Part shown: in pieces, positions 1 to 37,863 of the stretch | Layout of the letters: every line of letters begins with the position of its first letter | Numbering within the stretch: position 1 is the first letter of the stretch | Source: Chloroflexota bacterium | GTDB taxonomy: Bacteria; Chloroflexota; Limnocylindria; Limnocylindrales; CSP1-4 | Assembly (NCBI GenBank): GCA_029240655.1 | Contig: JARDZW010000006.1 | Coordinates: forward strand, 1 to 37,863 | Reading direction: 5' to 3' | Length of the DNA stretch: 37,863 bases | Program-made: the position numbers and the translations under genes | Notes under the pieces: model-generated | Told to the model about the DNA's origin: nothing | Databases searched by the model: none | Seen by the model: the letters and a program-made list of their open reading frames with translations, nothing else

Positions 1-25
1 CTCGGGCCGCGAAGCGGAGGACGAG

Positions 26-805
26 ATGGGCCTGCTCGACGGCAAGAACGCGCTGATCTTCGGGGTCGCGAACGACCACTCGATCGCCTGGGGCATCGCA
101 CGGGCACTCCATGACGAGGGCGCAGAAGTGGGCTTCTCGTCGATCGAGAGCCTGATCGAGAAGCGGGTCCGGCCGCTGGCGACGTCCATCGGCTCGACCT
201 TCGTGGAGCCCGCCGACGTGCAGTCAGACGAGGACATCGCGCGCGTGTTCGAGCGCTGGGGCGAAGGCCACGATCACCTGGACGTGCTCGTGCATGCGCT
301 CGCCTTCGCCAAGCGCGAAGACCTTGCCGGCGGCTTCGTGGACACGTCGCGTGACGGCTTCGCGCTCGCGCTGGACGTGTCGGCGTATTCGCTCGTGGCG
401 CTCACGCGGGCGGCCCGGCCGTACCTGCGCAACGGTTCATCCGTGCTGACCCTGACCTATCACGGCTCGGAGAAGGTCGTCGCGAGCTACAACGTCATGG
501 GGGTCGCGAAGGCCGCGCTGGAGGCCTCGGTCCGGTATCTCGCCGCGGATCTCGGGCCGGACGGCATTCGGGTCAATGCGATCAGCGCGGGTCCGGTCCG
601 GACGCTCGCGGCCAGCGGGATCGCGGGATTCCGGAAGATGTACGGCTCGTTCGCGGAAGTTGCGCCGTTGCGCAAGAACATCACGCCCGAGGACGTCGGC
701 AAGAGCGCGGTCTACCTCGCCTCCGAGCTGTCGAGCGCCGTGACCGGCGAAATCCACTACGTGGATGGCGGCTTCAACATCGTGGGCGTGCCGACGGGCG
801 ACTGA
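26..805 (+). CDS. fabI: Enoyl-[acyl-carrier-protein] reductase (NADH), FabI type
   Basis: Catalyses the last, NAD(P)H-dependent reduction of each fatty-acid elongation cycle in the cytosol. The 259-aa length matches the family. The divergent FabI-type nucleotide-binding start (GVANDHSIAWGIA, residues 13-25) replaces the classical GxxxGxG. The catalytic pair is Tyr155 and Lys162 in the Y-x6-K spacing typical of FabI (YNVMGVAK). The C-terminal GEIHYVDGGFNI is characteristic of the family. The ATG at 26 is preceded by a good ribosome binding site (GGAGG at 16-20). The gene ends 15 bp from the 3' end of the convergent Fur-family gene, and any upstream partner lies outside the window. Family assignment is firm. 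Confidence 0.95.
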   Translation: MGLLDGKNALIFGVANDHSIAWGIARALHDEGAEVGFSSIESLIEKRVRPLATSIGSTFVEPADVQSDEDIARVFERWGEGHDHLDVLVHALAFAKREDLAGGFVDTSRDGFALALDVSAYSLVALTRAARPYLRNGSSVLTLTYHGSEKVVASYNVMGVAKAALEASVRYLAADLGPDGIRVNAISAGPVRTLAASGIAGFRKMYGSFAEVAPLRKNITPEDVGKSAVYLASELSSAVTGEIHYVDGGFNIVGVPTGD

Positions 806-820
806 CAGGATCCTCGGCGG

Positions 821-1315
821 TCAGCCGGTCTCGCCCGCCTCGGCCTGACAGGCGGCGCAGCGCCCGATCATCGTCAGGTGCGAGACGTTGACGGCGAAAC
901 CTCGCTGCGCCGCGAACGAGTCGACCGCCGCCAGGACGGCCGGGTCGTCGGCGGCGAGCTCCCATTGCCCGCCACAGCGCTGGCAATACAGGTGGCCGTG
1001 CTCGGTCTCGGGTAGCACGTGGAATTCCTCACGGCCGTCCGCCCCGTGGCTGTGGCTGAGGACGCCCAGCTCCTCGAGCACGTCCAGCGTCCGGTAGACG
1101 GTCGAGGGGATCGTTCCCGGGTCCAGCTCGCGGCAGCGCTCGACCAGCTCCACGCCGGTGACGTGCCCATCGGTCCGTGAAAGGACCTCGACCAGGACGC
1201 GTCGCTGCGGCGTCCATCGAAGCCCGCGTGCGCGCAATCGATCCGGGATGCCGGACCAGGTCGCCGACGATCCAGAACCGGCTCCCGGAGGCGCGATCGA
1301 TCCACCGGCGTTCAT
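821..1315 (-). CDS. Fur-family metal-responsive transcriptional regulator
   Basis: A 164-aa winged-helix repressor of the Fur/Zur/Nur/PerR family. The N-terminal DNA-binding domain carries the typical WTPQRRVLVEVL and STVYRTLDVLEELGV segments. The dimerisation domain has HGHLYCQRCG and a second CAAC, so two CxxC pairs suggest a structural zinc site. I chose the start at 1315 rather than an in-frame ATG at 1390. A TATACT hexamer sits 7 nt upstream of 1315 (leaderless arrangement), and the extra 25 residues would run through the intergenic palindrome. The gene is divergent from a NiCoT-type nickel/cobalt transporter, so by context it may be a nickel (Nur-like) or cobalt sensor. Sequence alone cannot separate this from Zur. 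Confidence 0.9.
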   Translation of the reverse strand: MNAGGSIAPPGAGSGSSATWSGIPDRLRARGLRWTPQRRVLVEVLSRTDGHVTGVELVERCRELDPGTIPSTVYRTLDVLEELGVLSHSHGADGREEFHVLPETEHGHLYCQRCGGQWELAADDPAVLAAVDSFAAQRGFAVNVSHLTMIGRCAACQAEAGETG

Positions 1316-1328
1316 CGCGCGAAGTATA
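1316..1328 (-). promoter_or_regulatory. Leaderless -10 element of the Fur-family gene
   Basis: On the minus strand TATACT occupies 1328-1323 and is followed after 7 nt by the ATG at 1315, leaving no room for a ribosome binding site. No convincing -35 hexamer is seen. Confidence 0.6.
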
Positions 1329-1352
1329 GGTCGAGCGCAACCTCCTGCAGAT

Positions 1353-1364
1353 GCAACCGGTTGC
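1353..1364. promoter_or_regulatory. Candidate Fur/Nur-type operator
   Basis: Perfect 12-bp palindrome GCAACCGGTTGC in the 99-bp intergenic region between the Fur-family gene and the nickel/cobalt transporter gene. It lies about 50 bp before the transporter start and 25 bp upstream of the regulator's -10. The TGCAA/TTGC half-sites resemble the Streptomyces Nur box architecture as I remember it, with an inner spacing one base shorter. Binding by the adjacent regulator is inferred. Confidence 0.5.
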
Positions 1365-1414
1365 GATAACTCCTCGGGCTCGGCTAGCATTCGGGCTCCA
1401 AGCGAAAGGAATCG

Positions 1415-2389
1415 ATGCTCGACTTCATCGCGCAGATCGACGCCAGTCCGGTCGGAGTCGGGGTGCTCGTCACCGGTCTACTGCTCGGCATCCGCCACGG
1501 CATCGACTGGGACCACATCGCTGCGATCACGGACATCACGAGCACGACGGCCGCGGCCGGCGCTGGTGTGGCGGCGCACACGCGGGAACATCTGGGCGCG
1601 ACCGGCCATCAGCACGGCCACGGCGGCTCCGCGGAGATGGTGGCGCACGGGGCTCCCTCCACGCTGGTGCCCCAACCGGCAGCGGGCGGTGCCGCCTCCG
1701 TGAGCGCCACGATCGGTCACCGCCGGATCGGGCCCGAGCAGGTCGAGTCGATCCGCCTCGGGACGCTGTATGCCGTCGGTCACGCCATCGTCGTGATCGC
1801 CCTCGGGCTCGCGGCGCTCGCGTTCGGGGCGCTGCTTCCGGACTGGCTGGACCCGATCATGGGCCGCATCGTCGGACTCACGCTGGTGGTCCTTGGCGTG
1901 TGGGTCCTGTACTCGGTCTACCGCTACGCACGGACGGGCGAGGCCTTCCGGATGCGCAGTCGCTGGATGCTCGTCTTCGATGGTGTCCGCTATGCGTGGC
2001 GCCGGCTCCAGGCCCGGCTGCACGGCCACGAGCACGTGGAGCCACTCGAGATGAGCTCGTATGGAACCCGCACCGCGCTCGGGGTGGGGATGATCCACGG
2101 CGTCGGCGCTGAGACCGGCACGCAGGTCCTGCTGATCGCGGCGGTCGGCGGAGCGGCCAGCGCCGGGCTGGGCGTCCAGATGCTGCTGGCGTTCGTGCTC
2201 GGCCTGTTGATCTCCAACCTCGCGATCGTCGTCGTGAGCTCAGTGGGGTTCGTCGCGAGCCAGAAGCGCGAGATGATCTACGTGGCGGTCGGCGCCGTCG
2301 CGGGCGTGTTCAGTCTGGTCATCGGGATGATCTTCCTGTTCGGGCTCGACGAGGTGCTGCCGGACCTGGAATCCATGCTGCCGTTCTAG
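1415..2389 (+). CDS. NiCoT/NicO-superfamily nickel-cobalt transporter
   Basis: A 324-aa polytopic inner-membrane protein predicted to move Ni2+ or Co2+. The NiCoT signature H-x4-D-H is present in the first membrane region (His28, Asp33, His34 in RHGIDWDH). A His-rich stretch (HQHGHGG) follows in the first loop. Later hydrophobic helices include YAVGHAIVVIALG and GMIHGVGAETGTQVLL. The ATG at 1415 has an AAAGGA ribosome binding site at 1405-1410. The later motifs differ from classical HoxN/NixA, so this is a divergent family branch and the preferred metal is not certain. The divergent Fur-family neighbour and shared palindrome support metal-dependent repression. Confidence 0.85.
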   Translation: MLDFIAQIDASPVGVGVLVTGLLLGIRHGIDWDHIAAITDITSTTAAAGAGVAAHTREHLGATGHQHGHGGSAEMVAHGAPSTLVPQPAAGGAASVSATIGHRRIGPEQVESIRLGTLYAVGHAIVVIALGLAALAFGALLPDWLDPIMGRIVGLTLVVLGVWVLYSVYRYARTGEAFRMRSRWMLVFDGVRYAWRRLQARLHGHEHVEPLEMSSYGTRTALGVGMIHGVGAETGTQVLLIAAVGGAASAGLGVQMLLAFVLGLLISNLAIVVVSSVGFVASQKREMIYVAVGAVAGVFSLVIGMIFLFGLDEVLPDLESMLPF

Positions 2390-2426
2390 CCGCGAGCAGC
2401 GTGGCAGCGATCTGCGGGGGCCCCGA

Positions 2427-3152
2427 TCAGTCGGCCGAGCGGATCTGGAACCGGATCAGGGCCCGGGTCGTGAGGAGGAACCCACCGACCACCACGATGG
2501 TGAGGATCGCCACCGAGACGACCGGCGTGAGGACATCGACGCCCACGTCTTCGCCGGTGAGGGCGGCGGCGACGCCGAGGGTCCCCTGGCGGATGGACAT
2601 GAAGCGCGTGCCCTCCAGCAGCCCGGCGAGAACCCCCTCCCACAGCAGCGTGTAGGCCAGCCCGATCACGAGCGCCCGGCTCGTCACAACGCCGAGCGCC
2701 GCGAACGCCACCGCATAGGCCGTGCCACCCGCCATCGCCGCCAGCGCGAACCCGAACGCGGTCGATACCGAATCGCCAACAAAGCCCTCGACGAGGAGCG
2801 CCGTCACGATGATCGGTGGCACCGTGAGCGCCGCCGTCAACCCGGCCGCGACCGCGAGCTTGGCCAGCGCCGTCCGCCAGCGGGCGACGGGTTTCGCGAG
2901 CAGGAAGACGACCGTGCCATCCTCGATCTCGGAGCCGATGCTCGCTGTGCCGAAGACCAGCGCGATCAGCGGCAATACGGTCCGGATCACCAAGGTGTCG
3001 AGGATCTCGGGCGCATCGCTGCGTCCGCCTCCGAGACGGATGAGCAGACCGACCAGGACCGGCAGGGCCGCCAGCAGCACCATCAGAAGCGTCCGCCGCC
3101 GGCCGAGCAGGCCGCGCAGCGTCACGTCGACGAGCGCGCCGAATGCGGTCAC
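2427..3152 (-). CDS. ABC-2 type transporter permease
   Basis: A 241-aa integral membrane protein with about six hydrophobic segments. The motif IGSEIEDGTVVFLLAKPVAR is typical of ABC-2 permeases of the NosY/YhaP kind. It starts with a GTG at 3152 that overlaps the stop of the upstream ATPase gene in GTGA, so it is translationally coupled and needs no ribosome binding site of its own. It is the last gene of a four-gene operon and presumably pairs with the ATPase ending at 3149. The exported or signalled substrate cannot be told from sequence. Confidence 0.85.
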   Translation of the reverse strand: MTAFGALVDVTLRGLLGRRRTLLMVLLAALPVLVGLLIRLGGGRSDAPEILDTLVIRTVLPLIALVFGTASIGSEIEDGTVVFLLAKPVARWRTALAKLAVAAGLTAALTVPPIIVTALLVEGFVGDSVSTAFGFALAAMAGGTAYAVAFAALGVVTSRALVIGLAYTLLWEGVLAGLLEGTRFMSIRQGTLGVAAALTGEDVGVDVLTPVVSVAILTIVVVGGFLLTTRALIRFQIRSAD

Positions 3153-4123
3153 CGGCCGCCGCGGACGAGGTAGCCGAACACGCTCTCGAGCGAATCGTCG
3201 GTCGGGGTGACTTCGTGGAGCCGGATGCCGGCGGTTCGGGCGGTCGGGGCCACGATCCGGGTGAAGGCGCCGTAATCCGAGGTCCGGACCGCCAGGAGAC
3301 CGTCGACCAGCTCCGCGCCGAACACCGCGGGCTGGCGCAGCAGCGCGGCGGCCAGCGTCCGGTCGTCGGACGAGCGGATCGTGAACCGGTGCGGCCGGTC
3401 GGTCATCAGCCGCCGGATCGAGCGGAAGTCGCCGGACGCCGCGAGCCGGCCCGCGTACACGACCAGGACCGCGTCGGCCAGTCGTTCGACCTCCTCGAGG
3501 ATGTGCGACGAGAACAGGATGACTCGCCCGGCCGCGGCCATGTCGCGCAGCAGGGCCATCATGTGCAGCCGCTGGCGCGGGTCCATGCCGTTGAACGGCT
3601 CGTCGAGCAGCAGGATGCCCGGTTCGTGGACGAGCGCGGCGGCGAGCTTGGCCCGCTGACGCATCCCCTTCGAATATGTGCGCAGCTGGCGGTCCGCGGC
3701 TTCGGTCAGGTCGACCGTCGCGATCGCGCGTTCCGTGGCGGCCTCGGCGTCCGGCATGCTCTGCAGGTCCGCGTTGAGCCGTACGAATCCGCGTCCGGTC
3801 AGGTATCCCGGTACCGCCTCGCGCTCGGGCACGAGGCCCATCTCGCGATACACGGACGGGTCCCCGAACGCGGGCCGACCGTCGATCCTGGCCGCGCCCG
3901 CCGACGGCGCCAGCAGGCCCGACAGCAGGTGCAACAGGGTGGATTTGCCGGCGCCGTTCGGACCCAGCAACCCGGTCACGCCAGGACCGAGGGCGAAGGA
4001 GATGTCGTTGACGGCCACCACGTTGCCGAACCAGCGCGAGACGTGATCGAGCTCGATGGCGGGCGGCGGCGCGGGCGTCGGCGCGGGCGGCGGCGCGGGC
4101 GTCGCGCCGCGCACGTCGCTCAT
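3149..4123 (-). CDS. ABC transporter ATP-binding protein (ABC-2 partner)
   Basis: A 324-aa ABC ATPase. Walker A is GPNGAGKST (residues 54-62), the signature is YSKGM near 150, and Walker B is ILLLDEP near 172. An H-loop occurs in FSSHILEEVE, and a C-terminal extension of about 100 residues follows, as in drug/lipid-type exporters. The N-terminus is an unusual Ala/Pro/Thr-rich tail made of two copies of an 8-residue unit (TPAPPPAP), encoded by a GC-only tandem repeat near 4060-4105. The ATG at 4123 overlaps the upstream permease stop by 4 bp. Probably energises the downstream permease. Confidence 0.92.
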   Translation of the reverse strand: MSDVRGATPAPPPAPTPAPPPAIELDHVSRWFGNVVAVNDISFALGPGVTGLLGPNGAGKSTLLHLLSGLLAPSAGAARIDGRPAFGDPSVYREMGLVPEREAVPGYLTGRGFVRLNADLQSMPDAEAATERAIATVDLTEAADRQLRTYSKGMRQRAKLAAALVHEPGILLLDEPFNGMDPRQRLHMMALLRDMAAAGRVILFSSHILEEVERLADAVLVVYAGRLAASGDFRSIRRLMTDRPHRFTIRSSDDRTLAAALLRQPAVFGAELVDGLLAVRTSDYGAFTRIVAPTARTAGIRLHEVTPTDDSLESVFGYLVRGGR

Positions 4124-5031
4124 GCCGTGATCCCGAGATAGCGGCGCAGGACGAGCACGACGCAGGCGAGGGTCTCGACGATGGCCGCCACGATGTAGGT
4201 CCAGCCGGGCAGGTTCGCGGCCACGATGGTCGGGTTCGGGGAGGTCGTGCCGAACACCGCCGCGTTGACCCCGTCGATGATGTCGCTCGGGCTGGCCAGC
4301 ACGAGCAGGCGCGCAGCATCGCCCGCGGCGAGCTCGGCCATCAGCGCGACCACGATCGGCGGGATGATGAACACCGCGATGATCGCGGCCGTGGCATACG
4401 CCCGTCGCGGCGTCCAGGCCGCGATGACCGTCGCGACCGCGCCCAACAGGGCCGACGAGAGCAGGGAGACCGCGAGGTAGCGCGGCACGTCGGGAAGATC
4501 CTCGCGCAGCCCGGTCAGCGGGTCCGGGGCGGCCAGGATCACGCCGACGGACAGGATGATCTGGGGCACGATCGAGATCACGAGGATGGCGACGAACAGG
4601 CCACCGGCCCGGGCCAGTGTGTAGTCGACGCGGGTCAGGACCCGGGAGAAATAGAGCGGCAGCACGCCGTGGCGCTGGTCGCGCCCGAACAGCTCCGGGG
4701 CCTGGGCGGCGCAGAACAGCATGACCAGCGTCGAGGTCAGGTTCTGATACGTGTCGTGGCGGATCGGGGAGGCCTCCTCGAGCGCGGCCCCGGCGCCTGC
4801 CTGGGCGGCGAGCGCGGCGATCCCGACGGCCAGGACCGCGGGCAGCACGGACAGCCCGAGCATGAGGAACGGCATGATCTTCGCCCGACCGCCCCGTCCG
4901 ATCCCGTAGGCCGCCCGAAGGCTCTGGGCGAGCAATCCGAGCGCCACCTCCGGCCGGCCGAGGCGCGGCCCGTCATAGCCCTGGTAGCCAAGGTCGTAGA
5001 TGCTGCTCGATGAGCCCCCCGCCCCGGTCAT
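4120..5031 (-). CDS. ABC-2 type transporter permease
   Basis: A 303-aa membrane protein. It opens with a cytoplasmic SIYDLGYQGYDGPRLGR segment, a recurrent N-terminal signature of ABC-2 permeases in Chloroflexota and Actinobacteria. About six transmembrane helices follow, with a soluble loop after the first. The motif FGRDQRHGVLPLYFSR is the usual permease coupling region. The start at 5031 overlaps the stop of the preceding ATPase gene (ATGA), and its own stop overlaps the next ATPase start. Substrate unknown. Confidence 0.85.
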   Translation of the reverse strand: MTGAGGSSSSIYDLGYQGYDGPRLGRPEVALGLLAQSLRAAYGIGRGGRAKIMPFLMLGLSVLPAVLAVGIAALAAQAGAGAALEEASPIRHDTYQNLTSTLVMLFCAAQAPELFGRDQRHGVLPLYFSRVLTRVDYTLARAGGLFVAILVISIVPQIILSVGVILAAPDPLTGLREDLPDVPRYLAVSLLSSALLGAVATVIAAWTPRRAYATAAIIAVFIIPPIVVALMAELAAGDAARLLVLASPSDIIDGVNAAVFGTTSPNPTIVAANLPGWTYIVAAIVETLACVVLVLRRYLGITA

Positions 5032-5921
5032 CGGAAGAGATCCTCGAGGCCACGACGACGCTGTTCGATCCGGACGAGCGGCAGGTCCAGGTCGGCGACG
5101 GTGTCGCGGACGAGATCCCAGGGTCGCTCGTCCTCGAGCTCGACGAGCACGGTCCGGCCGTCGACGGTCACCTTGACTCCGGCGGCGGCGAGGGCGGTCG
5201 CGAGGCCGGCGGCGCCCTCCTCCACCTCGACCGCCAGCGTGCCGGTCCGCTCGGTGAACTCGTGAAGTGGCGCGGCGTGGATGAGCTTGCCGGCGTCGAT
5301 CGCGACCAGGAAATCGCAGACCCGCTCGATCTCGCCCAGCAGGTGGCTCGCGACGACGACGGCGATCCCGAATTCGGTGCCGGTCCGCCGCACGAGCGCG
5401 AGCATCTCGTCCCGACCGGCCGGGTCCAGGCCGTTCGTCGGCTCGTCCAGGAGCAGCAGCCGCGGATCGTGCACGAGGGCCTGCGCCAGCTTGACGCGCT
5501 GCTTCATCCCGGTCGAATAGCCGCCGATCGGACGGTAGCGCTCCTCGTACAGCCCAACGTGGCGGAGTACTTCCGCGGCACGCTCGCGAGCCCCCGCCGC
5601 GGGCAGACCGGAGAGCCGCGCCATCTGGCCCACGAAGTCGGTCGCGGTGGTGTCGGGAGGCAGGCAGTCGGACTCCGGCATGTAGCCGACGAACCGTCGC
5701 AGCGTCGTGCCCGCCGTGCCCACGTCGTGGCCGAGGACCGTGGCCTCACCGGACGTCGGTGGGAGTAGTCCCAGGAGGATGCGCAGCAACGTGCTCTTGC
5801 CGGCGCCGTTCGCGCCGACGAGGCCGATGATCCCGGGCTCGAGGGACAGGTCCAGGCTCTCGAGCGCGACGACGCCGCCCGGATAGCGCTTGGTGAGGGC
5901 CGTGGTGACGACGAGCGGCAT
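5028..5921 (-). CDS. ABC transporter ATP-binding protein, first gene of the ABC-2 operon
   Basis: A 297-aa ABC ATPase. Walker A is GANGAGKST (residues 36-44), the signature is YSTGM near 132 and Walker B is LLLLDEPTNGLDP near 153. The H-loop is VVASHLLGEIE, and a C-terminal regulatory extension follows. The reading frame is open far upstream, but homology begins at MPLVVTTALTKRYPGG, so I place the start at 5921. A TAGGCT hexamer lies 8 nt before this ATG and there is no ribosome binding site, which fits a leaderless first gene. It leads the four-gene operon 5921-2427. Confidence 0.9.
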   Translation of the reverse strand: MPLVVTTALTKRYPGGVVALESLDLSLEPGIIGLVGANGAGKSTLLRILLGLLPPTSGEATVLGHDVGTAGTTLRRFVGYMPESDCLPPDTTATDFVGQMARLSGLPAAGARERAAEVLRHVGLYEERYRPIGGYSTGMKQRVKLAQALVHDPRLLLLDEPTNGLDPAGRDEMLALVRRTGTEFGIAVVVASHLLGEIERVCDFLVAIDAGKLIHAAPLHEFTERTGTLAVEVEEGAAGLATALAAAGVKVTVDGRTVLVELEDERPWDLVRDTVADLDLPLVRIEQRRRGLEDLFR

Positions 5922-5929
5922 GGCTGCGA

Positions 5930-5935
5930 AGCCTA
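5930..5935 (-). promoter_or_regulatory. Possible leaderless -10 (TAGGCT) of the ABC-2 operon
   Basis: TAGGCT on the minus strand ends 8 nt before the ATG at 5921. It matches TANNNT, but no -35 is recognisable. Support comes from the same arrangement at other genes in this window. Confidence 0.35.
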
Positions 5936-5962
5936 CCGGACCCGGTTGACCGGGCGGGAACG

Positions 5963-8002
5963 TCAGGCGGCGACGACCTGGTTGCGACCGCCACGCTTGG
6001 CCATCTGGAGCCCGACGTCGGCCACCTCCACGAGCGTCTCGAGCGACGACACGTTCGGACCGAGCGAGGCGCATCCGGCGGACACGGTGGCGTGGAGCTG
6101 CTCGCCTTCCATGCCCTGGAACGCCACGCCTTCGAGCTCTCGGCGGATCTCGTCGGCGACGTGCTGGGCTTCGTCGAGGCTCGCCCCGTCCAGGACCGCC
6201 AGGAACTCCTCGCCACCGAACCGAGCGACCAGGTCGCTCGAGCGAAGCCGGCGCGTCAGGATCGAGCCGAACGCTCGAAGGACCGCGTCGCCCTTGATGT
6301 GCCCGTGCAACTTGTTGAACAGGCCGAAATGGTCGAGATCGAACATGATCACCGCGACCGGGTGGCGGAGGTCCGGGTCCAACCGCGCTCGTGCGGCGAA
6401 CATGCGGGCCAGCGACACGTCGAGATGGCGCCGGTTCCACAGTCCGGTGAGCGGGTCACGGATGGCCGCATCGGCCATCTGCGCGTGGAGCTCGATGTTG
6501 TTGAGCGCCAGCGCGATGTGCGATGCCAGGAGCGACATCGATTCGACCTCGATCGCGGTGAACCTGCGAGTCAGATCGAGTCGGTTGACCGTGACCGCTC
6601 CGATCACCATGTCGCCCCGAAGCAAGGGGAACGAGGCGGTGACGAGCTGGTCCGGAACTCGGGCACCGCGCAGCGTCTCCGGGAACTCGTCGCGGTGGAT
6701 CAGATCCTGCGACACGACGGTGCCTTCGGCGAGCGCTCGACCCGCGCTGCCCTCACCCGGTTGGATGCTCACCCCGACGTACCGCTCGTCGCCGCCGCGG
6801 ATGGCGACGATACGATCCTCCCCGGTACCCGCATCGCGCAGGATCAAGGTGGTGATGTCGACTTCGAGCACGTCGGCCACCGAGCCGATGATCGATTCGT
6901 ACGCGGTCACGGGTTCGAGACTGGCGTTGATCGCGCTGCCGAAGCGCGCCAGGCGCCCGAACAGCGCAGCCCGTTCCTGGAGCGCCTGCCGCTCGCGACC
7001 GAGCGCGAGCGCGACGGCCACGCGGTCGCCCACGACCGTCATCGTGTCCAGGTCGCCATCGTCGAGCTGGGCGTCAGCGCCGCTCTCGATGTTGAGCACG
7101 CCGAGCATGGTTCCATCGACCGCGAGCGGGATGCTCACCTCGCTGCGGACGTCGGCGTTCGCGGATGCATAGTCGGGGTCCATGGACACATCGAGGACGA
7201 GCTCAGGCTTCCCGGTTCGCATGACCCGCCCGACGACGCCGATCGAGCCATCGAAGCTCTCGATCACCTCGTCATACCCGCGCTGCGCGCCGAGGCGCAT
7301 GAGCGGTCCGTCCACCGTGTAGATCGAGGCGAATCGGTAACCGAAGTGCGCGACCAGCAGGTCCATGACGTCTTCGAGGGCGGCCTGCGTCGGGCCCTTC
7401 GCCGTCAGCGCCCGACCGACGGCTTCGACCGCGGCCATCTGGGTGGCGCGCCGGCGCTGCCCGGCGGATGCAGCGCGGGCATGGGCGACGGCTCGTTCGA
7501 GTGAGGCGACGGTCCGTCGCGTCCCGATGGCCAGCACGATCATCGTGACCGCCAGCGCGACGCCGCGATGCAGGACGCCGGGGAGCATCGCCGAGGCCAT
7601 GGAGCCCGAGTACAGGAAGGCGGACATGGCCGCGGCCCCCAGGACGATGGCCTGGCGCGTCCCGAAGACCGCGGCCAGCGCGACGATCAGGAGGTACAGG
7701 CACGACAGCGGCATGGCGGCGAGGTCGTCGCTCCGCAGGCTCATCCAGAAGACGACGCCAAGCGCGATCAGCAACCGGGCGGTGTCGAGTACCGCCGAAC
7801 GTCCAGCCGGTCCGCGCAGGGCCAGCACCATCTGGATCGTGAGATACACGGCGGAGGGCAGGACAAGGCCCATGGCATCGGCTCCGGCCACCCACTCGAT
7901 GACGAGGGCGGCGAAGACGATCGCCACGGCCAGGACGACATGCGGATCCGCTGCGATGCGGTTCCACCCATGGCGCCACGCGCTCTGGCTCGAAACATCC
8001 AT
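5963..8002 (-). CDS. Membrane-anchored GAF-GAF-GGDEF diguanylate cyclase
   Basis: A 679-aa signalling protein predicted to make cyclic di-GMP. Residues about 20-165 hold five or six hydrophobic helices forming an uncharacterised membrane sensor. Two GAF-like domains follow (about 185-335 and 345-500). The C-terminal GGDEF domain begins at RDPLTGLWNRRHLD. Its active loop is intact (RFGGEEF, near residue 597), and an allosteric I-site RSSD stands exactly five residues before GGEEF, so product inhibition is expected. Asp in FDLDHFGLFN is the metal ligand. The start at 8002 lacks a strong ribosome binding site. It appears to be a single-gene unit between the ABC-2 operon and the kinase gene. Confidence 0.9.
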   Translation of the reverse strand: MDVSSQSAWRHGWNRIAADPHVVLAVAIVFAALVIEWVAGADAMGLVLPSAVYLTIQMVLALRGPAGRSAVLDTARLLIALGVVFWMSLRSDDLAAMPLSCLYLLIVALAAVFGTRQAIVLGAAAMSAFLYSGSMASAMLPGVLHRGVALAVTMIVLAIGTRRTVASLERAVAHARAASAGQRRRATQMAAVEAVGRALTAKGPTQAALEDVMDLLVAHFGYRFASIYTVDGPLMRLGAQRGYDEVIESFDGSIGVVGRVMRTGKPELVLDVSMDPDYASANADVRSEVSIPLAVDGTMLGVLNIESGADAQLDDGDLDTMTVVGDRVAVALALGRERQALQERAALFGRLARFGSAINASLEPVTAYESIIGSVADVLEVDITTLILRDAGTGEDRIVAIRGGDERYVGVSIQPGEGSAGRALAEGTVVSQDLIHRDEFPETLRGARVPDQLVTASFPLLRGDMVIGAVTVNRLDLTRRFTAIEVESMSLLASHIALALNNIELHAQMADAAIRDPLTGLWNRRHLDVSLARMFAARARLDPDLRHPVAVIMFDLDHFGLFNKLHGHIKGDAVLRAFGSILTRRLRSSDLVARFGGEEFLAVLDGASLDEAQHVADEIRRELEGVAFQGMEGEQLHATVSAGCASLGPNVSSLETLVEVADVGLQMAKRGGRNQVVAA

Positions 8003-8099
8003 GCGCCGACTGTGGCGGCTGCGGTCGGCCGCGTCGACTACACGATTGGGGTATCCGACCCACCCATCCGGCGGTCGTCGTATGCGCAGCGACGCCGGG

Positions 8100-9920
8100 T
8101 CAGCGCCAGCGGATCGTGGCTGCCGCGTCGTCCGCCGTCGCGAGGATGTCGTCGAGCTCGAGGCCTTCGCGCGGCTCGATGGCCATCAGGATCGTAGCTC
8201 CCGGCAGGTCCATGACCACCACCCTTGTGGTCCGATCGGGCTCGAGGAAGTACGTCGTCCCGGCCGTGGCGAAGAGCTGGATCCTCGCCGAATCGATCGG
8301 CGTCAGGTCGCTCGAGAGGCCGCGTCGTCCGTCGATGCGGACCCTCGCGGGACGCGTGGCGCTGACGCCATCGGTGGCGATGAACGCTTCGATCAACGCA
8401 CGGGCGCGCTCCCGGGGCTCGCGCCGCTCACCGTTGGGATACACCTCTATGACCTTGCCGGCGAAGGTGAAGACGCCTTCGTCGCGACTGAGAGCGACCG
8501 TGTCGGCGGTGTGCCTGGCGTTCGACCAGCCGTCGCCGAGCTCGATGTCGAAGGCCGGCGCGAAGCGCGCGGGAGCGTATCGCCCAGCCGCCAGCCCGCA
8601 CGGGATGTCGAAGAAGGTGTCGCACAGGTCGGCAACGTCACCCGGGGGAAGGGTTCGCCCCTCGGCGCTCGGGATGGGCGTCGGGGACGGCGTCGGGTCG
8701 GGTGTCGGTGCGGGCGTGGCGTCGGGTTCCGCCGTCGGCGCGGTGACGGCGGTGTCGGTCGCGGCCGGCCGTCCTGTTGGGAGCGGCGTAGCTCCGTCGC
8801 CCGGTCGTGCCGCCACTAGCAGCCCCGCGCTGACCACCCCGAGGATGCCGATCGCGACCAGGACGGCGTTCGGGCCTCCGCCCCGGAGGGCCCGTGGAAT
8901 GGGGAGGGACGGTCGACCCGCGGAAGCGGCGGCCACGACCGGACGGGATCGCGGGCGGGAATGGCGGGCGGATGGAGGCCCACCGGAGGCCACGGTGCCA
9001 GCGGCCGCCGGGGGCACGCCGCGGTGAGGTTCGGGAATCAGGACGACGCTCGTGGGGCTCGCCACGTCCGAGGCGCCGAGGATGGCCTCGAGTGCGGCGG
9101 CCATCGCCGTCCCGTTCGGGTATCGGTCACCCGGCTCCGGTGCCAGCGCGCGTCGCACGATAGCGTCGAGCGCGGGGGGGACCTCCGGGCGAGCGGCCAT
9201 GGGCGACGGGGCCGGTGCGCCGACGCGGGCAAGCGCGATCGCGTCGGTCGTGTCACCGGTCCACGCCCGGGTCCCGGTGAGGGCCTCGAACAGGACAAGG
9301 CCCAGGCCGTAAACGTCGGAGGCCGGAGTGGTGGTCCTGCCGCGTGCCTGCTCCGGGCTGAAGTAATGGACGGAACCCAGCGTCGTGCCGGGCAGCGCGG
9401 CCTCCGCGTCCGCCGCCAGACGCGCGATCCCGAAGTCGGTGACCATCGCTCGCCCGTCGGCCGCCAGCAGGATGTTCCCGGGCTTGATGTCCCGATGGAC
9501 GATGCCGCGCACGTGGGCCACGCCGAGGGCACGGGCGACATCGAGCCCGATGCGCGCCGCCTGCCGCGGCGCCAGCCGGCCGCCGCGTCGCAGCCGCACG
9601 GCCAGATCCTCCCCGTCGACCAGGGCCATCACGAGGTAGGCCCTGTCCCCGTCGGTGCCGGTGTCGAGGCAGGCGACGATGTTGGGGTGGCGGAGAACGG
9701 TTGCGGCGAGCGCCTCGCGTCGGAAGCGTTGGGCAAGGTCCGCGTCCGTGGCGACCTCGGGGCGCAGGATCTTGACGGCGACCTGGCGCTCGAGACGAAG
9801 GTCGGTGGCCCGGTAGATCGTCGCCATCCCGCCCCGGCCGATGACCGGCCCGAGCCGATAGCGACCACCCAGCAAGTGCTCGGCGGCGTCCTTGGCGGCG
9901 CGGTCCCGCGCATCGGTCAC
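8100..9920 (-). CDS. PknB-like transmembrane Ser/Thr protein kinase
   Basis: A 606-aa Hanks-type kinase. The kinase domain covers about residues 20-280: glycine loop GRGGMATIYRA, the ATP-binding lysine in VAVKIL, catalytic loop HRDIKPGN, DFG in VTDFGIARLA, and APE-equivalent YFSPEQARG. A juxtamembrane region leads to one membrane helix (about 350-368). A Thr/Pro/Ala-rich spacer and an extracytoplasmic domain of about 180 residues follow. That domain contains two cysteines (DLCDTFFDIPCG) and no PASTA repeats, so the sensed ligand is unknown. The GTG start at 9920 is preceded after 6 nt by TATCGT, consistent with a leaderless transcript divergent from mtnB. Confidence 0.9.
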   Translation of the reverse strand: MTDARDRAAKDAAEHLLGGRYRLGPVIGRGGMATIYRATDLRLERQVAVKILRPEVATDADLAQRFRREALAATVLRHPNIVACLDTGTDGDRAYLVMALVDGEDLAVRLRRGGRLAPRQAARIGLDVARALGVAHVRGIVHRDIKPGNILLAADGRAMVTDFGIARLAADAEAALPGTTLGSVHYFSPEQARGRTTTPASDVYGLGLVLFEALTGTRAWTGDTTDAIALARVGAPAPSPMAARPEVPPALDAIVRRALAPEPGDRYPNGTAMAAALEAILGASDVASPTSVVLIPEPHRGVPPAAAGTVASGGPPSARHSRPRSRPVVAAASAGRPSLPIPRALRGGGPNAVLVAIGILGVVSAGLLVAARPGDGATPLPTGRPAATDTAVTAPTAEPDATPAPTPDPTPSPTPIPSAEGRTLPPGDVADLCDTFFDIPCGLAAGRYAPARFAPAFDIELGDGWSNARHTADTVALSRDEGVFTFAGKVIEVYPNGERREPRERARALIEAFIATDGVSATRPARVRIDGRRGLSSDLTPIDSARIQLFATAGTTYFLEPDRTTRVVVMDLPGATILMAIEPREGLELDDILATADDAAATIRWR

Positions 9921-9926
9921 GCCCGG

Positions 9927-9932
9927 ACGATA
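9927..9932 (-). promoter_or_regulatory. Leaderless -10 (TATCGT) of the kinase gene
   Basis: On the minus strand TATCGT ends 6 nt before the GTG start at 9920, with no space for a ribosome binding site. It lies back to back with the mtnB promoter in a 73-bp gap. Confidence 0.5.
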
Positions 9933-9981
9933 GCCCAGGTGCGCCGAATGCCTCGTCCGGCGTACCCGTGCCGCTTCAGGC

Positions 9982-9987
9982 TACGCT
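9982..9987 (+). promoter_or_regulatory. Leaderless -10 (TACGCT) of mtnB
   Basis: GGCTACGCT ends 6 nt before the ATG at 9994. The same GCTACGCT octamer precedes the LacI-type gene at 24482. No ribosome binding site is present. Confidence 0.5.
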
Positions 9988-9993
9988 GGCGGC

Positions 9994-10638
9994 ATGAGCG
10001 AGAGTGAACAGGCGACCCGCGAGCTTCTTGTCGAATTGCTCGGCGTGTTCTACGCCAGGAACTGGGTGTCCGGCACCGGCGGTGGGATCTGTGGCCCGGC
10101 GGACGGGGGCGGCCTGTTGCTCGCCCCGACCGGGGTACACAAGGAGCGGATCCGGACCGATGAGTTCTTCACGATCGATCCGGCCGACGAGCGCGTCCTC
10201 CTGAAGCCGGACGACCCGAATCTCCGACCGAGCGAGTGCAAGGCCATCTTCGCGCTGACTGCCCGCGAGCGCGGTGCCCGAAGCGTCGTGCACTCGCATG
10301 CGCTTTCGGCCGTCCTTGCCGGTGACGCGGCGGGTGACGCCGATCACGTCGCGATCCGCGATCTCGAGATGCTCAAGGGCATCCGCGGGGTCGGCAACCG
10401 CGATACCCACCTGCTGCCCGTGATTCGCAACACGCCACGCGAATCGGAACTGACCGACCAGCTGGCCGGCGTGCTGGGCGATCCTCGCTTCGCCGACAGT
10501 TTCGCCGTGGTCGTGGCGGACCATGGCGCGTACATCTGGGGCCACGACGTATGGGAAGCCAAGCGCCACACCGAGGTCTATCACTTCCTCTTTGAAGCGG
10601 TGGTCGCTCGACCCGGCCGCCAGAAGGAGCGCACGTAG
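9994..10638 (+). CDS. mtnB: Methylthioribulose-1-phosphate dehydratase (class II aldolase fold)
   Basis: A 214-aa class II aldolase/adducin-fold enzyme. It dehydrates methylthioribulose 1-phosphate to diketo-methylthiopentyl 1-phosphate in methionine salvage. It follows human APIP and bacterial MtnB closely: the NWVSGTGGGI start, LAPTGVHKERI, the zinc-site HSH in VVHSHALSAV, EMLKGI, and the late HGAYIWG histidine followed by the VYHFLFE helix. One deviation is Cys for the usual Ser after GTGGGI. It is followed without any gap (TAGATG) by a cupin gene. Other salvage genes (mtnA, mtnC, mtnD) are not in this window. Other class II aldolases (fuculose/ribulose phosphate) fit less well. Confidence 0.88.
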   Translation: MSESEQATRELLVELLGVFYARNWVSGTGGGICGPADGGGLLLAPTGVHKERIRTDEFFTIDPADERVLLKPDDPNLRPSECKAIFALTARERGARSVVHSHALSAVLAGDAAGDADHVAIRDLEMLKGIRGVGNRDTHLLPVIRNTPRESELTDQLAGVLGDPRFADSFAVVVADHGAYIWGHDVWEAKRHTEVYHFLFEAVVARPGRQKERT

Positions 10639-11070
10639 ATGAGCGGAGCCCACGATCATGCCGGTGAGATCCAGCACGTCTGCCCCACCTGCCAGCAGCC
10701 GGTACACCACGCCAAGATCGACGTGATCGACGTTGCTGGGGCGGTCGAGGCGGACAAGCTGACCGAGGCCGACGTCTTCAAGCGGACCTACCTCGGCCAC
10801 GGAACGCAGTCGAGCGTGTTCGTGTTCCAGGGCCATCCCGGGCCATTCAAGACGCACGTCCATGTGACCCATGACGAGATCGGCTACGTCCTGGAGGGAA
10901 CGGGCGAGGTGACGGTCGGCGGAGTGACACGACCGGTCAAGAAGGGCGACGTCTGGGTCATCCCGGCGAACACGCCGCACGGCGGCCAGTTCGAGGACGC
11001 TCCGCAGGTCCTGTTCATCTCGTCACCGATCGACGATCCGGACAACCAGGACCGCGTCTGGATCGATTGA
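10639..11070 (+). CDS. Cupin protein with N-terminal CxxC, paired with mtnB
   Basis: A 143-aa single-cupin protein. Cupin motif 1 is THVHVTHDEIGYVLEGTG (H-x-H-x4-E-x6-G). Motif 2 is GDVWVIPANTPHGG with the third histidine ligand, so a mononuclear metal site is expected. Before the barrel is a small Cys/His cluster (HVCPTCQQPVHH, about residues 13-24) that may bind zinc. The ATG immediately follows the mtnB stop codon, so the two are co-translated. Acireductone dioxygenase (MtnD), which acts later in methionine salvage, is also a cupin. This gene could supply that or a related step, but its spacing H-x-H-x4-E differs from the H-x-H-x3-E of known enzymes, so I leave the function open. Confidence 0.8.
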   Translation: MSGAHDHAGEIQHVCPTCQQPVHHAKIDVIDVAGAVEADKLTEADVFKRTYLGHGTQSSVFVFQGHPGPFKTHVHVTHDEIGYVLEGTGEVTVGGVTRPVKKGDVWVIPANTPHGGQFEDAPQVLFISSPIDDPDNQDRVWID

Positions 11071-11087
11071 ATCGCCGACGGCTTCCC

Positions 11088-11657
11088 TCAGCCGGTCGTC
11101 GGCTCGAAGAGGTGCCTCGCGGCCGCCCGGGTGAGCGCTTCGGGGTCGTCGATCGGTCCGCCGCGCAGGCTGCCCTGGAGCCAGAGCGTCGCGATGCCGT
11201 GCACGAGTGCCCACGCCGCGGTGCCAGCGATCCGCCTGGCGGCGTCCCCATCGACCGCGACGACCGAGCCGACCGGGCCATACAGCATCGCCGCTGACGC
11301 CGAGCTCGCGCGGGCTAGCTCGGGATCTGCGGGATCCACGAGATCCGGGCGGAACATCACGGGGAAGTGGCCCGGATGCGCGACGGCATACCGAACGTAC
11401 GCCACGCCGACCTCCAGGAACGAGCCGGTCTCGTCCCAGGTCGCGGCGGTCGCGGCGGCAAGCCCGTCATAGCCCTCGGTCGCGATCGCGGTCAGCAGTC
11501 CTCGCCGGTCACCGAAGTGGTGGGTCGGTGCCGCGTGGGACACGCCGCAGCGACGGGCAAGGTCGCGCAGATTGAGCGCGGCGACGCCATCAGTCGCGAT
11601 GGTGTCCAGTGCGGCGTCCAGTAGAGCGCGACGGAGGTTGCCGTGGTGGTAGGGCAT
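11088..11657 (-). CDS. TetR/AcrR-family transcriptional repressor (WHG-type C-terminus)
   Basis: A 189-aa regulator with an N-terminal helix-turn-helix (residues about 5-50). RDLARRCGVSHAAPTHHFGDRRGLLTAIA is the recognition region, quoted here only to name its core GVSHAAPTHHFG. The C-terminal ligand domain contains AAWALVHGIATLWLQG, the WHG-type signature. I use the start at 11657 (MPYHHGNLR) because TATCCT lies 9 nt upstream, and because the longer in-frame start at 11774 would cross the operator region and the neighbour's ribosome binding site. It is divergent from a small membrane-protein gene and very likely represses it and itself through the dyad at 11714-11728. Confidence 0.9.
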   Translation of the reverse strand: MPYHHGNLRRALLDAALDTIATDGVAALNLRDLARRCGVSHAAPTHHFGDRRGLLTAIATEGYDGLAAATAATWDETGSFLEVGVAYVRYAVAHPGHFPVMFRPDLVDPADPELARASSASAAMLYGPVGSVVAVDGDAARRIAGTAAWALVHGIATLWLQGSLRGGPIDDPEALTRAAARHLFEPTTG

Positions 11658-11666
11658 CGTCCACGC

Positions 11667-11694
11667 AGGATACCCGTTATCTAGCCATTGACAA
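11667..11694 (-). promoter_or_regulatory. Promoter of the tetR-type gene
   Basis: Minus strand TTGTCA (11694-11689), 16-bp spacer, TATCCT (11672-11667), then 9 nt to the ATG at 11657. Its -35 shares bases with the -35 of the opposite promoter. Confidence 0.55.
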
Positions 11695-11716
11695 GTTCCG
11701 GCCCACGGCGCATCTT
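11688..11716 (+). promoter_or_regulatory. Promoter of the small membrane-protein gene
   Basis: Perfect TTGACA at 11688-11693, then a 17-bp spacer and a weak -10 CATCTT at 11711-11716. The -10 overlaps the perfect dyad at 11714-11728, so a bound repressor would block polymerase. Confidence 0.5.
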
Positions 11717-11728
11717 GTCGACGACAAG
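11714..11728. promoter_or_regulatory. TetR-family operator dyad
   Basis: Perfect inverted repeat CTTGTCG-A-CGACAAG. The half-site GACAAGTT recurs at 11690-11697, 33 bp away, inside the overlapping -35 region. Recognition by the adjacent TetR-type protein is inferred from position. Confidence 0.65.
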
Positions 11729-11761
11729 TTACGCCCTGGCGCCACTCCGAAGGAACGACCG

Positions 11762-12181
11762 ATGGAACCGACACTGATCCTCTCCGATGCCGCGCGCGTG
11801 ACCGCCGGCGTCCTGCTCATCACCATCGTCCTGGTCGAGACCGGCGGTCTGTACCTGCTCTCGATCGTGGGCGGACGTGTCGAGCGGACACCGTTCCAGA
11901 TCGCGTTCGCGCGGGCCGGCCACGCCCATGCAGGCGTGCTCGTGACGCTGGCCCTCGTCATCCAGCTGTTCGCGGACGCAGTGGTGCTGGACGGGCCGGT
12001 CGCGTGGCTCGCCCGCAGCGGGGTCGCCGTCGCGGCCATCCTCATGCCGCTGGGATTCTTCCTGTCGTCGATGGCTCCGGGCGCGACCCGGCCGACTCGG
12101 CTGGTCGCCCTGGTCCTGATCGGAGCGGTATTCCTGGGCCTTGGTGCAGCCAGCCTCGGGATCGCGCTGCTAGCGAGCTAG
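11762..12181 (+). CDS. Small four-helix membrane protein controlled by TetR-type neighbour
   Basis: A 139-aa protein with four strongly hydrophobic segments (about residues 12-36, 55-75, 85-105, 112-136) and a conserved-looking FARAGHAHAGVL motif between helices 1 and 2. The two histidines could bind metal or haem. The ATG at 11762 has an AAGGAA-type ribosome binding site at about 11749-11754. I do not recognise a named family. The divergent TetR-type repressor and the operator over its promoter suggest an inducible membrane function. It ends 17 bp from the 3' end of the convergent helicase gene. Confidence 0.75.
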   Translation: MEPTLILSDAARVTAGVLLITIVLVETGGLYLLSIVGGRVERTPFQIAFARAGHAHAGVLVTLALVIQLFADAVVLDGPVAWLARSGVAVAAILMPLGFFLSSMAPGATRPTRLVALVLIGAVFLGLGAASLGIALLAS

Positions 12182-12203
12182 CCGGGGCCGGAAACGGGCT
12201 AGC
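12177..12203. terminator. Possible bidirectional terminator hairpin
   Basis: GCTAGCC (12177-12183) pairs with GGCTAGC (12197-12203) around a 13-nt loop. It sits exactly between the convergent stop codons of the membrane-protein gene and the helicase gene. No T-tract follows on either strand. Confidence 0.35.
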
Positions 12204-13761
12204 CGCGGCGCTCGGACCGGGCAAACCGCTCACCGGGGATCACGTGCGGCGCGCCCCCTGCGTGACCGTTCGGCCGCGGACCCGGCCGCGGGGCACCGCC
12301 GCCGTTGCCGATCCCCTGGCCGGGGCGATGCTGGGCCGGTCGACCGTGTGCGGGGCGCCCCTGCCCGGGCCGTCCCTGGGCAGGTCGACCGTGTGCGGGT
12401 CGACCATGGGCCGGGAACGGCTGGGCGGGTCGGCCCTGGGCCGAGTGCGGCTGAGCCGGTCGACCCTGCGCTGGGCTACCGTGGCCTTGGTGGAACGCCG
12501 GCGATGAGCGGCGCGGCGCGGCGTACCCGCCGCGATCCGACGGCGCGTGGCGCGGGCCGCGCGAGTCCGGTCGGCCGCGACCCAGCCCACCGCGCAGGAT
12601 GGGTTCGGGGCGGACGGATCGATCGGGCTCGAACCCGGCGATGACCTCCTGTGGGATCGGAGCGCCCAGCACGCGCTGGATCTCGCCCAGGAGCTTCAGC
12701 TCATCGACGCAGACCAGCGAGACCGCATGCCCCGGCGAACCGGCACGCCCCGTCCGACCGATGCGGTGGACGTAGTCCTCGGGGACCATCGGGAGCTCGA
12801 AGTTGACGACGTGCGGCAGGCCGTCGATGTCGAGGCCGCGCGCGGCGATCTCGGTGGCGACGAGGATCGGCGTCCGGCCGGTCTTGAAATCGGCCAGGGC
12901 GCGGACGCGCTGGCCCTGGCTCTTGTTGCCGTGGATCGCGACCGCCGAGATGCCCTCTCGGCCGAGCTGCTCGGCGAGTCGGTTGGCGCCGTGCTTGGTG
13001 CGGGTGAACACGAGCGCCTGGTCGATGGCGCCGGTGCGGATGAGGTGGCTGAGCAGCTCGCGCTTGCGTTCGCGGTCGACCGGATGGACGACCTGCGTGA
13101 CGAGGGGTGTCGCAGAGTTGCGTGGCGTGACCTGAACCGATGCGGGATCGTGAAGGAACCCGCGGGCGAGCGATCGGATCTCCTCGGAGAACGTGGCGGA
13201 GAACAGGAGGTTCTGGCGCTGCTTGGGCAGGACTTCGAGCACCTTGCGGATGTCGCGGATGAAGCCCATGTCAAGCATGCGATCGGCCTCGTCGAGGACG
13301 AGGATTTCGACGATCGAGAGGTCGATCGTGCGCTGACCGAGGTGGTCGAGCAGACGCCCGGGCGTGGCGACCACGACATCGACGCCGCGGCGGAGGGCAT
13401 TGGCCTGCCCGGGGAACCCGACGCCGCCGTAGATCGCGGCCGAACGGACGCCCCAGTGACGGCCGTAGACACGGACACTCTCCTCGACCTGGAGCGCGAG
13501 CTCACGGGTCGGGGCGAGGACGAGGGCGCGGATGGGCCGGCGGCCGGAGCGCGGATCGACGTTCGGCGGCCCCATGTTCTGGAGCATCGGCAGCACGAAC
13601 GCGGCGGTCTTGCCGGTGCCGGTCTGAGCGTTGGCCATGAGGTCTCGGCCCTTGAGGACGAGCGGGATGGCTTCGGCCTGGACGGGGGTGGGCTCGGTGT
13701 AGCCCTGGTCCGCGACGGCGCGGAGAAACTCGGGCGCGAGCCCAAGGGTAGAGAAGGACAT
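12199..13761 (-). CDS. DEAD-box ATP-dependent RNA helicase with repetitive basic tail
   Basis: A 520-aa RhlE/CsdA-like helicase for RNA remodelling. Visible motifs are the Q motif GYTEPTPVQ, motif I AQTGTGKT, Ia PTRELA, Ib TPGR, II DEAD, III SAT, V ARGLDI and [10 protein letters not shown]. The last 130 residues are a Gly/Pro/Arg/His/Gln-rich tail with many [10 protein letters not shown] units, probably RNA-binding and disordered. I choose the start [13 protein letters not shown] at 13761. The frame stays open upstream, but that extension runs through the tRNA gene. An AGGAG lies 11 nt upstream, somewhat far. It stands alone between the membrane-protein gene and tRNA-Gly. Confidence 0.93.
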
Positions 13762-13944
13762 GGTGAGAAGGACTCCTGAGGGCCCACCCGCGCTGTCGCG
13801 GGGCCCGGTCAGGGCGCGGTACGTGGTTCGGGATCGAAACGGGATGAACCGGGGCGCCGACCGGAGCGCCTCATCGAGCACGAGAAGGTCGAAGCATAGC
13901 CGACCCGGCCCGAACGCGCCCACGGGGCCGAGGCCAAGGGGAAC

Positions 13945-14020
13945 TGGAGCGGGAGACGAGGCTCGAACTCGCGACATGCAGCTTGGAAGGCTGCCGCTCT
14001 ACCAACTGAGCTACTCCCGC
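13945..14020 (-). tRNA. tRNA-Gly (anticodon TCC)
   Basis: On the minus strand the 76-nt cloverleaf starts GCGGGAGTAGCTCAG, with acceptor stem GCGGGAG/CTCCCGC. The D arm reads GCTCAGTTGGTAGAGC. Anticodon stem GCAGC/GCTGC surrounds loop CTTCCAA, giving anticodon TCC. The T arm contains GTTCGAGC. The discriminator is T and CCA is encoded (13947-13945). It lies upstream of, and on the same strand as, the helicase gene. Confidence 0.95.
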
Positions 14021-14248
14021 ATGCGCAAGACGCTATCACGATGACGCCATCTCGGGCGCTTACGAGCGTTTCCGCTTCACAGCCGGTCCCGACGGGGGAA
14101 CCCTGTTCCGGGTGTCTGACCCGCCCGAGCAGGAGGGAGGTGGACTAGGCCCCCAGCTCTTGCCTCCACCTACCCGGCATGACCTGGCATTGCGCTTCGA
14201 GGCTGCCGCGATGCGCATCGGCCTTGCGGGTCGATAGGCCGTGCCACA

Positions 14249-14271
14249 GGGCAAGTCTCGAGGGCCTGCCC
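14249..14271 (-). terminator. Possible terminator of the CPH P-type ATPase gene
   Basis: GGGCAAG (14249-14255) and CCTGCCC (14265-14271) form a 7-bp stem with one G-T wobble and a 9-nt loop. It begins 15 nt past the ATPase stop codon. There is no U-tract, so it is only a candidate. The rest of 14021-14285 shows no gene. Confidence 0.35.
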
Positions 14272-14285
14272 GCGGTGTTGCTGGA

Positions 14286-16364
14286 TCATGTGGGGGCGAG
14301 CGCCGACTGGGCCGGTGGCGGTGGCGGGGTGTCGGGATGCAATCGGACGCGCCGTAGGAGTTGGGCGTTGGCCGCCACGATGATCGTCGAGAGACTCATC
14401 GCGATGGCACCAACGGCCATCGGCAGGTCGATGCCCCACGGGACGAAGATCCCCATGGCGACGGGGATCGCCACGAGGTTGTAGCCGGTCGCCCAGACGA
14501 GGTTCTGGACCATCTTGTTGTAGGTCGCCCGCGACAGCTCGATCGCGGCCACGACGTCGCGCGGGTCACTGCGGACAAGCACGATGCCGGCAGACTCGAC
14601 GGCCACGTCGGTACCAGCGCCGATGGCGATGCCGACATCGGCCGTCGCCAGCGCCGGCGCGTCGTTCACACCATCGCCGACCATGGCGACCTTCCGGCCG
14701 CCCTCCTGGAAGCGCTTGACCGCGGCGGCCTTGTCTGCCGGAAGGACCTGCGCCGCGACCTCGTCGATCCCGAGGCGTCGCGCGACCGAGTCGGCCACAG
14801 CCTGGCTGTCGCCGGTGATCATCGCCACCTTGATGCCGGCAGCGTGGAGGCCATCGATCGCCTCCTTCGATTCCGGGCGGATCTCGTCTTCGGCGGCGAC
14901 GATGCCAGCTACGGCGCCATCCACGACGACGTGGAGGACGGTCCGTCCGTGCTGGTCCCAGTCCGCCGCCTGGGCATGCGGCGCGAGACCAAGTTCCTGA
15001 AGCAACCGGGGCCCGCCAACGAGAACGTCATGACCGTGGACCGTGGCGCGCGCACCGCGACCGGCCAGCGCCTCGAAGTCGGAGGCCTGCCGTGTCTCGA
15101 CACCGCGTTGCTTCGCGCCATGGACGATCGCGCGCGCGAGCGGATGCTCCGAGTCGGCCTCGACCGAGGCCGCGAGGCCGAGGACGCGCTCGATGTCCAT
15201 GGAGCCTGCCGCGACCTCGACGAGGACGGGCTCGCCCTTGGTCAGCGTCCCGGTCTTGTCGAAGATCACGGTATTGACCGTCCGGGTCCGCTCGAGTGCG
15301 AGTCGATCCTTGACCAGCAGCCCGTTCTGGGCGCCGAGGGAAGTGGAGATGGCGATGACGAGCGGGATCGCCAGACCGAGGGCGTGGGGGCAGGCGATCA
15401 CGAGCACCGTCGCCGTGCGGACGAGCGCCCCTTCGGGGTCGCCCAAGAGCCACCACCCGACCAGGGTGACGGCGCCGGCGGCGAGGGCCACGTAGAACAG
15501 GATCGCGGCCGCCCGGTCAGCCAGGGCCTGCGCCCGAGACGCCGACGCCTGAGCCTGCGCGACCATACGCATGATCCCGGACAGGGCCGTCTGGTCCCCG
15601 GTCGCCGTGACTTTCACGCGCAGCGACCCGCCCTCGGCGACGGTGCCGGCGATGACGACATCGCCGGCCTGCTTCGCGACTGACCGCGACTCGCCGGTGA
15701 TCATCGATTCGTCGACGTCGGCGGTGCCGTCGACGATGTCTCCATCGGCCGGGACTCGAGCGCCCGGCCGCACAAGCACGATCTCATCCACTTGCAGGGC
15801 GCTGATGGGCACTTCCTCGATGCCATCGGCGGTGACTCGCTCAGCAGTGTCTGGGAGGAGCGCGGCAAGGGCCGAGAGAGCGCCCTGTGCCTGGGCGATG
15901 GAGCGCATTTCGAGCCAGTGGCCCAGCAGCATGATCGTGATCAGAGTGGCCAGCTCCCACCAGATCTCGACCTCGAAGAAGCCGAGCGTCCCGGCCCACG
16001 AGGTCACGAAGGCCACGATGATCGCCAGCGAGATGAGGGTCATCATGCCCGGCTTGCGGTCGGCCAACTCGCCCTGGGCTCCGCGGAGGAAGACCATCCC
16101 GCCGTAGAAGAAGATGATCGTCCCGAGGACCGCCGGCACGTACTCGATGCCCGGGATCGTCGGGATCGTGTAGCCGAACCACTCCTGGACGTCGTGGCTG
16201 AGCAGGATGACCGGGATCGTCAATGCGAGGCTCAGCCAGAACTTGTCGCGGAACATTGCCACTGAGTGGCCGGCGTGCCGGTCGTGCCCGGCCGCGTGAT
16301 CCTCGCGAGTCGCCGCCGAACGTGGCGCGGGTCCGTGTTCCTGATGGTGGTCTGCGTGATCCAC
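14286..16364 (-). CDS. copB: CopB-type (CPH) heavy-metal P1B ATPase
   Basis: A metal-exporting P-type ATPase, 692 aa from the GTG at 16364. It has a His-rich N-terminus ([11 protein letters not shown] and [11 protein letters not shown]) and no CxxC domain, about eight membrane helices, and the actuator TGES. The membrane metal motif is ACPHALGL, i.e. CPH instead of CPC, near residue 325. The phosphorylation site is DKTGTLT near 367, with HP in SEHPLARA and the hinge [13 protein letters not shown] marks the CopB subgroup (Cu+/Cu2+ or silver). An ATG at 16406 (706 aa) is in frame, but the RcnR-like box lies inside that extension. GTG 16364 has AGGGGA 6-11 nt upstream, so I prefer it. Confidence 0.92.
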
Positions 16365-16381
16365 GGCGGTCCCCTGCTCTG

Positions 16382-16398
16382 ATACTCCCCCCCAGTAT
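16382..16398. promoter_or_regulatory. RcnR/CsoR-type operator (TACT-G6-N-AGTA)
   Basis: The minus strand reads ATACT-GGGGGGG-AGTAT, an inverted repeat flanking a seven-G tract. It exactly fits TACT-G6-N-AGTA, the published recognition pattern of E. coli RcnR (CsoR/RcnR family). It lies 18 bp before the GTG start of the P-type ATPase gene. CATACT inside it could act as a -10, so binding would repress. No CsoR/RcnR gene is visible in the window. Confidence 0.7.
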
Positions 16399-16603
16399 GC
16401 GCCCATCGTCAAGACCGCGTGCCGTCGCTCAAGGTCGGACGATGGCCGGCCCCAGAAGCCACCGGAAGGACAGGCGACAGACGCGATCGTCCGGCCGTTT
16501 TCGATCGCCCGACGCAAGGTCGCGGCATGCGCTTTCGCTGCGGCCGCAATCGCCCGGACGCGACGATTGGCGGGCCAAGTCATGAAGCAAGGAGGATCGA
16601 CTG

Positions 16604-16795
16604 ATGCCCGAGCGAGAGTTGATCGAACAGGATGCGGGTAAGCGCTATTCCAGGCGCGACGCGCGCGGGCGCTTCACTACGGATCAGACCGAGGTCGGCC
16701 GGTCCCTGACTGCAGACCGACGGACGAAGGCAAAGACGACCGTCCCGAAAGGTCAGGGCGATCGCGGCGATCAGCGGTCGCGCCCAGGGTCGTGA
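16604..16795 (+). CDS. Small basic protein of unknown function (63 aa)
   Basis: A hydrophilic, Arg/Lys/Asp-rich, probably disordered protein. It has RRDARGRFTTDQTEVGRSL followed by ADRRTKAKTTVPKGQGDRG and no hydrophobic core or cysteine. The ribosome binding site is nearly ideal (AAGGAGG at 16589-16595, 8 nt from the ATG), which argues for a real, well-translated gene. I have an impression of similar short proteins in other high-GC soil bacteria but cannot name a family. Neighbours are the metal ATPase and a half-ferritin, suggesting a stress-related setting. Confidence 0.65.
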   Translation: MPERELIEQDAGKRYSRRDARGRFTTDQTEVGRSLTADRRTKAKTTVPKGQGDRGDQRSRPGS

Positions 16796-16939
16796 CCGAG
16801 GCATCGGTCGACGAGATCGTTCCCTCTGCGTGTCTACACCGAGGCGGCCGGCCAGCGCGAGCTCGCTTACGAGATTTGTTGAAAGTCGGCTGCAATCAAG
16901 GACCAGCCGGGTGGCATTCGTGGATCGCGCCCGGACTAC

Positions 16940-16967
16940 TACGGTAAGAGCCAACCATGAGGAGGTG
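16940..16967 (+). promoter_or_regulatory. -10-like element and strong ribosome binding site for the half-ferritin gene
   Basis: TACGGT at 16940-16945 is a TANNNT candidate. GAGGAGGTG at 16959-16967 is a very strong ribosome binding site 4 nt before the ATG at 16972. The ATG at 16957 has no such site. Confidence 0.45.
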
Positions 16968-16971
16968 CCAG

Positions 16972-17187
16972 ATGCAAGCGACGCAGCCGAGCGCGACGAC
17001 CTCGCCGGTCGACAACCGAACCTATAACGTCATGCAGGCTCTGGTCTCGAAGCTCGAGGCCATCGAGGCGTACCGGAAGTACTCCGAGGACCAAGGCGGG
17101 GAGCTGTTCGCCGATCTCATGGCGGACGAGACTCGGCACGCTGAGCGACTCGTGGAGGAGCTCCGCAGCCGTCTGATGCCCCGCTGA
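16972..17187 (+). CDS. Short ferritin-like (half-ferritin) protein, 71 aa
   Basis: Two predicted amphipathic helices (residues about 18-40 and 43-68). Helix 1 carries Glu29 and Glu32 (KLEAIEAYRKYSED) and helix 2 carries E-x-x-H (Glu53, His56 in DETRHAERL). This is the ligand pattern of a diiron carboxylate site, with only half the helices of a ferritin. An active site would need dimerisation, as in encapsulated ferritins. The protein is shorter than those (about 100 aa) and lacks an obvious C-terminal encapsulin-targeting peptide. The start at 16972 is preferred over 16957 because of the ribosome binding site between them. It precedes the RES gene by 30 bp. Confidence 0.7.
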   Translation: MQATQPSATTSPVDNRTYNVMQALVSKLEAIEAYRKYSEDQGGELFADLMADETRHAERLVEELRSRLMPR

Positions 17188-17217
17188 CCGCGATCGACCC
17201 GGCGCTGCCGCCAACGG

Positions 17218-17802
17218 ATGAGCGACCGCGCATTCGCCGACGCTCCGTCAGTCTCGCGTACGGCCGTGCGCCGTGGCGTGGTCGCACGGCGTGATTCGAG
17301 CCCGTTGACGGTCGCCGAGCTCGTGACGACGGACGGCAACCGCTGGAGTCGTCCAGGCGAGCCGACGATCTATCTGGGGAGCGATCCGGCCGTCGCGCTC
17401 GCGGAGTTCGCCCGGCACCTCGACGTTGACGCGTCGGCGCCGAGGGGCGTCCTTTGGATGGTTGACGTCCGCGTGGATCGGGTGGTCGATCTGCGGACCC
17501 CGGAGTCGCTCGCGGAGCTTGGCGCCAGCACTGGCCCTGCTTGGCCCCTCGACCAGGAACGCTGCCGCTCGATGGCCGCGGATCTACGGCAGCAGGGCAT
17601 CCAGGGCCTCATCGTCCCGAGTGTCGCGTTTCTGGATCAACCCGAGAGGTGGAACCTCGTCGTGTTCGTCGACGCGATCGAGAGCGTCGCTGCGACCATC
17701 ACCTCGCCACGGCCGCTCGCCGCGATCGGTCCGGCCGAACCCGCCGGTGGCTCCTGTCATCGCCGTGACGGCCAACAGCCCGAATCGCTGGGCGCCTGTT
17801 AG
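17218..17802 (+). CDS. RES-domain protein (toxin-like, NAD+-targeting family)
   Basis: A 194-aa protein with the RES fold. NRWSRPGEPTIYLGSDPAVA (from residue 41) contains the conserved Arg42, Tyr52 and Ser55, and Glu63 follows in LAEFARH. The later IQGLIVPSVAF supplies the conserved Ser. RES toxins (MbcT family) degrade NAD+. Normally an Xre/MbcA-type antitoxin gene precedes them, but none is seen here; the upstream gene is the half-ferritin. The C-terminus (after about residue 165) is low-complexity. It could be a solitary toxin or a repurposed RES enzyme. No good ribosome binding site precedes the ATG at 17218. Confidence 0.78.
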   Translation: MSDRAFADAPSVSRTAVRRGVVARRDSSPLTVAELVTTDGNRWSRPGEPTIYLGSDPAVALAEFARHLDVDASAPRGVLWMVDVRVDRVVDLRTPESLAELGASTGPAWPLDQERCRSMAADLRQQGIQGLIVPSVAFLDQPERWNLVVFVDAIESVAATITSPRPLAAIGPAEPAGGSCHRRDGQQPESLGAC

Positions 17803-18059
17803 CCACTGTGGCTAGGTAGGTTATCGACGTCCGGTCGAGTACTGGCGCAGTCGTCGAGCTCGATCTCGTCGGGTCGGACCTTGAGCTCCGCCGCGACGGC
17901 ACGGCGCGCAGCCTCTGCGATCGCTGCCGCGTGGTTGCCTCCGAATCTGAGCCATGGCATTTCGATGACCTGGGGACCGTCGAGGGCAAGGTGGAACCGC
18001 GCTCGTCGACCCCGGGCGATCGACTCTCGAGCGGCCTTACGGATCTTCCCGCGTCCCAT
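17799..18059 (-). CDS. Hypothetical protein, 86 aa
   Basis: A small protein with a basic N-terminus (RKAARESIARGRRARFHLAL) and a predicted helix (HAAAIAEAARRAVAAELKV), ending acidic (RPDEIELDD). I recognise no family. Codon third positions look GC-rich as in its neighbours. CATCGT stands 7 nt before the ATG, similar to the leaderless pattern at other genes here. Its stop overlaps the RES gene stop convergently. Coding status is plausible rather than certain. Confidence 0.45.
   Translation of the reverse strand: MGRGKIRKAARESIARGRRARFHLALDGPQVIEMPWLRFGGNHAAAIAEAARRAVAAELKVRPDEIELDDCASTRPDVDNLPSHSG
17800..17814. terminator. Short palindrome at convergent stop codons
   Basis: TAGCCAC-T-GTGGCTA begins at the RES stop codon and covers the 3' end of the opposite 86-aa gene. 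It may end transcription in both directions. The stem is short and has no T-tract. Confidence 0.3.
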
Positions 18060-18267
18060 GGATCGAACGATGCGTGCCGTACGATGACGTAGGCGCCTGC
18101 GTCCACGAGCCCTGGGATTGCATTCGCGATTCTGTCGCGCCTCGGGTTGCCTAGATCGCGGATGCCGGTCAGCTTCCTGCCCAAGTCTCTCCGCAGATCG
18201 GCGCGTCCGACACGCGCTCAGCTATTTCACCCGTCACGACCGACCCGGCGCCCGCGCGGCCGGCTCC

Positions 18268-18738
18268 CTACCCTTCGATGACCTCGTCCCCGTGAATCTC
18301 GCCGCGCCAAGCGCCCGTGGGGACGCCCCGGGACTCCACGAACTCCTTGAACCGCTGGAGGTCGCCGTTGACTCGTCCTTCGAGGAAGCCGGCGTTTGCC
18401 CCGATCGTTTCGATGACCCCTTGCGGATCGGCGTCGAGTTTGAGGGTGATGCGAGTCCGGCCTCCGTCGAGGGACTCGAAGAGAACCGCTCCCGCGTTCT
18501 CGTCGCCGCTCACGCTCTTCCAGGCAACTCGGGTGTCCGGTGTCTGGTCCGTGATCTCGGCGGTCCACTCCTTGCGCTGACCGGCGATCTCAGCGGTCCA
18601 GTGCAACGTTTTCTCATCACGCTGGACGACTTGTTCCACGCCTTCCATGAAGCGAGGAAACTCCTCGAACTGCGTCCACTGGTCGTAGGCGACCCGGACA
18701 GGGACATCGACGACCACCGAACTCTCGAAGCGCGGCAT
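18268..18738 (-). CDS. SRPBCC-family (START-like) protein
   Basis: A 156-aa helix-grip protein with a hydrophobic ligand pocket fold. It starts MPRFESSVVVDVPVRVAYDQ and continues with WTQFEEFPRFMEGVEQV, the common opening of bacterial polyketide-cyclase/dehydrase-like SRPBCC proteins of the coenzyme Q-binding type. The start at 18738 has a GGGAGG ribosome binding site 4-9 nt upstream; longer in-frame starts would run into the ferritin-like gene. It lies 11 bp downstream of that gene, so the two form an operon. The ligand is unknown. Such proteins are often stress- or envelope-related in soil bacteria, which I note only as context. Confidence 0.85.
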   Translation of the reverse strand: MPRFESSVVVDVPVRVAYDQWTQFEEFPRFMEGVEQVVQRDEKTLHWTAEIAGQRKEWTAEITDQTPDTRVAWKSVSGDENAGAVLFESLDGGRTRITLKLDADPQGVIETIGANAGFLEGRVNGDLQRFKEFVESRGVPTGAWRGEIHGDEVIEG

Positions 18739-18749
18739 CTCGGCCTCCC

Positions 18750-19343
18750 TTACAGCATCTCGTCGCGAGACTGGGCCGCGCGGGCAGCACCGATCGCCGT
18801 CTTTACCTTCTTCTCTTCCTCCGGCGGCGGAAGCACAGCGGGCATGCCCAGCGACTCGATCCAAAGCTCCCGCGCCCAGCCCATCGTGTGGTACAGGTGC
18901 TGGTCCTCTTCGTCTTCTACCTTCTCGTGCGCCTCGGATAGTGCCTTCGCCTGATCACCTGTCAGCTCTTCGGCTGCCTTGCCGATGATCTCCCAGTTCT
19001 GATGATCCTTGGTCTCAGCTTCGACGACGCATTCAGCCGCCACCAGCTGAGCTGCGATGGGGCCTCCATCCCGGAGGGCCATCGTCATGGACTCAACGAG
19101 GCAGGCGCCCTTGTAGCGGACGACCGCGCGCCCCGGCGTCTCGGTTTCCGTGTCCATCCCGAGACGCTTGAAGGTTTCCCGAAGGATGACCTCGTGCATC
19201 CGGGTCTCCTCGAGGTACTTCTGCCACTCCGCGCTCAGCTCGGTGTTCTGCGCACATTCGATCGCGGCCTCGTAAACCCTCTGACCCCCGATCTCCGTTT
19301 CCAGCGCCTGATACAGAAGCTCCTGGAGCTGTTCCTGGTTCAT
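18750..19343 (-). CDS. Ferritin-like domain protein
   Basis: A 197-aa, mostly helical protein. Helix 1 carries ALETEIGGQRVYEAAIE, helix 2 EETRMHEVILRETF, helix 3 AECVVEAETKDHQNWE and helix 4 EDEEDQHLYHTMGW (E-x-x-H). Together these are the carboxylate/His ligands of a four-helix diiron bundle. A charged C-terminal tail (PPPEEEKKVKTAIG) follows. The start at 19343 is set by a GGGAGGA ribosome binding site. It is likely an iron- or peroxide-related protein, but whether it stores iron, reduces peroxide or has another oxidase activity cannot be read from sequence. It is the first gene of a two-gene operon with the SRPBCC gene, and is divergent from the GT4 gene. Confidence 0.82.
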   Translation of the reverse strand: MNQEQLQELLYQALETEIGGQRVYEAAIECAQNTELSAEWQKYLEETRMHEVILRETFKRLGMDTETETPGRAVVRYKGACLVESMTMALRDGGPIAAQLVAAECVVEAETKDHQNWEIIGKAAEELTGDQAKALSEAHEKVEDEEDQHLYHTMGWARELWIESLGMPAVLPPPEEEKKVKTAIGAARAAQSRDEML

Positions 19344-19755
19344 GGGTCCTCCCTGTCCGGTTGGCCATCGGAATGAAAGCGGCCGCGGATCCCGGCTTCT
19401 CGCGCCGCCGCAGCGTCGACGGATGGACCATAGCGGGAGCCCGGTGGAGGTCACTCCACCGCGGCACGGCGCGGCCGTTTCAGCCACATCTCAGGGCCGA
19501 CCTCGCCAGCGGCACCTGCCCCGCGACTCGCGGGTGATGGAGCGCGCCAGCGGGCTTAAACGAAACGAGCCTGCGCCTGTCCCAGTCGCAAGACCGCTGA
19601 TAGGAAACACCCGAGCCGACCTCTTTCCGGTGATCGCCTGGACCTCGGATGATCGTTCGCGGGGCCCCGTTCACCCGACCCGCAGCCGTTTGCCGGGGGG
19701 AAGCGAACGTCTGGCCCGATTCGTTCGGTGCCATGTCAGAGCAGGAGATACGAGC
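19344..19755. other. 412-bp divergent intergenic region
   Basis: Separates the ferritin-like operon (minus) from the GT4 gene (plus). A hairpin with stem CGGTGGAG/CTCCACCG and loop GTCA lies at 19442-19461. TATGGT on the minus strand (19432-19427) is a weak -10 candidate for the ferritin-like gene. The plus frame stays open through the region but has no family similarity and no ribosome binding site. I see no further gene. Confidence 0.5.
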
Positions 19756-20946
19756 GTGCAGCGGAGCGGAGCGGAGCGGAACCCAAGCGTCGGTCGGGCC
19801 CTGCGGATCGGTGTCGTATCACCGCCGATGCTGCCGATCCCGCCCGCCCGCTACGCGGGCACGGAGCGAATCGTGACCGCCCTCGTCGATGGGCTGCACC
19901 GACGCGGGCATCACGTCACCTTGTTCGCGCCGGGCGACTCGCACGTCGAGTGCGAGCTCATCCCGACCATCCCACACAGCCTGTGGTCCCGCGGATACCG
20001 TGGCGATCTGGGTGCGTACGTGAACATCACCCTCGCAAAGGTCTGGTCCATGGCGGGCGGATTCGACCTCATCCATTCCCACGTGGATACGATGGGCCTG
20101 GCATTCGCCCGCTGGTGTCCGACGCCCGTCGTTTCGACCATGCATGGCCGTTTGGACGCCAAGGGCCACGCGGACCTGCTCGATGAGTTCTATGACGTCC
20201 CGTTGGTCGCGATAAGCGACAGTCAGCGGCGCTGGTTCCCCCATGCCAACTGGGTAGCCACCATCCCTCACGGCCTCGACCTCACTCGGGCACCGTTCGG
20301 ATCAGCGGTAGGTGACTACCTCGCTTTCGTCGGTCGGATCGCGCCCGAGAAGGGCGTCGCAGATGCCGTCGCGCTTGCGAGGGCGACCGGATTGCCTCTG
20401 CGGATGGCTGCCAAGGTGTACGACCCACCGGAGCGCGAGCTCTTCGCCGAGGTCGTCGCCCCCGCGATCGACGAGGGTGTCGTCGAGTTCCTGGGTGAGG
20501 TGGGCACTGCCCAGCGCGACGAGCTATTCGCGGGCGCACTGGCGACCCTGATGCTTGGAGCCTGGCCGGAACCGTTTGGCCTCGTCGCGATCGAATCGAT
20601 GGCGACCGGGACACCCGTGATCGCACGCCGGGCTGGCGCCCTGCCGGAGATCATCGACCACGGCCGCTCCGGCTTCCTGATCGACGATCTGCAAGAAGCG
20701 GTCCTGGCGGTCGAACGGGCGAGCGCCATCGACCGCCGGCAGGTACGGCAGAGGGCGCTCGGGCGCTTCTCTGTCGAGAAGATGGTGGATGAATACGAGC
20801 GGGTCTACGCGACCTTGCTCGGCTCCGGCCAGTTCGCGCCAGATCGCGCCGAACCGATCCCGGTCATGGTCGACCGCCGAGGTTCGCGTAAGCGCGAGCA
20901 AAGCGAGCCGGTCCTGGAAACGGCCTCTCGCCTGGAGGCGAGCTGA
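19756..20946 (+). CDS. GT4-family glycosyltransferase
   Basis: A 396-aa GT-B fold retaining glycosyltransferase, cytosolic. The N-terminal Rossmann domain opens RIGVVSPPMLPIPPARYAGT and has the GT4 glycine-loop equivalent before TERIVTALVDGLHRRGH. FDLIHSHVD lies mid-domain. The C-terminal donor domain starts YLAFVGRIAPEKGVADAV and contains EPFGLVAIESMATGTPVIA, the E-x7-E motif of GT4 enzymes. The GTG at 19756 has an AGGAG ribosome binding site 8 nt upstream, whereas the open frame further upstream carries no homology. A short GCGGA tandem run sits just after the start. It is followed after 44 bp by a GH65 gene, suggesting a joint role in glucoside or disaccharide metabolism. Confidence 0.87.
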   Translation: MQRSGAERNPSVGRALRIGVVSPPMLPIPPARYAGTERIVTALVDGLHRRGHHVTLFAPGDSHVECELIPTIPHSLWSRGYRGDLGAYVNITLAKVWSMAGGFDLIHSHVDTMGLAFARWCPTPVVSTMHGRLDAKGHADLLDEFYDVPLVAISDSQRRWFPHANWVATIPHGLDLTRAPFGSAVGDYLAFVGRIAPEKGVADAVALARATGLPLRMAAKVYDPPERELFAEVVAPAIDEGVVEFLGEVGTAQRDELFAGALATLMLGAWPEPFGLVAIESMATGTPVIARRAGALPEIIDHGRSGFLIDDLQEAVLAVERASAIDRRQVRQRALGRFSVEKMVDEYERVYATLLGSGQFAPDRAEPIPVMVDRRGSRKREQSEPVLETASRLEAS

Positions 20947-20990
20947 GGCGCGGCTCCTCGCCAGGCCTCAGGCGACCAAGGAGACCCACC

Positions 20991-23111
20991 TTGCCAACGC
21001 CGTTGAGCCCCGATCCGGTACAAGGTCGCGCGGTCGACGCACTCCCTCCGTACGTGTCGAATGGCCTGGTGGGCATGCGTTGCCCGGGCGTCCCATACCT
21101 GCGAGGAACCACCATCGTGGGTGGGTTCGCCGGTCTCGACCCGAGCGATGGTGTCGAGGGGTTCACCCGCGCGCCCTATGCGGTGGCAACGGACGTCCAG
21201 CTCGACGGCGTCTGGGCGTCGATGGCGCCGGAGTGGATCCGGGTCCTCGAACAGCGCTATGACTTCGCCTCGGGCGAGCTACACACGACGTGGCAGTTCA
21301 CTGTCGCGGGAACGACCGCGACGGTGGAGACGCTGGTCCTCTGCCCCCGCTCGGTCCCGACCCTCGTTGCCTGTGAGGTCGCCCTTCGGGTCGACCGTCC
21401 CGCGGATCTTGCGATCGCGGGAGGCTTGGATCCTTCAGACGTGCCCGGCTTTGCGGATGCTCGAGCTCAGCCGCAGGACCAGGGCCCGAACGAAGGCGTC
21501 GACGGGCGACTGCGCTGGCACTCGGGAGGCAACATCGCCACGCTTGGCGTCGCGTACTCGACCTCGCTCGAAGGCGACGCGGGCGCGGAGCGACAAGCCA
21601 AAGCGAGCGACGAACGGGGTTGGTTCTCGACGGCCTACCAGCTGCGGGCGCGCACGGGGCGGCGTTACGCCCTCCGCCTCCTTACGGCCCTCGTTCCCGA
21701 CCTGTCCCATGCCCGCCCGGATGAGCAAGCAGGTCGGATGGCCGCGATCGGGGCCGAGCGAGGATTCGATCGCCTACGCCGCGAGAACCGCGACATCTGG
21801 ACTGAGGCCTGGCGCGGCCGCATCGAGATCGACGGCGCCGATCGTCGCTGGCAGGCGATCACGGACGCCAGCCTGTTCTACCTGCTGAGCTCGGTCCACG
21901 CGTCGTCGTTGGCGAGCACGTCCCTGTTCGGCTTGGCCTATTGGCCGAACTACCACTATTACCACGGTCACGTGATGTGGGACATCGAGACGTTCACGGT
22001 TCCCCCGCTGCTGCTGCTGGATCCAGGGGCGGCGCATGCCTTGCTCGACTACCGGTACCGGCACCTACGAGCGGCTTACAACCACGCAGCGATGCACGGA
22101 TGGCGTGGAGCCATGTACCCATGGGAGAGCTGCCCGCTCCACGGCGAGGAGGCGACCCCGGGAGCCCGCCCGTACACGGAGGACCACATCAGCGCCGACA
22201 TCGCGCTGGCCTTCGCCGGCTACGTGCATGCGACCGGCGACCTGGACTACGCACGGCGGATCGCGTGGCCCGTCCTTCGATCGGTGGCCGATTGGATCGC
22301 GTCGCGCGTCGTCCGTTCCGAGCGTGGCTTCGAGATCCGAGACACTGTGGGGCCGCGCGAGCACTACGAGCGTGTCGACAACGACGCCTTCACGAACATG
22401 GCCGCAGCTCAGGCCCTGCGTGAAGCGACCGCGTGTGCCCGGCTGGTCGACGCGGCGGCGCCGCGTGCGTGGCAGGCGATCGCGGACGGCCTTGTCCTGC
22501 CGCGTAGCGCACGGCGCGGGGCGATCATCAACCACGACGGAGCCCGCCTCGACGAAGCTCAGGGTGGTGTACCCGAAGGTGCTGCGGGCCTATTCCCGGT
22601 GGGCTATCGCACGACCGAAACCGTGGAGACGGCGACGTATCGGTACGCTGCCGTCGAGCAGGCTCCGCAATACGTCGGCTCTCCGATGCTCAGCGCGCTA
22701 TTGCCCGTCTACGCCGCGCGGGCCGGGGAACCCGACCTGGCCCGTCGGCTGCTTGAAGCAGGCTACGGCGATTACATCAACGAGCCGTTTCTCGAACCCG
22801 ACGAGTACCCGAGATCGCGGACCGATCGGCCAAGAGCATCGCCGATGTTCGCCAACCTCAGCGCCTACCTGACGGGGCTCATGTACGGCTTCACCGGTCT
22901 CCAGCTCGGTCACGACGAGCCCCTATCGTGGCCGCGGCATCCCGTGCGCATGCCGTCGGACTGGCGGGCGATCCGCATCGGGCGCCTGTGGATCCGTGGC
23001 CGACCCTGGGCGCTCGAGGCTCGGGCCGGGGATGCCTCCTGCCGGTTGACCCCGCTCGATGGGGACGGCACGGACGCCCTGCCGGGCGTGCCCGGACAAG
23101 CTGGCCCGTAG
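20991..23111 (+). CDS. Glycoside hydrolase family 65 enzyme
   Basis: A 706-aa enzyme with an N-terminal beta-sandwich and a C-terminal (alpha/alpha)6 barrel. The barrel motifs are HGHVMWDIETFTVPPLLLLD with Asp331, WRGAMYPWES, YTEDHISADIALAF with candidate general acid Glu397, and GPREHYERVDNDAFTNM. These fit GH65, the family of trehalose/maltose/kojibiose phosphorylases. The arrangement also recalls the hydrolytic glucosylgalactosyl-hydroxylysine glucosidase branch, so phosphorolysis versus hydrolysis is open. The TTG start at 20991 is supported by AAGGAG 7-12 nt upstream. No signal peptide is seen, so it should act in the cytosol next to its GT4 partner. Confidence 0.87.
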   Translation: MPTPLSPDPVQGRAVDALPPYVSNGLVGMRCPGVPYLRGTTIVGGFAGLDPSDGVEGFTRAPYAVATDVQLDGVWASMAPEWIRVLEQRYDFASGELHTTWQFTVAGTTATVETLVLCPRSVPTLVACEVALRVDRPADLAIAGGLDPSDVPGFADARAQPQDQGPNEGVDGRLRWHSGGNIATLGVAYSTSLEGDAGAERQAKASDERGWFSTAYQLRARTGRRYALRLLTALVPDLSHARPDEQAGRMAAIGAERGFDRLRRENRDIWTEAWRGRIEIDGADRRWQAITDASLFYLLSSVHASSLASTSLFGLAYWPNYHYYHGHVMWDIETFTVPPLLLLDPGAAHALLDYRYRHLRAAYNHAAMHGWRGAMYPWESCPLHGEEATPGARPYTEDHISADIALAFAGYVHATGDLDYARRIAWPVLRSVADWIASRVVRSERGFEIRDTVGPREHYERVDNDAFTNMAAAQALREATACARLVDAAAPRAWQAIADGLVLPRSARRGAIINHDGARLDEAQGGVPEGAAGLFPVGYRTTETVETATYRYAAVEQAPQYVGSPMLSALLPVYAARAGEPDLARRLLEAGYGDYINEPFLEPDEYPRSRTDRPRASPMFANLSAYLTGLMYGFTGLQLGHDEPLSWPRHPVRMPSDWRAIRIGRLWIRGRPWALEARAGDASCRLTPLDGDGTDALPGVPGQAGP

Positions 23112-23404
23112 CGCGGCGAACTGGTCGTCTTTCGGGAGGCTTTCCACCATTCCATCACCCTTCGACCGCAGCGCGGAACGTCCTCGAAAGAGCGTGTCCC
23201 CTGACGCTACCGGGCTGCCACGCCGATGCAAGGATCCTGTCTCGGCCGTGACTCGCGCCGATGACCCTGCGTCTTTAGAGTTCGGCTCGGCGGCGATCGT
23301 CCTGCCGTTGGGACTCGGTGCGGCGTCCGCCGACCTGTGCTCGGCGACATTCCTGGGACGGGCGGCCGAGCCATCCATTCTGGTTCGGCGGGAGGAGTTC
23401 TGGG
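23112..23404 (+). other. 293-bp intergenic region after the GH65 gene
   Basis: Spans from the GH65 stop to the next small gene. No convincing reading frame, RNA gene or strong terminator was found. The GGAGGAG near 23391 serves the gene at 23405. Confidence 0.4.
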
Positions 23405-23656
23405 ATGAGAACGGACCATGACGACGACCCTGCGATCGCAGCGTGGGACGCCTACAGCGCGGCGCACAAGGGATACGCCGAGGCGCACGGAAGACTGGAC
23501 GAACAAGTGCCCCAGGTTGCGGACGACGGCGCTGAAGCGCCGGCTCCGGGACGACGCGCGGAGGATCCCGCGCTATCAGTAGCCATCGGCCGGAGCGTCG
23601 ACACGTTCGGCGCCGATCAACCGACCGGGCCAAGAGTGCGCCAGTCCGACGGCTGA
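23405..23656 (+). CDS. Small acidic hydrophilic protein, 83 aa
   Basis: Starts MRTDHDDDPAIAAWDAYSA and is rich in Asp, Glu, Ala and Pro, with no membrane segment and no known motif. A GGAGGAG ribosome binding site about 8 nt before the ATG supports translation. It lies 35 bp upstream of the DUF6766 gene on the same strand and may belong to the same transcript. No function can be assigned. Confidence 0.5.
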   Translation: MRTDHDDDPAIAAWDAYSAAHKGYAEAHGRLDEQVPQVADDGAEAPAPGRRAEDPALSVAIGRSVDTFGADQPTGPRVRQSDG

Positions 23657-23691
23657 GCTTCGGCGTGGCAACGCGTGACCGGAGGTGGACC

Positions 23692-24045
23692 ATGCGACGT
23701 TTGTGGCGGGACTACGGGCTCAGCCTGACGATCGCGTCGATGTTCATCGTGGCCTGGCTTCTTCAGACATGGACCGGGTGGGTCGAGTTCGTTTCCGAAC
23801 AAGCGGCCCACGGCGAACCCGCCGTCGCCTTCGGCGACGACGGCTACGTCTGGCGTTGGGCCCAGGCGACGTTCGAGAACTGGCAGTCGGAGTTCCTGCA
23901 GGTATTCGTGTTCATCGTGTTGACGACCTTCCTCGTCCACAAGAACAGTCACGAATCCCCGGACGCCGACTACGACACCGAGGCGTCGCTTCGACGGATC
24001 GAGGCGAAGCTCGACGCGCTCGAGCGAAAGGTCGCCAAGGGATGA
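23692..24045 (+). CDS. DUF6766-family membrane protein
   Basis: A 117-aa protein with two hydrophobic helices (LSLTIASMFIVAWLLQ at about residues 9-24 and LQVFVFIVLTTFLVH at about 66-80). Between them is an extracytoplasmic loop with WAQATFENWQSEF, and a charged coiled-coil-like tail follows. This layout and the ENWQSEFLQ / LVHKNSHES motifs match DUF6766 as I know it; function unknown. The ATG at 23692 has a GGAGGTG ribosome binding site, so I reject the GTG at 23665. The stop overlaps the next start in ATGA. Confidence 0.8.
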   Translation: MRRLWRDYGLSLTIASMFIVAWLLQTWTGWVEFVSEQAAHGEPAVAFGDDGYVWRWAQATFENWQSEFLQVFVFIVLTTFLVHKNSHESPDADYDTEASLRRIEAKLDALERKVAKG

Positions 24046-24197
24046 GCGAGAAGACGATCGATCAGGAGACCGTTCGCCAGGAACACCTCGCAGAAGTCCA
24101 CGAACCCGGGCATTGGGCGTATCTGTTCGGGGTGATCTTCGGGACGACGTTGGTCATGCTCGCCTTCATCGCTTGGCTGGGGGCGTCCGGCGGCTGA
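24042..24197 (+). CDS. 51-aa single-pass membrane protein coupled to DUF6766 gene
   Basis: The ATG at 24042 overlaps the stop of the DUF6766 gene (ATGA), the usual sign of translational coupling. The product has a charged N-terminus (MSEKTIDQETVRQEHLAEVHE) described here only by its first residues MSEKTIDQE, and one C-terminal membrane helix (AYLFGVIFGTTLVMLAFIAW). Probably a small partner subunit of the DUF6766 protein. No named family recognised. Confidence 0.65.
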   Translation: MSEKTIDQETVRQEHLAEVHEPGHWAYLFGVIFGTTLVMLAFIAWLGASGG

Positions 24198-24447
24198 CGA
24201 GCCGGTGGTGGACGACGACGGTCCACGGAGCCGCGTCTGCGCGGCCCGATCTGGGGTGACACGAGCTTGCAATGCCGCGCCCGGGGCGGTGCATGGACGC
24301 AACATCGGAGCCCTCGTAGAGTCCGACTCCGGCGACTCGTCGTTGACCTTTTCGGGGTCTCGAGCGGCGGCGTCGACCCGGACCCGGCCGACGTCTCCCC
24401 GGCGCTGCGGCCGGGTCCCTCCACGTCCAGCCATCGCCGCTGGCATC

Positions 24448-24457
24448 GTATGCGTGC
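24448..24457. promoter_or_regulatory. Candidate LacI-type operator, copy 1
   Basis: GTATGCGTGC lies 24 bp upstream of the LacI-type gene and just before its -10. A one-mismatch copy (reverse orientation) occurs at 31072-31081 and a weaker one, GTATGCGGTC, at 32171-32180 before araA. This fits autoregulation and control of the arabinose genes; inferred. Confidence 0.4.
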
Positions 24458-24468
24458 ATCCCCGGTGC

Positions 24469-24474
24469 TACGCT
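24469..24474 (+). promoter_or_regulatory. Leaderless -10 (TACGCT) of the LacI-type gene
   Basis: TACGCT ends 7 nt before the ATG at 24482, in the same GCTACGCT octamer as at mtnB. There is no ribosome binding site. Confidence 0.5.
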
Positions 24475-24481
24475 TTGGCCG

Positions 24482-25615
24482 ATGGGAACGGAGGGATCCG
24501 GGGAAGTCGATCCGCGAGGAGCGGAGCCGCTGGCAAAGCAGCGGCAATCGTCGGCCGTCCCGACCATGCGCGACATCGCGAGGGTTGCCGGCGTGTCGCA
24601 GAGCACCGTGTCACGGGTGCTGAACGATGCGCCCACACGCGTGCCGATCGCGGCCGAAACGCGTGAACGTGTGATGGTCGCCGCCCGGGAGCTCGGCTAC
24701 CGCCCCAATCCTCATGCACGGAGCCTGCGCGGGGCGTCAACGATGCTGATCGGCGCCGTCGTTCGAGACTTCAGTGACCCATTCTTCGCCACCGTCATCG
24801 AGGCGCTCGCCGTCGAGGCGATGGCCCGCGGCTACAACATCGTGCTCGGCCACGCGCACGGGCGGGTGGACGAGGGGATCGCGCTGACGTCGGTCCTCGA
24901 GACCCGCCACACGGACGCGATCGTCATGCTCGGGGACATGCAAGATCAGCCGCGCCTCCTCGACGATCTCCGGCATTCCGCCGTTCCGGTCGTCGCCACG
25001 TGGCAGGGAACCAGCCCCCTCGAGTTTCCGACGGTCGACGTCGACGAGCGAGCCGGTATCATCGCCGGCCTGGAGTATCTGATCGACTTGGGCCACGAAC
25101 GGATCGCGTTCGTCAGCGGCCTCCTCCCCGGCGACAACCGGCAACGCCAGGACGCGTTCACCGAGTTCATCAGCGACCGATTCGGTGGCGCCCCGGATGG
25201 ATACGTCCAGCCCGCCGACAACAGCCTCGCCGGAGGCGAAGCGGCGCTCCGGGCGTTGTTGGACCTGGACGAGCCGCCGACGGCTGTGATGACCTCCACC
25301 GACCTGGTCGCAGTCGGCGTCCTTCATGCCGCCTACAGCCTGGGCCGGACCGTGCCCGACGAATTGTCCGTGGTCGGGTTCGACGACCTCCTCCTGGCTG
25401 CCCATACCGTTCCCGCGCTCACCACCCTCCGGATGCCGATCGCCGAGATCGTCAACGAGAGTGTCGAGCTCGCGGTCGCGCTCGCACGGGATCCGGGCCT
25501 GTCGCGCGCGCCGCGGACGACGGTGTTCAAGCCGACGCTCGTCGTTCGGCAGTCGACCGGTCGGCCGGCGACCGCGCGGTCGACGGGGATCCGGCGCAGG
25601 AACGTCGCGGTCTGA
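24482..25615 (+). CDS. LacI-family transcriptional regulator of the arabinose island
   Basis: A 377-aa repressor. After a 28-residue N-terminal extension comes the LacI helix-turn-helix (MRDIARVAGVSQSTVSRVLN) and hinge helix (RPNPHARSLR). The periplasmic-binding-protein-like effector domain follows, with AVVRDFSDPFFATVIEA, the late FDDLLLAAHTVPALTTLRMP and a C-terminal basic tail. The ATG at 24482 is favoured because TACGCT stands 7 nt before it; an internal ATG at residue 29 is possible. It converges on the GH127 gene, the last gene of the arabinose transporter operon. It probably responds to arabinose or an arabinoside. Confidence 0.9.
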   Translation: MGTEGSGEVDPRGAEPLAKQRQSSAVPTMRDIARVAGVSQSTVSRVLNDAPTRVPIAAETRERVMVAARELGYRPNPHARSLRGASTMLIGAVVRDFSDPFFATVIEALAVEAMARGYNIVLGHAHGRVDEGIALTSVLETRHTDAIVMLGDMQDQPRLLDDLRHSAVPVVATWQGTSPLEFPTVDVDERAGIIAGLEYLIDLGHERIAFVSGLLPGDNRQRQDAFTEFISDRFGGAPDGYVQPADNSLAGGEAALRALLDLDEPPTAVMTSTDLVAVGVLHAAYSLGRTVPDELSVVGFDDLLLAAHTVPALTTLRMPIAEIVNESVELAVALARDPGLSRAPRTTVFKPTLVVRQSTGRPATARSTGIRRRNVAV

Positions 25616-25617
25616 TC

Positions 25618-25635
25618 CGGCGCGCGTCGGCGCCG
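25618..25635. terminator. GC hairpin between convergent LacI and GH127 genes
   Basis: CGGCGC (25618-25623) pairs with GCGCCG (25630-25635) around a 6-nt loop in the 21-bp gap between the two stop codons. Only two Ts follow. Confidence 0.35.
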
Positions 25636-25636
25636 T

Positions 25637-27607
25637 TCAGTCCGGAGCGCCGCCGCCGGCCGCTTCATCGAGGGACGATCGGACCGGGATCCAGACGCGC
25701 ATCGCCTCGACCGATCGATTCGCCCAGGTGAAGTACGGGACCGCACCGACCTCCACCGCGGCCGTCTCCGACAGCAGGGACCCAGAGGCCGTGCCCGTTC
25801 CGCCATGGCGCCGACGCGTGGCGGGTGCGGTGAGCCCGATCACCGAGTCCCCGACGTCAGGACGGGGCACCGGCACCGGCCGCACGGCCGGGTCCACTTC
25901 CACCTCTTCCAGTCGCACGTCGCCCGGGAGATCGGCCGTCTCCAGGCAGTAGACCAAGGGACCGCGTTCGAATGCCAGGCAGCCTCGGACGGCGTCGATC
26001 CGCGAATCGGGCAGGGTCGCCCGAACCGTCATGTCCAGGTCAAGGACGACCTGGTCACCGGGCTCCCAGATCCGGGTCACCTCCGCGAGGTTGCGGTCGG
26101 ACGGGAGCGGCATGCTCTCGCCGCCGGGGACTCGTAGCGCCGCCGACTGGCACCATGCCGGCACGCGAAGTGACAACGTCCAGGGCTGTCGGGGCGCCTC
26201 GGTCACCGTGACGTGCACGCGACCGTCCCACGGATAGCCCGTGTCCATCGTGAGTCGGGCGGTGCCGTCGGCGACCGAGGCGTGGAGTTCGGCCGTCGCG
26301 AACTGGTGGACCTGGACCCCGCGCGCATCGGCAGTCGCCAGGTACTGCGGCCACGAGCTCAGCAGGCGCATGACATTCGGCGGGCAGCAGGCGCAGGCGT
26401 ACCACGGCTGCCGTTCGCCGCTCAGCGGTCTATCCGGGGCTCGCTCGGACCGCCGCTGCAACGGGTTGACATAGAAGAAGCTCGCGCCGTCGAGCGAGAC
26501 GCCCGGAAGGACGCCGTTGTAGATCGTCCGCTCGACGACGTCGGCGTACTCCGGATCGCCGGTCGCCAGGAGGAGTCGCCAGGCGAGCATCACGCTCGCG
26601 ATCGCCGCGCATGTCTCGGCGTAGGCTCCGTCGGGCGGCAGCTCGAACGGGTCACCGAACGACTCGTCGACATGCCGACTGCCGAGGCCGCCCGTCAGGT
26701 ACATGCGCGTGGCGACCATGTCCCGCCAGCGACGCGCGACGGCCCCGAGCAGTTGCGTGTCACCCAGCTCGGTGGCGACATCGACAGCGCCACAGTCAAG
26801 GTATAGCTGGCGAACCGCGTGCCCGGCCACGGTCGTCGCATCACGCACCCGTTCGTGGTCCTGCCAGTAGGCCGACCCGAAGCGTCCGGTCCCGAGCAGG
26901 CCGTCGCCCCGAGCTTCGATCATCCTCGCCGCGAGCTCCAGGTAGCGACGCTCGCCGGTAGTCCGGAAAAGCTCGACCAGCGCCATCTCGATCTCCGGGT
27001 GCCCGTCGATCGCCAGGCGGCCGCGCGGACCAAGCTCGCGGTCGACCGAGTCGGCGACCCGGATGGCGACCGCGAGGAGCCGGTCGTCCCCGAGCGCGCG
27101 TTGCCAGGCGACGGCGGCCTGGATCAGATGGCCGACGCAATACAGCTCGTGACCCCATGCCAGATCCTGGTATTCGTGTCCGGGCTTCACGACCTGCACG
27201 TAGGTATTGATGTAGCCGTCCGGGCGCTGCGCCGCGGTCACGAGGTCGATCGCCCGGTCCGCATCGCTGGCCAGGGCAGGGTCCGGTCGTCGTCCGAGCT
27301 CCCAGGCGGCCCCTTCCAGCCACTTGTACACATCGGTATCGAGGAACGGGAAGACGACGCCGATCTCCTCGCCGAGGGCGCGATAGCGACCATGTGCCCC
27401 TGCTGCGAGGCGGAAATTCGCCAGGTTTCCCGCGTCATGGAGCTGCTGATACCCGTGCGGGATCGTCGCATCCCGGTTCGTCCGTAGACGCCGGTCCCAG
27501 AACCCGCCGGTCACGTGAGCGTTCGGACCACCGAGCGGGGTCAGGGCGGAGATCGCGGACGCAGTCGGGACCACGACCGCCGCGCGCGACTGGGTCTCGA
27601 TCACCAT
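25637..27607 (-). CDS. GH127 beta-L-arabinofuranosidase
   Basis: A 656-aa glycoside hydrolase of family 127 (formerly DUF1680), which removes beta-linked L-arabinofuranose. The barrel contains PHGYQQLHDAGNL, DTDVYKWLEGAAWEL and GRLAIDGHPEIEMALVEL. The zinc/cysteine site of the HypBA1 type is visible: E-x-C in YAETCAAIA (near residue 330) and the paired cysteines in CACCPPN (near 405), the first of which would be the nucleophile. C-terminal beta-sandwich domains follow. No signal peptide, so it acts on imported oligosaccharides. It is the last gene of the binding-protein/permease operon, 28 bp after the second permease gene. Confidence 0.92.
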   Translation of the reverse strand: MVIETQSRAAVVVPTASAISALTPLGGPNAHVTGGFWDRRLRTNRDATIPHGYQQLHDAGNLANFRLAAGAHGRYRALGEEIGVVFPFLDTDVYKWLEGAAWELGRRPDPALASDADRAIDLVTAAQRPDGYINTYVQVVKPGHEYQDLAWGHELYCVGHLIQAAVAWQRALGDDRLLAVAIRVADSVDRELGPRGRLAIDGHPEIEMALVELFRTTGERRYLELAARMIEARGDGLLGTGRFGSAYWQDHERVRDATTVAGHAVRQLYLDCGAVDVATELGDTQLLGAVARRWRDMVATRMYLTGGLGSRHVDESFGDPFELPPDGAYAETCAAIASVMLAWRLLLATGDPEYADVVERTIYNGVLPGVSLDGASFFYVNPLQRRSERAPDRPLSGERQPWYACACCPPNVMRLLSSWPQYLATADARGVQVHQFATAELHASVADGTARLTMDTGYPWDGRVHVTVTEAPRQPWTLSLRVPAWCQSAALRVPGGESMPLPSDRNLAEVTRIWEPGDQVVLDLDMTVRATLPDSRIDAVRGCLAFERGPLVYCLETADLPGDVRLEEVEVDPAVRPVPVPRPDVGDSVIGLTAPATRRRHGGTGTASGSLLSETAAVEVGAVPYFTWANRSVEAMRVWIPVRSSLDEAAGGGAPD

Positions 27608-27635
27608 GGCCCGGGACCCGCCGTCCGACGCTCCG

Positions 27636-28520
27636 TCATTTCACCGCTCCGCTCGTGAGTCCCGACACGTAGTACTTCTGCAGCAGCAGGTAGATCCCGA
27701 TGCACGGGATCATCGAGATCGTGATGCCCGCCTGGAGCATCCCCCAGTCCGTTCCCCCGAGGCTGGTCTCATCCCGGGCGGATGCCAGGATGAGGGGCAG
27801 GGTGAACGTCGATTCCTTGCTCATCAGGACCAGGGCGCCGAGGAACTCGTTCCAGGACGTGACGAACGCGAACAGGGCGACGGTGACGATCGCCGGCACG
27901 ACCGATGGGATGCAGATCCGGATCAGGATCTGCAACGAGTTCGCTCCGTCAGTCACGGCCGCTTCCTCGAGCTCGCGAGGCACCGCTTCGAAGCTGTTGC
28001 GCATGATGTACAGGCTGAACGGGAGCTGGATCGCGGTGTGGACGATCGCCAGCCCGACAAGCGTGTTGGTGAGTTTCAGCTGCGCGAACATCAGGAAGAT
28101 GGGTGTCAGCAGCGCCTGGTAGGGGATGATCAGCGCAAACAGCAGGTAGACGAACAACAACTCCTTGCCAGGGATCGGGAAGCGCGCGAGCGCGTATCCG
28201 GCCGGGATCGTCAGCGCGAGCGCGAACGCGATGGTCATGAACGCGGTGGCCGTGCTGTTGAAGAGATACGCCGGAAGCCCGGCCTGGTACGTCCACAGCC
28301 GCTCGTAGCTGTCGAGGCTGAGGCTGCCCGGGATGTACGTCGGCGGCACCGCCGCCGCCTCGGCCGTCGACTTCACCGACGCCATCATCGACAGGGCGAT
28401 CGGCGCCAGCATCAGTGCGACGATGAACAGGCACACGGCGCCGAACAGGTAGCGGTTCCGCCCCGCCCAGACGCGCCACCAGACGCGCGAAAGGGGCGCG
28501 CGCATCGGGATCGCTGTCAC
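27636..28520 (-). CDS. ABC sugar transporter permease, MalG type
   Basis: A 294-aa inner-membrane subunit of a CUT1 carbohydrate importer, with six membrane helices. The conserved EAA loop is visible as ELEEAAVTDGANSLQILIRI, which contacts the ATPase. The N-terminus is cytoplasmic and basic, followed by a periplasmic loop (TYIPGSLSLDSYERLW). The ATG at 28520 overlaps the upstream permease stop by 4 bp. With the MalF-type partner and the lipoprotein it should import arabinose or arabino-oligosaccharides, inferred from the GH127 and ara neighbours. No ATPase gene is present nearby. Confidence 0.93.
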   Translation of the reverse strand: MTAIPMRAPLSRVWWRVWAGRNRYLFGAVCLFIVALMLAPIALSMMASVKSTAEAAAVPPTYIPGSLSLDSYERLWTYQAGLPAYLFNSTATAFMTIAFALALTIPAGYALARFPIPGKELLFVYLLFALIIPYQALLTPIFLMFAQLKLTNTLVGLAIVHTAIQLPFSLYIMRNSFEAVPRELEEAAVTDGANSLQILIRICIPSVVPAIVTVALFAFVTSWNEFLGALVLMSKESTFTLPLILASARDETSLGGTDWGMLQAGITISMIPCIGIYLLLQKYYVSGLTSGAVK

Positions 28521-29395
28521 GCTCGTCTCCGGCGAGTAAGGCTCATCTGGACGATCGTGAAGACCAGGATGATCAGGGCCAGGATGAGTGATAGGGCGGC
28601 GCCGTAGCCGAGCTTGAGATACGGGAAGGAGTTCAGGTACACGTAGAAGACGGCCGTCGCGGTCTGGTTGAACGGTTGGCCCGCCGTCATGATGTAGAAC
28701 TGGTCGAACGCGAGCAACGAGCCGATGACGCTGATCAAGGTGACCAGCAGGATCGTTGGGCTCGTGAGGGGGATGGTCACCCGCCGGGTGCGCTGCCAGA
28801 AGCTCGCGCCATCGACCATGGTGGCTTCGTTGATCTCATGAGGGATCGCGTGGATCGCCGCCACGAACAGGATCATCCCGAAGCCGAGGACCTTCCAGAC
28901 CACCGAGAGGATGATCGACCAGGTCGAGACCCAGGCGTCCGTGCCAAGCCACTGGATCGGCTCGTCGATGACGCCCAGGTCGGACAAGGCCTGGTTGATG
29001 AGGCCCACACGCGGGTCGAAGAGCCAGACCCAGAGCAGGCTCGAGACCCCCAGCCCGATCACCACCGGGATGAAGATGACGGCGCGCGTGAACCGACGCA
29101 GCGGCGTATTCGGCGAAACGAGCAGCGCGAGGGCGTAGCCACCGATCATCAGGATCGGCGTGATGAGCAGGGTGTACTCGAGGGTGTAGCCCAGCGACAC
29201 CCAGAACTGGTCGTCCCCGAGCGCCCGCGTGAAATTGTTGATGCCGATGAATCTCGGCGGCGTGATCAGGGTCCAGTTGTTGAACGACAGCCATACCATC
29301 TGCACGAACGGGTAGGCCGTGAAGGCGGTGACGAACACCAAGGCGGGAGTCAGGTAGAGCAGTCCGATCAGCTTGGAGCGCGGTCTCGCATACAT
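28517..29395 (-). CDS. ABC sugar transporter permease, MalF type
   Basis: A 292-aa six-helix permease of the CUT1 family. YPFVQMVWLSFNNWTLI follows helix 1, and the EAA loop is HEINEATMVDGASFWQRTRR. It overlaps the MalG-type gene by 4 bp, so the two are translated together. The ATG at 29395 is preceded by an AGGAGG-like ribosome binding site (CTCCAGGAGG on the plus strand reads CCTCCTGGAG on the minus, a weaker match). It is separated from the binding-protein gene by 175 bp that include a strong stem-loop. Confidence 0.93.
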   Translation of the reverse strand: MYARPRSKLIGLLYLTPALVFVTAFTAYPFVQMVWLSFNNWTLITPPRFIGINNFTRALGDDQFWVSLGYTLEYTLLITPILMIGGYALALLVSPNTPLRRFTRAVIFIPVVIGLGVSSLLWVWLFDPRVGLINQALSDLGVIDEPIQWLGTDAWVSTWSIILSVVWKVLGFGMILFVAAIHAIPHEINEATMVDGASFWQRTRRVTIPLTSPTILLVTLISVIGSLLAFDQFYIMTAGQPFNQTATAVFYVYLNSFPYLKLGYGAALSLILALIILVFTIVQMSLTRRRRA

Positions 29396-29512
29396 GCCCG
29401 GTCTCCAGGAGGTGGGGTCGTCGCTCGCCGGTTCGGTCGCCGGACGATTGTGGATGGGGACGCCATGGAAGGGCCAGTCGATCGCGGGGACCGGTCGGCC
29501 GCGTCAGCGGCG

Positions 29513-29541
29513 GCCGCGCCGCTTCGTCGAAGCGGCGCGGC
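29513..29541 (-). terminator. Strong stem-loop between binding-protein and permease genes
   Basis: A 14-bp perfect GC-rich stem (29513-29526 with 29528-29541) around a single T. Sterically this is about 12 bp with a small loop. It starts 29 nt past the lipoprotein stop. There is no U-run, so it probably stabilises or partly attenuates the transcript, giving more binding protein than permease. Confidence 0.6.
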
Positions 29542-29570
29542 GTTGATGAATGTCGCGGTGAGCTCAGGGC

Positions 29571-30977
29571 TCAGGTGCAGGAGATCGCCTTCATGTCGTC
29601 CTTGGCCTTGTTGATGACGGCATCAAGGTCCTCGTCGGTGTAATACGCCTTTTGCAGCATCTGCAGCCACGGACCCTGGGGCGAGTTGATCTGCTCGAAG
29701 AACGTCAGGGTGTATGGCGTCCGGCCGACGGCGAGCGCCTTGGCAACGTCCGCGATCAGGGGCTCGGCCGCGTAGTACTGGTTGTCCGTGAGCTTGGGGT
29801 CGGTGCGGGTGGTCAGGTTGAGGGCCTTGGCATAGAGCTCGACCTGGCTCTCGTCCGTCAGCAGGTAGTGCATGAACGCGAGAGCGTCGTCGATGCGCTT
29901 GCTGCCCTTGGGGATGACGACCAGGTCGCCGCCGATGAATGAGGCGTACTTGCCCGCTTCCACACCCGGCAGGAGGCTGATACCGAACTCGAACGGGTGG
30001 TCCTTCATCTGGTCGCGCGCCAGCACGATGTTGAAGTTCCCCGTCCCCATCATGCCGAGCTTGCCCGATCCGAACTGCTCGGCGAACGTGGCACCGGTCT
30101 CAGCCCGGGCGCCCTCGGGGACGTTGCCGGCCGCGACCATTTCGCGGGCCCACTGGGCCACCTGCTTGACGCCGTCGCCGACGAGCGGCTCGCTGCCGCA
30201 CTTCTCGGCCTCGATCGTCGCCCCGGACGCCCACATCAGCGGACCGACGGTGAAGATGTTGCAGCCGGCGCAGTTGCCGGGCAGGTAGTAGCCCTTGATG
30301 TCATCGCCCAGCTTGGTGATGGCGTCAGCGTAGGTGCGCAGCTCGGCCAGGCTGGTCGGCGGCTTGTCGGGGTCGAGCCCCGCCTGGGTGAAGAGGTCCT
30401 TGTTGTAGAACAGCGCCGACACGTCGGCGTACAGCGGGACCCCGAACAGGCGGTCGTTGAACGTGGCGACGGTCTTGTGGCCCGGGCTGACATCGGCCAG
30501 CTCCGGCCAGTCCTTCGTCTGATCAGTGATGTCCACGAGCTGATCGGCGTTCTCGAACTGCGGAGCGTAGATCAGGTCCATGCCCATCAGGTCCGGGACG
30601 TCGCCCGAGGCGACGCCCTGGGCGATCTTCGCCACCATCTCCGTGTGCACGATGTAGCTCAGGTTGATCGGCTTGGCGGCGTTCGCGGCGTTCCACGCGC
30701 AGACGAGGATGTCGACCATCCCCTTGTTCCCGCCGGAGCGCTCCCACATCTGCATCGCGTTGGGGTCCTGGCTCTGTGCACAGGCCTCGGCGGGCTCGGG
30801 GGTCGGTGCGGCCGCCTCACTCGGCGCGACGGATGCCGGTGCGGAAGCGGGTGCGGATCCGCCGGGGGCGACCGACGCCGCGCCGCCAGGACTCGAGGAC
30901 GGGGTCCCCGAGCTACAGGCACCGACCATCAGCACGGCCACGATCGCGAGGGCAGGCAGCTTGAGATCCGTTCTCAT
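29571..30977 (-). CDS. Sugar ABC transporter substrate-binding lipoprotein
   Basis: A 468-aa extracytoplasmic solute-binding protein (family 1, MalE-like). It has a lipoprotein signal peptide with lipobox VGAC, the lipidated residue being Cys21. A Ser/Ala/Pro/Gly-rich tether of about 45 residues follows, then the binding domain (AKIAQGVASGDVPDLMGMDL, LFGVPLYADVSALFYNKDLF). The start at 30977 has a GGAGGAGG ribosome binding site. The frame stays open far upstream, but that extension is antisense to the LLM gene. It is the first gene of the transporter operon. The ligand is presumably L-arabinose or an arabinoside, inferred from neighbours. Confidence 0.93.
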   Translation of the reverse strand: MRTDLKLPALAIVAVLMVGACSSGTPSSSPGGAASVAPGGSAPASAPASVAPSEAAAPTPEPAEACAQSQDPNAMQMWERSGGNKGMVDILVCAWNAANAAKPINLSYIVHTEMVAKIAQGVASGDVPDLMGMDLIYAPQFENADQLVDITDQTKDWPELADVSPGHKTVATFNDRLFGVPLYADVSALFYNKDLFTQAGLDPDKPPTSLAELRTYADAITKLGDDIKGYYLPGNCAGCNIFTVGPLMWASGATIEAEKCGSEPLVGDGVKQVAQWAREMVAAGNVPEGARAETGATFAEQFGSGKLGMMGTGNFNIVLARDQMKDHPFEFGISLLPGVEAGKYASFIGGDLVVIPKGSKRIDDALAFMHYLLTDESQVELYAKALNLTTRTDPKLTDNQYYAAEPLIADVAKALAVGRTPYTLTFFEQINSPQGPWLQMLQKAYYTDEDLDAVINKAKDDMKAISCT

Positions 30978-31071
30978 CCGGTCCTCCTCCAATCGACCAG
31001 GTAGCGGGCGGCCGGCTTGTGACCGGCGCTCCAAGACTCCGGGCTTGTGGCACTCTATCATGACCGCAATC

Positions 31072-31081
31072 GCATGCATAC
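31072..31081. promoter_or_regulatory. Candidate LacI-type operator, copy 2
   Basis: GCATGCATAC, i.e. GTATGCATGC on the minus strand, differs by one base from the motif before the LacI-type gene. It lies in the 135-bp divergent region between the binding-protein and LLM genes. It is framed by a wider AATCG...CGATT inverted repeat (31068-31089). Confidence 0.4.
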
Positions 31082-31112
31082 ATTCGATTTCACAACCACG
31101 CGGAGGGACGGG

Positions 31113-32075
31113 ATGACCGATCTCAAGCTCGGGGTGGCGCTCTGGAGCCAGGCCGGCGAGTGGCCGGCGTTCCTGACGGCGGCACAGACCGCCGAGCGGC
31201 TCGGCTACGACCACGTCTGGACGTGGGACCACCTCCAGGCGATCTTCGGCGACCCGGACCAGCCGATCTTCGAGGGCTATACCGCGCTGGCGGCCGTCGC
31301 CCAGGCCACCGAGCGCGTGCGTATCGGGTTGTTCGTCGGGGCCAACCCGTTCCGCAATCCCGGCCTTGCGGTCAAGTCCGTGACGACGATCGATCACATC
31401 AGCGGCGGGCGCGCGATCATGGGCCTCGGTGCCGCCTGGTTCGGGCACGAGCACCAGTCGTTCGGCATCGACTTCGGCACTGGATTCGGGCAGCGCCTCG
31501 ACTGGCTCGCCGAGGCCACAGCCGACGCACGGAGCTTGCTCGATGGCCGCGAGGTGACCAGCAAGGCCGGCGGACGCTACGCCTTCGACCATCTCCGGAC
31601 CCTGCCGCCTCCGGTCCAGTCGCATCTGCCGCTGATGATCGGCGGTGGCGGCGAGCGAAAGACGCTGCGGATCGTGGCTCGATACGCGGACATGTGGAAC
31701 GTCTTCGGCATGCCCGAAACGCTGATCCACAAGGACGCCGTCCTCCGTCAGCATTGCGCCGACGTCGGGCGCGACCCGACCGCGATCGAGCGCACGGTGG
31801 GCTGCAAGATCACGATCCGGGGGACCGAGGCCGAGGCCGAACGCGTCCGACGCTCGATCCTGGAACACAACCGGACGCCCCTCGAGCGGGTCGAGGGCGA
31901 CCAGACGTTCTGGACTGGCACGCCCGAGCAGATCGCCGAGACGATGATCGGCTATCGCCGGATCGGGTTCCACACGTTCATCGTCGAGCTACCGGCACCC
32001 TACGACGCCGAGACCATGGAGACGCTCATCCAGGTCGTCAAGCCGATGGTGGAGAGCGCCCCCGTCCCGAGCTGA
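31113..32075 (+). CDS. LLM-class flavin/F420-dependent oxidoreductase
   Basis: A 320-aa TIM-barrel of the bacterial luciferase-like (LLM) superfamily. Visible parts are MTDLKLGVALWSQAGEW, YDHVWTWDHLQAIFGDP, VRIGLFVGANPFRNPGLAVK, the ISGGRAIMGLGAAWFGHEH cofactor segment, and the late PLMIGGGGERKTLRIVARYAD. Such motifs are typical of F420-dependent members, but FMN use cannot be excluded. The ATG at 31113 follows a GGAGGG ribosome binding site. It is divergent from the arabinose-binding lipoprotein gene and upstream of araA, so it may oxidise arabinose or a related sugar; inferred from position only. Confidence 0.87.
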   Translation: MTDLKLGVALWSQAGEWPAFLTAAQTAERLGYDHVWTWDHLQAIFGDPDQPIFEGYTALAAVAQATERVRIGLFVGANPFRNPGLAVKSVTTIDHISGGRAIMGLGAAWFGHEHQSFGIDFGTGFGQRLDWLAEATADARSLLDGREVTSKAGGRYAFDHLRTLPPPVQSHLPLMIGGGGERKTLRIVARYADMWNVFGMPETLIHKDAVLRQHCADVGRDPTAIERTVGCKITIRGTEAEAERVRRSILEHNRTPLERVEGDQTFWTGTPEQIAETMIGYRRIGFHTFIVELPAPYDAETMETLIQVVKPMVESAPVPS

Positions 32076-32088
32076 CCCCCACGCGGCG

Positions 32089-32124
32089 TACCCCCGGCTC
32101 GGCCCTCCTCCCGGGCCGGGGGTA
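32089..32124 (+). terminator. Hairpin after the LLM gene
   Basis: A perfect 10-bp stem TACCCCCGGC/GCCGGGGGTA with a 16-nt loop, 13 nt past the LLM stop codon. No T-tract follows; TACGAT (32133-32138), a possible -10 for araA, comes right after it. It may insulate araA from the LLM transcript. Confidence 0.5.
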
Positions 32125-32132
32125 TCGTCGGC

Positions 32133-32138
32133 TACGAT
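32133..32138 (+). promoter_or_regulatory. Possible -10 (TACGAT) for the araA operon
   Basis: TACGAT lies 85 bp before the araA start and just after the hairpin; no clear -35. The weak GTATGCGGTC motif at 32171-32180, downstream of it, could be a repressor site. Confidence 0.3.
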
Positions 32139-32223
32139 TGAGGCCCTGAACCCTGCCGCCGCACGGTAGCGTATGCGGTCCGTCGATTTCATCACCGTTT
32201 TCCAACCGCGGCTGGAGTGACCC

Positions 32224-33729
32224 GTGAAGCCATTGGACCAGTACGAGGTCTGGTTCCTCACCGGTAGCCAGGAGCTCTACGGCGAGGCGACGCTCCAGCA
32301 GGTCGCCGCGGATTCGGAACGGATCGCGCGCTCACTCGGGGACGCGGCTGCCGTCCCGGTCCGCATCGTGTACCGGCCCGTCCTGACCTCCGCCACCGCG
32401 ATCGCGGCCGCGATCCAGGAGGCGAACGCGGCGGATACGTGCGTTGGCGTCATCGCCTGGATGCACACGTTCTCACCGGCGCGGATGTGGATCGCCGGCC
32501 TCCGCGCGCTCCAGGTTCCGCTGCTCCACCTGCACACGCAGTTCAATCGCGACCTGCCGTGGGCCGAGATCGACATGGACTTCATGAACCTCCACCAGGC
32601 CGCCCACGGTGACCGCGAGTTCGGGTTCATCGAGACTCGCCTCGGGATCGCCCGAAAGACGGTCGTCGGCCACTGGGAGGATCCACGCATCCCCGCCCGG
32701 ATCGGCGCCTGGGCTCGGGCAGCCTGCGGATGGCACGAGGTGCACCGGCTGCGCGTGGCCCGCTTCGGCGACAACATGCGGCACGTTGCCGACACCGAGG
32801 GCGACAAGGTCGAGGCCCAGATCCGGCTCGGCGTGACCGTCAACGGCTTCCCCTTGAGCCAGCTCACCGATGCGGTGACGGCTGCGCCCGACGACGCGGT
32901 CGACGACATGGTCGCCGCCTACGAATCAGACTACGAGGTCGCACCTGAGCTGCGACCCGATGGCGCCCGGCACGGCGAGCTGCGCGAAGCGGCTCGGATC
33001 GAGGTCGGTCTCCGGTCGCTCCTCACCGCCGGCGGGTTCGGGGCCTTCACCGATACGTTCGAAGACCTCGGGGGCCTCCATCAATTGCCGGGTATCGCCG
33101 TCCAGCGATTGATGGCCGACGGCTACGGGTTCGGTGCCGAGGGCGATTGGAAGAGCGCGGTCCTGGTCCGCCTCTTCAAGGTGATGGCGAGCGGGCTACC
33201 GGGCGGGACGTCGTTCATGGAGGACTACACCTACCACCTCGATCCAGCCGGGCCGCTCGTCCTCGGCGCGCACATGCTGGAGATCTGTCCGAGCCTGGCT
33301 GCCGGCCGGCCGTCGTGCGAGATCCACCCGCTTTCGATCGGCGGACGCTCCGATCCCGTCCGGCTGGTGTTCGACGCCGCCCCAGGTCCCGGGCTGGTCG
33401 CAGGGATGACCGACCTGGGCGATCGCCTCCGGATCGTGGCCAACACGATCGATGTCGTCGAAGTGACCGAGGCATTGCCTCGGCTCCCGGTCGCGCGGGC
33501 CCTGTGGCGTCCGCGACCCGACCTGCCGACCGCCGTCGAGGCATGGCTGACAGCAGGAGGCGCGCACCATACGGTGATGACCCGCGCCTTCGATCCCGAG
33601 CCATTGGTCGACTTTGCCGAGATGGCCGGCATCGAGCTCCTGCTCATCGACGAGACGGTCAACCTGCCGGCGTTCAAGAACGAGATCCGCTGGAACCAGG
33701 CCTACCACCATCTCGCGCGCGGCCTGTGA
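32224..33729 (+). CDS. araA: L-arabinose isomerase
   Basis: Converts L-arabinose to L-ribulose in the cytosol. The 501-aa length matches the E. coli enzyme (500). It opens [20 protein letters not shown], the family hallmark. The manganese and catalytic residues fall at the same positions as in E. coli: Glu306 (GAEGDWKSA), Glu333 (FMEDYTYHL) and His350 ([10 protein letters not shown]). The HHT around 448-450 corresponds to the fourth ligand. The GTG at 32224 has GGAG 6 nt upstream. First sugar-catabolic gene of the araA-araD-adh-araB set, with only 7 bp to araD. Confidence 0.97.
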
Positions 33730-33736
33730 CGGCGCG

Positions 33737-34450
33737 ATGAGCGGCGACGGGACGCGCGCGTTGCGCGACGCGGTCTGGACCGCGAACCAGGCGATCGTGC
33801 GCACCGGGTTGGTGACCCTGTCGTTCGGCAATGCCAGTGGCGTCGACCGTGACGGGAACCTGATGGTCATCAAGCCGAGCGGCGTCCCGTATCCGGACCT
33901 GCGCCCGGAGGACCTCGTCGCGGTCGATCTCGACACGGGCAACCCGGTCGGCGTCGCGCTCCGGCCATCGTCCGACACGCCGACGCATCTGGCGCTCTAC
34001 CGGGCGTATCCGGAGATCGGGGGGATCGTCCACACGCATTCGCAGGCGGCCACGGCGTGGGCGCAGGCTTGCCGGCCGATCCCGCCGTTCGGGACGACGC
34101 ACGCCGATCATTTCCACGGGGCGGTACCGGTGACGCGCCAGCTCCGTGACGATGAGGTGGCGGACGAATACGAGGCGGATACCGGCGCGGTCATCGTGGA
34201 GGCCCTCACCGCGGCCGGCCTGGAGGCCGTCGAGATGCCGGCAGTCCTGGTCGCCTCGCACGGGCCGTTCACCTGGGGTCAGGACCCGGGCTCAGCCGCC
34301 GACAACGCGGTCGCGCTCGAGGCCATCGCGGCGATGGCCATCGAGACGTTGTTCCTCGACCCCGACTCGAAGCCGATGGCGCCGTATCTGCTCGACCGCC
34401 ACTACCGGCGCAAGCACGGCGCGTCGGCGTACTACGGGCAGCGGCGTTGA
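33737..34450 (+). CDS. araD: L-ribulose-5-phosphate 4-epimerase
   Basis: A 237-aa class II aldolase-fold epimerase making D-xylulose 5-phosphate from L-ribulose 5-phosphate. Phosphate and substrate motifs are SFGNASGVD and KPSGVPY. Zinc ligands are HTH in IVHTHSQAATAWAQ and the later His in SHGPFTWG. The tail LLDRHYRRKHGASAYYGQ is typical of AraD. The start at 33737 follows the araA stop by 7 bp, with no strong ribosome binding site, so coupling to araA is likely. The stop overlaps the start of the dehydrogenase gene (TTGA). Confidence 0.95.
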   Translation: MSGDGTRALRDAVWTANQAIVRTGLVTLSFGNASGVDRDGNLMVIKPSGVPYPDLRPEDLVAVDLDTGNPVGVALRPSSDTPTHLALYRAYPEIGGIVHTHSQAATAWAQACRPIPPFGTTHADHFHGAVPVTRQLRDDEVADEYEADTGAVIVEALTAAGLEAVEMPAVLVASHGPFTWGQDPGSAADNAVALEAIAAMAIETLFLDPDSKPMAPYLLDRHYRRKHGASAYYGQRR

Positions 34451-35511
34451 CGGCCGTAGAGGCGACCCGCACAGCTGAGGTGGCGCGGCTGTACGGGCCG
34501 GGCGACGTCCAGCTCACCCGGGAGGCGGCTCCCAGCTCAGGTCCGGGCGAGGTCCTCCTCGAGGTTACGGCCGTCGGCCTGTGCGGCTCGGACCTGCACT
34601 GGTATCGGCGGGGCGGGATCGGCGACGCGGGCCTGATCCGTCCGCTCGTACTCGGCCATGAGTTCGGTGGCGTGATCCTCGCCGGGCCACGGGCGGGAGA
34701 ACGCGTGGCGGCCGACCCGGCCGACCCGTGCGGCCGGTGCGAACCGTGCCGCCGCGGACGCACCAACATCTGCATCGCGCCACGGTTCGCGGGATTCGGC
34801 ACCACCGATGGTGCCCTCCGCTCCGTCATGCCCTGGCCGAGCCACCTGCTCCATCGGGTGCCGGACGCGATCGCTGACGACGAGGTCGCCCTGCTCGAGC
34901 CACTCGGTGTCGCGCTGCACGCGCTCGATCTGGCACCGATCGCGGTCGGCGCCCGGGCCGGCGTTTACGGCTGCGGACCGCTCGGCCTGCTCCTGGTCCA
35001 GCTCCTGCGGGCGCGCGGCGCATCGGTCATCGTGGCTACCGATCGGCTCGCCCATCGGGTCGCCGCGGCCCGGGCACTCGGAGCGACGCACGGGTTCGTG
35101 GTCAGCGCTGAGCCCGATGACCCCGCCGCGGTCGGCGGGGAGGCTCGTGATGTCCCGGTCGATGTCGCCTTCGAGGTCGCCGGGGACGACGCCGCCATCG
35201 CCGACGCGATCGCGGCCGTCAAACCCGGCGGCCGCGTGGCCCTCGTGGGTATCCCGGACGACGATCGCAGCAGCTTCCCGGCCGCCGCCGCCCGGCGCAA
35301 GGAGCTGTCCTTCCATGTCTGTCGTCGCATGGCCCAAACAGATCTGCCCCGGGCGATCGCAGTGGCCGAGGCCGGCCAGGTCGACCTCTCGGCGCTGATC
35401 ACCCACCGGTTTCCGCTGGGCGACGCCTCCGACGCGTTCGCCATGCTGGCGTCGCGCCACGGCCGCAAGGTCGTGGTGAACCCCGCCTTGCCGGCTTCGG
35501 ACCGGCCGTGA
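34447..35511 (+). CDS. Zinc-dependent polyol/alcohol dehydrogenase (MDR family)
   Basis: A 354-aa medium-chain dehydrogenase. Catalytic zinc ligands are Cys in GLCGSDLHWY and the GHE motif (LVLGHEFGG). The structural zinc loop is CGRCEPCRRGRTNIC. The NAD(P) fold is shown by GVYGCGPLGLLLVQLL. It starts with TTG overlapping the araD stop, and its stop overlaps araB, so it is embedded in the operon. It resembles sorbitol/L-iditol-type dehydrogenases. Converting L-arabinitol or another pentitol to a ketose that the same pathway can use is a reasonable but unproved guess. Confidence 0.88.
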   Translation: MTAVEATRTAEVARLYGPGDVQLTREAAPSSGPGEVLLEVTAVGLCGSDLHWYRRGGIGDAGLIRPLVLGHEFGGVILAGPRAGERVAADPADPCGRCEPCRRGRTNICIAPRFAGFGTTDGALRSVMPWPSHLLHRVPDAIADDEVALLEPLGVALHALDLAPIAVGARAGVYGCGPLGLLLVQLLRARGASVIVATDRLAHRVAAARALGATHGFVVSAEPDDPAAVGGEARDVPVDVAFEVAGDDAAIADAIAAVKPGGRVALVGIPDDDRSSFPAAAARRKELSFHVCRRMAQTDLPRAIAVAEAGQVDLSALITHRFPLGDASDAFAMLASRHGRKVVVNPALPASDRP

Positions 35512-37223
35512 TCGACCGGCCCCGCTACACGATCGGCGTCGACTTCGGCACGGAGTCGGGCCGCGCCGTGCTTGTCGACGTCGCCGACGGACGCGAGGTC
35601 GGGATCGAGGTCGAGCCATACCGCAACGGGGTGATCGATACCCGCCTTCCCGCGCCTGACGGGGACGTCGTCCTCGGTCCGGACTGGGCACTCCAGGACC
35701 CCGACGACTACCTCGAGGTGTTCCGCGGTGCCGTGCGACGCCTGGTCGCAGGCTCCGGCGTCGACCCCGCACAGGTCATCGGGATCGGGATCGATTTCAC
35801 GGCGTGCACGATGCTCCCGACGACGAGCGACGGCACGCCGCTGTGCTTCCTCGACGCGTACCGGCGGGACCCGCATGCGTGGGTCAAGCTCTGGAAACAT
35901 CACGCTGCGCAGCCCGAGGCGGACACCATCAACCGCGTCGCGCGCGAGCTCGATCAACCGTGGCTCCCGCGCTACGGCGGAAAGATCTCGTCGGAGTGGT
36001 TCTTCCCGAAGGCACTCCAGATCATGCGCGAGTCGCCCGACATCTACCGCGCCGCGGACCGGCTCATCGAGGCAGCCGACTGGGTCGTCTGGCAGCTGAC
36101 CGGGCGCGAGACGAGGAACAACTGCACCGCCGGTTACAAGGCCCTCTGGTCAGCCGCCGACGGCTTCCCCGAGTCTCGATTCTTCGAGGCGCTCGAGCCC
36201 GGATTCGGCGCGGTCGTCGACGACAAGCTGTCGCGGGCGATCGTGCCGATCGGTGATCGCGCCGGCGGGCTGACTGAGCGAGCCGCCGGCTGGACCGGCC
36301 TCCTGCCCGGCACGGCCGTCGCCGTCGCCAACGTCGACGCCCATGTCTCCGTCCCAGCTGCGACCGTCACGGCACCCGGCACGCTGGTCGCGATCATGGG
36401 GACCAGCATCTGCCACGTGGTCCTCGCGGAGACGGCGCCGGCGATCGACGGGATGTGCGGCGTCGTCGAAAACGGCGTGATCCCGGGTTCCTTCGGGTAC
36501 GAAGCCGGCCAGGCGGCCGTCGGCGACCTGTTCGCTTGGTTCGTGGACAAAGCCGTTCCGCCGTCGTATCACGATCTTGCGCGAAGCCATAGCGTCAGCG
36601 TCCACGAGGTCCTGGCCGACGAGGCGGCGGCGCTCCGCCCGGGTGAGTCAGGGCTGCTCGCGCTGGATTGGTGGAACGGCAACCGGTCGGTGCTGGTCGA
36701 TGCCGACCTGTCGGGCATGCTCGTCGGGATGACGCTGTCCACGTCCGCACCCGAGATCTATCGCGCCCTGATCGAGTCCACGGCGTTCGGGACCCGAGTG
36801 ATCATCGATGCCTTCGAGGCTGGCGGGGTGGCGGTCGATCAGGTCGTGGCCTGTGGCGGCCTCCCGGAGCGCAACCCGCTGCTGATGCAGGTCTACGCGG
36901 ATGTGACCGGTCGCTCGTGGCGGGTCGCGGCGTCATCGCAGACACCGGCACTCGGCTCAGCGATGTTCGCGGCCGTGGCCGCTGGACCACCGATCGGTGG
37001 CCACGCCACGATCGAGCATGCGGCGCGTGCGATGGCGCACCTGCGCGCGGAGACCTACGAGCCGACCCCGTCGCACCGGCCGGTGTACGACGCCCTGTAC
37101 GCGGAATACGTCCGCCTCCACGACCTGTTCGGTCGAGGGGCCGATCCTGCCCTGAAAACGTTGAAGCGGCTCCGCTTCGAGGCGCTCGACGCGTCAAACG
37201 CCGCCGAGACGGCGGCTCGCTAA
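35508..37223 (+). CDS. araB: L-ribulokinase (FGGY family)
   Basis: Phosphorylates L-ribulose to L-ribulose 5-phosphate. The 571-aa length is close to E. coli AraB (566). It has the FGGY N-terminal IGVDFGTESGRAVLVDVADG, then GIGIDFTACTMLP and DAYRRDPHAWVKLWKHHAA, the AraB-specific region. The C-terminal ATP-binding half has MGTSICHVV and VACGGLPERNPLLMQVYADV. The GTG start overlaps the dehydrogenase stop (GTGA). It completes the arabinose pathway araA-araB-araD and is the last gene of the operon. A weak hairpin GGGCC/GGCCC follows at 37225-37239. Confidence 0.96.
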   Translation: MIDRPRYTIGVDFGTESGRAVLVDVADGREVGIEVEPYRNGVIDTRLPAPDGDVVLGPDWALQDPDDYLEVFRGAVRRLVAGSGVDPAQVIGIGIDFTACTMLPTTSDGTPLCFLDAYRRDPHAWVKLWKHHAAQPEADTINRVARELDQPWLPRYGGKISSEWFFPKALQIMRESPDIYRAADRLIEAADWVVWQLTGRETRNNCTAGYKALWSAADGFPESRFFEALEPGFGAVVDDKLSRAIVPIGDRAGGLTERAAGWTGLLPGTAVAVANVDAHVSVPAATVTAPGTLVAIMGTSICHVVLAETAPAIDGMCGVVENGVIPGSFGYEAGQAAVGDLFAWFVDKAVPPSYHDLARSHSVSVHEVLADEAAALRPGESGLLALDWWNGNRSVLVDADLSGMLVGMTLSTSAPEIYRALIESTAFGTRVIIDAFEAGGVAVDQVVACGGLPERNPLLMQVYADVTGRSWRVAASSQTPALGSAMFAAVAAGPPIGGHATIEHAARAMAHLRAETYEPTPSHRPVYDALYAEYVRLHDLFGRGADPALKTLKRLRFEALDASNAAETAAR

Positions 37224-37565
37224 CGGGCCCGCGTGGCCCCATCGCGCAGGATCACGAGCAAGTCGAGCGCGACCAGCTGATTCTCAGGGTCACCATGCTC
37301 GACGTCATGAGACGGACGTCCTCAACAGGCGACGGGGCGAGGCCTCGGGTGGGAGGCGGCGTAGGTCGTGACAGCCGTCGAGAGCCGCTTGGCGCTCACG
37401 ATGAGCTTGGGATACCGCCAGTTCGGTCCCTCGGACGTGTACAGCCATAGGCGTTCCGACGTGACCGAGAAGGCCGACTGGATCGACGTCACGTGGCGCC
37501 GGACCGAGACGATCTGGTACGTCGAGACCCTGGAATCGCTCGTGTACACCTTGACCTCGCGGGGC
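37224..37565. other. 342-bp region without a confident gene
   Basis: Between araB and the ACT-domain gene. A minus frame (37322-37549, 75 aa) and a plus frame from GTG 37368 are both open with GC-rich third positions, so codon bias does not decide. The minus product has almost no acidic residues, suggesting a shadow. The plus one (with DVTEKADWIDVTWRRTETIW) has realistic composition, but its frame runs on, without a stop, antisense to the ACT gene to the window edge. I leave it unassigned. Confidence 0.4.
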
Positions 37566-37863
37566 TCAGCCCTTGCGTTCGAGGATCGGACGGGCGATGT
37601 CGGGCTTGTCCACGACGAATGCGAACATCGCGCGATCGCCCCAGCGGCCGAGGAAGAGGTGGCCCTGGATGTTCACGCCAGCATCGGCCAGGGCGCGCGA
37701 CAGGCGCGCCATCCCGCCCGGCTTGTCATCCACCTCGGTGACGAGCGATTCGCCCTCGATGTAGGTGTAGCCCTGCTCGTCGAGCACGGCCTTCGTGGCG
37801 TCGTCGTCGGCTGTCGTCATGATCACGTGCCCGGAATCGCCGATGCTCCCGCCACCGATCGCT
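37566..37863 (-). CDS. Two-ACT-domain protein, C-terminal part (5' end beyond window)
   Basis: The last 99 codons of a small-molecule-binding ACT protein. The complete second ACT domain has SLVTEVDDKPGGMARLSRAL and ADAGVNIQGHLFLGR. Upstream of the GTG at 37826 the frame stays open to the window edge. It reads like the end of a first ACT domain (GDSGHVIMTTADDDATKAVL), so the gene most likely starts outside the window and has two tandem ACT domains. Such stand-alone ACT proteins are thought to sense amino acids. Its 3' end faces the araB operon. Confidence 0.8.
   Translation of the reverse strand, partial: AIGGGSIGDSGHVIMTTADDDATKAVLDEQGYTYIEGESLVTEVDDKPGGMARLSRALADAGVNIQGHLFLGRWGDRAMFAFVVDKPDIARPILERKG

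Follow-up and report, generated by a model that had tools for sequence, protein, structure and literature searches.

Does a palindrome that matches the operator of the Escherichia coli nickel/cobalt regulator RcnR, and that lies ahead of a gene for a copper-type ATPase, answer to nickel, cobalt or copper? We address this question for a 17-base palindrome in the window (the whole stretch of Chloroflexota DNA analysed here, 37,863 nucleotides). It occupies positions 16382-16398 and reads ATACTCCCCCCCAGTAT on the plus strand and ATACTGGGGGGGAGTAT on the minus strand, i.e., TACT-G7-AGTA with symmetric outer A/T, which confirms the exact fit to the RcnR pattern TACT-G6-N-AGTA described in a previous sequence-only reading of this DNA. 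Judged by the box, its genomic companions and the regulator encoded in the genome, it is very probably the operator of the copper repressor CsoR in front of a copper-export pump of the CopB type. The features of the locus are as follows.

14286..16364, minus strand: CopB-type P1B ATPase, 692 aa from GTG 16364 (profile searches, PDB matches, translation motifs).
16362..16364, minus strand: proposed start codon GTG (orthologue alignment).
16370..16375, minus strand: Shine-Dalgarno-like AGGGGA, 5 nt before GTG 16364 (sequence).
16382..16398, minus strand: predicted CsoR-type operator, ATACTGGGGGGGAGTAT, with the TAC-X9-GTA register and a single G7 tract (sequence, genome-wide sites, PWM).
16407..16412, minus strand: possible -35 element TTGACG, 8 bp upstream of the operator (sequence).

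The ATPase gave a Pfam E1-E2_ATPase match, scored above the cut-off for both TIGR01511 and TIGR01525, and returned copper ATPases as PDB matches, among them copper-exporting P-type ATPase B. Its translation has a His-rich N-terminus, CPH in TM6 and MSxST in TM8, features that place it with the CopB-type (P1B-3) pumps and predict transport of Cu/Ag. The most likely translation start is GTG 16364 and not ATG 16406, as the sequence-only reading had proposed. This start is well supported because orthologue starts align there (the Met of L006, L007, L008 and L112, and in L111 a Leu that may reflect a TTG start) and AGGGGA lies 5 nt ahead of it. In L112 and L111, an in-frame stop or the contig limit is found 3 and 15 nt upstream of the aligned start, and no Shine-Dalgarno-like motif could be read ahead of ATG 16406. 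GTG 16364 follows the box at a distance of 17 bases. The box had also been described as lying inside the longer of two reading frames; it is indeed within the frame from ATG 16406, but the longest open frame begins at ATG 16583, and the extra N-terminal part which this adds has no counterpart in the orthologues. A TTGAC[GCT] element upstream of the box is also found in several copB relatives. The left arm of the box (NATACY) was considered as a general -10 element with a -35 at 17-18 bp and rejected, as averaging over 58 promoters gave no distinct peak and the window departs from the arrangement, although by eye L030, L031, L194, L046 and L047 conform to it.

In the 2.75 Mb genome, the window box is the sole match to the TACTGGGGGGNAGTA pattern at up to 2 mismatches, itself with 0 mismatches, whereas the reversed-pattern control gave 3+2 matches at the same threshold; about 0.015 exact TACT-G6-N-AGTA sites are expected from base composition. 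The search for further sites of this exact form, which had been suggested as a check, returned none besides the window box, and a tandem pair as in the RcnR system was not found in the genome. The looser pattern ATACY-N7-RGTAT gave five sites, against about 1.2 expected and 0 for the reversed control, and these lie upstream of csoR, copA, copB (the window), trxB and dnaA. The csoR box, ATACCCCCCAGGAGTAT (L001:1399-1415), abuts the ATG start codon, and the box before the CopA-type ATPase gene reads ATACTCCCCAGGAGTAT, so that csoR and the copper exporters of one genome carry the same box. Using a PWM trained on relatives with the window site left out, the window box scored 23.9. The earlier assignment to a CsoR/RcnR-family operator ahead of a CPH-type ATPase is supported. 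As a side observation, AGGAG within the csoR box may double as a ribosome-binding site.

Among 37 family genomes, summing a table of per-genome counts gave about 184 ATACY-N7-RGTAT sites versus 5 reversed-control sites. With the own genome included, the box is present in 23 aligned csoR loci, 24 copA loci and 11 loci of copB orthologues. At csoR and the copper ATPases the relatives' boxes are mostly of the split type TACTCCC-N-GGGAGTA, and the family forms range from this type via TACTCTGGGGGAGTA and TACTAGGGGGGAGTA to TACTGGGGGGGAGTA of the window; a single tract of 6 or more occurs in 5 of the 58 aligned Cu/csoR boxes. Some Actinobacteria and Thermomicrobiales orthologues have TACC-type boxes, and for most orthologues from Acidobacteria, Gemmatimonadota and other groups no such box was found in the 600 bp ahead of the ATPase. 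Further observations in the relatives concern other genes. At L014, L036, L052, L076, L077 and L193 the box precedes a Cys-rich protein (CPCGC...GCCCG or CCCG) with a C-terminal YHS domain, possibly a copper-handling protein. A TraR/DksA-type zinc-finger gene with the box, apparently divergent from a YHS-type gene, is found at L199, L205, L209, L213 and L221, and L217 and L073 have two tandem boxes upstream of copA, about 25 bp apart.

As no CsoR/RcnR gene is adjacent to the pump, the sequence-only reading had placed the regulator elsewhere and depended on the genome holding such a homologue. Both expectations were borne out: no PF02583 (CsoR/RcnR family) gene was found within the window, and a single one was found in the genome (71.5% complete), on contig C25. 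A second PF02583 gene could be absent from the assembly at this completeness; nearly all relatives have one strong PF02583 member, and some also have weaker paralogues. The C25 protein has the Cys56-His81-Cys85 ligands, the second-shell residues Tyr55 and Glu101 and the RLSR form of the RLxR motif. The Cys-His-Cys ligands, second-shell Tyr and Glu and RLxR are invariant in all 38 aligned proteins. The closest PDB chain is 4adz, a copper-sensitive operon repressor. In RcnR the last ligand position is a His, and the metal is better predicted when second-shell residues are considered than from the ligands by themselves (PMC4235346), while RLxR versus RASK distinguishes CsoR from RcnR (PMC3902906). 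By its residues, the C25 protein carries the copper-CsoR fingerprint, and an RcnR-type PF02583 protein (His at the Z position, RASK) was not found in this 71.5% complete genome, the C25 protein having Cys at Z and RLSR. Copper is likely, although not certain, to be the sensed metal, since the nickel sensor InrS keeps C-H-C ligands as well (PMC4235346).

From these sequence features we infer that CsoR binds and represses and that copper is the effector, and propose the following mechanism. CsoR made from contig C25 would regulate a set comprising csoR (autoregulation), copA, copB, trxB and dnaA. Apo-CsoR tetramers on the TAC/GTA dyads of the window box would keep the CopB-type copper/silver-export ATPase gene downstream from being transcribed, and Cu(I) bound at Cys56-His81-Cys85 would free CsoR from the operator, switching the pump on; csoR and copA would likewise be repressed by apo-CsoR and relieved by Cu(I).

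The remaining two sites of the set precede trxB and dnaA. The box of trxB (thioredoxin reductase; own genome G000:C35:32536-32552, L272 and L291) is found in 16 of 18 family loci (L260-L277), where it covers the -35 position, with an extended -10 such as TGGTACGAT about 8 nt further downstream. The dnaA box (own genome G000:C122:39869-39885, L230 and L293) is present, counting family loci with the upstream region present (loci include L231-L246, L257 and L295-L298), in 22 of 22 family loci; it is also found in 7 of 11 loci of a sister family with small genomes, and in 0 of 23 loci of other families of the class, some of which have short upstream regions. In the family alignment of dnaA the box carries 1.59 bits per column versus 0.34 and 0.61 in its flanks, and most genomes have TTGCGR-N17/18-TGCTATYCT after it, a conserved promoter with an extended -10. 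With duplicates of the own locus removed, 14 family genomes have 12 bp between the box and the TTG of the -35, and one has 13 bp; a spacing of 23 bp is seen in seven family genomes and six sister-family genomes. The 11 bp between the two main spacings amount to about one helical turn. With these spacings the centre of the box would fall near -57 or -68, as is typical for class I activators. DnaA boxes of the TTWTNCACA type were not found near the box in the dnaA promoter, and we are therefore without evidence that it is part of oriC. A phylum-wide search for box-N12-23-TTGC recovered nearly all family genomes; elsewhere most hits have cores other than G/C tracts and AT-rich genomes also match the control pattern, so that the search does not establish this architecture beyond the order.

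The conserved dnaA box suggests a copper-linked input to replication initiation, in which CsoR is the putative regulator. A tentative and rather doubtful extension is that, in this Chloroflexota order, apo-CsoR activates dnaA through the box at its 12 or 23 bp spacing from the -35, so that copper overload would lower DnaA, raise the efflux pumps and alter trxB, thereby acting as a copper checkpoint on replication. Alternatively, CsoR may act at the copper genes and a different factor with a similar palindrome at dnaA and trxB, an explanation to which we give a little under an even chance. Neither dnaA nor trxB is a classical copper gene, the dnaA box lies upstream of the -35 in an activator-like position while the csoR and copA boxes lie near the start codon, and some genomes of family f2 have csoR without a dnaA box. 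On the other hand, the same mixture of T/C choices is seen in the boxes of each of the five genes, ATACTCCCCAGGAGTAT stands before both dnaA and copA, and there is one strong CsoR per genome. Co-loss of csoR and the dnaA box across genomes gave no clean correlation. We know of no second factor for the dnaA/trxB palindrome. The alternative concerns dnaA and trxB only and does not compete with the assignment of the window box to CsoR.

The window box itself could instead be bound by an RcnR/InrS/DmeR-type Ni/Co sensor, with the ATPase exporting nickel or cobalt, as the sequence-only reading hinted when it named RcnR and cautioned that the metal may not be copper. A single G tract characterises type 1 (RcnR) sites and two tracts type 2 (CsoR) sites, and TAC-X9-GTA is common to CsoR sites (PMC3902906). 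The window box has the TAC-X9-GTA inverted repeat around a G/C tract, and this tract is a single C7/G7 and not the two tracts of type 2; it resembles type 1, which a 2013 source ties to RcnR and not to CsoR. The exact TACT-G6-N-AGTA fit and the C-H-C ligands of InrS speak for a Ni/Co sensor. However, we consider this very improbable: the sole PF02583 protein found resembles CsoR in its ligands, its second shell and its RLxR motif, the ATPase is of the CPH/Cu type, the orthologous copB promoters mostly have split, CsoR-type boxes, and, of the four other sites in the genome, those with a metal-related target precede copA and csoR, with a Ni/Co exporter behind none of the five. An RcnR identity does not agree with the features of regulator and ATPase. 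TACT-G6-N-AGTA, as counted from the sequences, shares the TAC-X9-GTA register, and the intergradation of the family forms within this one register, together with the 5 of 58 single-tract boxes, points to the window box being a type-1-like variant within the CsoR regulon, whose letters by themselves give no pointer to nickel or cobalt. As most of the relatives' boxes are split, we file it as a variant and not as a typical type 2 site. A chance palindrome in the coding sequence of a longer ATPase from ATG 16406 or 16583, for which the frame open as far upstream as ATG 16583 might be cited, is less credible still and is disfavoured by the genome-wide and reversed-pattern controls, with five sites against 0, every one at a conserved target, and with orthologues that start at or near GTG 16364 and have their boxes upstream of the matched protein.

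These results indicate that an operator can fit the Ni/Co RcnR consensus of E. coli and yet be part of a regulon of the copper sensor CsoR. Boxes of types 1 and 2 intergrade within one register, and metal specificity is therefore to be read from regulator and regulon and not from one box. The same scan reveals that the promoters of dnaA and trxB have a conserved CsoR-type box; should CsoR bind there, copper status would feed into replication initiation, and the literature searches for CsoR with dnaA found no such description.

Among known systems, the type 2 CsoR operators of Streptomyces lividans (csoR, copZA1, copZA2) resemble the present set in their TAC-X9-GTA dyads and G/C tracts, in having a copper ATPase and csoR as targets, and in an RLxR CsoR protein. 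In contrast to them, the window box has an unbroken G7 tract and TACT/AGTA arms, and boxes of the present genome also precede trxB and dnaA. The type 1 operator of E. coli RcnR is matched exactly in sequence; the RcnR system has tandem sites and a regulator with C-H-H plus N-terminal His ligands and RASK, whereas here a single box is paired with a protein of CsoR fingerprint. The type 1 operator of Mesorhizobium NreA (G7 tract) shares with the window box a single G-rich tract between inverted repeats and repression at the promoter, as proposed for the window box, but NreA is a nickel regulator of a nickel exporter and its repeats are TATCC/GGATA (PMC12724321). The CopB-type (P1B-3) ATPases of Archaeoglobus and Enterococcus share CPH, MSxST and the His-rich N-terminus with the window ATPase, which differs from them in that a CsoR-type operator is predicted to control it; for CopB of E. 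hirae the regulator is CopY.
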